Shown: in pieces, positions 1-64,000 of the stretch
Layout: each line of letters begins with the position of its first letter
Position numbering within the stretch: the stretch's first letter is position 1
Assembly (NCBI GenBank): GCA_947427285.1
Contig: CANEHE010000002.1
Location: forward strand, 1-64,000
DNA: 64,000 nt
Direction: 5' to 3'
From: an uncultured Porphyromonadaceae bacterium
Lineage (GTDB): Bacteria; Bacteroidota; Bacteroidia; Bacteroidales; Muribaculaceae
Notes under the pieces: generated by a model
Told to the model about the DNA's origin: nothing
Databases searched by the model: none
The model's input: the letters and a program-made list of their open reading frames with translations, nothing else
Program-made: the position numbers and the translations under genes

Positions 1-52
1 GAGCATCTGACTACGGATCAGAAGGTTACAGGTTTGAATCCTGTAGGAGTCA
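1..52 (+). tRNA. tRNA-Arg (anticodon ACG), 3' part only
   Basis: The window starts inside this gene. The anticodon arm is visible with stem TCTGA/TCAGA around the loop CTACGGA, which gives anticodon ACG. The T arm has stem ACAGG/CCTGT (28-32 and 40-44) around TTTGAAT. The acceptor 3' strand is 45-51 with discriminator A at 52; CCA is not encoded. The D arm and the 5' acceptor strand lie before the window. Confidence 0.9.
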
Positions 53-84
53 CTTTTTCATAGCATATATTTGAGATTTTGGTG

Positions 85-109
85 CGTCCGCTAAAGCGGA
101 CGTTTTTTT
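85..109 (+). terminator. Intrinsic terminator after tRNA-Arg
   Basis: A perfect 7-bp hairpin (CGTCCGC, loop TAAA, GCGGACG) is followed by seven T residues. It lies 32 bases after the tRNA-Arg gene and before the purM promoter, so it ends the tRNA transcript. Confidence 0.9.
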
Positions 110-148
110 ATTTGATGAGTTATCTATTATTGGATAGGAATCATAGTC

Positions 149-179
149 TTTGCCGTTTGACGAATTTCAGTTAACTTTG
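149..179 (+). promoter_or_regulatory. Promoter of purM
   Basis: Bacteroidetes housekeeping promoter: TTTG at 149-152, 19-base spacer, TAACTTTG at 172-179. Transcription should begin near 186. This rules out translation starts before that point and supports the ATG at 225. Confidence 0.8.
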
Positions 180-224
180 CATCTGTATTTCACATCCCGT
201 TGTTATGGGAAATATATATCATTT

Positions 225-1397
225 ATGAACCACAACCGATATATGATGCGCGGAGTCTCTTCCTCCAAGGAAGACGTGCATAACGCCATAAGAAAACTTG
301 ACAAGGGACTTTTTCCTAAAGCTTTCTGTAAAATCATACCTGATGTGCTCACCGGATCTGAAGAGCATTGCATTATAATGCATGCCGACGGTGCCGGCAC
401 AAAATCAAGCCTCGCATACGCTTATTGGCGTGAAACAAGCGATATGTCTGTCTGGAAAGGGATTGCCCAGGACTCGCTGATTATGAATATCGATGATCTG
501 CTTTGCTGTGGTGCCACTGACAATATACTGCTTTCCTCCACCATCGGACGCAACAAGCTCCTTGTGCCCGGCGAAGTCATATCAGCCATAATAGAAGGGA
601 CCCAGGAACTTATCGATGAGCTCAGACAACATGGGGTAAACATCGTTTCCACTGGAGGCGAGACAGCCGACGTCGGTGATCTGGTACGCACGATTATTGT
701 GGACAGCACAGTCACTTGTCGTATGAGACGCGATGAAGTGATCGACAATGGGAATATTCAGGCAGGTGACGTAATTGTTGGATTGGCATCTTTCGGACAA
801 GCTGTATATGAAACTGAATATAATGGTGGAATGGGTAGCAATGGCCTTACGTCTGCCAGACATGATGTATTTTCAAAACTTTTACTTGATCGTTATCCAG
901 AGACATGCGACCCGGCAGTACCTGACGATCTGAAATATTCCGGTTCATGCAAACTCACTGATTTTGTGGATGATTCTCCTCTTGATGCCGGAAAACTTGT
1001 ATTGTCCCCGACACGCACTTATGCCCCTGTGATAGCTGCTGTGCTGCGTGAGGTGCGAGGAGAGATCGACGGCATGATTCATTGTTCCGGAGGGGCTCAG
1101 ACAAAGATTCTGCATTTCTTAGGTGATGGATTGCGTGTGATAAAGGATAATCTTTTTTCTGTTCCGCCACTATTCCGGCTTATCCAGCGCGAGAGTGGAT
1201 CTGATCCCAGAGAGATGTACTCAGTATTCAATATGGGACATCGGTTTGAAATATATCTTAAACCGGAAAAAGCAGATCGAGTGATTGAAATATCCAGAAG
1301 TTTCGGTGTGGATGCCCGTGTGGTAGGCCGAGTGGAGGCAGATCCGCGACGTGGATTGACAATCAAGTCAGAATTAGGAGAATTTGAATATGCGTGA
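225..1397 (+). CDS. purM: Phosphoribosylformylglycinamidine cyclo-ligase (AIR synthase), PurM family
   Basis: The 390-residue product belongs to the PurM/AIR-synthase family, which closes the imidazole ring of aminoimidazole ribotide with ATP in cytosolic de novo purine synthesis. The start of the protein (RYMMRGVSSSKEDVHNAI) and the ATP-binding DGAGTKS segment at about residue 55 are as in Bacteroidetes homologues, as are STGGETADVGDLVRT and the glycine-rich NGGMGSNGLTSARHD. The frame is open back to 150, but the promoter boxes sit inside that extension, so ATG 225 was chosen. This phylum-specific form is diverged from the E. coli enzyme and is sometimes annotated only as AIR-synthase related. 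In many relatives prfA follows; here a tRNA gene does. Confidence 0.85.
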   Translation: MNHNRYMMRGVSSSKEDVHNAIRKLDKGLFPKAFCKIIPDVLTGSEEHCIIMHADGAGTKSSLAYAYWRETSDMSVWKGIAQDSLIMNIDDLLCCGATDNILLSSTIGRNKLLVPGEVISAIIEGTQELIDELRQHGVNIVSTGGETADVGDLVRTIIVDSTVTCRMRRDEVIDNGNIQAGDVIVGLASFGQAVYETEYNGGMGSNGLTSARHDVFSKLLLDRYPETCDPAVPDDLKYSGSCKLTDFVDDSPLDAGKLVLSPTRTYAPVIAAVLREVRGEIDGMIHCSGGAQTKILHFLGDGLRVIKDNLFSVPPLFRLIQRESGSDPREMYSVFNMGHRFEIYLKPEKADRVIEISRSFGVDARVVGRVEADPRRGLTIKSELGEFEYA

Positions 1398-1416
1398 TAA
1401 ATTTGTATCGGAAAAA

Positions 1417-1448
1417 TTTGGCCGATTCGCATAAAGATAGTAACTTTG
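1417..1448 (+). promoter_or_regulatory. Promoter of tRNA-Met
   Basis: TTTG at 1417-1420, a 20-base spacer and TAACTTTG at 1441-1448 match the Bacteroidetes -33/-7 consensus. The tRNA begins 51 bases after the -7 box. The promoter starts 20 bases after the purM stop, so the tRNA has its own transcription unit. Confidence 0.8.
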
Positions 1449-1499
1449 CACTCGCAAAGGGGAAAGGGCGTTGCCCAACTCCAATGCAGACAATATTTT

Positions 1500-1573
1500 G
1501 GCGGGATAGCTCAGTCGGTTAGAGCGTCGGATTCATAACCCGGAGGTCCCGAGTTCAATTCTCGGTCCCGCTA
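1500..1573 (+). tRNA. tRNA-Met (anticodon CAT)
   Basis: The cloverleaf folds with acceptor GGCGGGA/TCCCGCT (including a terminal G-T pair), D stem GCTC/GAGC, anticodon loop TTCATAA, and T arm CCGAG TTCAATT CTCGG. The discriminator is A at 1573 and CCA is not encoded. The paired first acceptor position argues for the elongator rather than the initiator tRNA. A CAT anticodon could also be a lysidine-modified tRNA-Ile2, which sequence alone cannot fully exclude. Confidence 0.88.
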
Positions 1574-1575
1574 CG

Positions 1576-1607
1576 AAACCTCTCCATTATTATGGAGAGG
1601 TTTTTTT
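1576..1607 (+). terminator. Intrinsic terminator after tRNA-Met
   Basis: A 9-bp perfect stem (CCTCTCCAT, loop TATT, ATGGAGAGG) is flanked by A and T runs and ends in seven T residues directly after the tRNA. The rest of 1608-1711 shows nothing further that I can recognise. Confidence 0.92.
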
Positions 1608-1711
1608 AATGACCTTTCATATAGTATGTGGAATATTTATAGAAAAATAACAGTCAGACTACCGAGATAGTCTGACTGCCAAATTCAAATAAGCTGCTTT
1701 TCAGATCCTTA

Positions 1712-3760
1712 TTACCAGATCACAACACGTTCAGACTCGGGTCGGAACATCGGCTGACCCTCTGTGATGCCAAATGCTTCAAAGAAAGGTGCGATATTGC
1801 GTAGGGAAACGTTTACACGATTTTTACCTAACGAATGTGGGTCGGTTTTGGTACGTGAAAGTATCTCCTCATCGCGAATATTGGCCGCCCATACGTTGGC
1901 ATACGCAAGATAAAATCTCTGTAGTGGTGAGAGTCCGTCGATGTCAGTCCCTTTCCCATTGATGGCATCAAGATAGGCTGTAAGGGCCACACGAAGGCCG
2001 CCTTGATCGGCAATGTTCTCACCGAGAGTGAAACGACCGTTGGCATGCACACCGGGTGCCACTTCAACTGCATCAAACTGTGCTGCAAGTTGGTCTGCAA
2101 GTTTCTTGAATTTTTCGGTATCTTCCGGCTGCCACCAGTCATTGAGATTTCCATCAGTGTCGTACTGGCGGCCTGAATCATCAAATCCGTGGGTCATTTC
2201 ATGCCCGATAACTACTCCGATGGCACCATAATTGCAGGCATCATCAGTTTTTGGGTCAAAGTATGGAGCCTGAAGTATTCCGGCAGGGAAGCATATCTCA
2301 TTTGTAGTAGGATTATAATATGCGTTGACAGTCTGGGGTGTCATGTGCCATTCATCGCGATCAACAGGCTTGTTAAGTTTATCAAGATTATCCTTCTGAT
2401 ACCAGAGAGACGCCCGACGTACATTTTCCATAAAGGAAAGAGAGGGATCGACACTGATACCGGAATAGTCTTTCCATTTGTCGGGATAGCCGATCTTGAC
2501 AGTAAATCCAGCAAGTTTCTCGTGTGCTTTCGCTTTCGTGGCATCGCTCATCCAGGTAAGATTATCAATATGTTTTCCGAGAGCAATGCGCAGGTTTTCC
2601 ACCAGACTTTTCATATATTGTTTGCTCTCTTCCGGAAAATATTTGGCAACATAAAGCTCACCGACAGCCTCCCCGAGCATTGAATTCGGAATTGACATGG
2701 CACGCTTCCAACGAGGTTCCTGCTGTTCTTTCCCGCTCATGACACGGTCATAGAGTTCGAATGATGCATCGTAGAAATCATCGGACAGAAGTGATGTCGC
2801 TTCTGTAACAGCGTCCACTATCATGAGGTCTTTGATTTCGCGTTCTGTCAGAGAAGGTAGAATCTCACCCATCGCCTTCATGAATTTCGGGGAGGAGACA
2901 ATTATTTTCTTGAGATCTGGAGTGCCGAGATTGCTGAAATATGCATTCCAGTCAATAAATGGGAACTCACGCTGTAACTTAGGAATATCATATACATTGT
3001 AACGTGCCTGAGGATTACGGCGTTCCTCTCGTGTCATCTTGGCCTCAGCCATACGACGCTCTGTCTTTATGAGCGTGTTCCAGATGCGATCGGCATCTTC
3101 GGATGATTTTCCGGCAAGGGACATGACGGTCTTTATATACTTTTCGTACGCCTTCATGATCTTGTTGTTTGTCTCGTTTGTCTCAAGATAGTAGTCTCTA
3201 TCCCCAAGACCAAGTCCTCCCTCCCCGACATGCATCACGTTTGAGTTGGAATCTTTTGAATCTGTTCCGACACCGGATCCGAAAAACGGATTGTCAAAAA
3301 GGAGGTACTCGTCTGTAAGAAGTCTTGCAAGATCTTTGGTGTCTGCTTTCTCGATATAATCGAGAATCGGACGCAGAGGTGCAGCCCCCTCCTTATTGAG
3401 GCGTGTGCTGTCCATTGCCATGGTATAAAGATCACTTACTTTCTGAGCATTGGTTCCTTTAATCTTCGCATCCGGATGGGATGCAAGATTCAGGATAAGA
3501 TCTTTCAACTGTTCTCTGGCATTTTCACGCAATTGGTCGAAAGTCCCGAAACGGGCATATTCGGCCGGTAGGGGATTTGCTTTCATCCATCCTCCACATG
3601 CATATTGATAGAAATCTGTGCCTGGACTTGTATTGACGTCAAGATTTGCTTTCTCGACTCCATGTCCCCCGGCAGCGAATGCCAGCATTGGTGTGACCGC
3701 GGCAAGCGAGATGATTTTTTTAGGTAGTTTCATTTCCTGATTGTTATATGGTTGATTCAT
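1712..3760 (-). CDS. M13-family zinc metallopeptidase (neprilysin/PepO type), secreted
   Basis: A 682-residue endopeptidase of family M13. The zinc site HEMTH is at about residues 520-524 and the third ligand lies in ENIADQGGL about 55 residues later. The N-terminal domain with PGTDFYQYACGGWMKANPLP is the usual M13 signature. A hydrophobic segment (KKIISLAAVTPMLAFAAG) acts as a signal peptide; there is no lipobox cysteine, so the enzyme is probably periplasmic or exported. A second ATG at 3733 gives a more usual signal peptide and could be the true start. The gene follows the ABC-F gene by 32 bases on the same strand and may be read through from it. Family length and motifs are complete, so an active peptidase is expected. 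Confidence 0.92.
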   Translation of the reverse strand: MNQPYNNQEMKLPKKIISLAAVTPMLAFAAGGHGVEKANLDVNTSPGTDFYQYACGGWMKANPLPAEYARFGTFDQLRENAREQLKDLILNLASHPDAKIKGTNAQKVSDLYTMAMDSTRLNKEGAAPLRPILDYIEKADTKDLARLLTDEYLLFDNPFFGSGVGTDSKDSNSNVMHVGEGGLGLGDRDYYLETNETNNKIMKAYEKYIKTVMSLAGKSSEDADRIWNTLIKTERRMAEAKMTREERRNPQARYNVYDIPKLQREFPFIDWNAYFSNLGTPDLKKIIVSSPKFMKAMGEILPSLTEREIKDLMIVDAVTEATSLLSDDFYDASFELYDRVMSGKEQQEPRWKRAMSIPNSMLGEAVGELYVAKYFPEESKQYMKSLVENLRIALGKHIDNLTWMSDATKAKAHEKLAGFTVKIGYPDKWKDYSGISVDPSLSFMENVRRASLWYQKDNLDKLNKPVDRDEWHMTPQTVNAYYNPTTNEICFPAGILQAPYFDPKTDDACNYGAIGVVIGHEMTHGFDDSGRQYDTDGNLNDWWQPEDTEKFKKLADQLAAQFDAVEVAPGVHANGRFTLGENIADQGGLRVALTAYLDAINGKGTDIDGLSPLQRFYLAYANVWAANIRDEEILSRTKTDPHSLGKNRVNVSLRNIAPFFEAFGITEGQPMFRPESERVVIW

Positions 3761-3792
3761 AAAATATCAATATTTGAAAATATAAGATTAAA

Positions 3793-5745
3793 TTATTCTG
3801 TATAATTGTCGAGTTCGGCTTGGGCGAGTTCCCATACAGACATTGCATTTTCAAGGCGTTTCTGATCTGTCTCATAACGAGAGATAATTTCCATCGACGT
3901 GTCACCTGCACTGATAAGGGCTTCCGTTTCAGCTTGTGCCCGTTCCAATTCAGATACAATCGCTTCCGCCTCCTCCACTTTCTTACGAAGCCTCCGCAAT
4001 GTCTTTTCCCGCTCCCGTTGTTCTGCGTATGTCAGTTTGCGTGATGTCTGGGGCACAGTCTCATTCGAAGGAGTCACCACTGGACTCGCATCAGAAGAGT
4101 GCTGCGGCGACTTGGAAAGCTCAAGCTCATGCAGTTCGGTCATATTCCTACTCCTGAGGAAGTCATATATACCTCCGAGATTCTCACGCACTTTACCGTT
4201 TCCGAACTCATATACTTTCTCCACCAGTCCATCAAGAAAATCGCGGTCATGACTCACCACTATGACAGTCCCGTCAAAATCCCGAAGAGCATCTTTAAGG
4301 ATGTCCTTTGTTTTCATATCAAGATGGTTGGTGGGCTCGTCAAGAATAAGAAGATTGACCGGTTCAAGAAGAAGACGGATCATTGCCAGACGTGTTTTCT
4401 CTCCTCCGGACAGTACTTTCACTTTTTTGTCGGAAGCTTCCCCACCAAACATGAATGCACCAAGAATATCCCGGACTTTGGTACGCATATCTCCTGTGGC
4501 CACATGATCGATGGTGTCAAATACAGTCATCTCTCCATCCAGAAGCTGTGCTTGGTTCTGGGCGAAATAACCGATTCTTACATTATGGCCTATTTTCAGT
4601 GTTCCGGTAAAAGGGATCTGTCCCATGATGCATTTCACCAAGGTGGATTTCCCTTCACCATTTTTTCCTACAAAAGCCACTTTCTCCCCACGTTTTACTG
4701 TAAATTCGGCATGGGAAAACACCTGATGTGAGCCGTATGCTTTCCCTACATCCTGCAAGACAAGCGGAAAATCACCACTACGAGGTGCCGGAGGGAACTT
4801 AAGACGCAGACGTGAAGTGTCGACTTCATCCACCTCAATGGGAACAATCTTTTCAAGTTGTTTGATCCGGCTTTGAACCTGCACGGCTTTAGTAGGTTTA
4901 TAGCGGAAACGTTCAATGAAATCCTTGATATCAGCAATCTGTTTGCGTTGATTCTCAAACGCTCTCATCTGCTGCTCGACCCGTTCCTTGCGAAGTTCGA
5001 CAAACTGTGAATAGTTTACCTTGTAATCATATATTTTACTACAGGAAATCTCAATGGTGCGTTTACATACGTTGTCAATAAAAGCCCTGTCATGACTGAC
5101 AAGTATTACGGCACGTGCTTTCTGCGAAAGAAACTGTTCAAGCCATTGAATCGACTCAATGTCAAGATGATTCGTGGGTTCGTCAAGAAGGAGAACATCT
5201 GGACGGCGCAGAAGGATCTTGGCCAGTTCGATGCGCATGCGCCATCCTCCGGAAAACTCACTCGTGGATCTTGAAAAGTCTTCGCGAAGAAAACCAAGTC
5301 CGAGAAGCGTACGTTCTATTTCAGCCTCCATATTGCCGGCATTTTCCATGGCAATACGTTCGTTGAGAAACTCCAGGCGATCAATCAGACCTCTGTATAT
5401 ATCGCTATCGTAATCATTGCGTTCTGCAAGTGCAGCTGTTACGGTTTCAAGTTCCGCCTGTCGGTCCAACCGTTGATCAAACGCTTTTTTAACCTCGCTG
5501 ATTATTGAAGTTTCGTCTGCCAATTGCATTTGCTGGGGAAGATAACCTACAGACAATCCATCTGACATGGAAACACTGCCTGAAGTGGGTTGTTGGAGTC
5601 CTGCAATTATCTTCAATAGAGTGGATTTTCCGGCACCATTCTTACCGGTCAGAGCGATTTTATCATTTTTGTTGACTACGAAACTTACATCCGAAAAAAT
5701 CGGACGTACAGAAAATTCTACAGTCAGATTATTGATCGAGACCAT
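3793..5745 (-). CDS. ABC-F family ATPase (translation factor type)
   Basis: A 650-residue soluble protein with two ABC ATPase domains and no membrane segment, the ABC-F arrangement. Walker A motifs are GKNGAGKST at 34-42 and GKNGEGKST near 359. Signature motifs are FSGGWRMR and LSGGEKTR, and each Walker B reads LLLDEPTNHLD or LILDEPTNHLD. The interdomain linker is charged, and the C terminus ends in a coiled coil (about 560-650), as in Uup/YdiF-like members. ABC-F proteins act on the ribosome at the E site; some give antibiotic resistance, but nothing here points to that. The start overlaps the end of the CYTH gene by 17 bases, so the two are co-transcribed. Confidence 0.92.
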   Translation of the reverse strand: MVSINNLTVEFSVRPIFSDVSFVVNKNDKIALTGKNGAGKSTLLKIIAGLQQPTSGSVSMSDGLSVGYLPQQMQLADETSIISEVKKAFDQRLDRQAELETVTAALAERNDYDSDIYRGLIDRLEFLNERIAMENAGNMEAEIERTLLGLGFLREDFSRSTSEFSGGWRMRIELAKILLRRPDVLLLDEPTNHLDIESIQWLEQFLSQKARAVILVSHDRAFIDNVCKRTIEISCSKIYDYKVNYSQFVELRKERVEQQMRAFENQRKQIADIKDFIERFRYKPTKAVQVQSRIKQLEKIVPIEVDEVDTSRLRLKFPPAPRSGDFPLVLQDVGKAYGSHQVFSHAEFTVKRGEKVAFVGKNGEGKSTLVKCIMGQIPFTGTLKIGHNVRIGYFAQNQAQLLDGEMTVFDTIDHVATGDMRTKVRDILGAFMFGGEASDKKVKVLSGGEKTRLAMIRLLLEPVNLLILDEPTNHLDMKTKDILKDALRDFDGTVIVVSHDRDFLDGLVEKVYEFGNGKVRENLGGIYDFLRSRNMTELHELELSKSPQHSSDASPVVTPSNETVPQTSRKLTYAEQREREKTLRRLRKKVEEAEAIVSELERAQAETEALISAGDTSMEIISRYETDQKRLENAMSVWELAQAELDNYTE

Positions 5746-6223
5746 TGTTCAAGCCGAAAAGATTTGAATTGTAATAACGTTTATCTCCAGTGACATCACA
5801 GCCGACGAACGGAGGTTCAGTCCATTTCTCCATACCCTCTGGAAGTTCAACTTCAGCGATACAAAGATGAGAAAGAGAACCTAAAAATTCATCAACTTCC
5901 CATGTAAGTCCTCCGAAAGGAACAATATGACGGATTTTATGTATCACATTACCACGACACATTTTCAACATTGCAGATGCATCTTCGTATGGGATTGAAT
6001 ATTCGAATTCATCGCGAGTATCACCGATGGTTATTCCTTTCACCGTAATGAAGCCCTTGTCGCCATAGATTCGGACACGGATAGTAGCACGAGGATCCCT
6101 ACAAAGATATCCCTGATAAATTTCAATCTGGGATATCTGCAAATCTCTCCACGAATTATCGACAACAAGATACTTATGTTCTCTCTCTTTCAAAGGTAAG
6201 TGTAATTTTGAGCCGAAGCCCAC
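5729..6223 (-). CDS. CYTH-domain protein
   Basis: A small protein (164 residues from a GTG start) with the CYTH signature ExExK as E13, E15 and K17 (EREHK). The usual charged strands follow: ATIRVRI, FITVKG and VDEF...IAEVELP. CYTH proteins form a cation-filled tunnel and bind triphosphates or long-chain phosphates; bacterial members are often inorganic triphosphatases. The substrate here is unknown. No ATG precedes the motif: the frame offers GTG at 6223 or a TTG just before KEREHK (about 6192), and the latter fits the usual compact N terminus. The gene leads the CYTH/ABC-F pair and overlaps the next gene. Confidence 0.85.
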   Translation of the reverse strand: MGFGSKLHLPLKEREHKYLVVDNSWRDLQISQIEIYQGYLCRDPRATIRVRIYGDKGFITVKGITIGDTRDEFEYSIPYEDASAMLKMCRGNVIHKIRHIVPFGGLTWEVDEFLGSLSHLCIAEVELPEGMEKWTEPPFVGCDVTGDKRYYNSNLFGLNNGLDQ

Positions 6224-6247
6224 GTTATTATATAATGCAGTTCAAGC

Positions 6248-8851
6248 ATGAACCACGATGCAAAAATACGAATTTTAATGCACACTGACAAGCCCGGATA
6301 TTACCGGTGGTTCCGGATTTTTTTTGCCTGCGTGCTACTGATAACGACAGGTTACACTGCAGTCCATGGACAGGAAATGCCCAGAGAGGTCAGAGGTCTT
6401 GTTATGGACTCGGTCACAGGTGAACGTCTTCCGTTAGTAAATATATATGTCGAAGGATCGGATGGGGGATGTCTGAGTTCGGAAGACGGTACATTTCGTT
6501 TCCGTTCACAACATCCGATAAACAGACTGATAATAAGCTCAATGGGATACAAGAGAAGAGCGGTGGATATACATCCCGACAGTGCCTTGTCGCTTCGAAT
6601 CCTCTTGACCCCGGCGTCTGTGACTCTTGTCGAAGTGACTGTCGATCCTCGTCGACGCAAGTATTCAAAAAAGAATAATCCGGCTGTGGAGCTTATGGAG
6701 AAAATACGTAAATCATATCCCTTGCATGATCCACGCGATTCGGATTATTACAGTTATGACATATACGAAAAAATGGTTGTCGGTCTTTCAGACTTCCATG
6801 TGCCGGATTCCGGAAGCTGGTCCGCACGTAAAATGCCTTTTATACGTGACTACATAGACACTGTGCCATACGCAGACGGCCCTGTGCTTAAAATCAGTGT
6901 GAAAGAGAAAACATCCACGCGTCTGTTCAGCAACGGAGACCACAAAGGAAAAGAGATTGTGACAGGACAATTCACTGCAGGTATAGACAAATCATTCAAT
7001 CAGGCTAACATTCAGGCAGCACTTGAAGACACATTTCGGGAAATAAGCATTTTCGGCAATGACATTACGATTCTGCAGAATCGTTTTGTCAGCCCATTGT
7101 CAGTAATCGGAGCGAATTATTACAAATATTTTCTGGACACGGTCTCCGACGGAGGGAAGCGACTTCTGGAACTTTCATTTGTGCCTCATAATCCGGAATC
7201 GATGGGATTCAACGGGAAAATATGGGTAGAACAGGGAGATTCCACTTATTTTGTGCGACGGATCAAGATGCGTGTGCCTAAAGCTGTGAATCTAAACTTT
7301 GTAAAAAATCTATACATAGACCAGACCTTCAGACGGGATGACATTGGCAACCGTCATCCTGTATCAGACGATATAACAGTTGAATTTCAGCTTCTTCCTG
7401 GCACTCAAGGCGTATACGCCCGTCGTCAGACTTACTATACAAATCATTCCCACATTCCCCATACCCGTTTATCAAAGTTTTATAATGAGACAGGCAATCG
7501 TTTTATACTTGATGAGGCGGAAGAACGTGACGAAATGTTCTGGAGTCAGAGACGGATGACCGAAATGCCACAAAGCGAAAGGGAAATGGGCAGTCTGATA
7601 TTGAAGTTGCGCAAACTTCCTGTATTCTACTGGGGAGAGAAAATTCTGTCAATTCTTGTCAACGGATATATCAAGACGGGAAACAGATCAAAATTCGATT
7701 TCGGTCCTGTCAATACTCTTGTCAGCACCAACAAAGCGGAAGGTGTCCGTTTCCGTATCGGAGGAATGACTACGGCCAATCTATGTCCCTGGTTGTTCGG
7801 ACGGGGATATGTGGCGTATGGCTTAAGGGATAGGAAATTGAAATATCAGGCAGAAGTGGATTGGTCGTTTGTACGTAAAAAATATCATTCAAGAGAATTT
7901 CCGATGCATCTTCTGAGAGCCGAATATCAATATGACACAGACAGGATAGGCGAGCACTATCTGTTCACTAATCCGGATAACATCTTTCTGTCTATCAAAC
8001 GTAAGGGCAGTTTTCTTATAACTTACCGTACTCTGGCCAGACTAACCTATATCCGGGAATTTCCATTTAATCTGTCGCTTCAGGCTGGTTTTCGTTTTGA
8101 AAGACAGGAATCTACCAAATGGGTACCTTTCGAACGAAATGACGGTTCATTGGCCAGAAAATATAGTCAATCGGTATTTTTTCTGACTATCCGGTATGCC
8201 CCGGGAGAAAAATTTGTGCAAAGTGCGTCAAACCGCGCTCCGCTAAATCTTGACGCTCCAGTGTTCCAGATAACACATGAGTTTGGACCAAGAGGCCTTT
8301 TAGGAGCAGCATTCACACTCAATAAGACAGAATTTTCTTTTCAGAAACGATTCTGGTTTTCTTCATTCGGGTATCTTGATGCTGTAGTTAAATACGGGAA
8401 ATTATGGAATCCAGTCTATTATCCCGCTCTTTTATGGCAAAATGCCAACCTCAGCTATACAATACAACCGGAATCATACGCCTTGCTCAATCCAATGGAG
8501 TTCGCGATGGATCAATATGGATCCGTTGATCTGAGTTATTTCGGCAACGGTATATTATTCAATCGTCTACCTGGAATAAAGAAATTGAAACTTCGTGAAG
8601 TATTGACATTTCGTGGATTTATGGGTCATCTTTCCTCACACAATAATCCTACATTGAACAAAAGTCTGTATCGGTTTCCATCTGATGCCAATGTAGGATT
8701 AATGTCGGCCACTCCATATATGGAGGCAAGCGCAGGGATAGACAACATTGCCTCTGTGCTTAGAGTTGACTATGTATGGAGACTCACTTACCGGAACCGG
8801 CCATATATTGACCGTTCAGGCCTACGTGTCAGTCTTCATTTCAGTTTCTGA
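6248..8851 (+). CDS. Outer-membrane protein with carboxypeptidase-regulatory-like domain and DUF5686
   Basis: An 867-residue exported protein. A signal peptide (hydrophobic FACVLLITTGYTAVHG, cleavage near residue 42) is followed by a CarboxypepD_reg-like beta-sandwich (about 46-125, VRGLVMDSVTGERLPLVNIYVEG). The remainder matches the DUF5686 family: a long middle region and a predicted C-terminal beta-barrel from about 460 that ends in an aromatic residue (LHFSF). DUF5686 proteins are widespread in Bacteroidetes outer membranes; their function is unknown. The second ATG at 6278 is a possible alternative start. The gene converges with the DoxX-like gene and their coding ends overlap by 16 bases. 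It is not near a SusC/SusD pair, so it is probably not a nutrient receptor. Confidence 0.85.
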   Translation: MNHDAKIRILMHTDKPGYYRWFRIFFACVLLITTGYTAVHGQEMPREVRGLVMDSVTGERLPLVNIYVEGSDGGCLSSEDGTFRFRSQHPINRLIISSMGYKRRAVDIHPDSALSLRILLTPASVTLVEVTVDPRRRKYSKKNNPAVELMEKIRKSYPLHDPRDSDYYSYDIYEKMVVGLSDFHVPDSGSWSARKMPFIRDYIDTVPYADGPVLKISVKEKTSTRLFSNGDHKGKEIVTGQFTAGIDKSFNQANIQAALEDTFREISIFGNDITILQNRFVSPLSVIGANYYKYFLDTVSDGGKRLLELSFVPHNPESMGFNGKIWVEQGDSTYFVRRIKMRVPKAVNLNFVKNLYIDQTFRRDDIGNRHPVSDDITVEFQLLPGTQGVYARRQTYYTNHSHIPHTRLSKFYNETGNRFILDEAEERDEMFWSQRRMTEMPQSEREMGSLILKLRKLPVFYWGEKILSILVNGYIKTGNRSKFDFGPVNTLVSTNKAEGVRFRIGGMTTANLCPWLFGRGYVAYGLRDRKLKYQAEVDWSFVRKKYHSREFPMHLLRAEYQYDTDRIGEHYLFTNPDNIFLSIKRKGSFLITYRTLARLTYIREFPFNLSLQAGFRFERQESTKWVPFERNDGSLARKYSQSVFFLTIRYAPGEKFVQSASNRAPLNLDAPVFQITHEFGPRGLLGAAFTLNKTEFSFQKRFWFSSFGYLDAVVKYGKLWNPVYYPALLWQNANLSYTIQPESYALLNPMEFAMDQYGSVDLSYFGNGILFNRLPGIKKLKLREVLTFRGFMGHLSSHNNPTLNKSLYRFPSDANVGLMSATPYMEASAGIDNIASVLRVDYVWRLTYRNRPYIDRSGLRVSLHFSF
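6261..6292 (-). promoter_or_regulatory. Promoter of the CYTH/ABC-F operon
   Basis: On the minus strand the boxes are CTTG (6292-6289, three of four consensus bases), a 20-base spacer and TATTTTTG (6268-6261). Transcription would start near 6254, giving about 31 bases of leader to the GTG. The promoter overlaps the first codons of the divergent DUF5686 gene. A matching plus-strand -7 box for that gene, TAATTTTG, is at 6203-6210. Confidence 0.6.
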
Positions 8852-10161
8852 TTGCTGTCATCTGGATTAATCTTTTTGAAACGTATGGAGCTAAGAGTAA
8901 ACATATCCTTAACTTTAGGTGAAAAAGACAAAAGAATGACAACAGCTATCACTGATATATATATCAGAACTATATTACGGAGAATGCTTGAATTATCGAA
9001 AGCATATTGTCGGGGGTCCTCAACTATTTTCTGAGACAGAAAATCATCGTAGGGAAGAGATCTGAGAGTACTTTTCCATACGACCGTTCCATCTTCAAGA
9101 TACACTACTGCAGGGTTTCCTCTGGCAATCTCCTTTATAGTGGTGTCCTCAGAAGTATATATCGGATAACGAGCGAGGGAAAGGTCTTTCCACCGACTGA
9201 TTTCCTCGGAAGAACCAGATACTATTGCAGCGAATCCTATCCCATGTTCCTGCGCAAAACCCTGCATCGAATTTATTTGATAGGACGAAGCCGGACTAAC
9301 TTCTGAAATATCCGGCATAAGAAGTAAAAACTGTGCTCCGCTTTGTTCCACGACCTGGGATGTGATGTCGTTGTCATCCATATCTGTTACAACGAGATTA
9401 CGTCCATCTCCGCTCTTCTGGGACAAAGGACCTTTTGCCGGTAATTCTTTACGTTCCACGAATCTCCATCCTTCAGATTCGTCCGGTAGTTCGTCATCCA
9501 GACCAAACTCCTTGCTTATACCATCTTTTTCATATATGAAACTGAATTGAGGCTCATGCGCCTCATCGGTCAGATTTATCAATGGAAGACCTATTTTATA
9601 CGGACGATAATCTATAAGCGGTTGATAGAAATATCCTATGGCACCAACGACGCCGACAAATGCCACATCGGCTACGAATCCCAACCATTGCAGGGAAGGA
9701 GTTATAAGCCAGTGGGTTCTTCTGTTATGAATTAAAAGCCATACGACTGCACCGCAAATTCCTACGTTTTTCCAGAATGTGGCCCAGTTCGATATCACAA
9801 GTGCATCTCCGAAACATCCGCAATCCGGGACCGGATCGTAAATCGCAATCCAAAGAGTCAACGGAGTCATGACCACCATCATCAATGTTGCCATTACAGG
9901 AGCTGCTTTTCGGAATGAACCAGTGACAAGAAATGCTCCGGTAAGAAACTCAAACATACAGAGCATCGTAACGCCAGCAAACACAAGACCTTCACCTATG
10001 TCCCAGCCGAACACTGCCAGATAGTCGTTGAACTTATAGATTGTCCCCCATGGATCGATGGCTTTCACAAAACCGGAAAAAAGGAATACACCTCCTGTGA
10101 TTAACCGGCAGATCCATGTTATCAGATCTTTAATACGGGTTCGTGTCTTTATACTTGACAT
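8836..10161 (-). CDS. DoxX-family membrane protein (BT_3928-like)
   Basis: A 441-residue inner-membrane protein. The first 190 residues hold about five membrane helices with a DoxX/MauE-like GGVFLFSGFVKAIDPWG start and a PDCGCFGDALV motif, typical of the DoxX branch that handles redox or thiol chemistry. A soluble domain of about 190 residues follows, with a thioredoxin-like appearance (FLLLMPDISEV...FAAIVSGSSEEISRWKDL), and then a last helix (IVLIYISVIAVVILLSF) near 405. The exact function is unknown. It is the third gene of a minus-strand run after the 404-residue protein and DUF1599, with a 13-base gap. The association of DUF1599 with this DoxX protein recurs in Bacteroidales. Confidence 0.8.
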   Translation of the reverse strand: MSSIKTRTRIKDLITWICRLITGGVFLFSGFVKAIDPWGTIYKFNDYLAVFGWDIGEGLVFAGVTMLCMFEFLTGAFLVTGSFRKAAPVMATLMMVVMTPLTLWIAIYDPVPDCGCFGDALVISNWATFWKNVGICGAVVWLLIHNRRTHWLITPSLQWLGFVADVAFVGVVGAIGYFYQPLIDYRPYKIGLPLINLTDEAHEPQFSFIYEKDGISKEFGLDDELPDESEGWRFVERKELPAKGPLSQKSGDGRNLVVTDMDDNDITSQVVEQSGAQFLLLMPDISEVSPASSYQINSMQGFAQEHGIGFAAIVSGSSEEISRWKDLSLARYPIYTSEDTTIKEIARGNPAVVYLEDGTVVWKSTLRSLPYDDFLSQKIVEDPRQYAFDNSSILRNIVLIYISVIAVVILLSFSPKVKDMFTLSSIRFKKINPDDSNQKLK

Positions 10162-10174
10162 AACTTGATAAAAT

Positions 10175-10711
10175 TCATTTATGTTTCAAATGAATCAAGG
10201 CGAATATCGCATAATTTATCATATCCAGATAATTGGCATCCACGCCCTCTGATATTCTGGTTTGTCCATCATGATCCTCTATTTCCCGCGTGCGGAGCAA
10301 TTTCTGTAGTATTATGTCCGTGATGCTTGCCACACGCATGTGACGCCATGCTTCGTCGTAGTCATGATTCTTCGCCATCATAAGCCCCATCGCTTTGGAT
10401 ATTTCAGCGTCGTAGAGTTGCAATGCATCATTGGCTGGAATTGGTTCTCCGCATCCCAGTCGCAACTGGATAAGCCCGATAACTGCGTAGTTGACTATTC
10501 CGACAAATTCGGATTCCACGCCTTCGTCTACACACGCCTTTCCTTTCTCCTGTATGGAACGTATGCGCATGGCCTTGATATAAATTTGATCTGTAAGACT
10601 TTCAGGTCTCATAATACGCCATGAAGTCCCATAGTCATATAGTTTCTTTTCAAAGATATCACGGCAAACGGCTGTTGCCTCCTCAAACTCCTTATTCGTG
10701 TCTGTTTTCAT
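10175..10711 (-). CDS. DUF1599 protein (nucleotide-modification-associated domain 1), internally duplicated
   Basis: A 178-residue soluble protein built from two copies of one domain. Repeat 1 (about 10-90) has FEKKLYDYGTSWRIMRPESLTDQIYIKAMRIRS and VESEFVGIVNYAVIGLIQL. Repeat 2 (about 95-176) has MAKNHDYDEAWRHMRVASITDIILQKLLRTRE and VDANYLDMINYAIFALIHL. This matches DUF1599, a family linked by context to nucleotide metabolism or modification; no activity is established. It lies 13 bases before the DoxX-like gene and 52 bases after the 404-residue gene, so the three are probably one operon. Confidence 0.85.
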   Translation of the reverse strand: MKTDTNKEFEEATAVCRDIFEKKLYDYGTSWRIMRPESLTDQIYIKAMRIRSIQEKGKACVDEGVESEFVGIVNYAVIGLIQLRLGCGEPIPANDALQLYDAEISKAMGLMMAKNHDYDEAWRHMRVASITDIILQKLLRTREIEDHDGQTRISEGVDANYLDMINYAIFALIHLKHK

Positions 10712-10763
10712 TGCTGATATAAATATTAGAGGTGATTTAAAAATCCGTTTTCTTCTTTACCGT

Positions 10764-11978
10764 TCAATCCCCACGATAATACATCTGGAGATAACAACGT
10801 GCGATGAAGTCGGAATTTTCCGCTACAAGAGCGGTATCGTCCGTTTGCGGGAAACGTGCATCTGGGAGCCATCCCTGACGCAGTGTTTCAAGCAGAAGAT
10901 CCGACGGACAACGCCCTCTCTCCGTAAGTAACTGGAATGCCTGTGACCTGGCAACTTCCGGATCATAATAAGTGTTGAAGGGAGCGGCAATGCTCCGGGC
11001 TACATCGGAAGCCACAAGCATTCCTTTCTCAGGATGAACCATTATGGCAAACCATCCTGACTTTTCCAGAGCTGACAGATGTTTCTCTCCTTTTTCCCAA
11101 CCAAGTATATCAATAAAGAAATCATTCATCTCCTGATATGTCTTAAAAAAGACGATGTTACGTCCATCTGTATGATCCATTACTTTAACATAGTACGGAT
11201 GAAGCTCTTCAACAGTCTTTTCCTTTTCTCTGACAGGCGGCAGTCGGTGATCGACAATGAGATGGAGCCACTCATTCATGTGATAGGCCAGAGGTCCAAT
11301 TGTATCCTCCTTCATGGCTTGGTCAAGTTTTTCTCCGATCGCCTCCAAATCATCACCATCCAATTCAGGATCCAATAGAAGATTGTGCAAGGAAAGCGCA
11401 AATGCCGGTGTCATTAGGTAACAATGGAGAAAAAGCCATGATCCCAATCCATATAAGGACTCTAAATCCTCAGGATTATTCATTTCCAATTCATGCGCCA
11501 TCTGATAATGCTCCGGTATGGGGGCATCATCATAACGATGATCCAACAATTCATAACAACTCTCCGCGAGACCCTCAATTCTCGGGTCCAACGGATAGAT
11601 GTCACGTTTATCGGCATCGCTCATGGCGATAAAATACCATATTAGAAAGCGGACATCCTCTGGATTGATTTCATAATCGATATAATTCTCATCTGTTGGA
11701 AAAAACGGAAGCGTCCGACCTTCATACAATCGTCTATGCTGGTCAATGAAGGCGTGCCATATTCCGGCGTCGGCGATCACATCCTGATAGTAACCTGTAA
11801 GACACAACGCAAGTTTACTGACAACATCCGGATGTAGCCATTTTGCCGCTCCCGCTTTATTCATAGTCCGGACCAAATCTGTCATCACACCTACATAAAA
11901 GTAATCAGAAGGTCGTCTCTCAGGACCACCGGGCTGTGAAAGCATAAAGCTTGTTGACAATTTATCTCTACTATTCAT
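10764..11978 (-). CDS. Conserved Bacteroidales protein of unknown function (possibly DUF3843)
   Basis: A 404-residue, acidic, soluble protein with no signal peptide or membrane segment. It is rich in Trp, Tyr and Asp and looks mainly alpha-helical. The start (PSDYFYVGVMTDLVRTMN) and the overall size resemble the Bacteroidetes family DUF3843, but I recall this only loosely. No catalytic motif is visible. It is the first gene of the run with DUF1599 and the DoxX-like protein. I cannot assign a function. Confidence 0.6.
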   Translation of the reverse strand: MNSRDKLSTSFMLSQPGGPERRPSDYFYVGVMTDLVRTMNKAGAAKWLHPDVVSKLALCLTGYYQDVIADAGIWHAFIDQHRRLYEGRTLPFFPTDENYIDYEINPEDVRFLIWYFIAMSDADKRDIYPLDPRIEGLAESCYELLDHRYDDAPIPEHYQMAHELEMNNPEDLESLYGLGSWLFLHCYLMTPAFALSLHNLLLDPELDGDDLEAIGEKLDQAMKEDTIGPLAYHMNEWLHLIVDHRLPPVREKEKTVEELHPYYVKVMDHTDGRNIVFFKTYQEMNDFFIDILGWEKGEKHLSALEKSGWFAIMVHPEKGMLVASDVARSIAAPFNTYYDPEVARSQAFQLLTERGRCPSDLLLETLRQGWLPDARFPQTDDTALVAENSDFIARCYLQMYYRGD

Positions 11979-12022
11979 TCTATTAGATCATTATTATTAA
12001 ATAAGCACTTTATACCATAAAG

Positions 12023-12811
12023 CTATGCTTTAACAAAAATGTTCTCCACAAAATCATTCTGACTTGGAGAAAAAACTATTTTGTCATTTTTAAACAAATT
12101 ATCAAGGCTTCCCTGTTTTATCAGTTCCTCCGGAGTGCCACTGATTATCTTCCGGTCAGATGTGAAAAGTAATATTCCAGACGCCATACGCAATGCCTGG
12201 CTCACATCATGAGAGGAGAACAATATTGTTTTGCCGCTACGCGCAAACATCCTTAAGAGCGATAGAATTTCGATACGTGCTGAAACGTCGAGAAAAGAAA
12301 ATGGCTCGTCAAGAAATATTAGTGGGGTATCCTGTGCAAGTGCTTTGGCAATCATTGCTTTCTGCCGTTCTCCATCCGATAGTTCGGCAACATAATTACT
12401 GCTCTTATGCGCAATCCCGACCCGATCCATGGCTATCTCTGCAATTTCTTTGTCATGTCGACTCAATCTTCCGAAAACACCTGTATGGGGATGCCGACCA
12501 AGTTGCACCAATTCTCTTACAGTAAGTCCTCCGGCAAATACAGGGTCCGTGGTGACTATTGAGAATATATGTGAAAGTTCCTTACGGGTATAAGTACAGA
12601 GAAGCTTTCCATTCAATTCCACTTCCCCTTTTAATGGAGGTAATTCTCCTGTGATAGTCTTCAATATAGTAGACTTTCCGATTCCGTTGGCTCCAATCAG
12701 AGCTGTGATGGACCCGGCAGATAATGTAAAACTCAAACCTGAAGCTACTATGTTACCATTGTAGCCCACGGTAAGATCAGAGATTTTTACGGCTGGTTGG
12801 TCTGTCATCAT
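12023..12811 (-). CDS. ABC importer ATPase (FecE/BtuD type)
   Basis: A 262-residue ATPase. Walker A is GANGIGKST at about 39-47, the signature reads LSDGERQKAMIAKALAQ, Walker B is LIFLDEPFSFLD, and the switch histidine is in FSSHD. LSDGE replaces the usual LSGGE, a common variant in this subfamily. It powers the FecCD-type permease encoded immediately upstream (the genes are separated by one base). Together with the lipoprotein it forms a complete type II importer for iron-siderophore, haem or cobalamin; the substrate cannot be read from the sequence. Confidence 0.9.
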   Translation of the reverse strand: MMTDQPAVKISDLTVGYNGNIVASGLSFTLSAGSITALIGANGIGKSTILKTITGELPPLKGEVELNGKLLCTYTRKELSHIFSIVTTDPVFAGGLTVRELVQLGRHPHTGVFGRLSRHDKEIAEIAMDRVGIAHKSSNYVAELSDGERQKAMIAKALAQDTPLIFLDEPFSFLDVSARIEILSLLRMFARSGKTILFSSHDVSQALRMASGILLFTSDRKIISGTPEELIKQGSLDNLFKNDKIVFSPSQNDFVENIFVKA

Positions 12812-12812
12812 A

Positions 12813-13820
12813 CTAATTGAAATATCGGATTTTGCGTCGATTTACCAGTATATACAGTATAACAGGGACGCCAGCGAAAGGGGTCACTGCATTTATCGGC
12901 ATCACTCCGGTTGTCGCAGGGATCACTGTAAGCACACTGCACATTAATGCCAGAGTCCCTCCGCAAAGTATCGTCGCTGGAATCAGAATGATATGGTTTG
13001 ATGTCTTAAAAATCATTCTGGCGATATGCGGCACAGCCAGTCCTATAAATCCTATAGGACCGCAAAATGCAGTTATGACAGCTGTGAGTAGTCCTGCCAC
13101 ACTAAGGAGGAGAGTACGTAGACGACGTACAGAGTATCCCATATTGGCTGCATAACGCTCTCCGAGAAGAAGTGCATTGAGAGGTTTTGCAAACATTAAT
13201 GATAACAGCAAAAGAATTCCTGAAGATACAAGTACTACAGGCAGTTCACGTACGCTGACACCTCCGAAACTACCTAATCCCCATACTACATACGACTTTA
13301 CACCTTCAGCCGGAGCAAAATAATTAAGTAGTGAGATGACAGATGATGCTATATAACCTATCATGATTCCCGCAATGAGGAGATGTGCCGCGCCTCGTAA
13401 TACCGAAGAAAACAACAGAAGAAAGAAGATGACAATTCCCGCACCTATAATGGCTCCGACTATAGTGGAAATATATTGCAATACTCCTGGCACTGCGACT
13501 AAAGTCCCTCCGGAAAGCATTACGACTGCGACTCCAAGAGAGGCACCGGAACTCACACCGAGAATAGACGGCCCTGCCAATGGATTCTGAAAAGTGGTCT
13601 GAAGCATTAATCCAGCCACCGACAGGGACGCTCCGGCAAAAAGAGCGGTAAATGCCATCGGAAGACGGGATTCAAGTACGATTATTCTGTATACCTGATC
13701 CACACTATCTGAACCCGTCAATACTTTAAGGACATCTGCGGGAGGTATATCCACAGTTCCGTAAAGCATTGAAGCGAAAACCATCAGAAGCATCAATATG
13801 AAGATCAGAATAAATCGCAT
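12813..13820 (-). CDS. FecCD-family ABC importer permease
   Basis: A 335-residue, highly hydrophobic protein with about 9-10 membrane helices. Family landmarks are FQNPLAGPSILGVSSGASLGVA (about 76-97), the conserved coupling region GERYAANMGYSVRRLR, and FCGPIGFIGLAVPHIARM. These are the marks of BtuC/FecCD/FhuB permeases, which move cobalamin, haem or ferric siderophores from the periplasm to the cytosol. The gene sits between the lipoprotein and ATPase genes with gaps of 15 and 1 bases, a tight operon. Confidence 0.92.
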   Translation of the reverse strand: MRFILIFILMLLMVFASMLYGTVDIPPADVLKVLTGSDSVDQVYRIIVLESRLPMAFTALFAGASLSVAGLMLQTTFQNPLAGPSILGVSSGASLGVAVVMLSGGTLVAVPGVLQYISTIVGAIIGAGIVIFFLLLFSSVLRGAAHLLIAGIMIGYIASSVISLLNYFAPAEGVKSYVVWGLGSFGGVSVRELPVVLVSSGILLLLSLMFAKPLNALLLGERYAANMGYSVRRLRTLLLSVAGLLTAVITAFCGPIGFIGLAVPHIARMIFKTSNHIILIPATILCGGTLALMCSVLTVIPATTGVMPINAVTPFAGVPVILYILVNRRKIRYFN

Positions 13821-13835
13821 GATTTCGATATATGT

Positions 13836-14948
13836 TTATTTTCCCATGGGCATGAAATATCGAAGTTGACCTTCGGTTTCCGGATGGAAAATGAGAATGT
13901 AGTCCTGTAGAAGCCGTTCCGGATGATATGGAAATTCTTCAAAGAGGGGAGTGGTCTGTGTATCGGCATAATAGACTCCCCCTCTGTCAACAGCCTTGAA
14001 ATAGGCATAACGTGAATCCATACCGATCAGTTCCTCTCGGGTGAGAGTCTTGCCATAAAGTTTGAGTAGCCATATATCGGCATCGCTTCCTTTATGAAGC
14101 ACTTCTTCAAAACTCAAACTCAGGGAACCGGTACTTTTATCTGTGCTCCATGGATATTTTCCTCCGGCATCCTCTATTATCCGGGCCTGATAACTTCCCC
14201 CACCGGGCACATACCATACTCCCTGATACATATTTTCTGCAAGCACCTTGGGACGACTGGAGTATTGTTTCGCCTGCTCCTTAAGCCGTGTGTATTCCTT
14301 TTTGACTGATGTGAATATACTGTCTGCTTTCTGTTCCTGTCCTACAAGCATTCCGATAAACCTAATCCATTCAGCTCTGCCCAGCGGATCTGCTTCAAGA
14401 TTATCTGACATCCGTATAAGTGGAATACCAGACTTGTCAATTCCCTTTACATCCATCCCTTCATATATGGAGAGGAGAATTGCATCTGGCGACAATGAGG
14501 TCAGACGCTCCCCGGATGGTCCGGAGGAAGGCCCTAAATCAACGATACGACCATTCTTTATTCCATCTTTAATGAATGGTTGAGAAAAATATTCAGCGTC
14601 AACAACTCCTCTTATTGATTCCAGTTCACCAAGTTCATCCAGAGCACCGGCAAAAATAGTGGAGAATATCACCAGATTGGTCAACGGAGTGCGTAAAACT
14701 ATTCCCGGAGGAAGTGAATCTGGCAATGATGTAGTCTTTGGGACAAGAATATATGTCTCATCTACCAAGTTGGAGTCTTTGGGATTCACAACCTCGGCCA
14801 TGCGATAACCATCACACTGTTTCACCCGTATAAAGCGGGCATGCTCCATCATATTTTCACCCTTAAGAGATTTGCTTCCTGAAGAATGACAGCCGCCGAT
14901 AAGCACGGAGGCAAACAACAGGGAGAAAATTACAATAATGTTCTTCAT
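13836..14948 (-). CDS. Substrate-binding lipoprotein of the FecCD-type importer
   Basis: A 370-residue lipoprotein with lipobox VLIGGC (Cys20), so it is tethered in the periplasm. The body matches the helical-backbone (cluster A) binding proteins of BtuF/FepB type: a first lobe around VIFSTIFAGALDELGELESIRGV, a long linking helix around 220-240 (KADSIFTSVKKEYTRLKEQ), and a second lobe containing NMYQGVWYVPGGGSYQARIIEDAGGKYPW. In Bacteroidetes such proteins serve iron, haem or cobalamin import. It starts 34 bases after hisS. That gap is too short for a cobalamin riboswitch, so regulation would have to act from the hisS promoter or at another level. Confidence 0.88.
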   Translation of the reverse strand: MKNIIVIFSLLFASVLIGGCHSSGSKSLKGENMMEHARFIRVKQCDGYRMAEVVNPKDSNLVDETYILVPKTTSLPDSLPPGIVLRTPLTNLVIFSTIFAGALDELGELESIRGVVDAEYFSQPFIKDGIKNGRIVDLGPSSGPSGERLTSLSPDAILLSIYEGMDVKGIDKSGIPLIRMSDNLEADPLGRAEWIRFIGMLVGQEQKADSIFTSVKKEYTRLKEQAKQYSSRPKVLAENMYQGVWYVPGGGSYQARIIEDAGGKYPWSTDKSTGSLSLSFEEVLHKGSDADIWLLKLYGKTLTREELIGMDSRYAYFKAVDRGGVYYADTQTTPLFEEFPYHPERLLQDYILIFHPETEGQLRYFMPMGK

Positions 14949-14982
14949 TGTATTAAGGTAAGATATCGGTTAGATAATTTTT

Positions 14983-16344
14983 TCATTGAAGCATGGAAAC
15001 AGTCTCTTCGATAGTCAAAGTATGCTGTTTTCCCGTGACCATCTCTTTTAGTGTAATTCTGTCTGAATTGAGTTCTTCTTCTCCCACAATACCTACAAAC
15101 GGGATTCTTTCAGCATCTGCCATGCCCATCTGCTTTTTCATTTTAGCTGTATCTGGATAGAGCTCAGCTGATATGCCTGCCTTACGGAGCAACTTAACAT
15201 ATTCTGCTGCCTTGGCAGCCTCTTTCTTCCCAAAATTCACAAACAGTATTTTTACCGATGAAGAAATCTCCTTGGGGAAAAGATCAAGCTGAGAAAGGAC
15301 GTCATAAATACGGTCTGCACCGAAACTGATTCCAACTCCAGAAAGTCCCGGCATACCGAATACACCCGTCAGATTGTCATATCTTCCTCCTCCGGAAATA
15401 CTTCCGATAGTCACATCCTTAGCTTTTACTTCTATAATAGTACCCGTATAATAGTTGAGTCCTCTGGCAAGCGACACGTCAAGGTCCAGTTCACATTTAT
15501 GACCGCGTTCCTCAAATCCGGAAATCACTTCCCGCAATTCCTCGACTCCTCTCATTCCGGTTTCCGACTTCCCAAGCAATTGGGACAGGATCTCAATCTT
15601 GTCATTGTTGGTGCCTGCAAGTGTGAGAATCGGGCGCAATGCTTCTACTGCCTCCCGCGAAATTCCTTTTGCAAGAAGTTCTTCGTTAACTTTTTCAAGT
15701 CCGATTTTGTCGATTTTGTCGATTGCCACCGTTATATCCACAATCTTATTCGGTTCTCCTATTATCTCTGCTATGCCAGCCAGAACTTTTCGGTTGTTAA
15801 GTTTCAACTGCACGTTTATTCCAAGATTATCGAATACGGTGTCCGCAAGTTCAAGGAGTTCTATCTCATTGAGAAGAGATTCAGAGCCGACTACGTCTGC
15901 GTCGCATTGATAGAATTCACGGTAGCGACCCTTCTGTGGACGGTCGGCTCGCCATACCGGTTGCATCTGAAAACGCTTGAATGGCATCTGCAATTCATTT
16001 CTGTGCTGCACCACATAACGTGCAAATGGAACTGTCAGATCATAACGTAGACCCTTTTCACATATTCTGGGAGCAAGACGTCCAGACTCGACGTTTGTCA
16101 GTTCAGACTCGTCGATTCCTTTGAGAAAATCTCCTGAATTGAGAATCTTGAAAAGAAGTTTATCTCCTTCCTCTCCATATTTACCCATAAGAGTTGAAAG
16201 ATTCTCCATGGCTGGAGTTTCAATCTGTTTATATCCGAATAATCGGAAAGTTTCTCGTATGGTGTCGAAAATATAGTTACGACGTGCGGTCTCCTCAGGA
16301 GAGAAGTCGCGAGTGCCTTTCGGTATACCGGGTTTCTGTGCCAT
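14983..16344 (-). CDS. hisS: Histidyl-tRNA synthetase
   Basis: A 453-residue class II aminoacyl-tRNA synthetase that charges tRNA-His. The start ([14 protein letters not shown]) is the family N terminus. Motif 2 is in [32 protein letters not shown] (about 122-153). The histidine-binding loop is seen as [15 protein letters not shown], and motif 3 as [16 protein letters not shown]...[11 protein letters not shown]. The C-terminal anticodon-binding domain spans about 360-453. Its promoter lies back to back with that of the B3/B4 gene. The ABC importer follows after 34 bases and may share the transcript. Confidence 0.96.
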
Positions 16345-16369
16345 GATCTTTTATAAGTATTTCAAGTTA

Positions 16370-16398
16370 CAAAATTAATAAAAATCTTGTTAACTTTG
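16370..16398. promoter_or_regulatory. Back-to-back promoters for hisS and the B3/B4 gene
   Basis: On the minus strand TAATTTTG (16377-16370) is a -7 box for hisS, giving a leader of about 18 bases. On the plus strand TAACTTTG (16391-16398) is a -7 box for the B3/B4 gene, giving a leader of about 80 bases. The -33 elements are not clear for either. Confidence 0.6.
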
Positions 16399-16485
16399 CA
16401 TTCTTACATAATGACTATTCCGGATCCAATGGATCAATAGTGTTCTCAAACTAATTTTTAACTTAAGGAATTAATCTAAGCGTTT

Positions 16486-17178
16486 ATGGAAACGAAAATA
16501 ATTTTTTCAGAGGCAATTGTAGATAAAGCACCGGACCTTAAGGTTGTCGCCATATCTGCCGATATTATGAATATACCAACACCCGATAGTCTGTCGGCAG
16601 AAGTTGAGAGAGCAATCGATGATATCAGATCTCGTTATAGCCTTGACCATATCAACAAGCGGCCTGCTATCTCTGCGACACGCGCAGTCTACAAAGCCCT
16701 CGGAAAAGAACCCAACCGTTATCGTCCATCTGCTGAAGCTCTATGTCGACGTGCTGTAAATGGCAAAGGGCTTTATCGGCTGACTGCAGCTGTTGATATT
16801 ATAAATATCATCTCGATGATCACCGGATACAGTATCGGTGGATTTGATGCTGATAGAATTGATGGTAATTTTCTTACACTTGGAGTTGGCAGAGAAGGGG
16901 AGGAATTTCATGCCATAGGGCGCGGACTTCTCAATATCGCCGGAATGCCTGTATATCGTGACATGACGGGACCTATCGGTACTCCTACCAGCGATGAGGT
17001 GCGCACAGCTCTGACAGAATCGACCAAGAAATTATTGATGATTATAAACATGTATGGGTTAGAGATGTCGGTCGATGAAACCATCTCCATGTCTGTTCAG
17101 TTGCTTGAAAGATATGCCTCGGCAACGAATATACAGATTACTATTTTCCCGGAATTAGGGGATGTGGACATATTGTGA
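16486..17178 (+). CDS. B3/B4 tRNA-binding-domain protein
   Basis: A 230-residue cytosolic protein consisting mainly of the B3/B4 domain found in the beta subunit of phenylalanyl-tRNA synthetase. Typical segments are ATRAVYKALGKEPNRYRPSAEALCRR, LYRLTAAVDIINIISMITGYSIGGFD and DMTGPIGTPTSDE. Stand-alone B3/B4 proteins are thought to edit mischarged tRNA or bind tRNA-like ligands, but most are uncharacterised. It sits alone on the plus strand, divergent from hisS. Confidence 0.85.
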   Translation: METKIIFSEAIVDKAPDLKVVAISADIMNIPTPDSLSAEVERAIDDIRSRYSLDHINKRPAISATRAVYKALGKEPNRYRPSAEALCRRAVNGKGLYRLTAAVDIINIISMITGYSIGGFDADRIDGNFLTLGVGREGEEFHAIGRGLLNIAGMPVYRDMTGPIGTPTSDEVRTALTESTKKLLMIINMYGLEMSVDETISMSVQLLERYASATNIQITIFPELGDVDIL

Positions 17179-17203
17179 GCACAGACTTTTTGCAAAAATA
17201 AAA

Positions 17204-17226
17204 TGACCTTTGAAATACAAAAGTCA
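17204..17226. terminator. Hairpin between convergent genes
   Basis: TGACCTTTG and CAAAAGTCA form a 9-bp stem with one mismatch and a 5-base loop, between the ends of the B3/B4 gene and the convergent 114-residue gene. The T tracts on both sides are weak, so termination is likely but not certain. Confidence 0.45.
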
Positions 17227-17260
17227 AATATTCACATAGAAGTATTGATAAATCTATTTG

Positions 17261-17605
17261 TCAGTGACGGTTGAAAATTCTGCCAAACAATCCACGTTTG
17301 TCTTCCGGCTTGATATGGACCCTGATGCTGTCATCTTCCTTTCCTAGAAACAGAATATGATTCTTAAAGACAAAAGCCACAACCTTGTCAAATTCAAGTA
17401 TTCCGGTCAGGCTTCGTATTAGGAAACGACGAAATGGATTGAACTCCTCCAGATTCCCGATTATCACCTCTCCTGGTTCGGACACAGTGATAGTGTGGTT
17501 ATTCCGCAGCAGATTCACAAAATGATCCAAGTTTAAGTCTTCCGGTTTCCTGTTAGGCTTCTTGAATTTTTTGTAGATTTCCCTTATTACTTGTTCGGTA
17601 ATCAT
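17261..17605 (-). CDS. Small conserved protein of unknown function
   Basis: A 114-residue basic, soluble protein. It begins with a helical region (EQVIREIYKKFKKPNRKPEDLNLDHFVNLL) and continues with alternating hydrophobic strands (HTITVSEPGEVIIG, VVAFVFKNHILFLGK, SIRVHIKP) and a basic tail GLFGRIFNRH. There is no signal peptide and no motif I recognise. The coding potential looks real: good codon use, no competing frame, and flanking intergenic DNA on both sides. It stands between the B3/B4 gene and the decarboxylase operon with no close partner. Confidence 0.7.
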   Translation of the reverse strand: MITEQVIREIYKKFKKPNRKPEDLNLDHFVNLLRNNHTITVSEPGEVIIGNLEEFNPFRRFLIRSLTGILEFDKVVAFVFKNHILFLGKEDDSIRVHIKPEDKRGLFGRIFNRH

Positions 17606-17761
17606 ACTTTCAGGAGGAGCAGACAGAGTATTTCGTCTACCATAGATAACATCCGTTCCAGCAAAAAGTTTTAAAGAACCTCCAATTTATAAATCAATCT
17701 CTAATGCTGTATGAACCTATCTATTTTGTGATTTGATATATAGATAAGAAATAGCGAAAAG

Positions 17762-17793
17762 AGAAGCAGACCCCTCAAATGAAGTCTGCTTCT
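17762..17793 (-). terminator. Terminator of the methylmalonyl-CoA decarboxylase operon
   Basis: A perfect 10-bp stem (AGAAGCAGAC / GTCTGCTTCT, 12-base loop) starts 17 bases after the stop codon of the last decarboxylase gene. On the minus strand it runs into CTTTTC; on the plus strand into TTTTATTG, so it may work both ways. The rest of 17606-17809 shows nothing else I can name. Confidence 0.8.
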
Positions 17794-17809
17794 TTTATTG
17801 TCAATATGT

Positions 17810-18979
17810 TTATCCGAGGAAGCTCAGCAGTACACCGGCAGCGACTGCTGAACCAATTACGCCTGCCACATTCGGACCCATGGCATGCATCAGCAGATAG
17901 TTATTCGGATCATACTCCAATCCGACATTGTTTGAGATTCTGGCCGCCATCGGTACTGCAGAAACACCCGCATTGCCGATAAGAGGATTGATCTTCTTGT
18001 CTTTGCGCAGAAATACATTGAACAACTTAACGGAAAGTACTCCCGCAGAAGAAGCTATCACAAAAGCACAGAAGCCGAGTCCGAAAATCAACAGAGTGTC
18101 GACTGTAAGGAATTTGTCAGCCTGTGTTGACGCACCGACTGTCATTCCAAGCAGTATAGTTACAATATTAGTCATGGCGTTGCTTGCCGTGTCGGCAAGA
18201 CGTTTCGTTACACCGCTTTCACGAAGCAGATTGCCGAAGAAAAGCATACCCAACAGAGGAAGACCGGATGGCACCACAAAACAGGTGAGGATGAGACCTA
18301 CGATCGGGAAAATGATTTTCTCGTTCTGTGATACCACACGTGCCGGTTTCATCTTTATCCGACGTTCTTTCTCTGTTGTGAACAGCCGCATCAAAGGAGG
18401 TTGGATAAGCGGGATCAGAGCCATGTAGGAATAGGCCGACACAGCTACTGCGCCAAGAAGTCCTGGATTCAGCTTTGAAGTGGTGAAAATGGCAGTCGGT
18501 CCATCAGCTCCTCCAATGATAGCCACACAACCTGCGGACAACGGGTCGAATCCACAAAGGAGTGCAAGCATGTAGGCTCCGAAAATACCGAACTGGGCAC
18601 ATGCACCTATGATCATCAGTTTCGGATTGGCAAGCAAAGCCGAAAAGTCGGTCATGGCACCGATACCAAGGAAAATCAGAGGTGGATACCATCCACGTTC
18701 CACACCATTGTAAAGAATATTGAGCACAGATCCCTCCTCGTATATACCGATTTCCATACCCGGCTCAAAGGGTATGTTGCCGATAAGCATACCAAATCCT
18801 ATCGGGACAAGCAGAAGAGGCTCAAAATTCTTTTTAATCGCGAGATAAATGAAAAAACAGCCGACAGCCAGCATGACAAGATTTGTCCACTCGCAGTTGG
18901 CGAATCCGGTGAATTCCCAGAATGCGGTAATTGTCTCCGACATGAAGTCACCGAATGTATGTTTTGCAAGAAGTATCAT
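17810..18979 (-). CDS. Sodium-translocating decarboxylase, beta subunit (OadB/MmdB/GcdB family)
   Basis: A 389-residue membrane protein with about 10 helices. It catalyses decarboxylation of the carboxybiotin carrier and couples it to sodium export. Family marks are IGFGMLIGNIPFEPG, the long PPLIFLGIGAMTDFSALLANPK, IIGGADGPTAIFTTSKL, and the C-terminal NPLIGNAGVSAVPMAARISNNVGLEYDPNNYLLMHAMGPNVAGVIGSAVAAG. An internal ATG at 18943 (MSETITAFWEFTGF) matches the usual N terminus and may be the real start. It is the last gene of the operon, following the biotin carrier. Confidence 0.95.
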   Translation of the reverse strand: MILLAKHTFGDFMSETITAFWEFTGFANCEWTNLVMLAVGCFFIYLAIKKNFEPLLLVPIGFGMLIGNIPFEPGMEIGIYEEGSVLNILYNGVERGWYPPLIFLGIGAMTDFSALLANPKLMIIGACAQFGIFGAYMLALLCGFDPLSAGCVAIIGGADGPTAIFTTSKLNPGLLGAVAVSAYSYMALIPLIQPPLMRLFTTEKERRIKMKPARVVSQNEKIIFPIVGLILTCFVVPSGLPLLGMLFFGNLLRESGVTKRLADTASNAMTNIVTILLGMTVGASTQADKFLTVDTLLIFGLGFCAFVIASSAGVLSVKLFNVFLRKDKKINPLIGNAGVSAVPMAARISNNVGLEYDPNNYLLMHAMGPNVAGVIGSAVAAGVLLSFLG

Positions 18980-19016
18980 GATTGTTGATATTCCGGTTAG
19001 GTTTCCTGAGAGTGGT

Positions 19017-19463
19017 TTACTCTATAATCATGATATCCGTGCCTTCAAGAATGGCATCACCCACACCGACACAGATTTTTTTCACTGTACCGCCTACCTG
19101 GGTATGGACATCATTTTCCATCTTCATAGCTTCAAGCACACATACGGTATCGCCTGCGTTCACCGTGTCTCCGACATTCACACTCAGGCTCATGATAGTT
19201 CCGGGTAGCGGACTCTTCACTGCAGATGCTGCTCCAGCAGGAGCTGCCGGCTTGTTGATGACCTTAGCACCTGTTTCTGTGCGTGGAGCAGCCGACGGGC
19301 GTTTGACAGCCGAAGATATCGCAGCGGCCTTAGGTGTCTGATTCTCGTCAAGTTCAACATTGTAGTGGGTGCCGTTGACCACTACTTCAACCTGATTATT
19401 CTGTATGTCACCGACACCTACATTGAATTTGATGCCGTTGATTTTATACTTATATTCCTTCAT
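19017..19463 (-). CDS. Biotin carrier subunit of methylmalonyl-CoA decarboxylase
   Basis: A 148-residue protein with a short N-terminal domain, an Ala/Pro-rich linker (about 45-82) and a C-terminal biotinyl domain. The biotin attachment motif is VLEAMKMENDV with the biotinylated lysine at about 114. It carries the carboxyl group from the carboxyltransferase to the membrane beta subunit. The neighbours on both sides are other subunits of the same complex. Biotin demand links this operon functionally to bioA/bioF/bioGC at 48-52 kb. Confidence 0.95.
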   Translation of the reverse strand: MKEYKYKINGIKFNVGVGDIQNNQVEVVVNGTHYNVELDENQTPKAAAISSAVKRPSAAPRTETGAKVINKPAAPAGAASAVKSPLPGTIMSLSVNVGDTVNAGDTVCVLEAMKMENDVHTQVGGTVKKICVGVGDAILEGTDIMIIE

Positions 19464-19539
19464 CTGATGTTATCGTTTTAGAAGTCTTGTCATTTCCGGG
19501 TCTCTCCGCAAGAGTATAAGACCGCTTGACAATGGTTAA

Positions 19540-20139
19540 TTATTTAGTGGTGTTGCGGCGGAGTTGAGGCACCTCGCGCAGATTATATATTTTAGAATTC
19601 CAAGGAGAATATGCCTTGCGCATCCGGCGGATTGTAAGAATCGTATCTTCAATGTCATGACGCTGGTCAAGATGTTGTGACACGGCCATTGCAATGGCTG
19701 CTATTACCTCACCTGAATCGACATCCTCATGGTCTTCGCCGGCTTCCTCTTTGGTGAGACCTGTGGCCTCCAGTTTTTTCTTACTGAGAAGAGTAGACGA
19801 TATCTTTCCGAAACCGAGGAAAAGGATGCTGAGTACAATCAAAGCCGCAAGCACAATACTCATGGCGATGATGGTGATGGCACCTCCGAACGAATCATTC
19901 TCAGCTGCATTACGCGCCTTCTCCTCCTGAGTCATTTTGCGTGCGATCTCGCTTTCCTCCACTGTGTTGACCTCAGCACTCGGAGTCCAGTCGGGGTTTG
20001 TCACCTCAATCTGGCCATCCGGGAGGTCAGCCACAACTTCAGTAGCGGGCTGCTGTTCGGCAGAACTTTCCGCCGGGGCAGAATATCCCGGCAGAAAGGC
20101 CATGCTGACAGCCGCAGTCAATAAAATTTTTTTAATCAT
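19540..20139 (-). CDS. OadG-family (delta/gamma) subunit of the sodium-translocating decarboxylase
   Basis: A 199-residue protein with an N-terminal signal peptide (KKILLTAAVSMAFLPGYSAPA), an acidic linker, one membrane helix (about 88-110, AITIIAMSIVLAALIVLSILFLGF), then a cytosolic tail with EVIAAIAMAVSQHL. OadG-type subunits hold the carboxyltransferase to the membrane beta subunit. The long exported N-terminal section is typical of the Bacteroidetes version. It lies between the carboxyltransferase and biotin-carrier genes. Confidence 0.88.
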   Translation of the reverse strand: MIKKILLTAAVSMAFLPGYSAPAESSAEQQPATEVVADLPDGQIEVTNPDWTPSAEVNTVEESEIARKMTQEEKARNAAENDSFGGAITIIAMSIVLAALIVLSILFLGFGKISSTLLSKKKLEATGLTKEEAGEDHEDVDSGEVIAAIAMAVSQHLDQRHDIEDTILTIRRMRKAYSPWNSKIYNLREVPQLRRNTTK

Positions 20140-20172
20140 TTTTTGATGCGGGTTAAAATAAGTGTTCGAAGT

Positions 20173-21726
20173 TTACAGAGGAATATTTCCGTGCTTCTTC
20201 GCCGGATTTGTCTCCTTCTTGGTGGCAAGCATCTGAAGCGCGCGGATCACGCGGAAGCGGGTGTTACGCGGTTCAATCACATCGTCGATGTAGCCATATT
20301 TGGCTGCCTGATAAGGATTGGCAAAAAGCTTGGTGTATTCGTCCTCCTTCTCTTTCTTGAGAGCTGCAGGATCCTCGGCACCCTTGAGATCTTTTGCGTA
20401 AAGCACGCCGACAGCACCTTCCGCACCCATAACAGCTATCTCGGCCGTAGGCCATGCATAGTTCATGTCGCCACGAAGCTGCTTGCAACTCATCACGATA
20501 TGGCTGCCACCATAGCTCTTGCGAAGGGTGACAGTCACTTTAGGCACTGTTGCTTCTCCGTATGCATAAAGAAGTTTTGCACCATGTAGGATCACACCAT
20601 TATACTCCTGACCGGTACCGGGGAGGAATCCAGGCACATCGACAAGTGTCACCAGAGGAATATTGAAGGCGTCGCAGAAACGGACAAAACGTGCACCCTT
20701 GCGCGATGCGTTCGAATCAAGCACACCGGCAAGCACCTTCGGCTGGTTGGCAACCACACCGACGGCCTGACCATTCATGCGGGCAAAACCGATCACGATA
20801 TTTTTCGCATAGTCACGCTGCACCTCAAGAAATTCTCCGTTGTCCACTATGGCACGGATCACATCATACATGTCATAGCTGCGTTTCGCGCTGTCGGGAA
20901 TGATTGTATTGAGTTCGTCAGACAGACGGTCAATAGGATCATTGCATTCCTGAAGCGGAGTCTCCTCCAGATTGTTCTGGGGGATATAGCTGAGAAGCTG
21001 ACGGATGATCCGGAGAGCTTCCTCGCCGTCTTCAGCAGCGAAATGGGTCACGCCGCTCTTGGTGGAATGAACAGAAGCACCACCAAGCTGTTCCTGACTT
21101 ACATCCTCGCCAGTCACTGTCTTAACTACTGTAGGACCAGTAAGGAACATGTAGGAAATCCCCTTGGTCATGATTGTGAAGTCAGTCAGGGCAGGGCTGT
21201 AGACCGCACCGCCTGCGCAGGGGCCGAGAATAGCCGAAATCTGGGGAACAACACCGGAAGCAAGAATATTGCGTTCGAAAATCTCAGCATATCCTGCAAG
21301 AGCGTTGATTCCCTCCTGAATACGTGCGCCGCCGGAGTCATTCAGACCGATGACAGGGGCACCCATCTTCATGGCAAGGTCCATCACTTTGCAGATCTTC
21401 TGCGCCATGGTTTCGGAAAGAGAACCACCGAAAACAGTGAAGTCTTGTGCGAAAACATAAACAAGACGTCCGTCAATTGTGCCATAGCCGGTGACAACAC
21501 CGTCGCCGAGGAAATGTTTCTTGTCCTGACCGAAGTTGGTGCAACGGTGGGTGACAAACATGTCAAGTTCCTCGAAACTGCCTTCGTCGAGGAGCTGTGC
21601 GATGCGTTCGCGGGCTGTATATTTGCCGCGGGCATGCTGCTTTTCAATAGCTTTTTCGCCTCCGCCGAGACGTGCCTCGGCGCGCTTGTCAATAAGCTCT
21701 TGAATCTTTTCTTCTGCCTTGCTCAT
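20173..21726 (-). CDS. mmdA: Carboxyltransferase (alpha) subunit of methylmalonyl-CoA decarboxylase
   Basis: A 517-residue member of the acyl-CoA carboxylase beta / MmdA family. It moves the carboxyl group of methylmalonyl-CoA to biotin, releasing propionyl-CoA. The N- and C-terminal crotonase-like carboxyltransferase domains carry [19 protein letters not shown] (about 129-147), [44 protein letters not shown] and [16 protein letters not shown]. The same family serves propionyl-CoA carboxylase; the operon with OadB and OadG and the absence of a biotin carboxylase gene point to the decarboxylase. Confidence 0.92.
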
Positions 21727-21774
21727 GATATGGGAAGTATATGAAAAGTATTGAAATTATTTTTTATATAAAAT

Positions 21775-22254
21775 TCAGAAGCGGGCCTCCCGCTTCTCAG
21801 GGAGGTCCGTAGGTCTGTAGAGGTGGAGATTGTTATTTTTTGCCGGATCCTCGCAAAGCTCTGTGAGAACTGCTTCCGTGCATTTGGGATGGAGGAAAGC
21901 GATCTGCAGACCGTCAGCACCTTTGCGTGGGGTCTTGTCAATGAGTTTGATTCCTTTTTCCTCAGCCTCAGCCAGAGCATTGGCAACTCCATCTTCAACA
22001 GCGAACGCCAAATGGTGCATACCTCCGCGACCGCCGTTCTTTTCGATAAACTTGGCGATGGTGCTTTCCGGACAGGTGGGCTCAAGAAGCTCGATTTTAG
22101 TGTCACCTACCTTGAAAAAGGCTGTTGTCACTTTCTGATCCTCTACTACCTCTTGTTTGTAGCATTTGAAGCCAAGCACATTCTCATAGTACTTGATTGC
22201 CTCTTCAAGATTGGGAACAGCAATACCGATGTGCTCGATGTGTGAAATGTTCAT
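21775..22254 (-). CDS. mce: Methylmalonyl-CoA epimerase
   Basis: A 159-residue vicinal-oxygen-chelate (glyoxalase-fold) protein. It interconverts (R)- and (S)-methylmalonyl-CoA between mutase and decarboxylase. The start ISHIEHIGIAVPNLEEAIKYYENVLGF holds the first metal-ligand His; GGMHHLAFAVEDG and a distal Glu in TKIELLEPT also fit. It is the first gene of the propionate operon, 48 bases before the carboxyltransferase gene. Confidence 0.95.
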   Translation of the reverse strand: MNISHIEHIGIAVPNLEEAIKYYENVLGFKCYKQEVVEDQKVTTAFFKVGDTKIELLEPTCPESTIAKFIEKNGGRGGMHHLAFAVEDGVANALAEAEEKGIKLIDKTPRKGADGLQIAFLHPKCTEAVLTELCEDPAKNNNLHLYRPTDLPEKREARF

Positions 22255-22340
22255 CTCTATTTTAACGTTTGATGTTGTTAGACAAATTGTTTATGTGTCA
22301 ATAGAGTGGACTGTCAGAACGAACCACTCAAAATTTCGCG

Positions 22341-22348
22341 CAAATTTA
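22341..22348 (-). promoter_or_regulatory. -7 box of the propionate operon
   Basis: TAAATTTG on the minus strand (22348-22341) fits TAnnTTTG. A weak -33 candidate (GTTG) lies 22 bases upstream. Transcription would start near 22334 with a leader of about 80 bases before the epimerase. Confidence 0.5.
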
Positions 22349-22461
22349 CAAATTTTTTATCATACACCCGCAACATATACTTTAATTAATCGGACTTAAA
22401 CGTAATTTTGCGTAGAAGTGCTATAAACAATATGATTTTTATCTTCAATTCAAGATATTTA

Positions 22462-22510
22462 CAGACAATCATTGCCAGAAATTTTAAAGTTTCCGGCAAT
22501 GATTGTCTGG
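22462..22510 (-). terminator. Long hairpin after the clpC/82-residue gene pair
   Basis: CAGACAATCATTGCCAGAAA and its reverse complement (one mismatch) form a 20-bp stem around an 8-base loop. It begins 15 bases after the stop of the 82-residue gene and so probably ends the clpC operon. It has no strong T run, so 3'-end protection by the stem is also possible. The rest of 22255-22461 holds the propionate-operon promoter and AT-rich DNA. Confidence 0.7.
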
Positions 22511-22525
22511 GTTCAAAGAATATAA

Positions 22526-22774
22526 TCAGTAGTTAGAAGCGATCTCTTCTATAGCGGCATCAAAAAGCCGCCATTCGCCTGGCCTGTCTATGTCTGCCTC
22601 CATTAGATCCATGATATCATAATAGTCACGTTCCGGAAAATCTTCCTCATCCGTAATACGGACAGAAAGTGTGGCCGGATCTATCTCAAGCATCGAGTTG
22701 TCGGAATATGCACCGTCGCAAGATGCAAATTCTTCAGCAATCTCTGCTATTTTTTTCTTCAGTTCCTGATTCAT
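22526..22774 (-). CDS. Small very acidic protein encoded with clpC
   Basis: An 82-residue protein with 23 Asp/Glu and 7 Lys/Arg. It has a helical start (NQELKKKIAEIAEEFASC), a central strand-like stretch (SMLEIDPATLSVRITDEEDF) and a helical end (WRLFDAAIEEIASNY). There is no signal peptide and I recognise no family. It starts 16 bases after the clpC stop and shares the terminator hairpin, so the two are co-expressed. An adaptor or inhibitor of ClpC would fit this context, but that is a guess from position and charge only. Confidence 0.75.
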   Translation of the reverse strand: MNQELKKKIAEIAEEFASCDGAYSDNSMLEIDPATLSVRITDEEDFPERDYYDIMDLMEADIDRPGEWRLFDAAIEEIASNY

Positions 22775-22790
22775 CGGTATCTATATCAGT

Positions 22791-25430
22791 TTATTCTTTC
22801 GTTGTGCTTTCGGATTGATCCTCCACTGAATTCTCCTTTTCAGGAGCAGCGGTATTCTGTGTAGAATCAGCGTCTTTCAATTTCTCATCAAGGCTATGAT
22901 AATCAAATTCAAGTTTATCAGCCCCTTGTACGTAGCTTACAGATATGGTGCCTCCTATTTCACCTTTGGAATTAAGCCTCAACATCAATTCCGCAAGTTC
23001 ATCCTCAAGATATTTCTGAATTGCTCTCTTCAACGGGCGCGCTCCGAAATTCTTATCATAACCCTTTTCGGCAATGAAATCCTTGGCCTCAACAGTGAGT
23101 TTGAGATCGAATCCCAACGCACTGACACGCGAAAGAAAATCCTTTAGCTCTATATCGATAATTCGGAATATATCCTTTTTATCGAGCTGATCGAACATTA
23201 TTATATCGTCCACACGGTTGAGGAACTCGGGAGAGAAGGCCTTGTTTAAAGCCTTTGAGATCACTCCGTGAGCCATATCCTTGGCATCGCCACCGGTATT
23301 GAATCCGACTCCGCTCCCGAAATCCTTGAGTTGTCTTGAACCGATATTACTGGTCATGATAAGTATCGTGTTCTTGAAATCGATTCTTCTACCCAACGAA
23401 TCCGTCAGACGACCTTCGTCCATTACCTGAAGAAGAATATTGAATACATCCGGGTGAGCTTTCTCAATCTCATCAAGAAGCACCACGCTGTAAGGACGGC
23501 GACGCACTTTCTCCGTAAGTTGGCCACCCTCCTCATAACCGACGTATCCCGGAGGAGCTCCTACCAGACGGCTGACTGTGAATTTCTCCATGAATTCACT
23601 CATATCCATACGAACGAGAGCATCGGAAGAATCGAAAAGATATTCCGCAATCTTTTTGGCAAGCAATGTCTTTCCTACTCCGGTAGGGCCAAGAAACATA
23701 AAGGTTCCTATAGGCTTATCGGGGTCTTTGAGACCAACCCGGTTTCTCTGGATAGCCTTGACAGTCTTCTTAATGGCATCGTCCTGACCTATCACGGACC
23801 CTCGGAGGGCATCGCCCATCTCAAGAAGACGAGCACCCTCCGCCTGAGCAATACGTTGTGTAGGAACTCCGGTCATCATGGCCACAACCTCCGCCACCTT
23901 CTCATCGTCTACCTCCCTACGATCATTATCGAGTTTATCTTCCCACTCCTTTTTCAGAGTCTCAAGCCGTGATTTTTCCTCTTCTCCTTTGTTGCGCAAA
24001 TGAATGGCAAGTTCAAAATTCTGAGCCTTGACGGCGTCCAGTTTCTGCTGATTCGTTGCGTCAATCTCCTGTTCAAGTTTCTCTATCTCCTCAGGCACAA
24101 GGATATTGGTGATATGCACCCTTGAACCGGCTTCATCAAGCGCATCAAGTGCCTTGTCGGGGAAATTCCTGTCGCTGACATAACGTTCGGTAAGGCTGAC
24201 GCAGGCTTTAAGTGCTTCATCAGTGTAGCGGACATTATGATGATCCTCATACTTTTCTTTTACACGTCTTAGAATCTCAAGAGTCTCGTCAGGAGATGTA
24301 GGTTCCACTATCACTTTCTGGAATCTGCGTTCAAGTGCTCCGTCCTTCTCGATATTCTGACGATATTCGTCGAGAGTGGTGGCTCCGATACATTGGATTT
24401 CACCACGGGCCAACGCCGGTTTCAACATATTGGCGGCATCCATTGTGCCTGGAGCCCCCCCGGCACCCACAATGGTGTGGATCTCATCGATAAAAAGTAT
24501 GATGCCTGGATTCTTGGAAAGTTCATCAAGAACGGCTTTGATGCGCTCCTCAAACTGACCCCTATACTTTGTTCCCGCTACCATACCGGCCATATCCAGA
24601 CTGATGACACGTTTATCGAAAAGAACCCGGCTCACCTTGCGCTGATTTATCCGCAAAGCCAATCCCTCCACGATAGCGGATTTTCCTACACCCGGTTCTC
24701 CTATAAGCACCGGATTGTTCTTTTTTCTTCTGGAAAGGATCTGGGCAAGACGTTCTATCTCCCGCTCCCTGCCTACCACCGGATCCAGTTTTCCCTCAGC
24801 GGCGGCTTTGGTCATGTCAAATCCGAATTTGTCAAGTGCCGGAGTGTCCGATACGCTAGTGTTGCCCTTACGTGCACGTCCTGATGTCTGGGATGAGCGG
24901 CTTTTGTCACCGAAGGGAACGGGCGGTTCGTCGTCATCTTCGTCATCATCAATATCAGCAGCTGCAGACGTTTTGGTCGGTTCCTGACCGAGCACCTGGA
25001 TTGAAATGTCGAAATTAAGATAACGTTCCTTGATATCCTTTAAGAACTCGCTGTCCATCGAACGACTGTCATGAATTAGAGCCAAAAGAATATGTTCACC
25101 AAGAATAGTCTGGGCATTCATCTTTCTGGCCTCGGCCGTGGCAAGCTGTAGATGACGGATTGCAGAAAGAGCGATCCTATATTGTTGCTCAAAGAGGGTA
25201 GTAGCCTCACCGGAAGGTATATTTTCTATCAGATGGTTTTCAAACTCCTTAATCAGTTGATCTGTATCGATATTCAGCTGACGGAGAATCTTGACCACCG
25301 TGCCTGAAGAGTCTCGCAACGCACCGAGTAGAAAATGTTCAGATACAATCATAGGAGATCTGAAACGTTCTGCCTCAGCCTGCGCTCCTTCAAGCACAGA
25401 ATTAAACTGTTGTGAAAAGTCGTTTCGCAT
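22791..25430 (-). CDS. clpC: ATP-dependent Clp protease ATP-binding subunit ClpC
   Basis: An 879-residue AAA+ unfoldase. Two N-terminal Clp repeats span about 5-145. The first ATPase has Walker A GEPGVGKS (about 245) and [18 protein letters not shown] domain lies near 455-490 ([29 protein letters not shown]). The second ATPase has GPTGVGKT (about 583) and [14 protein letters not shown]. The UVR domain marks ClpC rather than ClpB or ClpA. It feeds unfolded substrates to ClpP. The C terminus carries an acidic Ser/Thr/Glu-rich tail (about 855-879). The gene is divergent from htpG and faces a consensus sigma-54 promoter. Confidence 0.93.
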
Positions 25431-25584
25431 TTATATTGACTTAATTTATTTCTGAATTATTTGCTACCATCAAAGAATGATGTCACGGTGTTGTCACATT
25501 CCCAATTTCATTCAGACAAAATATATTCTGAGCAGATTAGAGCGACATACCATATATATAAATGGCTTTTTGCATCTAATGTTT

Positions 25585-25600
25585 TGCAAATGTCGTGCCA
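25585..25600 (-). promoter_or_regulatory. Sigma-54 (-24/-12) promoter facing clpC
   Basis: On the minus strand the sequence is TGGCACG-ACAT-TTGCA (25600 to 25585). It matches the RpoN consensus TGGCACG-N4-TTGCA at every defined position, with the invariant GG (25599-25598) and GC (25587-25586) exactly 10 bases apart. Transcription would start near 25574, about 144 bases before clpC. I find no TAnnTTTG box on this strand between the site and the gene. Confidence 0.65.
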
Positions 25601-25707
25601 AAACATCCGACACATTATGATATCAATTGTTTTTACAAATTTGTTTTGATTTTTTGGGAATGTTTAAATTACATTTTAATACATCATCGGTGTTATATTA
25701 TAGGTTT

Positions 25708-25723
25708 TGGCACGGATTTTGAT
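25708..25723 (+). promoter_or_regulatory. Sigma-54-like promoter facing htpG (imperfect)
   Basis: On the plus strand TGGCACG-GATT-TTGAT has the full -24 element and correct spacing, but the -12 GC is GA. Transcription would start near 25733, about 60 bases before the htpG ATG. The 11-base core GTTTTGGCACG is shared exactly, in inverted orientation, with the clpC-facing site. A perfect palindrome ACAAATTTGT (25635-25644) lies between the two and is a possible activator site. No TAnnTTTG box is present for htpG. Confidence 0.5.
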
Positions 25724-25793
25724 ATGGTTTAGAGATAGCCGCACGATCTCATCATACGGCTTGATTGTTGTAAACTAAAAAATAACATATATT

Positions 25794-27845
25794 ATGGCAA
25801 AAGGAAAAATCGGGGTAACGACAGAAAATATTTTCCCCGTTATCAAAAAGTTTCTTTACAGTGACCATGAAATCTTTCTTCGTGAATTGGTCAGCAACGC
25901 CGTGGATGCGACTCAGAAACTCCGGACTCTTGCTGCTTTCGGAGATTTCAAGGGAGAACTCGGACAGCTCGATGTGAATGTCACCGTCGACAAGGATAAT
26001 GGCACTCTTACGGTAAGTGACCGTGGCATCGGCATGGATGCAGACGATATTGAAAAATATATCAATCAGATAGCATTTTCAGGTGCAGAAGAATTTCTGG
26101 CAAAATACAAAGATACGGCCAACAGCATCATCGGACATTTCGGTCTCGGATTCTATTCGGCATTCATGGTGTCTAAAAAAGTTGTCATACGTTCACTGTC
26201 TTACAAAGATGAAGCAAAAGCAGTGGAATGGACATGTGACGGGTCTCCCGAATTTGAAATGAAGGAGATCGAAAAAGATTCGCGCGGCACAGATATAATT
26301 CTTTATCTTGATGATGACAGTAAGGAATTTCTTGAGCAATCACGTATAGACACCCTCCTTAAAAAGTACTGCCGATTCCTACCTGTTCCGGTAATATCAG
26401 GAAAGGTAAAGGAATGGAAAGATGGCAAAATGGTAGACACCGACAAAGACAACGTAGTGAATACCACTGAACCTCTATGGACAAAAAAACCTGCGGATCT
26501 CACGGATGAAGACTATCTGAAGTTCTATCATGAACTTATGTCCGGTCAGGAAGATCCCATGTTCTGGATCCATCTTAACGTCGACTATCCGTTCACTCTC
26601 ACTGGAATTCTATATTTCCCGAAGATAAAGACTAACATAGATATCCAGCGCAATCGAATACAGTTGTATTGCAATCAGGTCTATGTCACAGATCAGGTGG
26701 AGGGAGTGGTCCCTGAATTCATGACATTGATGCAAGGTGTCATCGATTCTCCCGATATTCCTCTCAATGTCAGTCGGAGCTATCTGCAGGCAGATTCGCA
26801 GGTAAAGAAAATTTCTTCGTATATCTCAAAAAAGGTTGCTGAGAAGCTGGAGAAAATGTTTTCTTCAGACCGCAAGAACTATGAAACCAAATGGGATGAC
26901 ATCGAGGTATTCATCGTATACGGAATGCTCACTGATGAAAAGTTTTGTGAAGCTTCCAAAAAATTCTTCCTGCTTAAAAATACAGAAGAAAATTATTTCA
27001 CTCTTGATGAGTATCGAAAACTTGTCGAAAGTGCGCAGACAGATAAGGACGGAAATGTCATCTACCTGTATGCGACCGACAAAACCGCACAGTATTCCTA
27101 CATTCAGGCTGCCCGCGAAAAAGGGTATGATGTACTACTGATGAACGGCCAACTTGACCAGCATCTCGTAGGTTTGCTTGAAAGCAAACTTGACAAGACT
27201 CGCTTTGTGCGTGTTGACTCAGATATCCCTGAAAGACTGATTGAAAAAGAAGATAAAACAGATACAGGTCTGGAGGGATATGAAGCGGATGTGGCTGTAG
27301 GACTTTTCCGTAGTCGTCTTCCTGAAATGAAAGACGCACAGTTCATCGTAAGTCTTAACTCCCTTAAACCAGGGGACGCTCCTGCCACTGTGGTTCAGAA
27401 TGAATATATGCGTCGTATGAAAGAGATGGCTGCCATGCAACCGGGCGGGGGATTCTACAGTCAATTCCCAGACAGTTATTCACTGGTAATCAACACTTCC
27501 CAACCAGCTGTCAAAGATGAGATACAGAAAGCTACCGATGCTCTCAAGGAGACTGTTGAACCAACATTTCATAAAATCCAGAATCTGAATAAGGAGATAA
27601 CAGCTCTTAGAGACTCCATGAAACCTGAAGCTTCTCAAGAGGAGAAAAACAAAAATCAGGAAAAAATAACCTCTCTTGAAAAAGTGGTTTCCGAACTCCG
27701 GACAAAGAACGAAACATCCATAAAGGAATATGCATCCAGTCAACCCAAAGTGCTTCAGATCATAGATCTTGCACTTCTGCAGGCAAATCTGCTCAAAGGA
27801 GAGGCCTTAACTGATTTCATTGCCAGATCGGTAACGCTCCTGTGA
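25794..27845 (+). CDS. htpG: Molecular chaperone HtpG (Hsp90)
   Basis: A 683-residue cytosolic Hsp90. The N-terminal GHKL ATPase shows IFLRELVSNAVDATQKL (about 22-38), VSDRGIGMDADDIEKYINQIAFSGAEEF and IIGHFGLGFYSAFMV. The middle domain has NRIQLYCNQVYVTDQVEGVVPEFM and LPLNVSRSYLQADSQVKKI-like sequence (DIPLNVSRSYLQ). The C-terminal dimerisation domain contains a coiled-coil stretch at about 585-645. It is divergent from clpC; the intergenic region carries sigma-54-type elements, suggesting joint stress control. Confidence 0.96.
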   Translation: MAKGKIGVTTENIFPVIKKFLYSDHEIFLRELVSNAVDATQKLRTLAAFGDFKGELGQLDVNVTVDKDNGTLTVSDRGIGMDADDIEKYINQIAFSGAEEFLAKYKDTANSIIGHFGLGFYSAFMVSKKVVIRSLSYKDEAKAVEWTCDGSPEFEMKEIEKDSRGTDIILYLDDDSKEFLEQSRIDTLLKKYCRFLPVPVISGKVKEWKDGKMVDTDKDNVVNTTEPLWTKKPADLTDEDYLKFYHELMSGQEDPMFWIHLNVDYPFTLTGILYFPKIKTNIDIQRNRIQLYCNQVYVTDQVEGVVPEFMTLMQGVIDSPDIPLNVSRSYLQADSQVKKISSYISKKVAEKLEKMFSSDRKNYETKWDDIEVFIVYGMLTDEKFCEASKKFFLLKNTEENYFTLDEYRKLVESAQTDKDGNVIYLYATDKTAQYSYIQAAREKGYDVLLMNGQLDQHLVGLLESKLDKTRFVRVDSDIPERLIEKEDKTDTGLEGYEADVAVGLFRSRLPEMKDAQFIVSLNSLKPGDAPATVVQNEYMRRMKEMAAMQPGGGFYSQFPDSYSLVINTSQPAVKDEIQKATDALKETVEPTFHKIQNLNKEITALRDSMKPEASQEEKNKNQEKITSLEKVVSELRTKNETSIKEYASSQPKVLQIIDLALLQANLLKGEALTDFIARSVTLL

Positions 27846-27871
27846 AACAATAGATAGAAACAATAGAAACA

Positions 27872-27903
27872 ACAGAGGGGATCCGCACGCGAATCCCCTC
27901 TGT
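27872..27903. terminator. Bidirectional terminator between htpG and the protease operon
   Basis: An 11-bp perfect stem (ACAGAGGGGAT / ATCCCCTCTGT, 10-base loop) sits between the convergent ends of htpG and the second C10 protease gene. T tracts are short on both sides. Confidence 0.7.
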
Positions 27904-27935
27904 CTGCTTATAATGACCGAAGAAACTATCTAATC

Positions 27936-30900
27936 TTATCTCACAATAACTTTACGTGAACCTACCACATATATCCCTTGTGGCAATTCGGTAATTTCAG
28001 ATTTCTCAAGTCCAAGACCTACAAGAGTTCCGTCGAGTCTGTATACATCCGCTTTCCCTTCAATGGCTGTCACTTCATCGACAGATGCGGGAATATCCAC
28101 AATCTCAATTCTTGCTTTTCCATTGGCACCATTCAGAGCCGGGAGAGAATACGGATGGAAGGCATAGTCTGTCTTTTCCTCTCCGCCATTTATGGAGTAG
28201 ATAATCTGTGCACACTTCCCATTTGGGATTGTCACATTGATGACAGCCTGTTCTTCCGGACTGACATAATATGGGGCATAAGGTTTGTCGGTAGTCTGGT
28301 CAATAGCGAGATCTCCGAGAAGTTCCACATCACCGACAAATGTAAATTCCCAAGAACCGAACGCAAACTCATTCCACTGTGGGGCACGCTTGAACAGATT
28401 GGCGGCCTTGTCATTTACCGAAAGAGTTATTCCTCCTATCTGACCGGGAGCAAACGCATATTTCGAAAGGGTCATCGGTTGGTCTGCCCTCACGTCAAGA
28501 CGTGACAGAGAAGTGCTACCGTAGAACTGACCGCTGCAGATATCGGTAATTGTTCCAGGGATGGAAAGAGAAGTCAGTTTGTCTGCAATTATAAAGGCCG
28601 CACTGCCTATCCGTCTGAACTCTACTACACCGTTTGTTTCCGGTACTTCCACCTCTCCTTCAAACTGAGAATACTTTGGAGCGCAAAGCTGTACGAAAGT
28701 AACATTATCAGTACGGAACGCATCATATACAAGTCCATTCTGTTCCTGACCTGCCGCATAGACTGTAAACGGCCATTTACCGGAAACATCAACTTTCTGG
28801 GATTGACCATCAATCGTTTCAGTATTAGTAATCACCCAGTAATATTCTCCAGGCATCTTGATAGTACTATTGACAGAGAATGGACCTATCCCAACAGTCA
28901 TCACAGAGTCTGTAAGGGCAAACGGGTTAAGCGTAAGTGCTCCGAAAGACTTGTCATCTGAAGCTCGGAAAATGTTTATGCTGAGTTGTGTGGTCACAGA
29001 ACCTGCAGAAGGATTCGTCTTATGCAGGGTACAATTCAGTGTTACCGCATCCTTGAAATCAACAAGTCCGGCTGTCACATTATCCACATATATGCTGTGA
29101 CCTTTAATATCAACCGATTCACCATTCTCAAGTTTCAATTCATAAGAATTATCCACAACAAGATTGTCTGCCTGAGTGACACGAACGATATAATCGCCAG
29201 CCTCAAGTCCCAGTATGCGTGCAAAATCAATTCTCTTGGTAATTCCAGAAGGAATAGAAAGGTAGAACGGATAGGAACGAATAACCTCCGTAGGATTGGA
29301 TGATTTAGCAACTTCGACTCTTACAGTGCCTGTGAAATCGTCAGACATGTCAACATTTGTGACATCTATACCGAAAACAATAGGTAGATTGCCATATAAT
29401 TTTTCTGAAGCAGGTAGAAGGCGGCCGGGAACAAGTTTACCGGTAGGCTTTACGTCTGAATTCGAATATGACACGTTACCGTTGGATTTGGACACGGATA
29501 TATACTGACGTGTGCCGTATGGCGACTTGACTATATTCCATTCATTTTCGTCATTGCCTCTATAGGACAGATATAATTCATAAGATCCATCCGGGACAGA
29601 GGATGGTATTTCAAAGTCCATAGCAGACCATCCATTAAGAGGAGGAAGATCTACCACCTCATCAAACATTTGATAATCATATATCTTAGAGCGATCATTC
29701 AAATCTATCAGTCTTAGTCCGATATACAAACTGGCAGTATAACCTGTAGGATTGTATACGAGTCCATCTGTACCCCACAGCATTTTGTCAATCCCGTTCT
29801 GTTTCTCATAGCGTATTCCGTCAGAAGCCACCATTAGAGTCTGGTTTTTCTGAACACCGTCAGTGCGCTTTATAAGTCCTGTGTATATGCTTTGGTTGGA
29901 ATTGTAGCCGCCGTCATAAGATCCGATTCCACCTGAACCCGGGTTAAGGGAGAACAGAAGGAAATAACCGTCCTGATAGCCACCCCAACCCCAGTTGAAG
30001 TGGAAGTAGCCATTGCCTGCATACCCGTCACAAACGAATGCATGTCCCCCTTGAGAAGACGATCCGCTGTAATATATCGGCCGGCCTTGGGCAATCTCAC
30101 TATAGACCAGATTGTCCCATTCTGCCTGTGAATAGTATTCACGTAGATGATACTTCAGACTTGTGGCATCATAGCCGAAATTGTAGGTCCACGCTGGACC
30201 TACATTGAAAGAATATGCTCCTGAAGCAGAAGGACTGTAATTCATATTGACACCCATTCCACAGTAACGCATCAGACGTGCTACCGCCATACCTTCCTCT
30301 TCGGTATATGATCCTGTATAGGAATCAAGCATCTTGTCCCATTGTATATCCACTGTTAGTCCACTGAAATCAAAACCGAATGCAGTTCCCTCCGGTCTCA
30401 GAGGCCAATTGTATACCTTCATCACCTGAGCCATGGCAGTGGCTACACATCCTGTCACCGATCGTTTGCCGCCGACAAGAGGACATACATTATTGTATGG
30501 AGCATCCTGGTTCCAGGTAGTTTTGGTTATAGGCTCTACAGGCATACGGCTTGGAACCTCAGACCTGACTTTGTCATTGCCCGGATTTGATGAGAGATAT
30601 CGAGATATCTCGTCCCGGCAATTATCAAGCCACCATTGCATGTTACAGGGTATGTGGTCCGGGTCAAACTCTCCTGTTGTGGAATAACCAAGTACCTGAG
30701 GGAGACGGTCATCCGCACTCACGATCGTATAACCGGCAGCCGGTGTATTTATCACATAGAAACAATTTTCATCGGCAGCTTTTGCTATATAAGCCACTTC
30801 AGCCTTCGTCGAAGAGCTGACTGTCTTAAAGCGTCCTGGAGCTGCCTTACGGAAAGCCATGGCGATTTCAATCGCCTGATTACCGTCGACAGGTGCAGCC

Positions 30901-30962
30901 ATTCCTGTAAGCGGAATAAAGGCCGCTGCAACGACACCTGTTGCAAATAATCGATATTTCAT
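27936..30962 (-). CDS. Secreted C10-family (streptopain-like) cysteine protease, downstream copy
   Basis: A 1008-residue exported protease. It has a signal peptide (about 1-22) and a Spi-like propeptide (24-140) with NCFYVINTPAAGYTIVSADDRLPQVLGYS. The peptidase domain has catalytic Cys172 (TGCVATAMAQV), His307 (GGHAFVCDGY) and the HFNWGWGG loop. Long beta-sandwich regions follow, then a BspA-type leucine-rich segment (about 795-850, LTSLSIPGTITDICSGQFYGS), and a C-terminal tail (DVYRLDGTLVG...LPQGIYVVGSRKVIVR) like type IX secretion sorting domains. Proteases of this family cleave host or dietary proteins. It lies 25 bases after a paralogue with which it forms an operon. Confidence 0.92.
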   Translation of the reverse strand: MKYRLFATGVVAAAFIPLTGMAAPVDGNQAIEIAMAFRKAAPGRFKTVSSSTKAEVAYIAKAADENCFYVINTPAAGYTIVSADDRLPQVLGYSTTGEFDPDHIPCNMQWWLDNCRDEISRYLSSNPGNDKVRSEVPSRMPVEPITKTTWNQDAPYNNVCPLVGGKRSVTGCVATAMAQVMKVYNWPLRPEGTAFGFDFSGLTVDIQWDKMLDSYTGSYTEEEGMAVARLMRYCGMGVNMNYSPSASGAYSFNVGPAWTYNFGYDATSLKYHLREYYSQAEWDNLVYSEIAQGRPIYYSGSSSQGGHAFVCDGYAGNGYFHFNWGWGGYQDGYFLLFSLNPGSGGIGSYDGGYNSNQSIYTGLIKRTDGVQKNQTLMVASDGIRYEKQNGIDKMLWGTDGLVYNPTGYTASLYIGLRLIDLNDRSKIYDYQMFDEVVDLPPLNGWSAMDFEIPSSVPDGSYELYLSYRGNDENEWNIVKSPYGTRQYISVSKSNGNVSYSNSDVKPTGKLVPGRLLPASEKLYGNLPIVFGIDVTNVDMSDDFTGTVRVEVAKSSNPTEVIRSYPFYLSIPSGITKRIDFARILGLEAGDYIVRVTQADNLVVDNSYELKLENGESVDIKGHSIYVDNVTAGLVDFKDAVTLNCTLHKTNPSAGSVTTQLSINIFRASDDKSFGALTLNPFALTDSVMTVGIGPFSVNSTIKMPGEYYWVITNTETIDGQSQKVDVSGKWPFTVYAAGQEQNGLVYDAFRTDNVTFVQLCAPKYSQFEGEVEVPETNGVVEFRRIGSAAFIIADKLTSLSIPGTITDICSGQFYGSTSLSRLDVRADQPMTLSKYAFAPGQIGGITLSVNDKAANLFKRAPQWNEFAFGSWEFTFVGDVELLGDLAIDQTTDKPYAPYYVSPEEQAVINVTIPNGKCAQIIYSINGGEEKTDYAFHPYSLPALNGANGKARIEIVDIPASVDEVTAIEGKADVYRLDGTLVGLGLEKSEITELPQGIYVVGSRKVIVR

Positions 30963-30987
30963 ATTTTATAGGTTTGGTTCTGGTACA

Positions 30988-33900
30988 TTATTGGATAATA
31001 AATTTTCTTTTTCCGACTATATAAATGCCTGGAGACAATGATTCAATCTGAGAAGACGTTGCTTTTTTAATCACAAGAGTACCATCTATGCGATACACAT
31101 CTACCGGCACATCATCGGTTATTACTCCTTCCACGCCGCCGCTTCCTCCTTCTACAGATACAAGCACATTTCCGGTGCCGCCCTCAAGTGCGGGGAGGTG
31201 TATTTGAGTCTGATCGCGGAAAGTGCCGCTTTCGCCTGCAGAGGTAGTGTAGGATACAACAACAGTCTGAGATTCCAAAGGTTCGATTGTGAATGAAATC
31301 TCCTCTTCAGGAGATACGTAATAAGGAGAATACAACTCTCCGGACGAAGCCGTGGAAAGGCCGGAGACTATTCTACAACCATCGGAAACCACTATATTCC
31401 AATGTCCGAAATTGAATCTGTCCCATCCCCCTGTACGTTTATATATATTGGCACATCCATAAGGCACACTGACGGAAACTGATTTCCATGCGTCTTCTTT
31501 GAAGGCGTATGGAGAAAGCACTGGAGGTGTGTTGCCCCGCATATCCAATGATAATAATGCATCAGCACAATAAAATTGAGCTGCGCCTATTTCCTTTACT
31601 GACGACGGGAGAGAGAGACTTTCAACTTCAGACGCAAAAGTAAACGCATCTGATTCCAGGCCGACTACCTTATTGCCTCCTGCCATCTCGGGAATAACGA
31701 CTTTTCCGGTATAACCGCTCATTTTAGGAGCACGGACTGTCGCTTCGCCGGAAGATAAGCTGAATTCCATCTGTTGTCCTTCCGATAGGGTCACGGAATA
31801 TATTTCGGCAGGATAACGCTCACTGATTGCAATGGCGGATGAACCGGTAGGAGTGAAATAGATCTGCCACTCATACTTTCCGGGAGAAAGTGAAGACAGG
31901 TCAAGCGCGGAAAAACGGATATTGCGTGCCGCAGTAGTAAACGTATAAGTATTTTTTGAAGACCAACTTTTGATAGAAGATGATTCACCTTTTCGGAACA
32001 GTCTCATTGTAATTTTTCCACTTTGAGCTGAAATATCTGCCGAGGTAGGGATGACAGTAAAACTCAATCTCGCACCATCCGTTATATCTACTATATTGGG
32101 AGAGACTCCAATCGCACGAATCTGAGCGGAAGCATCAATACCTTCAGACTGTTCTTCAGACAGAGTCAAAGATAAGGGACTGCCCATAAGTTCCCTGCCA
32201 TCTACAGTCACGTGAATCAGATAATTTCCTGGAGCTGTATCAAATGTGGATTCCACTTCATTATGTATCGAATACCCCGCAGGAGCTCTCATGACAACAT
32301 CCTCACTCCATATCCTTTTTTCAGGAGCGATCGCAGATGTGAGATACATGGAAAGAACTCCATTGAAATCAGTTTGTCCCACATTGGAAACAATGGCCTG
32401 GGCATAGAACGGTTTATTTGACGGAGTTGTCTGGTTTGCAAAACGGATACCGTTCAGTATAAGATCCGTGACATTTCCATCTGAAGCGGAAGAAATAGAG
32501 ATCTTGCCTCCGACGACACGACAAAGAAGTTTCTGAGGAGTTCCGTATGGAGCTTTCGCATCAATCCATTCTTCCGAAGACTGATCACGATAAACGATAT
32601 TAATATCATACTCTCCATCCTGCAGATTGTCTGGCAATCTTAATGTCAGCTTCTTATACCCATAATTCGGTTTCAACTCAGCTGAAAAAGGCGTGAGAAC
32701 CGAAGAATACGAAACACCGTCTTTCCCGGAAATACGGAAAGAGATCTGAACTAACGAAGTATATGAAAGTGCATTCTTAAATATTCCCTCCGTATCGGCA
32801 CCTGTTTCAAAAGATACAGCCCACTCGTGTGCCCCGGATTCTGATGCGGCTTTTGGATATCCAGTCATCACCATAAGTGTCTGCCGCTTTCCATCGGGGT
32901 CTGTCAGCGGACGTATACCAGTAAAGCATCCCTGTGACGAATTGTAACCGCCGTCATAAGATCCTATTCCTCCCGAAGACGGATTCAGGATAAACAGACG
33001 GAAATAACCGTCCTGACTGCCTCCCCATCCCCAATTGAAATGGTAAAATCCGTTGCCGCCATATCCGTCACATACAAAAGCATGGCCCCCGGTAGGAGTA
33101 CGACCGTGGTAAAGCACCACATGTCCCTGCTTCAGATCGGAATATATCATATCTTCCCATTCGCGCTCCGAGCAATAGTCTCTAAGATTATACCGGATGG
33201 AATTGTCATAACCGAAATACTCTGTAAGAGCATTTCCAGTCTTGAAGGTCTGTGCTCCACTTGAGGAAGATGCATAATCCATGTCTACAGACATTCCGCA
33301 ATTGAGCATGAGAGTAGCTACCGCTTTTTTCTGTTCCTCGGTTGCTGTTCCGTTGTAGGAGTCAAGCATGTTCTTCCAATCAAACGAAGTACCGCTGAAA
33401 GAGAAATCGCCACGCGAACCCTCTGCTTTCAATGGATGGGAATAATGCTTCATTACCTGTGCCATAGCAGTAGCCACACAGCCCGTCACACTAATCTCTC
33501 CGGTATCCGGATCAATCGGACAAAGCATGTTGTATGGGGCATCCTGATTCCATTTGGTTGTAAGCGCAGGCGACAGCGGAACCATATCCTCAGGCCGTGA
33601 AGAGGTATATTTATATGGAGAAACAAGGAATGCATCGATCTGACGGACATACTCATCAAGCCACCACTTCATGTTTGGAGGAAGATTATCATGATCGAAT
33701 GTTCCGGAATCTGAATATCCAATTATTTCCGGAAGACGGTCGTCTGCCGATACCATGACATATCCATTTCCTGAATCACCTCCTATCACATAAAAACAGT
33801 TTTTCCCAGTTGATGACATCGCAGTATATTTAACGGTCAGATTCTCTGTATATCCTCTGGCTTTTCTGACAGAAGAATCTGAAAGAATGAATTTCCGACC

Positions 33901-33993
33901 TATCTCAACCGCATTCTGTGGAGACAAGGAAGCCGCACTGACTTCAATACAGATAGCCAGCTGGAATAAAAATAACAGATGTCGACGTGGCAT
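30988..33993 (-). CDS. Secreted C10-family (streptopain-like) cysteine protease, upstream copy
   Basis: A 1001-residue paralogue of the next gene with the same layout. It has a signal peptide (RRHLLFLFQLAICIEVSA, 1-20) and a propeptide with NCFYVIGGDSGNGYVMVSADDRLPEIIGYS. The catalytic residues are Cys172 (TGCVATAMAQV) and His304 (GGHAFVCDGY), followed by HFNWGWGGSQDGYFRLF. Beta-sandwich modules, a leucine-rich stretch (about 790-850) and a C-terminal tail (VDVYRIDGTLVI...SPGIYIVGKRKFIIQ) complete the protein. The two proteins are clearly alike through the propeptide and catalytic domain and more diverged in the middle, as after an old tandem duplication. Confidence 0.92.
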   Translation of the reverse strand: MPRRHLLFLFQLAICIEVSAASLSPQNAVEIGRKFILSDSSVRKARGYTENLTVKYTAMSSTGKNCFYVIGGDSGNGYVMVSADDRLPEIIGYSDSGTFDHDNLPPNMKWWLDEYVRQIDAFLVSPYKYTSSRPEDMVPLSPALTTKWNQDAPYNMLCPIDPDTGEISVTGCVATAMAQVMKHYSHPLKAEGSRGDFSFSGTSFDWKNMLDSYNGTATEEQKKAVATLMLNCGMSVDMDYASSSSGAQTFKTGNALTEYFGYDNSIRYNLRDYCSEREWEDMIYSDLKQGHVVLYHGRTPTGGHAFVCDGYGGNGFYHFNWGWGGSQDGYFRLFILNPSSGGIGSYDGGYNSSQGCFTGIRPLTDPDGKRQTLMVMTGYPKAASESGAHEWAVSFETGADTEGIFKNALSYTSLVQISFRISGKDGVSYSSVLTPFSAELKPNYGYKKLTLRLPDNLQDGEYDINIVYRDQSSEEWIDAKAPYGTPQKLLCRVVGGKISISSASDGNVTDLILNGIRFANQTTPSNKPFYAQAIVSNVGQTDFNGVLSMYLTSAIAPEKRIWSEDVVMRAPAGYSIHNEVESTFDTAPGNYLIHVTVDGRELMGSPLSLTLSEEQSEGIDASAQIRAIGVSPNIVDITDGARLSFTVIPTSADISAQSGKITMRLFRKGESSSIKSWSSKNTYTFTTAARNIRFSALDLSSLSPGKYEWQIYFTPTGSSAIAISERYPAEIYSVTLSEGQQMEFSLSSGEATVRAPKMSGYTGKVVIPEMAGGNKVVGLESDAFTFASEVESLSLPSSVKEIGAAQFYCADALLSLDMRGNTPPVLSPYAFKEDAWKSVSVSVPYGCANIYKRTGGWDRFNFGHWNIVVSDGCRIVSGLSTASSGELYSPYYVSPEEEISFTIEPLESQTVVVSYTTSAGESGTFRDQTQIHLPALEGGTGNVLVSVEGGSGGVEGVITDDVPVDVYRIDGTLVIKKATSSQIESLSPGIYIVGKRKFIIQ

Positions 33994-34040
33994 GAATTTC
34001 TATTTTATCTTTTTAAGACGTTTGAAATCGTTTAAGCATG

Positions 34041-34072
34041 CAAAGATAATATAAAGATTCCGGATAATCAAA
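34041..34072 (-). promoter_or_regulatory. Promoter of the C10 protease operon
   Basis: On the minus strand TTTG (34072-34069), a 20-base spacer and TATCTTTG (34048-34041) match the Bacteroidetes consensus. Transcription should start near 34034, about 40 bases before the first protease gene. Confidence 0.8.
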
Positions 34073-34084
34073 CCATACAGATAC

Positions 34085-34127
34085 ATCAGCCGCGTTCATG
34101 CCAGGAAGAGGCATAAACGCGGCTGAT
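34085..34127 (-). terminator. Terminator of the porin gene
   Basis: ATCAGCCGCGTTCATGCC and its near-perfect complement form an 18-bp stem (one mismatch) with a 7-base loop, 20 bases after the porin stop codon and just before the protease promoter. No long T run follows. Confidence 0.75.
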
Positions 34128-34146
34128 ATATTATCTATAATAAAAT

Positions 34147-35496
34147 TCAGAAGCTGAACTGAAACAAAGCATCCACGCGGTTGGCGTTGGCGTGCGCGCC
34201 ATTGAAGTTGATACGTTTTCCCATTAGATATTCCGCACCTACCTGAATACGGGAAGTGATGTTCCAGAAAAGATTGACCGCACCGTAAAGTCCTTGCTTG
34301 TACTCGGAATCGTTCAGATGTTTTTTAGGGCAGTATCTCATGTTGCCGAATGCCGCGCATGCAAAAAGATTCGGCAGAAAGTTATATTTCACACCTGCTG
34401 TGATCCCGTATGATGTCGGGGCATACATTTTTCCGGGCATATCATAATCACCAATAAGATCATAATTGCCGATGGCCAGATCACCCTGATAGGAAGCCTG
34501 TCCCTGACCGGCGGAGAAACTGGCATAAAGTGTAAGTGGATTAAAAACTTTCCACATACCTGATACCATCGCTCCCCATCCGACAACGTTTTTATTTTTC
34601 GATGTGATAAGATCCCGGTATGACATCACACGTAACAAACCGCTAAGACGGATATGGCTGAGTCCTTCGTCCCACTGATACTGGACCATCGCTGCAAGAT
34701 CCGGCACATAGTCCGGACATTTTTTAGTCTGCCCATCGATAGCATCGATGTAGCTTTTAGGAAATTCGAATGATCCTCCGACTGTCCATCTCTCCTTAAA
34801 GGTACGCATATATCTTATCAATACAGAAGTTCGGTCGATTTTACCGTTGGGACCTGCTCCGTCGATTGTCGGTGCAAGTGCCGACGGATCACAGAAAGTT
34901 GAGGTTGCATACCCCACAGTAAGGTCGTTAAGTGTGACATAAGCCTTTTTCAACTTAAATCCGATATGTTGATACCCGTCGAAATTACCTTCTATATACG
35001 CTTTGAGATGCCCCAATCTGGGGGTATGTGCCATAATGGTAAGGAAAAGTCCGGTACCGGCTGGCGTAGCGTCAAGCTTCCTTTTGGCTGATGGATCTTT
35101 GGGAATAGTTATCATATATGGAGAGAATCCGTTTGCCGGAACCGAACCGCTCCAATCAAACCAGCCTCTCATACGGACCAATCCTCCAATTCCCATAGCC
35201 AGATTGGCATTCTTGCTTATAAACATGAAATAAGGTGCCTGGGGATCCTGAAAATTACGGAACTGATCGGCATAAAAACGTCCGATAAGCGAATAGATAG
35301 AATCTGACTTATCTTTCATAACAGGGTCCGAAATGTCGATGCCGACCAGTTTGGTAGATTTTACCAGTTTTTCCTGATGAAGTTTCTCTGGGAAAATGAC
35401 TGCCGGAGGCAGGTCAGTAATAGTGTCAGCAAAAGCACAGACATAAGTGATCAACAATATGCCCGGAAACAGCCATCTGGCAACATGTGTTTTCAT
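34147..35496 (-). CDS. Outer-membrane porin-like beta-barrel protein (DcaP-like)
   Basis: A 449-residue exported protein with signal peptide ARWLFPGILLITYVCAFA (cleavage near 23), a short periplasmic region and a long series of amphipathic strands ending in FQFSF, the usual outer-membrane C-terminal phenylalanine. The segment APYFMFISKNANLAMGIGGLVRMRGWFDW resembles the DcaP-type trimeric porins found in Bacteroidetes. The substrate is unknown. It stands alone between the protease operon and the putrescine operon. The barrel assignment is firm; the DcaP assignment is from memory of family style. Confidence 0.7.
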   Translation of the reverse strand: MKTHVARWLFPGILLITYVCAFADTITDLPPAVIFPEKLHQEKLVKSTKLVGIDISDPVMKDKSDSIYSLIGRFYADQFRNFQDPQAPYFMFISKNANLAMGIGGLVRMRGWFDWSGSVPANGFSPYMITIPKDPSAKRKLDATPAGTGLFLTIMAHTPRLGHLKAYIEGNFDGYQHIGFKLKKAYVTLNDLTVGYATSTFCDPSALAPTIDGAGPNGKIDRTSVLIRYMRTFKERWTVGGSFEFPKSYIDAIDGQTKKCPDYVPDLAAMVQYQWDEGLSHIRLSGLLRVMSYRDLITSKNKNVVGWGAMVSGMWKVFNPLTLYASFSAGQGQASYQGDLAIGNYDLIGDYDMPGKMYAPTSYGITAGVKYNFLPNLFACAAFGNMRYCPKKHLNDSEYKQGLYGAVNLFWNITSRIQVGAEYLMGKRINFNGAHANANRVDALFQFSF

Positions 35497-35569
35497 AGTT
35501 CAAGTGGAATATTATTATTATTTCAACACTATGAAAAGCAAATAGGTTTCAAGCAGGCATAAATAATTT

Positions 35570-35606
35570 GAGCCAGACGGAGAATATCTGCTTCTTCTGC
35601 TGGCTC
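35570..35606 (-). terminator. Probable terminator of the putrescine operon
   Basis: GAGCCAG and CTGGCTC pair around a 23-base loop, starting 28 bases after the stop of the amidase gene. An AT-rich stretch follows on the minus strand. The loop is long, so the support is moderate. The rest of 35497-35633 shows nothing else. Confidence 0.45.
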
Positions 35607-35633
35607 TATAATTGGTGCAAGAGTACTGGACTA

Positions 35634-36533
35634 TCAGTCGATATATCGTCTTGTGATGTCTCCGAAAGAATCAATTCGCCGGTCACGCAGAAACGGCCAC
35701 CATTGTCTTACATTCTCCGAACGCGATGTGTCTACCATTACACATGCTTCTTCCGATCTGTTTTCAGGAGCTATGAAAAGTATCTCCCCCTGGGGGCCCG
35801 CCACAAAGCTTGAGCCCCAGAAATCAATGCCGGAAGTCTGGCCGGAAGGATCTTCCTCAAATCCACATCTGTTGACAGAGATAACCGGTATGCCGTTCGC
35901 TACTGCATGTCCGCGCTGCACGGTGATCCAGGCATCTCGTTGTCGTTCCTTTTCATCGGCTGTGTCATCTGGATTCCATCCTATGGCTGTGGGATATATA
36001 AGGAGTTCCGCCCCCTTCATGGCCATCAGTCGGGCTGCCTCCGGATACCATTGGTCCCAACATACAAGTACACCGATCCGTCCAAGAGAGGTGTCAATAG
36101 GATTAAATCCCAGATCTCCGGGAGCAAAATAGAACTTTTCATAAAATCCCGGATCATCCGGAATGTGCATCTTCCGGTATTTGCCAGCAATATTTCCATC
36201 GATATCGAATACTACCGCAGTATTATGATAAAGTCCAGGAGCACGACGTTCGAAAGCACTGGTGACGAGCACAACACCATTGTCAGCTGCCGCGGCCGCA
36301 TACATATCGGTAAATTCACCAGGGATCTCACTGGCCAGACTGAAATTATCCACATTCTCTGTCTGGCAGAAATACAGGGAATCGTGAAGTTCTGACAATA
36401 CGATGAGTCTTGCTCCTTCTGCTGCAAGATTGGCTATTGCAGAAAGATTGCGGGCCTGATTTGTTTCCACATCGGAGAGGAAAGAGTGCTGTACTACTCC
36501 TATTTTCAGATTTTTGACTCGTTCGGATCTCAT
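35634..36533 (-). CDS. aguB: N-carbamoylputrescine amidase
   Basis: A 299-residue member of the carbon-nitrogen hydrolase (nitrilase) superfamily. The catalytic triad is Glu48 (LSELHDSLYF), Lys121 (YRKMHIPDDPGFYEKFYF) and Cys158 (GVLVCWDQWYPEAARLMA). The sequence around these matches N-carbamoylputrescine amidases closely. It releases putrescine, CO2 and ammonia from N-carbamoylputrescine. It starts 8 bases after the agmatine deiminase gene, which supplies its substrate, and the pair completes the agmatine route to putrescine. Confidence 0.93.
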   Translation of the reverse strand: MRSERVKNLKIGVVQHSFLSDVETNQARNLSAIANLAAEGARLIVLSELHDSLYFCQTENVDNFSLASEIPGEFTDMYAAAAADNGVVLVTSAFERRAPGLYHNTAVVFDIDGNIAGKYRKMHIPDDPGFYEKFYFAPGDLGFNPIDTSLGRIGVLVCWDQWYPEAARLMAMKGAELLIYPTAIGWNPDDTADEKERQRDAWITVQRGHAVANGIPVISVNRCGFEEDPSGQTSGIDFWGSSFVAGPQGEILFIAPENRSEEACVMVDTSRSENVRQWWPFLRDRRIDSFGDITRRYID

Positions 36534-36541
36534 AGATATTT

Positions 36542-37630
36542 TTACAATTCAAATATGTTTTGGTTAAGAGCACCTACGGGCAATTGCATTGTGGCGCAAT
36601 GAAGGGAGCCGTGTTGCCGCAGCAGTGTCCGGCAGTCCACTTCAATCACACGATGTTCCGGAAAAGCGATCCGCATAGTATTGACTGCCAATCTATCGTT
36701 AAGAGGATCTCCATACGTGGGCATAAGTATATGCTCATTAACAATCAGGTAATTGGCATACGTGGCAGGAAGTCTTGAACCATCGACAGGATCAAAGACA
36801 GGAGAGGGGAGAGGAAGCTCCACAAGATTGAACGGTTTCCCCTCGGCGGTACGGAAAAGTTCAAGCTGTGCTCTCATTTTCAAAAGTGATTCGAACTGCG
36901 GATCATCGATGTCGCGGCAACCTGTGAAGATAATGGTGTCATCAGGTGCGAGACGGGCAAGGGTATCTATGTGGGAGTCTGTATCATCTCCTTCAAGTGC
37001 TCCGTAATCGAGCCAGAGTACATGTGTCGCGCCTAACTTTTCATATAGAATCTCGTTTATCTCATGCTTCGTCTTGCCTCCGTTACGGTTTGGCGACAAC
37101 AGACACCTTGAAGTTGTCATTACAGTCCCTGTTCCGTCGGACTCAATAGATCCGCCCTCAAGCACAAAATCGCGATGATTGCGATAAGCGGAACGTATGA
37201 GCACATTTCTTTCCGACAGCCCAAGATTAACCAGATTGTCTTTATCTGCAGGAAATTTCAGCCCCCATGCGTTAAAGCCGAAATCCAGACACCGTAACTC
37301 ACCGTGATTCTCAATGTGGATAGGACCATAATCCCGGATCCATGTGTCATTGAAGTCAATTTCTGACAGGCATATCCGTTCATTATCAGCAATCTGCCGA
37401 CCCAATGCAAGACGTGCTTCGTCACGATCGCGACACAATACCACAACATATATGCCTGTAGAGAGTAGTGCCTCGATCAGCTTTTTGTATTGTAGTATAG
37501 CCTCCGAAAGAATATAGTTCCAATCGGTAGCCTCAAATGGCAATGCAATCAGAACTGCCTCCACAGGCTCCCACTCAGCAATAAATCTGCGGGTAGTGTA
37601 AGTTTTATCCATAACCAATCGGTTCGTCAT
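36542..37630 (-). CDS. aguA: Agmatine deiminase
   Basis: A 362-residue enzyme of the agmatine deiminase / Porphyromonas-type peptidylarginine deiminase family. It converts agmatine to N-carbamoylputrescine and ammonia. Landmarks are EWEPVEAVLIALP, NDTWIRDYGPIHI (about 93-105), FVLEGGSIESDGTGTVMTTSRCLLSPNRNG and the catalytic Cys at about 345 (HGSLHCATMQLPVG). The short length and the partner amidase gene favour agmatine over peptidyl-arginine as substrate; there is no signal peptide. The start codon overlaps the stop of the upstream 78-residue gene (ATGA). Confidence 0.93.
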   Translation of the reverse strand: MTNRLVMDKTYTTRRFIAEWEPVEAVLIALPFEATDWNYILSEAILQYKKLIEALLSTGIYVVVLCRDRDEARLALGRQIADNERICLSEIDFNDTWIRDYGPIHIENHGELRCLDFGFNAWGLKFPADKDNLVNLGLSERNVLIRSAYRNHRDFVLEGGSIESDGTGTVMTTSRCLLSPNRNGGKTKHEINEILYEKLGATHVLWLDYGALEGDDTDSHIDTLARLAPDDTIIFTGCRDIDDPQFESLLKMRAQLELFRTAEGKPFNLVELPLPSPVFDPVDGSRLPATYANYLIVNEHILMPTYGDPLNDRLAVNTMRIAFPEHRVIEVDCRTLLRQHGSLHCATMQLPVGALNQNIFEL

Positions 37631-37863
37631 TTCAGGTCAGGATCGTCAAGCACATCCCATCGGCTTTCCTCCTCCTCAATATATCGGTTGCAATATTCTA
37701 TATATCCCTTGCGTTCGGACAGTCCCTCGCGACGACACCAGTCACGATATTCAAGCCGAAGCATTTCGTCATCATATATAATGCGCTTAAATTCGCTCTC
37801 GGCAATATCGACAGAGCGATGCTGACAAATGAGCGATTGCATTAATTCCAAAAGATCGTTCAT
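37627..37863 (-). CDS. Small protein of unknown function at the head of the putrescine operon
   Basis: A 78-residue, acidic, probably helical protein with several Arg/Glu/Tyr-rich stretches (FKRIIYDDEMLRLEYRDWCRREGLSERKGYIEYCNRYIEEEESRWDVL). It has no signal peptide and no family I can name. Translational coupling to aguA (4-base overlap) shows that it is expressed. A role in polyamine metabolism is possible by position only. Confidence 0.7.
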   Translation of the reverse strand: MNDLLELMQSLICQHRSVDIAESEFKRIIYDDEMLRLEYRDWCRREGLSERKGYIEYCNRYIEEEESRWDVLDDPDLK

Positions 37864-37906
37864 AAGAATTTGAAAAGCGGATAAAACGCCTCTTGAAAAA
37901 TTTTTT

Positions 37907-37914
37907 CAAAAGTA
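37907..37914 (-). promoter_or_regulatory. -7 box of the putrescine operon
   Basis: TACTTTTG on the minus strand (37914-37907) fits TAnnTTTG; the -33 position carries CTTTT rather than a clean TTTG. The leader would be about 37 bases. Confidence 0.5.
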
Positions 37915-37982
37915 CAACAAAATTTCCATACGTAAAAGTTCCGGAACAAAAAACCTTTTATTCACAATAGGTAGAAAGTAAA

Positions 37983-38012
37983 ACAGGGAAGTGTCTCACG
38001 ACATCTCCCTGT
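37983..38012 (-). terminator. Terminator of the fimbrial operon
   Basis: ACAGGGA...TCCCTGT with an inner TGTC/GACA stem forms a hairpin 46 bases after the stop of the last fimbrial gene, followed on the minus strand by TTTTACTTT. Confidence 0.75.
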
Positions 38013-38058
38013 CTACATGAAGAAACTAATTATTTTATATGCTATTGCTAATTTCTGA

Positions 38059-41000
38059 TTATTTTCGGAATTTTCGCTTGAGTTTTGACGAACTCTTTCG
38101 TTTTGCTGAGCTTTTGCCCCGTACAGAAAGCGGAGTATCTCTTACACAACGTATGAAGCATCCACTGCAATAACTCTCCGATTTACCTGGGGCCCATGCA
38201 TCCTGATTATAAGTATTGTAATCGTAAGTCCAATAATTGAAATCCCATGCTGATGGAGTTGCGGAAGTCCTACACCAATAGATGGCACCGGGACTCTCAA
38301 ACAATCTCCAGAACAGTGGTCTTAAGTTCAATTCAGCTCCGGTAGGGTATTCTTCGCTTCGACCGGCATATCTAAGGGTTCCACCTGCATCATTGCTACC
38401 TGAGATCCCGCTGCCTTTTCTATGTCCATATCCAGAGGCCCCGATGGGAAAGAAGATCTGTGCGCCAGTTATCTCATTGTAAATAAAAACACCACGCATT
38501 CCTTTGTTTTGACCATTCCCTCCTGTAGGCTGGTCATAATAATATCCATAAGCATCCTGTACGGGAAACTGCACCTCACTTGAACCATCAGCATATAGTA
38601 CCCCGTATGCATATTGAATATTATCTTTGTTCCGGAGGGATGCAAAATCCGCTCCATCCGCCACACGTGCAGATATGTTGTCAATGGTGGCGTCTGTCCA
38701 TATATTTGCATTTATATCCGGAGAGATTTTACTCCATATTTTTTCTCCGTCACCGCTGGTTGTAGGATAAATCCAAAGATTCTTATTGGTTATATTTTGG
38801 CCAAAACGATAACCTTCCCGTCTGTTGTTCGGTGCGTTGATTGCATCTGACCAGTTTGCCCATCTGAACATCGATCCTTCCTCGACAGGACTTTCTGCAC
38901 GCGTTGTCTGGTTTCTCATATTGAATGAATACCAATATGGTGTTCCCGCCATAATTGATAGCGGAGCATAACCTTGTCGTACGAAAATGACATGTTCACA
39001 GGAAAAATTATGATACCGGATTCTTATCATCGCACATCTCACAGCATTCGGATCTGTCAGTGGTTTGTCAGGTTTATAGTTGAATTCGATTAAAGAACCC
39101 GTCTCACCATATATTCTATTTCCGATTTTTTCAGACTCCCCTGCTTCGCTCAATTCAACCCATGATGAATTTGGTCCGATAACCTCTGCATACCAGGGAC
39201 CTTCTGATACAAATGGGCTGAAATTTCCCTTGGCATCTTCAAGGATGGGAGGTGTCTGGCTTTGCAAATGAGTAAGAACCACATGAAAATTTTCGTCACT
39301 ATCATATTTACGCCATATACCCTTTGGATTAACAGTTCGACGTACCTGATAAACGGTCACAGTATCCTTATATTCCTCATATTTTTCACTTACCGGATTT
39401 TTCAGAGAAGCTTTTATCTCGACAGTGGCTTTGCGACAATATGCGTCAAACGGATTATTGCCGGTAAAGCCGGTAGTAGTTATCAATATCTTGGCACGCG
39501 TATACATTGGCATGAGCAATGTGACGCCAGGTTTGCCGTCATCATTGGCTAACACTTCGTATGTGCCATCTGTCGAGTCCGGATACTTTTGGATTTTTGT
39601 ATCATAATTTCTCCATCCCCGTTTTTTGTCATTATAATAATCCCGGTTTCCGGTACTGGCATTATTATATTTCCCACCATCTACGGTTTGAATATTAGTG
39701 ATATTTCCTGTATTCCGAAGAGAAAGAAAACCGTTCCACGGTTTTTCCGATGAAGGAGCTCCGGTATAATAGACCGTTGCCGGAGCATCTGTGGGAAACC
39801 AATCGTTGGTAAGGATTCTTGCCTGAATCTGTGAGTTAGGCTCAATCTCTCCGTTTACCTGTACAGGCATACCTATTGTCTCACCTATACCGATACTCTT
39901 GTCATATAGGTAGGATATATAGTAAGGATTTGGGGCATCAATCGACGGAGTAGGTATATAGTATTCGATATGCCAGTCTACATCGTTGGCATATTTATTA
40001 AAATGAAGAGTAACCTTATAGTGACAATTGCGCATCACGTCATAATTGTCATCTATATTCTGTCCCAGCATGAAGCGGTAGGTTATGGGCGCGTTACCCA
40101 TGTGTCCCGGAATATTGCTCACATAGTGGGCCTTTACTTCAATATACGTGCCGTTGGGCATTTTGTCTCGCCAGTCAGGATCATCAGGGTCATTGCTGTT
40201 CGGGCTGTCAATATCGCCATTATCGTCCGCATCCTGTTTTTTTGATTCACCTTTACCTTGCATATTCTCAAAGAAAAACAAGGCGTTGGCTTCATCAGAA
40301 TGATCACTTCCCTTGAAGCTATTCTGATACGTTCCTTTCATTATACGGTTTTTCCAATCAGGTCCGAATGCGGATTTCGGAGGTCCGTCTGGATATGTCT
40401 CACGGTCATAATAATATTCCGTCTCCCCCTCTTCATAGACATCCGCAGCGGAATTTGCCTTGGAATTCTTTCCCAAATATGCAGTCTTGTTTACATTGTG
40501 GACAGTGACACTTTTCAGATAGATATATACATTGTCAAGCAAGTCGCGTCCGTCATAAGCGACCGTCACTTTGGAAGCGGCTCGACGCACCCAGGCATAA
40601 AGAGTGGTATTGGGTGCCTTTATGGCTATCGACGGAGCTGCAAAACTGTCATAATTCACATTCCCGTTGCGTTCGCTGGAGTCAAAAAAGCCAAGCATCT
40701 GGTTGTTGGCAAGTATATCCCCCGGATTCCATGTAAGCTGGATATTCAGAAGATCATCGATGTTGGCCACATCCTGAAGTTTGGATGCACTGACATTGGC
40801 CACAGCATACATCTTGTAGCGACCGTAGTGCAAGGGTACAGGAAGCGTGAATCTGACACGCATTGTCGGGTCTTCAGTTGTCCCTTTATTGTCGGGGCGG
40901 CCGGAATTGTTTTCCGTAGTCCAGTTCCCTTTCGGAATCGGATAATGCGCTATCAGCTCGCCATTAGGTTTGAATATGAAGACGTCAAGAGTATTAATGA

Positions 41001-41202
41001 TACCAAGAGTGTCACCCGGGCTACGGGTATTGCCGAGATCAGTGCCTGAAAAATTCTGGAACACTGCCTCCGCGCTTATTATAGACTCTCCGTCTCCGAA
41101 CTCATCCTCGGGACGTAGCAGTTCGTCAACGCATCCGGATAGTCCGAATACGAGAGTCAGCAACATGAATATCGGGATAATTCTTGTTTTCATAGAAGTC
41201 AT
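38059..41202 (-). CDS. DUF4906-type large fimbrial protein (putative tip adhesin), lipoprotein
   Basis: About 1047 residues from ATG 41202 (the frame also offers GTG 41217 and ATG 41193). A lipobox LTLVFGLSGC ends the signal peptide. The N-terminal region (SAEAVFQNFSG...LGIINTLDVFIFKPNGELIAHYPI) is fimbrillin-like, and the large size with an aromatic C-terminal domain (PLFWRLFESPGAIYWCRTSATPSAWDFNYW) fits the DUF4906 proteins at the ends of Bacteroidales fimbrial operons. They are thought to be tip or accessory subunits. The last 20 residues are strikingly basic, rich in Lys, Arg and Ser. It follows the previous gene almost without a gap and is the last gene of the operon. Confidence 0.8.
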   Translation of the reverse strand: MTSMKTRIIPIFMLLTLVFGLSGCVDELLRPEDEFGDGESIISAEAVFQNFSGTDLGNTRSPGDTLGIINTLDVFIFKPNGELIAHYPIPKGNWTTENNSGRPDNKGTTEDPTMRVRFTLPVPLHYGRYKMYAVANVSASKLQDVANIDDLLNIQLTWNPGDILANNQMLGFFDSSERNGNVNYDSFAAPSIAIKAPNTTLYAWVRRAASKVTVAYDGRDLLDNVYIYLKSVTVHNVNKTAYLGKNSKANSAADVYEEGETEYYYDRETYPDGPPKSAFGPDWKNRIMKGTYQNSFKGSDHSDEANALFFFENMQGKGESKKQDADDNGDIDSPNSNDPDDPDWRDKMPNGTYIEVKAHYVSNIPGHMGNAPITYRFMLGQNIDDNYDVMRNCHYKVTLHFNKYANDVDWHIEYYIPTPSIDAPNPYYISYLYDKSIGIGETIGMPVQVNGEIEPNSQIQARILTNDWFPTDAPATVYYTGAPSSEKPWNGFLSLRNTGNITNIQTVDGGKYNNASTGNRDYYNDKKRGWRNYDTKIQKYPDSTDGTYEVLANDDGKPGVTLLMPMYTRAKILITTTGFTGNNPFDAYCRKATVEIKASLKNPVSEKYEEYKDTVTVYQVRRTVNPKGIWRKYDSDENFHVVLTHLQSQTPPILEDAKGNFSPFVSEGPWYAEVIGPNSSWVELSEAGESEKIGNRIYGETGSLIEFNYKPDKPLTDPNAVRCAMIRIRYHNFSCEHVIFVRQGYAPLSIMAGTPYWYSFNMRNQTTRAESPVEEGSMFRWANWSDAINAPNNRREGYRFGQNITNKNLWIYPTTSGDGEKIWSKISPDINANIWTDATIDNISARVADGADFASLRNKDNIQYAYGVLYADGSSEVQFPVQDAYGYYYDQPTGGNGQNKGMRGVFIYNEITGAQIFFPIGASGYGHRKGSGISGSNDAGGTLRYAGRSEEYPTGAELNLRPLFWRLFESPGAIYWCRTSATPSAWDFNYWTYDYNTYNQDAWAPGKSESYCSGCFIRCVRDTPLSVRGKSSAKRKSSSKLKRKFRK

Positions 41203-41213
41203 GAATTCTTTTT

Positions 41214-42368
41214 TCACAGTCCGAAAACGGGATCAAGTTTTACGGAAAGATAGGGGAGGACGGTGACAGCCATATCGATGGATTGCGACTTCGTTACCGT
41301 TATCGCCACTTTCACATGTGTGTTACGTGGCAAGGATGGAAGATTCGGCAGTTTCGCGACTCCAACGAAATCCGGATGGTCGGCAGTTCCTCCATCGAAA
41401 TTTACAGAAACCACGTAACCGGAAGTATCGTTTGATTCCGGAAGATATACGTATGGAGTAAAGGCAAAAGTCTGACCGGCTTTCAACGGAAGGGTAGTGG
41501 TCGTTGGAATCTTGAATGTAAACGGATTCAAAACCGTGTCAGAAGGAGTGTCATAATCGGTTATAAACCGACCGTTATAGGTGTAATCCGTCGGTTCATA
41601 TTTCGTTGGTTTATAGACGGTGTTGTGCGGAAGAAGATACTCGCGGTCTGACATTCCCGTCACGCTTACCGAACTTATATAGAGAGGAGAGGGCCCGAGA
41701 TCGGTAACACCTTTGAGTTCAAACGAGAATTTGACAGCAGCACGAGTTACAAACATGGAAGCCTGTTGGTACAGATCAGCCTGAGTCTCAGGAACCTTTA
41801 TATCCATGTCGAAAACCTCACTCATTGGGATATAGGTCTTTTGTGCTCCTGAATTATCGTAAAGCCATCCCTGTGAATTAGTATTAAGGATGATACCATT
41901 TGCCTCTTCTGTAGGGAAATACGATTCCTGTCGTATTGCAGTGAAGTCGTATGGTACAGCCTCTTCATTGGCGAAAAGATATACTTTCTTTGCCTCACCA
42001 GCCTTGACAATAAATGTCAAATCATCAGGTGCCTGTGGGAGACCGGTTTCTGTAATATTCAGAAATCTATTGTATTCTACCTCACCATTCGGGCGGACTA
42101 TGATCACACGAAGCGTTTTCATCTTCTCATATTCCGTAGCCGGAAGTTCAAATCCGATGGAATCATTCTCCTCAAATACGGGATATGCTTCTGCAACCTT
42201 TGTAGGTGATGGGAGCATATCGTCGAGTGCACGTACCTGCAGGGTCAGATAGACAGAGCCTTCTGGCAATACGGGATCAGGGCCGTCGGGACCATGATGG
42301 GCACATCCGCCTGCCATCAGGCCTCCGAGAGTCAGCACCGTTCCATATATCACTTGTTTAAGATTCAT
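41214..42368 (-). CDS. Minor fimbrial subunit of Mfa/Fim type, lipoprotein
   Basis: A 384-residue exported lipoprotein (lipobox LGGLMAGGC, Cys22). The N-terminal half resembles fimbrillin or accessory fimbrial subunits: SVYLTLQVRALDD...YEKMKTLRVIIVRPNGEVEYNRFLNI, then VKAGEAKKVYLFANEEAVP. The second half is a beta-rich domain (FTPYVYLPESNDTSGYVVSVNF...NTHVKVAITVTKSQSIDMAVTVLPY). Its exact role (tip-complex or anchor-associated subunit) is not clear. It is the fifth gene of the operon; the next start lies within a few bases of its stop. Confidence 0.75.
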   Translation of the reverse strand: MNLKQVIYGTVLTLGGLMAGGCAHHGPDGPDPVLPEGSVYLTLQVRALDDMLPSPTKVAEAYPVFEENDSIGFELPATEYEKMKTLRVIIVRPNGEVEYNRFLNITETGLPQAPDDLTFIVKAGEAKKVYLFANEEAVPYDFTAIRQESYFPTEEANGIILNTNSQGWLYDNSGAQKTYIPMSEVFDMDIKVPETQADLYQQASMFVTRAAVKFSFELKGVTDLGPSPLYISSVSVTGMSDREYLLPHNTVYKPTKYEPTDYTYNGRFITDYDTPSDTVLNPFTFKIPTTTTLPLKAGQTFAFTPYVYLPESNDTSGYVVSVNFDGGTADHPDFVGVAKLPNLPSLPRNTHVKVAITVTKSQSIDMAVTVLPYLSVKLDPVFGL

Positions 42369-42417
42369 GTCGTATGTCTGTTGTCGGAATAATGGTCTTT
42401 GGATTGTCAGGTAGGAT

Positions 42418-43440
42418 TCAGAACTCGATATTATTAATCCTTACCGGATGATCATTTATTATTATGGAGACTTTTACCCATCGGTAGTCCGAGTCGAGAA
42501 AGAAAATCATATTCCATGTATTTTCCCGGTCAAGGTATTCCTGAGGTTCTATCTCATCCTTATATTCATTGCGGAAAGCGAGCAAATAGCGAATAAGAGG
42601 TATACTCATCACAGTGCGTCCCTCATCAACAGTCTTTATGGTCAAGGTGACATTGTCATCATCCATGAAACGTGAAAGCCCAAACTGTGCGAAAGCGGCG
42701 ATGGTCTCAGTGCCATATTGGTTCAGTCCCATATTCAGTTCTCCTCGATCGTAAGGATGGAATGCAGTAGTACCCACCGGGATTATATCATTCCTGTAGT
42801 TGAAAAGCGTGTTGTCTGCCTCAACAGTGTAAGCAAACGCCTTGTCCTCCACCGGATCACCGTTTATCTGCTGAAGAATCACCCGTACCTCATTGGTGTC
42901 ACGCATCATCTTTACCGTGCCATCGGTATAGTCGAGAGCATCCTCGTCTATGATGAGACTCAGACGGCCATAGAAAAGTTTATGCAGAGGAGTACCGATC
43001 GGAGCCGTAATGGATGATGCGTTCATCTGCACCTCAAGATTCTCCAGTCTGTCAGGAATATCGGCCTTTGTTCCTCCTTCGGTAAAATGGAACGAACTTT
43101 CAGGACAATCCATTCCTCCGTATGCGACGAAAGTGTATTCCCCGGCTGGAAGGTCTATTGTCATGCGATAATCCTCGGCGCTTATCTCGGGAGCCGATGC
43201 TGTCCGTGACGCCACAAAGTTGCCATTGGTGTCGTAGATCAGAAGCGTCAGGCAATCCACCTGTGAGGGGAATGCATTGGCATATTCCATATTATAGTCA
43301 TAGACAAATCTCAGGCGTGCCCCCTGATTACATTCCGGGAGGTCTTCGTTGATCATGCCGCACGATGAGAGTCCCGCAACAGTGGCAATAGCCAGTGCTG
43401 TCCTGAGACCGCGCAGTATGTATGTACCCTTCAATATCAT
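42418..43440 (-). CDS. FimB/Mfa2-family fimbrial anchor protein
   Basis: A 340-residue lipoprotein (lipobox VAGLSSC). The body matches the FimB/Mfa2 family: ARLRFVYDYNMEYANAFPSQVDCLTLLIYDTNGNFV, YRMTIDLPAGEYTFVAYGG and KLFYGRLSLIIDED. In Porphyromonas gingivalis Mfa2 ends and anchors the Mfa1 fimbria. The gene lies right after the major subunit, as expected, separated by 139 bases that hold a hairpin. The last residues (VRINNIEF) almost repeat the end of the major subunit. Confidence 0.88.
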   Translation of the reverse strand: MILKGTYILRGLRTALAIATVAGLSSCGMINEDLPECNQGARLRFVYDYNMEYANAFPSQVDCLTLLIYDTNGNFVASRTASAPEISAEDYRMTIDLPAGEYTFVAYGGMDCPESSFHFTEGGTKADIPDRLENLEVQMNASSITAPIGTPLHKLFYGRLSLIIDEDALDYTDGTVKMMRDTNEVRVILQQINGDPVEDKAFAYTVEADNTLFNYRNDIIPVGTTAFHPYDRGELNMGLNQYGTETIAAFAQFGLSRFMDDDNVTLTIKTVDEGRTVMSIPLIRYLLAFRNEYKDEIEPQEYLDRENTWNMIFFLDSDYRWVKVSIIINDHPVRINNIEF

Positions 43441-43495
43441 ATCTTACGTTATGATTCAATGACTGAGACACGAGGTCTCCTATCTGTTTCTTGTA

Positions 43496-43523
43496 CCCTG
43501 CGTCCGGTTCAAGGGGCGCAGGG
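43496..43523 (-). other. Intercistronic hairpin between the major fimbrillin and Mfa2 genes
   Basis: CCCTGCG and CGCAGGG form a 7-bp GC-rich stem with a 14-base loop, 56 bases after the fimbrillin stop. No T run follows on the minus strand. It may protect or partly end the transcript so that the major subunit mRNA exceeds that of the minor subunits. Confidence 0.5.
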
Positions 43524-43579
43524 TTAGTTTTAAGTATAAAGTACAGAGTATTAAGTACTGAGAGTTGAGATTCTTTTTA

Positions 43580-45559
43580 TCAGAACTCAATATTGCTTAT
43601 ACGTACAACCCAAGGAATTACCTCGCAGGTTACAGTCATGTATACGTCCGGCTGTTCGTCCGGGGTATCGGGCTTCGGCTTGTCAGGATCGTTGGAAGGA
43701 ATAAGTGGATGACCGAGCTGACCGAGTTTTGTCACGGCAAGCTTGTAGACATTGTTGCGGACAACAGAGAATTCCATCGGACTCATTATACCGTTGAAAC
43801 CATTGTCATTGTGGCGGTTCCAATAGTAATAGTTGCAATAGTAACCCCAACCTTCAGTTCCATTGGACGCTTCATAGATAGTTACATTCTGTGCTACAAG
43901 AGCCTCCTTATAAGCACCATTTGCCTTATAGAGCCCCCAGACACTGTTTGAATCAATGTCCAATGGGTCGGTATAGGTTACAGCACCTTTATCTTCTCCG
44001 GCCTCGACAAGAGTTACAGTATAACCTGTACCGCCGTTTCCAAACACAGCACGATAGAGCGAGCTGGAACGATTCCATTCAACATTGGTGCCATTGATGG
44101 TGACAGCAGAAGCGACAGCGGCATCATAGAGATTCTGCATACCTGCGTAAAGATTGCCACGGAACTGGATAAGAATAGGAGCATTGGCACCTTCAAGTAT
44201 TCCACCGACATTATTGATGGCATTATAGAGAGCCTTGCGTCCTTCATCAGTAGAAGAATTGCATGCTTCGGTAGCCTTCATCTTACCAGTGAAAACTACA
44301 CCTGTCGATTGTCCGTTAAGCTGTTCGTTTACGTCAGGAATAGTATTTTCAGTAGCATAACGCCATATTTTATATTTTTTGTCACCGTAGAGATCGGAAG
44401 GACCTGCAAGCACATCTGTGATCTTGGAAGTGTACCACTGTGCGGGGGTCGGATTGTCATTTGTGTCGAAGAAAGAATAAAGGAAGTAATTTCCGAATCC
44501 GGTCGTGATACCAGCCTTTTTCTGGGTAGCGTATACATCAACTACATAGTTTCCGGAATTGGCAATTACAGAACCATCGGCATTGAATGTCCAGGGAAGT
44601 TCTGCTCCACAGAGTGTGGCACCTGTGTTCTGTCCGTTAGCTGAAACACGCTCCAGATAGTAGCTGCTGTTGCCGAGATTGACCATAGCCATATCGGTCA
44701 ATGTGATATTTACAAGCGCATCACCCTGGGAACCGTCATTGTTGCGTGCAAAAACCACATTGTAGGTATTGGCCTCAGTACTTTCAGGAGATCCATCCCT
44801 AAAGTCGAAACGGGCAGCCATACGATGCACGTATACAACACCGCGATCGGTGGCATTGTCCACCTGATTGGCTGTACCCTGACTGTTCATGCCGGAAAGA
44901 TCAAACGGATTTGTCTCTACAGTATATGGATTCCATGCGGTAAAAGTTGCAGGAAGCTCTCGTTCGGCTATGCGGAAATTCGACATAAGGAAGCTGCCGC
45001 CATTTGCCGTAGACCAGATAGAGCTGTCATCATTACCTGTCAGTTTATAAGTCTCGTCAGTCCATGTAGTATTGCCAGGGGTAAGAGCAGTTACTTTGTC
45101 ACGGAGATCCTGTGTCGGGTTGCAGAATACAAACACACAGATCTTCTGGGTGAAGTCCGGGCTATTGTAGTACGCCTCGATTTCAGCTTTGGAGAACTTA
45201 CCGGTGGAAGCATATCCCTTGTTGGTGCCGGAATTTATGGGCGAAAGTTTGTTGTTACCAATAGTAGCATCCGAAATGAATGCATACTTCCCATCATCTG
45301 TCTTTCTGGCAAGAACGAGTAGCACCTCATTCACATTATTTTCTACCGTGGTACCGGGTTCGGTTCCATCGTTAGAGGAATCTTCTCCATTGGTAAAGCT
45401 ACGTGTGCCGTTACCGATATTAGGGATGATGTTGAGATGCATGTATACACCCTCACCATCGTCTGGAATTTGTTGCTGCCCCGGAGTGATATCATCACTA
45501 CACGATGCCAACATTCCGAGTGCCATGGCCGAATATAGCCATTTGCTGTAATGTTTCAT
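43580..45559 (-). CDS. Mfa1-family major fimbrial subunit
   Basis: A 659-residue fimbrillin lipoprotein precursor (lipobox ALGMLASC). The N-terminal domain has GVYMHLNIIPNIGNGTRSF and VNEVLLVLARKTDDGKYAFIS; the middle has a Mfa1-like VYVHRMAARFDFRDGS. The C-terminal domain includes PMEFSVVRNNVYKLAVTKLGQLGHP and ends EVIPWVVRISNIEF. Type V pilins are made as lipoproteins, processed by a protease, and polymerise by strand exchange in which the C-terminal strand is donated. The size and gene order (before Mfa2, after DUF3575 and DUF3868) support the major subunit role. Confidence 0.9.
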   Translation of the reverse strand: MKHYSKWLYSAMALGMLASCSDDITPGQQQIPDDGEGVYMHLNIIPNIGNGTRSFTNGEDSSNDGTEPGTTVENNVNEVLLVLARKTDDGKYAFISDATIGNNKLSPINSGTNKGYASTGKFSKAEIEAYYNSPDFTQKICVFVFCNPTQDLRDKVTALTPGNTTWTDETYKLTGNDDSSIWSTANGGSFLMSNFRIAERELPATFTAWNPYTVETNPFDLSGMNSQGTANQVDNATDRGVVYVHRMAARFDFRDGSPESTEANTYNVVFARNNDGSQGDALVNITLTDMAMVNLGNSSYYLERVSANGQNTGATLCGAELPWTFNADGSVIANSGNYVVDVYATQKKAGITTGFGNYFLYSFFDTNDNPTPAQWYTSKITDVLAGPSDLYGDKKYKIWRYATENTIPDVNEQLNGQSTGVVFTGKMKATEACNSSTDEGRKALYNAINNVGGILEGANAPILIQFRGNLYAGMQNLYDAAVASAVTINGTNVEWNRSSSLYRAVFGNGGTGYTVTLVEAGEDKGAVTYTDPLDIDSNSVWGLYKANGAYKEALVAQNVTIYEASNGTEGWGYYCNYYYWNRHNDNGFNGIMSPMEFSVVRNNVYKLAVTKLGQLGHPLIPSNDPDKPKPDTPDEQPDVYMTVTCEVIPWVVRISNIEF

Positions 45560-45631
45560 ACGAAATTGTTGATTGTTATTTAGATTGGAGTTTTAATATT
45601 TCTTATTATCAATTGTTCTTGCAGATACGAA

Positions 45632-47077
45632 TCAATCATTGCTGATAAATCTGACGGGAGTCTTATGTCGTTGAGCCGCTTTGATTGCCTCAATGGCCTG
45701 TCCCGCTTCAGGCAAATCCTCCTTTTGCGCCTTTTCCAACATCGATATCGAAGCGTCGTAGTCTTTCTTAAGAGCCAATAGTATTCCTCTGGCATAATTG
45801 GCCTGCGGACCTGAGCCGGAACGGGAAAGATATTTCTCGGCACGTTCATACTGTCCGGTAGACATCGCGGCATTGGCTGCATTCAGATTGGCCACGGTAT
45901 CGTTGGGGAACATCCTCACGGCGATATCGAACACCTCATCAAACTCTTTGCTCCCCGCAGGATAAGACTGGGCAAGAAGATAGAATTCTTCCAGACTGAG
46001 GTCTTGCGGCCGGGATTCCATCACATGCTTGATTTCGTTGACATCCGTATATTTCCTGACAGTATATGTGATCACATAATCGGTATGTCTTAAGGCCGGA
46101 TAGATGTTTTTCAATATGTACGCGTAATCTACCGGGAAACGCTGTTTGAGAAGAGCATCCTTACGGTCCGGTTCAATATCCTGTGAGATCAAGGCAAGCA
46201 TGGCATCACGCTGGGGAAGGAACGACACCTCAAGCGAATCACGCAGTCCTTCCCAATCCTCCGGTTCAAATGAGGTGGAGTATACAGACGCAGGGAAATC
46301 ATACTGCCGTCCCACATATTCTCTGAGAGCCTGCGTACGTCCTTTGGCAAGCCGGACATTATTATTGTATGGTCCTTCCGGAGATGCGAAGCCTTTGAGT
46401 GTGATCTGCTTCACTTTGGCATCAGCGTTCCCCTTGACGGCATCGATAGATTTGAGTATCTTCAACAGTTCCTGAGGATTCTTTCTATAGTCGGGATAGA
46501 TCTCGGTACGGTTTACCGGAAAATCCACATACGCCTGCCCTTTCAGATTGATAATTTTCTCGCCCGTAGCCTGAGGTCTGGTATATAGATAATGAGGCTC
46601 ATATACATTCGGACGATAATCAATCCTGGCTACCGGAGTGGTCTCGGGTTCTCCTTCCGGACCGCCGCAACATCCAAGTTCCCTTTGGGTGAATCCGAGT
46701 GTCGAAGTTTCCATCCATGGAAGATATTCAGTGCTCTGAGAATATGAGACAGTCTCTCCCTTGCCTGCCCGATAAAGCAGGTTCGGCTCACCTGGGCCGT
46801 CATTCCGCACGTTGTAATAATACATATTCTTCCCGGCGATCATAAGAGAGGGGAGTTGTACCGCCTGTGAGCTGTCGGCACTCCATATAACCGGAATGAT
46901 TTCTATCTCTCGGTTCAAGGAAAGTTTAAAGTCACAGGGTCTGACTTTCATGCTCACATTGAAACGGGAACCGTCGCGTCCGGCCTCAATATCCGATATA
47001 TGAAGTTTTTCCACATTCTGGGCCTGAGACGCAAAAGCGACTGCCAATACAGCGGGAAATATCCTTAAGAATTTCAT
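45632..47077 (-). CDS. DUF3868 / OmpA-like protein of the fimbrial operon
   Basis: A 481-residue exported protein. It has a signal peptide (FLRIFPAVLAVAFASQA) and an N-terminal DUF3868-type domain (about 25-135, DIEAGRDGSRFNVSMKVRPCDFKLSLNREIEIIPVI). An OmpA-like segment follows (about 220-250, ITLKGFASPEGPYNNNVRLAKGRTQALREYV). A helical repeat region (about 380-475, NLNAANAAMSTGQYERAEKYL...) looks like TPR units. Such proteins precede type V pilin genes in Bacteroidales and probably help assembly or envelope attachment. Confidence 0.85.
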   Translation of the reverse strand: MKFLRIFPAVLAVAFASQAQNVEKLHISDIEAGRDGSRFNVSMKVRPCDFKLSLNREIEIIPVIWSADSSQAVQLPSLMIAGKNMYYYNVRNDGPGEPNLLYRAGKGETVSYSQSTEYLPWMETSTLGFTQRELGCCGGPEGEPETTPVARIDYRPNVYEPHYLYTRPQATGEKIINLKGQAYVDFPVNRTEIYPDYRKNPQELLKILKSIDAVKGNADAKVKQITLKGFASPEGPYNNNVRLAKGRTQALREYVGRQYDFPASVYSTSFEPEDWEGLRDSLEVSFLPQRDAMLALISQDIEPDRKDALLKQRFPVDYAYILKNIYPALRHTDYVITYTVRKYTDVNEIKHVMESRPQDLSLEEFYLLAQSYPAGSKEFDEVFDIAVRMFPNDTVANLNAANAAMSTGQYERAEKYLSRSGSGPQANYARGILLALKKDYDASISMLEKAQKEDLPEAGQAIEAIKAAQRHKTPVRFISND

Positions 47078-47120
47078 AATGAAGTCTTCAAAACGTTTAA
47101 TGGAGTCTTGGAAAAAGGAC

Positions 47121-47711
47121 TTAGAAGAGATATACTATATTCAATGCGGCTTTTGTCGGTCCTACATAATTATGCACACGGTTTTTGTCAATTTTACGCC
47201 CACATGTCTTGCAGGGATATGTATCGAAACGAGTATATATCCAACCGATTCCGATTTCCGCTTCCACATTCCAATGCTTTGCCACAGGCCACGCGTATCC
47301 GTAGGCGACTCCGGCCCCGACACCCCAGCCCTGATAACGCTGATCTGTCAGTCTGGAGAGATCGCTTCCGAGAAAATTTGTGATTTTGTTCCCAAGACGA
47401 CTGAAATTATATTGACCACCCAAAGCATGGAAGCCGAGAAAATGGCCGCCAAATCGTTCACAGAACCAATATCTGGCCTCAGGTTGCACAAGCCAATGCT
47501 TCCATCGATGCCCGTCACCTATAGTCCATGCATTGACTTGTCCGCTAACATCAAGAGTCCATTTAGGAGCGAGCCCGATTTCTACTCCTATATTCGGATC
47601 AAGGAGAGCATCCTGAATGAGATTGGTTTTCAAGGCTACGTCCTGAGCTTTAACAAACCCAATGCTAAAAACCAGAGTGATGCCCACGAGAATTGTCTTT
47701 AGCCTATTCAT
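47121..47711 (-). CDS. DUF3575 outer-membrane protein, first gene of the fimbrial operon
   Basis: A 196-residue exported protein with signal peptide KTILVGITLVFSIGFVKA. The mature part (ALKTNLIQDALLDPNIGVEIGLAPKWTLDVSGQVNAW, WLVQPEARYWFCERFGGHFLGFHA, GVAYGYAWPVAKHWNVEAEIGIGW) matches DUF3575, a small barrel-like family found with fimbrial genes. It is preceded by a leader of about 295 bases and a single promoter near 48.0 kb. Confidence 0.88.
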   Translation of the reverse strand: MNRLKTILVGITLVFSIGFVKAQDVALKTNLIQDALLDPNIGVEIGLAPKWTLDVSGQVNAWTIGDGHRWKHWLVQPEARYWFCERFGGHFLGFHALGGQYNFSRLGNKITNFLGSDLSRLTDQRYQGWGVGAGVAYGYAWPVAKHWNVEAEIGIGWIYTRFDTYPCKTCGRKIDKNRVHNYVGPTKAALNIVYLF

Positions 47712-48013
47712 CGTATGTTGATGTTGAATCTATATGTCGATATTTTACCATTGTGAGGCATCCCGAGTCAATTCCAGAGATTACCCTAAGTTAATCTTAT
47801 TGTTGCGTTTGTCATTAAATCCTGACAGGCGATACAATGTACTTGAATTATGTCGAGAAGAGAGAATGACAAATAATAAATTTGCCATCAGTGTAGTTCG
47901 GTTATAGAAGAAAGGTCGTGTTGAGGCGATATCTTGTTATGGATCAATGCAGAAACATTAATCGAGAATACGAAGAATCCCCACCATTCTCCAGTTTATT
48001 ATCAAACTGAATG

Positions 48014-48044
48014 CAAAAGTAGTTTATTTAGATGTAAACTCCAA
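48014..48044 (-). promoter_or_regulatory. Promoter of the fimbrial operon
   Basis: On the minus strand TTGG (48044-48041), a 19-base spacer and TACTTTTG (48021-48014) fit the -33/-7 consensus with one mismatch in the -33. Transcription should start near 48007 and leaves a leader of about 295 bases to the first ATG. In 47712-48007 I see no riboswitch or clear hairpin series. Confidence 0.6.
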
Positions 48045-48050
48045 GTTATA

Positions 48051-48058
48051 CCCCCCCC
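48051..48058. repeat. Homopolymer of eight C (eight G on the fimbrial sense strand)
   Basis: An uninterrupted C8 run in otherwise AT-rich DNA, 6 bases upstream of the -33 element of the fimbrial promoter. Homopolymer runs of this length at promoters can change length by polymerase slippage and alter expression. Confidence 0.8.
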
Positions 48059-48061
48059 AAT

Positions 48062-48099
48062 TTTAATATTATTTAACTACATAGTTAAATAATATTAAA
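48062..48099 (-). terminator. Perfect 38-base AT-rich palindrome after the bio operon
   Basis: TTTAATATTATTTAACTA, two bases (CA), then its exact complement: an 18-bp stem starting 18 bases after the bioGC stop. It probably ends the bio transcript or protects its 3' end. It lies directly beside the C8 run of the fimbrial promoter. Confidence 0.65.
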
Positions 48100-48117
48100 G
48101 AAAGGAATGAAAATCGT

Positions 48118-49503
48118 TTATTTTCGGTTATATACCTTGATACACAGCGCATTGAATGTCAAGCTGACATCTCCATTCTGGGTTGATATAGACTTTACGA
48201 CTTCCCTCAGAGAAGCAAATCTTCCAAACGACCCTCCTACACCGGTATGATTCAGATGAAGTAAGGCTTTCTTGGCATCTGAAAAAGTAAGTTCGATCTT
48301 AAATTCTTCCGTCTCCACATTTCCAAACCATCTTCCAGCAGCTTCTATTAGTTCATCCTTCCGAATATAAAGCATAGGAGAGGGGCGGAAACGATCAAAA
48401 ATATCAAGAGTCCCTGGTAAAAAAGTGGAACATACAAGAATCCCATCTTTATTCAGAAGTCGACTACCGTTTTCAAAGAAACGGATCGGGTTGCGAAACC
48501 ATTGGATCGTCGAGGCACTGACCAACAGATCGAATGTTGCCTTATGTTTTTCCATCCAGATTTCCGCATCCTCCACATGGTATATCTCTTTGTCGGCGAC
48601 ATTGAGTCGGGGGGTCTGATATATATCGACAAACTCTATGCTGGCGGGATTGATAACTTTTGCATATAATTTCGTGAACAACCCAGTTCCTTGACCTATT
48701 TCCAATACCGAAGGACGTGGAGCCACATCACTTGTACGTAGCATTCCGGTCAGTTTTTCGGCTATTCTGAGTTGAGCCAAAGCGTTTGAATCGTATGAGT
48801 CGGAGGAGTCTTCAAAGCGTTGTCCGACTTTACAAGTGTCTGGTATGGTGGTATCGACAATCCTCTTCAAAGAAATGTAATGCGGTTCTCCCTCACATAC
48901 ATATATTTCCCTGCATCGTTCCGATATATGCCGCCAGGCACGGTGTTGGTTTTGAGGCGGAAAAATCATATCCTGATCTCCGATATAGACTCTGCGCCAA
49001 CAGATAGGGGAGTTGTCCGACGGAATCTGTGCCATACCCGCGATATACTCCAGTTCATGCTTGAATTTCACAGGAGGCAATGAATCTGCCGACAAAGCGG
49101 CTATATCTGTTTCCTGACTCTTGCCGAGCATTCGCCTGCGAAATTTATACAGTGTACGTTCGTCGAGACCTGCCGCAGTGCCATGAAATATTTTTTCGGG
49201 AATGCCATATCGATCATCGACCGGATTTTCAGTTCCATTTACGGCAAAAGCCATAGTAATCTTATCAGCAGGTATCACTCTGGAGGCAGCCCATACCCCA
49301 AGCGACCAGCAATAGAGATATATTGTGGAATAGCCTGACAGAACCTCAGCAGGGAATTGAAGATCCGAATAGTCCGTCACTACAGCAGTATCCCATCCGG
49401 GTTTCTCTATTCCGGAATATAAGGCGACAGAAGTAGACCATCCGGAAAAAAGAAGTATCAACCGGGTATTGCCCGGCATACAGGTCGTAAACTCTAACTT
49501 CAT
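48118..49503 (-). CDS. BioG-BioC fusion: pimeloyl-ACP methyl ester esterase and malonyl-ACP methyltransferase
   Basis: A 461-residue two-domain protein from ATG 49503, which overlaps the bioF stop (ATGA). The N-terminal part (about 1-210) is BioG/DUF452-like: RLILLFSGWSTSVALYS, YLYCWSLGVWAAS with the nucleophile Ser, and GDQDMIFPPQNQHRAW with the later Asp; HYISL supplies the His. The C-terminal part (about 225-455) is BioC-like with the SAM motif VLEIGQGTGLFTKLYA and LLVSASTIQWFRNP. BioC caps malonyl-ACP as a methyl ester to prime pimelate synthesis and BioG removes the methyl group at the end. Fusions of the two are known in Bacteroidetes. It is the last gene of the bio run. Confidence 0.88.
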   Translation of the reverse strand: MKLEFTTCMPGNTRLILLFSGWSTSVALYSGIEKPGWDTAVVTDYSDLQFPAEVLSGYSTIYLYCWSLGVWAASRVIPADKITMAFAVNGTENPVDDRYGIPEKIFHGTAAGLDERTLYKFRRRMLGKSQETDIAALSADSLPPVKFKHELEYIAGMAQIPSDNSPICWRRVYIGDQDMIFPPQNQHRAWRHISERCREIYVCEGEPHYISLKRIVDTTIPDTCKVGQRFEDSSDSYDSNALAQLRIAEKLTGMLRTSDVAPRPSVLEIGQGTGLFTKLYAKVINPASIEFVDIYQTPRLNVADKEIYHVEDAEIWMEKHKATFDLLVSASTIQWFRNPIRFFENGSRLLNKDGILVCSTFLPGTLDIFDRFRPSPMLYIRKDELIEAAGRWFGNVETEEFKIELTFSDAKKALLHLNHTGVGGSFGRFASLREVVKSISTQNGDVSLTFNALCIKVYNRK

Positions 49504-50669
49504 GACTGTCGGAATATAATCTTTTTCCACGAATCTCCTATCGCCTGCAACAGAGTGTCAGCCTGATCAAGAGAGAGAGAGGCGTTTAAAGAGAAACGAA
49601 TACGTTCTCCTCCCGGTGGCACCGTCGGACGTCGGATCGGAAGAGTGTCAAATCCCCTTTCCCGTAGACTCTCTGAAAGAATGGTGGCTGAACAGGCATC
49701 TCCTGTCACTAACGGTACTATCTGGGATGTGGATACGGGAAGTGTGCCGGTAATCTCCGCAATTCCAGTTCTAAGTCTATGCGACAACTCCATGAGATGG
49801 CGGCGTTCCTCCTCCATCGATACGGCGACATCAAACATAAGACTGCTCCAGGCACAATTTACAGGAGGGATAGCTGTGGAGAAAATAAAAGGTCGTGCCG
49901 TATTCACCAAATATCGCCTGATTTCGTCCGGAACAATTGCAAAAGCACCAACGGAAGCCAATGCTTTCCCGAATGTTCCGACTATAATATCGAATTCCTG
50001 GATTAGACCCTCTTCCTCAGCCAACCCGAGTCCACGATTTCCCCGTACTCCTACCGCATGCGCCTCATCAAGGTAGAGAAGCACATCAGGACATGAACGT
50101 TTTATCTCCACAAGTCGATGGAGCGGGGCACAATCACCGTCCATACTGTATATGGACTCTGTCACAATTATTATCCGCTCATAACTGTCCTTCCATCGCG
50201 TTACGGCATTACACAGAGCATCCATGTCATTGTGACGAAAACGGCGATAATCCGCTCCACTCATGGACAGGCCATCTATTACCGACGCATGTATCGCCTT
50301 GTCACACAGAAACAGTGTTCCCGAGATAGCCAGCGCGGAGACTATGCCAACGTTTGCATGATAACCCGAATTGAATATCAAGGCCGGTCGGCCATAATAC
50401 ATTTCAAGTTTATCTTCAAGTTCAGCATGCATCCTTCCATAACGACTGAGCAATCTGGATGCCGAAGAAGAAAACGACACGTCAGGATAACGTTCGGCGA
50501 GCCGATTTGTGAATTCGGTCCCACGTCTTCCAAGCCCGAGATAGTCGTTTGACAACAGATCTATCAGACATTCTTCCGACGAGGCGGGTATATGACGCAA
50601 TCGGTGTTCCGCCTCAAATCGTTCCAATATCTTCCGATATCCGTCAAGAGGATGTCTTACATCAGGCAT
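49500..50669 (-). CDS. bioF: 8-amino-7-oxononanoate synthase
   Basis: A 389-residue PLP enzyme of the alpha-oxoamine synthase family. It joins pimeloyl-ACP and alanine to form 8-amino-7-oxononanoate. Key regions are NDYLGLG (41-47), [43 protein letters not shown] and the PLP lysine at about 235 ([14 protein letters not shown]). Its start overlaps the end of bioA by 8 bases and its end overlaps bioGC by 4, so the three genes are translationally coupled. Confidence 0.94.
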
Positions 50670-51945
50670 AGAGATTTTTCAATATTTTCAGCAACGCGTA
50701 ACATAGTCTATGAAGCTGTTCATCATTGATGGCCAGATAGGGTGGCATTATATACGCATTTCTTCCGAAAGGCCGAATCCACACCCCTTCGGCGACACAT
50801 AATTCCTGAAAACGGCCGAGATCAACCGGTGATTCAAGTTCTACGACACCTATGCCTCCCAATACCCTGACATCGGTCACAAAAGACCATTCGGAAGCCT
50901 CGGAAAGTCGTTCGCGCATTATGGATTCAATCTGGTCGATACGGTGGCTCCAGTCTGATTGCAACAGTAAGCGTGTGGATGCAAGGGCTACAGCGCATGC
51001 CAAAGGATTGCCCATAAAAGTAGGACCATGCATCATAACTCCCGATGCGGATCGGGATATCCTGTCGGCTACTTCAGTCGTGGCAGCTACCGCTGCAAAG
51101 GTCATGAATCCTCCTGTCAGACATTTGCCAAGCAACATAATGTCCGGCTCCACGCCGGCATGTTCGCAAGCAAACATTTTCCCTGTTCTGCCAAATCCTG
51201 TGGCGATCTCATCAAAAATCAGTATGATTCCAAGTTCATCACACTGACGTCTGAGTTCACGCAGATACTGGGGATGATAGAATCTCATACCACCGGCACC
51301 CTGCACCACTGGTTCCAGAATCACTCCAGCTATTTCATCCCGATGCTCGCATAAAAGCTGTCGCATAGACTCATAGTCGGCCGGATCCCAATCCGAACCG
51401 AAACGACATTTCGGAGCATCTGCAAAGAACCGTACCGGAAGAGCCGGTCCGAAAGCTCCATGCATACCCGTGACAGGATCACACACAGACATGGCATTCC
51501 ATGTGTCACCATGATAACCACCAAGAATTGTAGCGAAATTAGTCCGCTTGGGATCATTGATAGCCTGCACTGCCATTTTCATGGCAATTTCTGTCGCCAC
51601 AGAGCCTGAATCGGCATAAAAGATATGATTCATCGATTCCGGCAGAATCGACAGAAGAAGTTGTCCCAGATCTATTGCCGGCTGATGGGTCAGTCCTCCG
51701 AACATCACATGGCTCATGCGGTCAATCTGTCTCTTGGCAGCCTCCGTCAGAACCGGATGTCCATATCCGTGTATCACACACCACCATGAAGACATACCGT
51801 CGATAAGTTCCGTGCCGTCAGCAAGCATGATTACAGCACCTCTGGCATGGGATACCTTATAAGTAGGAAGCGGATCTTTGGTGGAGGTATACGGATGCCA
51901 TAGATGCTCCCTGTCGAAAGAGTCGTGCAATAATTCTGTATTCAT
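50662..51945 (-). CDS. bioA: Adenosylmethionine-8-amino-7-oxononanoate aminotransferase
   Basis: A 427-residue class III aminotransferase that makes 7,8-diaminopelargonic acid with SAM as amino donor. Signatures are [14 protein letters not shown] (start of BioA), [61 protein letters not shown] and the PLP lysine at about 274 (LLGKCLTGG). It is the first gene of bioA-bioF-bioGC. bioB and bioD are not in this window. Confidence 0.95.
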
Positions 51946-52004
51946 GGTTAGAGACCGTTTGATCTAATTTACTATCCCATGCCCGGTGACATGAAATTGA
52001 GATA

Positions 52005-52012
52005 CAAAATTA
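52005..52012 (-). promoter_or_regulatory. -7 box of the bio operon
   Basis: TAATTTTG on the minus strand (52012-52005), with a weak TTGG near -33. Transcription would start near 51998 and leave a leader of about 53 bases. I see no clear BirA-type palindrome. Confidence 0.5.
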
Positions 52013-52065
52013 CAAAAAATGGGATTCCCCACCAACACGGATATTCGGAAATCGACCGGATACAA

Positions 52066-54555
52066 TCATACAGGGTCCACATCATAATAGACCACCGCCT
52101 GCTTCATCCGCGGATCAGAGGCCATCTCTACGTAAATCTTACGTAGAATTTCCTTGACTTTCATCATTGAAGCCTCACTTTCCACTTTAAGCATAATGGA
52201 TTGAAGATAATAGGTGGATATGCGGCTTATATAAGGTTTCTCCGGACCAAGCACGCGGCTGCCGAACACCCTCTTGAGAGCCATCGTATAGCTGACTGCG
52301 AGAGAATCAACAACAGCTGCATCCCGGTGTTTAAGATAAATGTTAATAACTCTTGTGAATGGTGGATAAGCATATTTTTCCCTATCAGCCAATTCAGACT
52401 CATAATATCGTCTGTAATCATGATCCTTCACATAACCAAGTATCTCATTCTGAGGAGATGTGGTCTGAATGATGACAGTCCCTTTATCTGACCGTCTACC
52501 TGCCCTTCCCGACACCTGTTCCAACATGTTGAAAGCTCTTTCGCCGCTACGGAAGTCTGGGAAATTGAGAAGTGTGTCGGCATTCAATACACCCACAACT
52601 CTTACTTTTTCGAAATCCAGCCCCTTTGATACCATCTGGGTGCCTACAAGGATGTCTGTCTCATTTCTTGAAAACTCCTCTATTATTTCCTGAAACGCAT
52701 CTTTGTTGCGCGTAGTGTCAAGATCCATACGACTTATATGGCGCGCCGGAAACAATTCCTGCATCTCCTCCGCAATCCGCTCCGTACCGTATCCGAAAAT
52801 ATCAATGGTGTTTTGTCCACATGCAGGACACACATTAGGAAGTTGTATCGAATGTCCGCAATAATGACATCTCAACTGCGATATATTTTTGTGGTACACA
52901 AGGGAAACATCACAATTGACACACTTGGGAGTCCATCCGCATTCATGGCATACCACTATAGGAGCGAATCCACGGCGATTCTGGAACATTATGGCCTGTG
53001 CCCCTTCCGAAAGTGCCGCATCTGTGCTTGACATCAGCTGCGACGAGACAATCCCCCTGTTAAGTTTCCGTTTCCTCTGGTCTCTCATGTCTACTATCTC
53101 GATTTCTGGAAGAACCGATCCATTAAACCGTTCGGTCAATGTCACTAACCCATACTTTCGGTTGAGAGATTTGAAATACGTCTCCACAGAGGGTGTGGCA
53201 GAGCCAAGCAATGTCTTGGCACCATGCATCGAGGCCAGGACTATCGATGTATCGCGGGCATTATATCGTGGGGCCGGATCATACTGCTTGAACGAAGGTT
53301 CATGCTCTTCATCAACAATCACCAGACCGAGGTTACGGTATGGAAGAAAAACAGATGACCGCACTCCAAGCACAAGCATCGCCTCATGAGAGGTCAGCAA
53401 CCGTTTCCATACATCCACACGCTCACTATCGGAGAATTTTGAGTGATAGACCAGAAGGCGATCGCCAAACACACGTCGTAAACGGTCTGTGAGCTGAGTG
53501 GTGAGAGAAATCTCCGGTACAAGAAAAAGCACCTGACGTCCGGAATCAAGAATACGCGAGATAAGATGAGTATATATTTCTGTTTTTCCACTGCCAGTGA
53601 TACCATGCAATAAGACAACATTATGCTCTTTGAACGAATCATCTATCTGAGCAAGAGCCTTATTCTGTGCCGGTGAAAGTTTAGCCAGAGGTTCGGTGCC
53701 AAGTTTTTTTGCATTAAACCGATTGACTGTTTTCTTATGTGTACGGAATATATTCTTATCTATAAGAGCACGGAATATACCAGGAGTAGCTCCGGATGCC
53801 TCAATCAATTGTTGACGTTCCACCTCACGTAATTCCTTCCCTTGCCTCATCCACCCGGAAAGGTCGATATAGGCAACCAGAAGTCTTTCCTGTCGGGCGG
53901 AACGTCGCACCATATCGAAAAATGAATGTAGCGATTCATGAGAGTGTCTTTCACAACACAATTCCACCACTATCTTGGTCTGAGGACGATAACAATCAAC
54001 CGTTCTTTCTGCAATCTCCACCGCACCTATATCAAGGAGCCGTTCCACTGAACGACTGAGTTTCCGCAACCCCGCGGACTTTTCCAGATCGACCATTTTC
54101 ATGCGCTTTTTTTCCTGAAGCGCAATCATGACAATAGACTCCTCATCCGAAAGAGATTCACCTTCTCCAAGGATAAAATCGGGATTAGCTGATATATATG
54201 TCTCACTCTCCACCTTAAGCCCTGACGGAAGAGCGGCCTTCATCACATCGCCAGGAGAACACAGATAGTAATCAGCAATCCATTTCCAGAACTTAAGCTG
54301 AGGATAACAAAGTACAGGTTCCGGATCAAGCATAGCCACAATCGGCTTTACTTCATATCCTGTAGGCTCATTATGATGGATATCAGTCACTATACCGGTA
54401 TAGAATCTCCTTCTGCCAAACTGAACCAATACCCGGCAGCCACGGACAAGAAACCTCTCCATATCTTCCGGAACACTATAAGTAAATGTGTCCTGAAGCG
54501 GGAGAGGCAACAATATTTCGGCATAAAAACGCCTGCCTGATTCTATTGTCATCAC
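52066..54555 (-). CDS. priA: Primosomal replication-restart helicase PriA
   Basis: An 829-residue superfamily 2 helicase that reloads the replisome at stalled forks. The N-terminal DNA-binding domain starts YAEILLPLPLQDTFTYSVPEDM. Walker A is GITGSGKT (about 318-325) and the DEEHE box follows. A zinc module with cysteine pairs spans about 537-583 (CHECGWTPKCVNCD...CHYCGHS...CPACGQ). Motifs IV-VI include ILVGTQMVSKGLDF and QVSGRAGRRSDKGTV. It lies downstream of the two barrel genes with 52 bases between; whether it shares their promoter is unclear. Confidence 0.95.
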   Translation of the reverse strand: MMTIESGRRFYAEILLPLPLQDTFTYSVPEDMERFLVRGCRVLVQFGRRRFYTGIVTDIHHNEPTGYEVKPIVAMLDPEPVLCYPQLKFWKWIADYYLCSPGDVMKAALPSGLKVESETYISANPDFILGEGESLSDEESIVMIALQEKKRMKMVDLEKSAGLRKLSRSVERLLDIGAVEIAERTVDCYRPQTKIVVELCCERHSHESLHSFFDMVRRSARQERLLVAYIDLSGWMRQGKELREVERQQLIEASGATPGIFRALIDKNIFRTHKKTVNRFNAKKLGTEPLAKLSPAQNKALAQIDDSFKEHNVVLLHGITGSGKTEIYTHLISRILDSGRQVLFLVPEISLTTQLTDRLRRVFGDRLLVYHSKFSDSERVDVWKRLLTSHEAMLVLGVRSSVFLPYRNLGLVIVDEEHEPSFKQYDPAPRYNARDTSIVLASMHGAKTLLGSATPSVETYFKSLNRKYGLVTLTERFNGSVLPEIEIVDMRDQRKRKLNRGIVSSQLMSSTDAALSEGAQAIMFQNRRGFAPIVVCHECGWTPKCVNCDVSLVYHKNISQLRCHYCGHSIQLPNVCPACGQNTIDIFGYGTERIAEEMQELFPARHISRMDLDTTRNKDAFQEIIEEFSRNETDILVGTQMVSKGLDFEKVRVVGVLNADTLLNFPDFRSGERAFNMLEQVSGRAGRRSDKGTVIIQTTSPQNEILGYVKDHDYRRYYESELADREKYAYPPFTRVINIYLKHRDAAVVDSLAVSYTMALKRVFGSRVLGPEKPYISRISTYYLQSIMLKVESEASMMKVKEILRKIYVEMASDPRMKQAVVYYDVDPV

Positions 54556-54607
54556 ATGAGCACACGATGGAAAACCTCAGAACGCTGTCTAATAGGTTGT
54601 CTAAAAT

Positions 54608-55219
54608 TCAGAAAAACCAGGCGACATTTACACCCCAATGACTTGAACGTGCACTGAAATTATCAAGTTTTATCGTTCTGATCTCATAAGTTAATCCCCA
54701 TGTATAACTTAAAGAGATCTGTAGGCGTTGGAAAAGTTCCGCTCCCACACCGGCAGCGACACCGACACTTCCCGCCGGATATTCCAAAGGAGTATGTTTC
54801 GAATGAGCCAAAGTGAAATTAAACTCGGGACCCGCATATACAAATGGGGCTATGGTGCGTTCAAGCCCTCCGAAACGCGTATATTTAAATCTCACATGAA
54901 ACGGTACGGAGAGTTGATGAAGCAATATCTTTTCATTGCCATATCCATCGCTCGACCAGACAAGCCGTTCACCGAAATTGACCCTTCCTCCATGCATGTT
55001 ATACAAAAGTCCGAAATCGATTCCAAACCCTATGCCAGGAATCATTACCTCCCCGACAAGACCTGCCTGAAAACCACTCATCCCTTTTGTCGAGACCAGA
55101 TCCTGCTTCCAGTAAAAATCGGAATATACATATCCCGCCTGAGGCCCCCACCGGAATTCTGCAGCTGCGGAAAGCGAAGCGAAAACTATGGCGGTTATTA
55201 CTAAAATACGTTTTATCAT
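54608..55219 (-). CDS. Small outer-membrane beta-barrel protein (PorT-like), downstream copy
   Basis: A 203-residue exported protein with signal peptide KRILVITAIVFASLSAAAE. Eight amphipathic strands follow, as in the OMP_b-brl_2 family: FRWGPQAGYVYSDF, GMSGFQAGLVGEVMIPGIGFGIDFGLLYN, GVAAGVGAELFQRLQISLSYTWGLTYE, ending VNVAWFF. Function unknown. It resembles the gene directly upstream in layout and motifs and is probably a tandem duplicate. Confidence 0.85.
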   Translation of the reverse strand: MIKRILVITAIVFASLSAAAEFRWGPQAGYVYSDFYWKQDLVSTKGMSGFQAGLVGEVMIPGIGFGIDFGLLYNMHGGRVNFGERLVWSSDGYGNEKILLHQLSVPFHVRFKYTRFGGLERTIAPFVYAGPEFNFTLAHSKHTPLEYPAGSVGVAAGVGAELFQRLQISLSYTWGLTYEIRTIKLDNFSARSSHWGVNVAWFF

Positions 55220-55266
55220 ATTCGGCTAAATGATGCCTTTATAAAAAATATACAAGATCAAACAAA

Positions 55267-55890
55267 TCAGAAAAGCCACGCGGCAGTAACTGTCCAATAA
55301 TTGTTTTTCACTTTAAGTTTCTGAGCATCGACAAGCCCCGAAGCCTTGAACACATTATTCATGCCGAAACCATAGCTGGCCTGCACCTGCAGATGCTTGA
55401 TCAACTCCACACCCAGACCGACATTCCATGCCACCTGGCATGTTTTTGTCTTCCAATAGTCCCACGTGTTCTTGTCAAGTTTGAAGGCGAAAGTAGGGCC
55501 GGTATAGATATAAGGTTTGATCAGACTTTCTATCGCCGGAAGTGTAAGCTTATACTTTATATTGAGAGGAATCTCTATGAAATTCTTACCGGCACTGATT
55601 TCTTTCTGTTCCATCGAGGTTTCGTCTGCGTTGATAGTGACGTAATCTCGACTATTCATGCGTGTATACATAAGCGAGAGGTCAAACCCTATGTTCACAA
55701 CCGGAATCATAACTTCAGTCATGACTCCACCGGTAAATCCAGTACGGTTTTTTGCATCGAAAAGCTCATTGCTGAAATGCAGATTGTCAACATTGAGACC
55801 GGCCTTGACACCGAAACGGATACCTGCCTCGGCGACGAAGCCGACAGAAAGCGCGACAATCGCGATAAGGACTCGTTTAAGATTTTTCAT
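55267..55890 (-). CDS. Small outer-membrane beta-barrel protein (PorT-like), upstream copy
   Basis: A 207-residue exported protein with signal peptide KRVLIAIVALSVGFVAEA. The mature part has the same barrel pattern as its neighbour: IRFGVKAGLNVDNLHF, RTGFTGGVMTEVMIPVVNIGFDLSLMYTR, NVGLGVELIKHLQVQASYGFGMNNVF, ending VTAAWLF. It lies 47 bases before the paralogue. Function unknown. Confidence 0.85.
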   Translation of the reverse strand: MKNLKRVLIAIVALSVGFVAEAGIRFGVKAGLNVDNLHFSNELFDAKNRTGFTGGVMTEVMIPVVNIGFDLSLMYTRMNSRDYVTINADETSMEQKEISAGKNFIEIPLNIKYKLTLPAIESLIKPYIYTGPTFAFKLDKNTWDYWKTKTCQVAWNVGLGVELIKHLQVQASYGFGMNNVFKASGLVDAQKLKVKNNYWTVTAAWLF

Positions 55891-55956
55891 AATGAAAAGT
55901 CAGTTTTTATCCGTGGAAAGCATAAAAGCGATGCCACAGCATAGTTTACAATGATG

Positions 55957-55985
55957 CAAAATTAATGAAAAAATCCCAATTCAAA
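55957..55985 (-). promoter_or_regulatory. Probable promoter of the barrel-protein pair
   Basis: On the minus strand TTTG (55985-55982), a 17-base spacer (shorter than usual) and TAATTTTG (55964-55957). The leader would be about 60 bases. Confidence 0.45.
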
Positions 55986-56025
55986 GCCAACGGATAGTAA
56001 ATTTTTCAATAATATACGCATGCTG

Positions 56026-56057
56026 TTTGAAAGTCCGCGCCGTATTCATTATCTTTG
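56026..56057 (+). promoter_or_regulatory. Promoter of the SufT-like/lpxH pair
   Basis: TTTG (56026-56029), a 20-base spacer and TATCTTTG (56050-56057) match the consensus. Transcription would start near 56064, so the coding start must be ATG 56079 rather than an earlier codon. Confidence 0.8.
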
Positions 56058-56078
56058 CAGCAAATTTCATCAATTATT

Positions 56079-56429
56079 ATGGACGGGACTCATATACCTT
56101 CAACAGAAGAAACCGACAAAAGTCTTGAAATAACCAGAAAAGCCATAGAGATGCTCCGGACAGTCTATGATCCCGAGATTCCAGTCAATGTATATGACCT
56201 CGGACTAATATATAAGATTGACTTCGATCCGGCAGACGGAACTCTTCATGTAGACATGACACTCACCGCTCCCGGTTGCCCGGCAGCCGATTTCATACTT
56301 GAGGATGTACGTCAGAAACTGGTCAGTATCGATGGTCCGAAAGCAGTAGACCTCAGACTTGTATTTGAGCCAACATGGACACAGGACATGATGAGTGAGG
56401 AAGCCAAATTGGAACTCGGGTTTCTCTGA
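56079..56429 (+). CDS. MIP18/SufT-like iron-sulfur assembly protein (DUF59)
   Basis: A 116-residue protein with one DUF59/MIP18 domain: AIEMLRTVYDPEIPVNVYDLGLIYKIDF (about 22-49), LHVDMTLTAPGCPAADFILEDVRQKL with the conserved Cys, and VDLRLVFEPTWTQDMMSEEAKLELGF. Stand-alone members help mature iron-sulfur proteins (SufT/PaaD class). Bacteroidetes copies often sit near suf genes; here the partner is lpxH, 11 bases downstream. Confidence 0.9.
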   Translation: MDGTHIPSTEETDKSLEITRKAIEMLRTVYDPEIPVNVYDLGLIYKIDFDPADGTLHVDMTLTAPGCPAADFILEDVRQKLVSIDGPKAVDLRLVFEPTWTQDMMSEEAKLELGFL

Positions 56430-56440
56430 CCGATGCAACG

Positions 56441-57286
56441 ATGATTGTTCCTGAGCCACAAATCCCAAACCAGGAAAAAAGATTTTCTGGCAATCGCATA
56501 TACTTTATAAGCGATCTGCATCTCGGTTCGCGTTATTTACCTGACAAGAAGAGGGCTGAACGCAATATTGTGTCATTTCTTGATTCAATATCATACGATG
56601 CGACAGAAATATATCTTTTGGGAGATATTCTTGATTACTGGTTCGAATACCGCTACGTGGTGCCACGTGGATTTGTCCGTTTTTTCGGCAAACTTGCCGA
56701 ACTGGCTGATTCCGGAGTAAAAATCACATGGTTGATAGGGAATCATGACATCTGGATTTTCGACTATCTGCCGGACGAATTAGGCATAGAAGTGGTGGAT
56801 GGTGCGCTCATCCGTAAAATGGGGGAACATATTTTTTTTCTTTCCCATGGCGACGGCATGGGTGAAAGATCATGGACGTTTCGCTTCATGCGCACATTGT
56901 TCCGCAACAAATTCTGTCAGAAGCTCTATAGTGGAATCCACCCTCGTTGGACAGTACCTTTTGCGCTTGGATGGAGCCGTAACAGCCGTCAGCAGGGACT
57001 GGCCGGGAATAACGATACTATCGGCGTAAGAAAACTTCAGGAATTTGCTGCCTCACATCATGCATCCAATCCGGAAATAGATTTCTATATCTTCGGACAT
57101 GTCCATTCACAAAGCCGCATGAAACTCCCCCCTGTCAAGGAGGGGACAGCATTTAATCACAGCATATCCGGAAATGAGACAAATACGGAAGCTGAAGTCC
57201 TCACACTTGGAGGATGGACAGATGTGTGCGATTATCTCGTCTTTGACGGCACCGAACTCCAAAGCCACAAATGGGAAAGCTCATAA
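56441..57286 (+). CDS. lpxH: UDP-2,3-diacylglucosamine diphosphatase (LpxH family)
   Basis: A 281-residue calcineurin-like phosphoesterase. The metal-binding motifs are SDLHLGS (24-30, Asp25 and His27), GDILDYWFEY (61-70), GNHD (100-103), SHGD and the late HVHS. This set matches LpxH, which cleaves UDP-diacylglucosamine to lipid X and UMP in lipid A synthesis at the inner membrane. It may be expressed from the promoter of the preceding SufT-like gene. Confidence 0.88.
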   Translation: MIVPEPQIPNQEKRFSGNRIYFISDLHLGSRYLPDKKRAERNIVSFLDSISYDATEIYLLGDILDYWFEYRYVVPRGFVRFFGKLAELADSGVKITWLIGNHDIWIFDYLPDELGIEVVDGALIRKMGEHIFFLSHGDGMGERSWTFRFMRTLFRNKFCQKLYSGIHPRWTVPFALGWSRNSRQQGLAGNNDTIGVRKLQEFAASHHASNPEIDFYIFGHVHSQSRMKLPPVKEGTAFNHSISGNETNTEAEVLTLGGWTDVCDYLVFDGTELQSHKWESS

Positions 57287-57328
57287 ATCTGTTTTACAAC
57301 ACATTTCCGAGATTTTCCTGAAATATAT

Positions 57329-57359
57329 TTTGTCAGGTCATAAAAACTCTCTACCTTTG
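57329..57359 (+). promoter_or_regulatory. Orphan promoter after lpxH
   Basis: TTTG (57329-57332), a 19-base spacer and TACCTTTG (57352-57359) match the housekeeping consensus. No protein gene follows on the plus strand; a terminator is reached about 85 bases after the predicted start. Confidence 0.7.
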
Positions 57360-57365
57360 CAGTGA

Positions 57366-57453
57366 CCTAAACAATCTTTTTTACCTTAAGATTTTTTACC
57401 TGTAGAAACTTATAAAGGGTGCGACCGTGAAGGTTATCACCCTTTGTTCTTTT
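57366..57453 (+). ncRNA. Candidate small non-coding RNA (about 88 nt)
   Basis: The predicted transcript runs from the orphan promoter to a terminator hairpin: AAAGGGTG (57414-57421) pairs with CACCCTTT (57438-57445), with an inner ACC/GGT stem, followed by GTTCTTTTC. Two direct copies of TTTTTTACCT (57377-57386 and 57392-57401) lie 15 bases apart in the unpaired 5' part. No ORF of note is inside. The hairpin may also serve as the minus-strand terminator of the BrkB gene. I cannot match it to a named RNA family. Confidence 0.5.
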
Positions 57454-57483
57454 CAAGCAGTCTATTAATTATCCATCTCAGTT

Positions 57484-58902
57484 TCATGTTTGGGCTCCTT
57501 CCGCAGAAGATGTACTTTCTATCATGACAGGGTCGGGGAGAGGCAATTCACATACGCATAAACCAGACACACCCGAATAAGCCTCCGACACCGTTTTACG
57601 GAAAATACCCAGTAAGGGAGCATACATTTTACTGAATCCGGGAATAAAGTCAGAACTTCCCATGCGATCAAGGCGACGCATGAAATCGCTTACGGACAAA
57701 TTGTCCGTATCCATTGCCGGAGCCAGACCGACCACATCCTTATCCTCAATCACGGAAAGTAAAATTCCCGCACTTTTAAGTTTATCGGCAGCATCATTTA
57801 CCAGACGTATAGGAAGATCATAATATCTGGAAAGTTCAAACCGGGTATAAGGCTTCTTGCCCTCACGGAACCGACGGAATACAAGTGCAGTGATCACCAG
57901 AGCAATCTCACGTCTATAATTGTGCGACACATCACCGACATCTCCCAGATAATTATAGGAAAATACATTCTGAAGCGAATATGTCAGCACACAACCCGAA
58001 AGCAATATAAGCCATGAAAGTTGCAGCCATATAAGCATAAGAGGAAGGAATGCAAACGATCCATATATGGCATTGTACTTGGTGACATAAATCTGTCCGT
58101 TGACAAAAAGGAGCTGAAGTATCTGGAATGAAACCGCACTCACGGCACCTGCGATAGCAGAATATTTGAATGAAACCTTTGTATTCGGAATCAGACAATA
58201 CGATAACGAGAATGCCAACCAGGCCAATACAAGCGGTGCAAGTTCAAGCAAACTATTGATCACAGGAGTAAGGAAAGGAAGTTTCAAATTATCCTGTACA
58301 ATAGTAGACATGAATATGGACGCTCCCGACGAGCATATCATCAGCACCGGAACCATCAGACAGATAGCAATGTAATCAGTAACTTTCTGCGGCAACGACC
58401 GATCTTTCCTGATACCCCATATACTATTGAAGGCCGCCTCTATATTGGACAGCAGAGACACAAGAGTCCATAACAACATTACTATCCCGATGCCGACAAA
58501 AACACCTTGTGAAGATTGTTTCAGATAAGAATCAACAAATGATATGGCCGTGGATATCGCTTTTTGCTGAGCGGGAAAATATATATATAGTTGGGACTGC
58601 ACCATATTCTGGAAGCCGAATCCCCTGCTAATTGCAAAAATAAGAGCCAATGCCGGCACAATAGCGAGTACTGTCGAATAGGTGAGAGACATCGACTTGT
58701 CTTGCAATCCCCGATCCATAAAAGAACGGACGGAAAGGTTTACGGTCTTTAAAATCCGTGTACCTATATTTTTTCGTGGATCACGCCATACACCTGTCCA
58801 GAAATATTCATATCCTTTTTTACATTTCTCATAAATCCTTGTCAACAGAGAAGACTTTTTCTCTTTATCCGGGATGTCATTATATTGGTGTTTGGATGCC
58901 AT
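57484..58902 (-). CDS. YihY/BrkB-family inner-membrane protein
   Basis: A 472-residue membrane protein. After a charged N-terminal 50 residues, six hydrophobic helices span about 75-325. Family marks are QDKSMSLTYSTVLAIVPALALIFAISRGFGF, FVGIGIVMLLWTLVSLLSNIEAAFNSIWGI and AIYGSFAFLPLMLIWLQLSWLILLSGCVLTY. A cytosolic C-terminal domain (about 335-472) with winged-helix-like sequence (YTRFELSRYYDLPIRLVNDAADKLKSAGIL) is typical of the longer members. The family was once called ribonuclease BN in error; function is not established. Confidence 0.88.
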   Translation of the reverse strand: MASKHQYNDIPDKEKKSSLLTRIYEKCKKGYEYFWTGVWRDPRKNIGTRILKTVNLSVRSFMDRGLQDKSMSLTYSTVLAIVPALALIFAISRGFGFQNMVQSQLYIYFPAQQKAISTAISFVDSYLKQSSQGVFVGIGIVMLLWTLVSLLSNIEAAFNSIWGIRKDRSLPQKVTDYIAICLMVPVLMICSSGASIFMSTIVQDNLKLPFLTPVINSLLELAPLVLAWLAFSLSYCLIPNTKVSFKYSAIAGAVSAVSFQILQLLFVNGQIYVTKYNAIYGSFAFLPLMLIWLQLSWLILLSGCVLTYSLQNVFSYNYLGDVGDVSHNYRREIALVITALVFRRFREGKKPYTRFELSRYYDLPIRLVNDAADKLKSAGILLSVIEDKDVVGLAPAMDTDNLSVSDFMRRLDRMGSSDFIPGFSKMYAPLLGIFRKTVSEAYSGVSGLCVCELPLPDPVMIESTSSAEGAQT

Positions 58903-58922
58903 AATAGATCAATTAAATAAAA

Positions 58923-58974
58923 CCGGCGCGATTTTCACACGGAGTTTGTTCTGTCCGTAAAGGGATCGCGCCGG
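58923..58974 (-). terminator. Terminator of RNase P RNA
   Basis: CCGGCGCGAT and ATCGCGCCGG form a 10-bp GC-rich stem; the 32-base loop contains a smaller ACGGA/TCCGT stem. On the minus strand TTTTATTTAA follows. It begins about 9 bases after the RNase P RNA 3' end. Confidence 0.8.
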
Positions 58975-58982
58975 ATTAGAAA

Positions 58983-59358
58983 AACAGAGGCATTATAAGC
59001 CGGGTTATGTCACGACATGCTTATGCGAATGTCGTGGTTTGTCATTTATCTGCGCCGCGCCGTTGCCGACGGGCTTTAGCAGCCTACCCCCCGACAAAGG
59101 ACGAGCAATCCTTATCTGTCGGTATACTTGGCCTTGCAACTCATAGGATGTACGTCCCGGAATGTCGCCATCCCGGCCGGTGGGCTCTTACCCCACCTTT
59201 TCACCCTTACCACATACCATACGGATGCAGCGGTCATTTTCTGTTACATTGTCCCTGCCGTCGCCGACAGCTTTCCGTTAGAAAGTATGACGCTCTGTGT
59301 TGCCCGGACTTTCCTCTCCGTCGCCTGTGCGGCGGAGCGACAAACCATGCCTCTGTTA
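58983..59358 (-). ncRNA. rnpB: RNase P RNA
   Basis: The minus strand holds the catalytic RNA of RNase P, which cuts the 5' leaders of tRNA precursors. The universal core GGAGAGGAAAGTCCGGGC lies near the 5' end (59319-59302) and the matching ATAACCCGGCTTAT near the 3' end. ACAGAGGCAT and ATGCCTCTGT close the P1 helix at the two ends. A length near 376 is usual for type A. A -7-like TATAATTTG upstream (about 59373-59365) supports the 5' end. The exact ends may be a few bases off. Confidence 0.93.
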
Positions 59359-59385
59359 TGATTTCAAATTATATCCTGAACACAC

Positions 59386-59949
59386 TCAGTCTTTCGGAAG
59401 TGTATTTCTACGTCTGCTCTTTGTCGCACCCATCTGCATGAATCCGTTCACAGCATAGACTACGAGAAAAATGCCCGTGAGTACCGTCACTATATTCTCT
59501 ATACCTTCCGGTCCGAGAAACAGAATGACAATCCCTGCAATGAATGTGAGCCAAGGCATGACATAAAACCATCTGTTCGTACCGACCACGGATGCAGCCA
59601 CTGACATGAACACAATCTGAGCCAATCCGCACAAGATCAATATGATACCCAAAGTATAGACTATGTAGCCGGCAAAAAATCCCGGCATACAGAGTAGAAT
59701 CACACCAAATACCATTCCGGCGACTCCCATCGCGACAATATACCACGGCTTGGGTACAGAACGATGTCCCTGGATGTCTTTTGCAGGAATAAGTCCATCA
59801 ACCACGGCCCAACCCGATGAACACACCAGCAATACACCGATCGCTATGACAATCCACCTGAAAAGGCCCACCTGACCGGTAAACACAAGTAGCAGCACGC
59901 CTATCACCAACGCACACAGATAAGTGAAAAAATAAGGTTTTGCTTTCAT
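59386..59949 (-). CDS. HdeD/DUF308-family membrane protein
   Basis: A 187-residue inner-membrane protein with six predicted helices in three hairpins: YFFTYLCALVIGVLLLVFTG, WIVIAIGVLLVCSSGWAVV, WYIVAMGVAGMVFGVILLCMPGFFAG, YTLGIILILCGLAQIVF, VMPWLTFIAGIVILFLGPEG and LTGIFLVVYAVNGFMQM. It matches the HdeD/DUF308 pattern; HdeD is linked to acid tolerance in E. coli, but for this copy no role is shown. It ends just before the RNase P RNA promoter. Confidence 0.82.
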   Translation of the reverse strand: MKAKPYFFTYLCALVIGVLLLVFTGQVGLFRWIVIAIGVLLVCSSGWAVVDGLIPAKDIQGHRSVPKPWYIVAMGVAGMVFGVILLCMPGFFAGYIVYTLGIILILCGLAQIVFMSVAASVVGTNRWFYVMPWLTFIAGIVILFLGPEGIENIVTVLTGIFLVVYAVNGFMQMGATKSRRRNTLPKD

Positions 59950-60111
59950 ATTGGCTTAAATCTTTTAAGTTTAGTCAGAAAGCATCGGGTATATTTCAAC
60001 TTCGTGCTTTCTGTACTAAATAAAGGCTTCAGTCATTGAAAAAGTTTAATCCCGTTATCTTCACAACATATCTTTAGTGGCATGATAATCGAATTTCCAA
60101 GTCTAAAAAAA

Positions 60112-60753
60112 TCAGGATTGATTTCCGGAAGCCAACGCTTTCGCCTTGAGAAACCGGATAATCATCTCCACAGTCTCTTCTGTGGAAAATGTCGAGGCAT
60201 CAAGAGAGAGATGGTAAGTGGACGCTTTGCCCCAGACACGTCCAGTATAATAATTATAATAACTTTCCCGCTTGCTGTCGGCCTTACGCGCAATACGCAA
60301 GGCGTCCTCGACTGTATCCGCATCCCCCCGGTCGATTATCCTCCTACATTTGTACTCCTCCGGAGCATGCAGAAAAATACTCGCCAGATTAGGAAGCTCC
60401 CGGGCGATGTAATCGGCCGTACGACCCACTATCACACACGGTCCGCGCCTGCAGATACCGGATATAACTCTGCTTTGAAGGTCGTATAAGGCATCGGGAC
60501 TTAAAGTACCCCAAAATCCGTAATCAGTAGAATTCCCCAGACTTGACCCTACAAACATACGGATGAATGATGGTCGTTTTTCATCGGCTCCGGCAAGAAT
60601 ATCCTTGTCGAATCCAAATTCCTTTGCAGCTTCGGCCAGAAGGTTCTTGTCATAATAGGGCACACCCAATCGTTCGGCCAGACTTCTGCCAACCATGCAT
60701 CCTCCGCTTCCGAACTCCCGGCCTATAACCGTCACGAAATCCTTTTCAGTCAT
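60112..60753 (-). CDS. Cytidylate-kinase-like family protein
   Basis: A 213-residue P-loop NTPase-fold protein. The N terminus VTVIGREFGSGGCMVGRSLAERLGVPYYDKNLLAEAA is the mark of the cytidylate kinase-like (AAK6-like) family. LID-type and helical regions follow (VIVGRTADYIARELPNLASIFLHAPEEYKCRRIIDR, SYYNYYTGRVWG). The loop GREFGSGG differs from the strict GxxGxGKS form, which is normal here. It is not the housekeeping Cmk; the substrate is unknown. It is divergent from the 123-residue gene. Confidence 0.82.
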   Translation of the reverse strand: MTEKDFVTVIGREFGSGGCMVGRSLAERLGVPYYDKNLLAEAAKEFGFDKDILAGADEKRPSFIRMFVGSSLGNSTDYGFWGTLSPDALYDLQSRVISGICRRGPCVIVGRTADYIARELPNLASIFLHAPEEYKCRRIIDRGDADTVEDALRIARKADSKRESYYNYYTGRVWGKASTYHLSLDASTFSTEETVEMIIRFLKAKALASGNQS

Positions 60754-60787
60754 CTCAATCGTACGTAGAGGTAGTACTTTCCAGCTG

Positions 60788-60867
60788 CAAAATTAGAGAT
60801 TTTTTACCATTAAACGAAATTATTCTCCAAAAGAGAGGCTTTCTTTGAAAGAAATTATATATTTTTG
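60788..60867. promoter_or_regulatory. Divergent -7 boxes for the kinase-like and 123-residue genes
   Basis: On the minus strand TAATTTTG (60795-60788) precedes the kinase-like gene by about 35 bases. On the plus strand TATTTTTG (60860-60867) precedes the 123-residue gene by 22 bases. Clear -33 boxes are missing on both. Confidence 0.45.
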
Positions 60868-60888
60868 CACGATTAAAAGAGACTAACA

Positions 60889-61260
60889 ATGACTGACTCT
60901 CTTAAAGATCTTGAAAATGACATTGACGGCATGGCTACGTATGACTACATTGTAAACCATGTTGAAACATGCGTTGATGTAATGCCGGCACTTATCGACA
61001 ATATGCTGAGGGCAGACTCTACCGGCCAGTTTCTCGCTTCATCGGCCAGATTTCTGGCTGCCGTAGACCGTCAGAGATTTGAGCCTTGGCTGGCTCCTCT
61101 TATTGAAGGTGCCATAGATAAGGATCGTGAACGCAAATATATCGGATCTCTCCTTGAAGCACTATGGGGACAGGATTATCAGGAAAAGGCATCGACTCTG
61201 AAAGAGACTGACAATAACTTCCGACGTATTTACAAACGGATGTTCCCGATAGGTATGTAA
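60889..61260 (+). CDS. Small conserved protein of unknown function
   Basis: A 123-residue soluble, helical protein (YDYIVNHVETCVDVMPALIDNMLRADSTGQFLASSARFLAAVDRQRFEPWLAPLIEGAIDKDRERKYIGSLLEALWG). The repeating hydrophobic pattern looks like a short alpha-helical solenoid. No signal peptide and no named family. It is 66 bases before the cyclophilin gene on the same strand and has its own -7 box. Confidence 0.75.
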   Translation: MTDSLKDLENDIDGMATYDYIVNHVETCVDVMPALIDNMLRADSTGQFLASSARFLAAVDRQRFEPWLAPLIEGAIDKDRERKYIGSLLEALWGQDYQEKASTLKETDNNFRRIYKRMFPIGM

Positions 61261-61326
61261 AGCCACTGAATATCATGGCGTATCCCGAGACACAGGATCT
61301 ATCACCAAATATATAGTTCTTTCCCA

Positions 61327-62232
61327 ATGACGCATCACATACCTAACAGAACCGCATCGGTCATCATGGCCATCTGCGCATTATTTTCAATTTCATTACA
61401 GGCTGCTGATAATAAAACAATCACACCAGCACATTCTACTGAAACTATGACCACACCGTGCACAGATTCTATTCCCGGGCCCACAGTAGAAATACAGACT
61501 TCAATGGGGAACATCAAAATCAAACTTTATGATGACACTCCTTTACATCGAGACAATTTTCTGAAACTTGTCTCCGATAACTTTTATGACTCTCTGCTTT
61601 TCCACCGGGTCATAAAGGATTTCATGGTCCAGACCGGTGATCCTACATCAAAAAATGCAGCACCAGGAGCCCGTCTCGGGGCCAGCGATCCCAACTACAC
61701 CATACCTGCTGAAATCATCTATCCCAGACATTACAACAAGTATGGAGCTCTCGCAGCCGCACGAACAGGAGATCAGATAAATCCTGAACGCAGATCCTCC
61801 GGATCCCAATTCTATATTGTGACAGGGAGAAAATTCACCGCAGACCAACTCAGACAGATGGAATCCCAGATGTTACAAAGAAAACTACAGACCTGCTTCC
61901 AGAAACTTACCAGAGACAACATGGAACGCATACGTGAACTGCAAGTTGCAAAGGATTCAATCGGATTGGAGAATCTACGTCAGGAACTTATACGGCAAAC
62001 TGAAGAATCTGTATCGCAGCAGCCCCTTCCGGACAATATAATAAGAGATTATACGACTCTCGGAGGTGCACCGCATCTTGACGATCAGTATACAGTATTC
62101 GGAGAAGTCCTTGAAGGAATGGATGTGATCGAAAAAATTCAGAATGCTGCGACAGACAGCTCCGATCGCCCATTGGAGGACATTCGTATCCTCTCAACAA
62201 AAATTCTATGCGGGAAACCCATGCATAAATAG
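61327..62232 (+). CDS. Exported cyclophilin-type peptidyl-prolyl isomerase
   Basis: A 301-residue protein with signal peptide ASVIMAICALFSISLQAA. The cyclophilin domain begins near 57 (VEIQTSMGNIKIKLYDDTPLHRDNFLKL) with YDSLLFHRVIKDFMVQTGDP holding the catalytic Arg and Phe, GALAAARTGDQINPERRSSGSQFYIVTG, and the end VFGEVLEGMDVIEKIQ. An insertion of about 70 charged residues (about 175-240) splits the domain; this is common in Bacteroidetes cyclophilins. It acts on periplasmic or surface proteins. Confidence 0.92.
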   Translation: MTHHIPNRTASVIMAICALFSISLQAADNKTITPAHSTETMTTPCTDSIPGPTVEIQTSMGNIKIKLYDDTPLHRDNFLKLVSDNFYDSLLFHRVIKDFMVQTGDPTSKNAAPGARLGASDPNYTIPAEIIYPRHYNKYGALAAARTGDQINPERRSSGSQFYIVTGRKFTADQLRQMESQMLQRKLQTCFQKLTRDNMERIRELQVAKDSIGLENLRQELIRQTEESVSQQPLPDNIIRDYTTLGGAPHLDDQYTVFGEVLEGMDVIEKIQNAATDSSDRPLEDIRILSTKILCGKPMHK

Positions 62233-62245
62233 ATTCATCTATTAT

Positions 62246-62276
62246 TTTGCAGTAGAAAAATTTGGTATTAAATTTG
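62246..62276 (+). promoter_or_regulatory. Promoter of the DUF349 gene
   Basis: TTTG (62246-62249), a 19-base spacer and TAAATTTG (62269-62276). Transcription would start near 62283, about 42 bases before the ATG. Confidence 0.7.
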
Positions 62277-62324
62277 CAAATTATAACGGCTCTGAAATAT
62301 GGAGCTGCAATATAACTAATAAAT

Positions 62325-64000
62325 ATGAATGAGCTTGACAAGACTTCCCCTTCAAAGGAGAATGTGACCCCTGAGACCGTCTCTACAGAGATCCAGACAA
62401 CCACGGAAGAGACAGTTGCCGCCATCGAGAAAGACGAATCCGATTCTTGTGTTTCAGATGTCTGCATTGAAACAGAATCACCCGCCTTGACCCTATCAGA
62501 AACAGTTGCCCGTATAAACGACAACGCATGTGCCGATCCATGCACCGAAACAGAATCGCCGGCAATGTCAATTGCTGAATTTGCAGAAGAAGAGGAACAA
62601 CAAAACCCCTCCTTCAAACTGTTTCACGACATGACCAAGGAGGAACTTGTCAATACCTTGAAAGAAATACTTGAAACGTCGCGTCTTGATGCTTATCGTG
62701 AAGTAAATGGAATCAGAAAGGCTTTCAATGACATTCGTGAAAAAGAAGCTGAACGTGAGTTGGCAGAATTTATTGATGCAGGAAATGCTCCGGAGGATTT
62801 CTCTTCCACCCCTTCTGAACTTGACATTGAATTCCAACGCCTGTCATCGGATTTCCGTCAGCGTCGCACAGAATATGTGGCAGCTGAGGAGGCAAGACGC
62901 CTTGCAAATCTGGATAAGAAAAAAGAGATCGTAAAACAGATATTGGATCTTACCGAAGATATTGACAATATCAATCTTCGTTTTCAGGAATTCCGTGAAC
63001 TTCAATCTGATTTCAAAGAGATAAGGGATATTCCACAAAGTGAGGAGAATGAGGTGTGGAAACATTTCCAATCCGCGGTAGAGCAATTTTACGACTGTCT
63101 GAAAGTCAACAAGGAACTCCGCGATCTTGATTTTAAGAAAAATCTTGAACTCAAGCGTCAGCTTGTGGAAGAAGTCAAGGCTCTGGAGACAGAAGAAGAT
63201 GTCGTTGGAGCACTGAGAAAACTTCAGGAACTGCGTGATCAATGGCGTGAGGTCGGACCTGTAGCAAAAGAGCTTCGTGATGAAATCTGGAAAGAATTCA
63301 ATGCGTCGGCATCCATTGTCTTCCGTCGTCATCAGGATTATTTTGAGACACGCAAAGCCATTGAACAGAAAGCAGAGGAGAAAAAGATCCGTCTTTGCGA
63401 AGAAGCAGAAAATGTCTTAACCCGTGAATTTGCCAAAGGATCTGATTGGGAGGCTGCTGCAGAAGAACTTAAAGCCCTCCAGGCAAAATGGAAAGAAGCT
63501 GGGGTCGCTTCCAGAAAAGTAAACAATCAGTTATTCACACGTTTCCGTAAGGCATGTGATGATTTCTTCAACCGTAGGAACGAACATTATCGTGAACTCC
63601 GGGAAAAATACGATTTAGCCATCAAAGCCAAAGAGGCGTTGATCGCAAAAACTATTAGACTGGCAGAAGAACCTGATACACAAAAAGCAGTATCTGAAGC
63701 ACTTAAAATCCAGGAAGAATGGAAACATGCCGGCATTGTACCCATAAAACATAAGGATGCCCTCTGGAAGCGTTTCCGTGAGGCCTGTGATGTGATTTTT
63801 GACCGTCGTAAAAAAGAAACCGGAGCACAACGTCAGGAGCAGAATGCAAATCTGGCGGCCAAAAAAGAAATAATCGCCCAGTTAAAGGAAATCCCCGTAG
63901 ATCTTGACCGTAAAGATGGAATTTCCCGTGTACGTGAATTGCAGAATAAATGGAACTCCATAGGTTTTGTGCCTTTCAAACACAAGAATGCTGTCAATGA
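62325..64000 (+). CDS. DUF349 repeat protein, 3' end outside the window
   Basis: At least 558 residues, cut by the window edge. Residues 1-100 are acidic and low in complexity and hold two imperfect copies of a CxETESPA motif (about 48 and 74). Repeated DUF349 units follow, each about 70 residues, seen by LQELRDQWREVGPVAKELRDEIWKEFNAS, LQALQAKWKEAG-like LKALQAKWKEAGVASRKVNNQLFTRFRKACDDFF, IQEEWKHAGIVPIKHKDALWKRFREACDVIF and LQNKWNSIGFVPFKHKNAVN. DUF349 proteins are helical, soluble and of unknown function, common in Bacteroidetes. Confidence 0.88.
   Translation, partial: MNELDKTSPSKENVTPETVSTEIQTTTEETVAAIEKDESDSCVSDVCIETESPALTLSETVARINDNACADPCTETESPAMSIAEFAEEEEQQNPSFKLFHDMTKEELVNTLKEILETSRLDAYREVNGIRKAFNDIREKEAERELAEFIDAGNAPEDFSSTPSELDIEFQRLSSDFRQRRTEYVAAEEARRLANLDKKKEIVKQILDLTEDIDNINLRFQEFRELQSDFKEIRDIPQSEENEVWKHFQSAVEQFYDCLKVNKELRDLDFKKNLELKRQLVEEVKALETEEDVVGALRKLQELRDQWREVGPVAKELRDEIWKEFNASASIVFRRHQDYFETRKAIEQKAEEKKIRLCEEAENVLTREFAKGSDWEAAAEELKALQAKWKEAGVASRKVNNQLFTRFRKACDDFFNRRNEHYRELREKYDLAIKAKEALIAKTIRLAEEPDTQKAVSEALKIQEEWKHAGIVPIKHKDALWKRFREACDVIFDRRKKETGAQRQEQNANLAAKKEIIAQLKEIPVDLDRKDGISRVRELQNKWNSIGFVPFKHKNAVN

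Follow-up and report, generated by a model that had tools for sequence, protein, structure and literature searches.

The clpC-htpG intergenic region

The window analysed here, a stretch of 64,000 bases from the draft genome of an uncultured member of the Muribaculaceae, carries two protein-quality-control genes that point away from each other (Table 1). One encodes an Hsp100 ATPase with Clp_N and AAA domains, and the other encodes HtpG, the product of which scores above the NCBIfam HtpG cut-off. The Hsp100 product scores under both the NCBIfam ClpA and ClpB cut-offs, and its putative name, ClpC, thus follows the preliminary description of this DNA. The short open reading frame after clpC may be transcribed together with it as a second gene. 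Two tandem genes on the minus strand, at 27936-30962 and 30988-33993, encode cysteine peptidases of family C10 that carry Spi inhibitor domains and have about 1000 amino acids each.

Table 1. Features of the clpC-htpG region (positions in the window)
Feature	Position	Strand	Remark
82-aa open reading frame	22526..22774	minus	directly 3' of clpC, 16-base gap; no Pfam family
clpC-type Hsp100 ATPase gene, 879 aa	22791-25430	minus	putative target of the minus-strand promoter
Putative clpC promoter, sigma-54-type -24/-12	25585..25600	minus	TGGCACGACATTTGCA; read directly and by pattern search
Spacer between the divergent promoters	25601..25707		possible place of a shared activator site; no conserved site found
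Putative htpG promoter, sigma-54-type -24/-12	25708..25723	plus	TGGCACGGATTTTGAT; read directly and by pattern search
htpG (Hsp90), 683 aa	25794-27845	plus	putative target of the plus-strand promoter

The region between the two genes spans 363 bases (25431-25793; 30% G+C) and gave no match when used as a DNA query against a plasmid collection. The RpoN consensus is TGGCAC...TTGC with a GG-N10-GC spacing, the canonical -12 element being GC. As described previously, the minus strand carries an exact consensus facing clpC and the plus strand a near match facing htpG. The former, TGGCACGACATTTGCA, read from 25600 to 25585, has no mismatch to TGGCACG-N4-TTGCA and places the -24 GG at 25599-25598 and the -12 GC at 25587-25586. 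The latter, TGGCACGGATTTTGAT, reads TGGCACG-N4-TTGAT, with the GG at 25709-25710 and the G of the -12 element at 25721; both of its mismatches fall on the last two bases, and GG-N10-G is kept with A in place of C. The GG-N10-G spacing is canonical in both sites and would place the transcript starts near 25574 for clpC and near 25734 for htpG, with predicted leaders of about 144 and 60 nucleotides. The 11-base core does form an inverted pair: in the whole window GTTTTGGCACG has a single occurrence, at 25704, and the same holds for its reverse complement, at 25594. It likewise proved correct that neither gene is faced by a TAnnTTTG housekeeping box: there is none on either strand of 25431-25793, and the whole window holds 24 and 27 such boxes over its two strands.

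Exact 12-base matches to the RpoN consensus are expected 0.0056 times in the window on both strands together. At up to two mismatches there are 10 matches against 4.25 expected, and degenerate matches by themselves are therefore little proof.

Conservation of the two sites

We searched 61 genomes: that of the window itself (G000), 36 more of its genus, and 24 that belong to the same order but to different families. Within the genus, 30 htpG and 30 clpC loci were fetched with their DNA, each set including the window's own locus, and further matches were listed without loci. The preliminary description had proposed comparing the intergenic region among relatives, and the motif is indeed kept there at a fixed N5 spacing. 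Upstream of clpC, TGGCA[CT]-N5-TTG is present in all 30 loci; upstream of htpG, [TC]GGCA[CT]-N5-TTG, which allows CGG, is present in 27 of 30. With the strict pattern TGG[CT]A[CT]-N5-TTG the counts are 30/30 for clpC and 23/30 for htpG. The three htpG misses comprise one AGGCAC-N5-TTG (L022), one TTGGCAC with GTG for TTG (L029) and one weak site (L036). Further genomes of the genus also have the site, before clpC in G018 and G028 and before htpG in G028. The genus consensus is approximately TTTGGCACG-N-TATTTG-N-TATA, its -12 TTG being a requirement of the search pattern. At -12 the TTG is followed by C in only 5 of the 27 htpG sites and 14 of the 30 clpC sites, a departure from the canonical GC.

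Several controls bear on these counts. First of all, spacings other than N5 gave 0/30 for both genes at 2, 3, 4, 6, 8 and 9 bases and 0 or 1 at 1, 7 and 10. Second, the N5 motif on the opposite strand occurs in 4 of 30 htpG and 3 of 30 clpC upstream regions; three cases per gene are the site of the divergent partner in G000, G030 and G004, and the fourth htpG case is L033. Third, none of 144 control open reading frames (at least 200 aa, taken from 11 rpoN neighbourhoods, spurious frames included) is preceded by the motif within 350 bases, and the background density in these neighbourhoods is 7 in 365,358 strand-bases. A chance resemblance to the RpoN consensus, which the frequency of degenerate matches would otherwise allow, is thus hardly credible for sites that are conserved at a fixed spacing and missing from every control frame, and we reject it.

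The weakly kept -12 C, the symmetry of the two copies and the failure to find rpoN in this draft (see below) would fit another reader of the motif, either a sigma factor of the ECF type or a regulator that binds the inverted GTTTTGGCACG pair as a dimer. However, among the genomes of the genus that list both genes the divergent arrangement is confined to G000, G030 and G004. In the others clpC and htpG lie on different contigs or more than 20 kb apart, each still with a copy facing the gene; each gene thus has a promoter of its own, with no need for the inverted pair. An inverted-repeat operator is rejected on the same observation. Moreover, only the N5 spacing is kept, and the authors of PMC9723704 attribute to sigma-54 the SM4 motif of Flavobacterium psychrophilum, whose target genes partly coincide with those described here. 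A different factor acting on these sites is therefore very unlikely in our estimation, and recognition by sigma-54 would remain the better reading.

Occurrence beyond the genus

In those other families of the order that the sample covers, the strict site is present at 16 of 19 fetched htpG loci and at 3 of 18 clpC loci. Among named Bacteroidota, the best 80 of 381 clpC relatives include 36 with the site and 44 without it, two of the 80 having less than 150 bases of upstream DNA; in the same 80, spacings of 2, 3, 4, 6, 7 and 8 bases gave 2, 0, 0, 2, 0 and 1 matches. Within the order, then, the htpG promoter occurs widely and that of clpC more patchily. Within these best 80 of 381, the site is present in clpC loci named Muribaculaceae, Bacteroides, Parabacteroides and Petrimonas, among others, and absent from those of Runella, Chitinophagales, Ignavibacteria, Balneolaceae and Flavobacteriales. 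The six closest named clpC relatives among the matches listed, at 57-63% identity, are metagenome-assembled genomes named Muribaculaceae, Porphyromonadaceae, Bacteroidales or Bacteroides, by which the family of the window would probably be Muribaculaceae.

Other genes preceded by the motif

A scan of the whole genome with TTGGCAY-N5-TTG gave 26 matches, against 12 for the backward control. Nine of the 26 lie outside open reading frames of at least 150 aa. Four of these nine precede clpC, htpG, groES (followed by groEL) and clpP; another two stand before genes whose products match no known family, and for the remaining three the downstream gene is not convincing. Because the motif stands before groES-groEL and clpP as well, sigma-54 would serve here as a stress factor for protein quality control. 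In the case of clpP (L307:698-1423) the motif lies 92 bases upstream, and ClpP may thus be co-regulated with its Clp ATPase. A site with one mismatch is found 152 bases before degP/htrA, the gene for a Do-family serine protease (L068). The second Hsp100 gene (L315), presumably clpB-like, has no site within 400 bases; dnaK, grpE and lon could not be located in this genome.

Of the two proteins of no known family, the first (L292:1609-3015, on G000:C2) has at least 469 aa, matches no Pfam or NCBIfam family and begins 108 bases after a very good site, TTTTGGCACGTTATTTGTTATAT, at 126929-126943; it is a candidate for a stress protein not so far described. The second (L294:1121-1450) has 110 aa, lies 65 bases after a TTTTTTGGCATGACAGTTGT site and has a start that, judged by eye, resembles a signal peptide.

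An enhancer-binding protein beside lptE

NtrC-type activators had been suggested as something to look for in this genome, and it encodes one strong enhancer-binding protein, of 404 aa, with a GSFTGA loop and a gene that adjoins lptE. The protein matches the sigma-54 interaction domain (PF00158, E 3.5e-65), with an AAA+ region from residue 27, and a Fis-type helix-turn-helix (HTH_8); no receiver domain was matched. The remaining PF00158 matches in the genome are two Hsp100 ATPases and one weak match. AAA+ and Fis-type helix-turn-helix domains without a receiver are also features of PspF-type proteins. The 404-aa protein is nonetheless not a PspF member, since it reaches 277.2 bits against an NCBIfam PspF cut-off of 443.55; its gene, moreover, lies beside lptE.

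The association with lptE is kept among relatives. The activator is 79% identical to that of G030, and among 18 activator loci fetched (all but one from genomes in which just one match was strong), 16 have a near full-length relative together with lptE in the same stretch. Fifteen of these 16 are open, and the sixteenth (G028) aligned over 394 residues in one frame. The remaining two loci, from G002 and G027, which are 79% and 85% complete, carry instead a different protein of 42-45% identity and no lptE. A record of Bacteroides finegoldii shows the same activator-lptE pairing.

rpoN, undetected in the draft genome

The draft assembly is 99.18% complete with 0.09% contamination, and rpoN was found in it neither with the Pfam DNA-binding domain nor with a full-length profile of 11 sequences at E values up to 10. 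The gene is present in 56 of the 61 genomes searched and in 34 of the 36 relatives of the same genus. Two genes that flank it in relatives (in 9 of 11 and 6 of 11 neighbourhoods) were not found here either; one of these searches used the protein of a single relative and had no positive control, and the other gave only weak TPR matches. The outcome resembles the absence of a block several kilobases long, which fits an assembly gap and also a deletion. An acyltransferase that lies near rpoN in G030 has a match at G000:C11:6255-7091, beyond which the genes differ. The 20 smallest contigs gave no match at E 1e-20 to the proteins of the 11 rpoN neighbourhoods, and among the other contig ends the start of C11 was examined.

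The preliminary description had named the absence of rpoN as a refutation of sigma-54 control. The gene was indeed not found in the draft; with both the sites and the activator gene preserved, and with rpoN present in all but two of the 36 relatives of the genus, we weigh this as a probable assembly gap, the likeliest reason for the result, and not as a refutation. The alternative is that the species has lost rpoN, that the sites are recent relics and that clpC and htpG run from other promoters which we do not recognise. That neither rpoN nor its two neighbours were found in so complete and clean an assembly speaks for such a loss. However, the clpC site matches the consensus exactly, groES and clpP have their sites, the activator gene is undamaged, retains the GSFTGA loop and is 79% identical to that of G030, and the clpC-htpG region offers no TAnnTTTG box. 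Furthermore, drafts of high completeness can lose single genes, since htpG itself was not found in 2 of 36 genomes that are at least 90% complete, and rpoN is undetected in two further drafts, G040 and G052. Both belong to other families and carry the htpG site; G040 is 98% complete and has 2 enhancer-binding proteins, and G052 is 96% complete and has 4. Loss of rpoN is on balance unlikely, and the gene of this species probably lies outside the assembly.

Proposed mechanism and comparison with known systems

To our knowledge, the control of heat-shock genes in Bacteroidota is little worked out. We consider it very probable that the two sites are back-to-back sigma-54 (RpoN) promoters for clpC and htpG and belong to a sigma-54 regulon for protein quality control. 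Such control had been suggested from the window alone; its conservation, the exact spacing and the other motif-bearing genes support it. Against it stand the failure to find rpoN and two of its neighbours in the assembly, the weakly kept -12 C, the scarcity of the strict clpC site in other families, the second Hsp100 gene without a site and the lack of an enhancer motif in the regions compared. The sigma-54 form of RNA polymerase would occupy the -24 GG and -12 TTG elements in a closed complex, to be opened by an enhancer-binding protein of the AAA+ type. The one strong candidate for this role in the present genome is the receiver-less 404-aa protein beside lptE, and the inducing signal may be protein or envelope stress. 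More tentatively, and with rather less than even confidence, we suggest that in this gut genus the role of sigma-54 has narrowed to that of a dedicated factor of the heat-shock kind, whereby one sigma-54 and one sensor-less, lptE-tied activator would jointly run groESL, htpG, clpC, clpP and perhaps degP. Outer-membrane stress (LPS assembly) and protein-folding stress would then share one ATP-driven switch that replaces a sigma-32-type system. The conserved sites (16 of 19 htpG loci of other families; 36 of the best 80 of 381 clpC loci), together with genomes that have a single activator, would make possible a sharp one-gene test of the chaperone response.

Sigma-54 control had been thought unusual for htpG and Clp genes, which does not hold for the Bacteroidota, where it is already known from mapped (PMC9723704) and predicted (PMC12316311) promoters in the passages used here. 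In the fish pathogen F. psychrophilum, which has a sigma-54 stress response, the SM4 motif accompanies mapped starts at groES-groEL, lon, dnaK, grpE-dnaJ, htpG, skp and clpB; starts were mapped by 5'-end RNA-seq, and promoter mutagenesis was carried out on another operon, remFG-sprCDBF (PMC9723704). According to the passages of PMC12316311, predicted sigma-54 promoters are enriched in Bacteroidota at GroEL, GroES, DnaK, DnaJ, GrpE and HSP90 (COG0326) and at the proteases COG0542, COG0466 and COG1066, and GrpE and GroES of B. thetaiotaomicron are stated, via another paper cited there, to be sigma-54-dependent. The passages drawn on from PMC7366714 and PMC10434189 contain no link of sigma-54 to these genes, and the literature searched holds no co-mention of Muribaculaceae with sigma-54 or of Bacteroidales with rpoN and clpP.

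The F. psychrophilum system and the present one agree in the -24/-12 motif at htpG, groES-groEL and a Clp ATPase gene, and in the enhancer-binding protein gene that is listed with lptE, in F. psychrophilum under one promoter (PMC9723704). They differ in three respects, as far as the passages of that paper go. First, three proteins with a sigma-54 interaction domain are predicted in F. psychrophilum, whereas one strong enhancer-binding protein is found here. Second, the Clp gene with the motif is clpB there; here it is clpC and clpP, the second Hsp100 gene being without it. Finally, the starts of F. psychrophilum are mapped, and those given above are deduced from spacing. The predicted Bacteroidia regulon of PMC12316311, on the other hand, consists of class-level statistics, and its passages deal neither with this family nor with the divergent pair or an activator linked to lptE. 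Compared with the passages of both papers, the present analysis adds clpC and clpP to the set, gives counts of conservation over the whole order and describes the single activator beside lptE.

The spacer and possible activator sites

The palindrome ACAAATTTGT, present once in the window (25635-25644), had been put forward as a possible activator site. G030, the only relative with which the region was aligned, does not have it, which speaks against this role. Across 57 regions upstream of clpC and htpG, the best real count for a shared dyad was 6, a value that shuffled sequences also reached, and no enhancer motif was found. The most over-represented 7-mers in these regions are A/T-rich, together with AGAATCG/CGATTCT, which occurs in 9 of 57 regions against 1.1 in simple base shuffles, at scattered distances from the site. 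The nine regions lie upstream of clpC in L102, L104, L107, L108 and L109 and upstream of htpG in L021, L033, L037 and L042; the excess may reflect kinship of those genomes. Between the two promoters, GTTTTGATTTTTTG at 25643-25656 is identical in G030, where most of its surroundings differ, and it may be a candidate bend or activator site.
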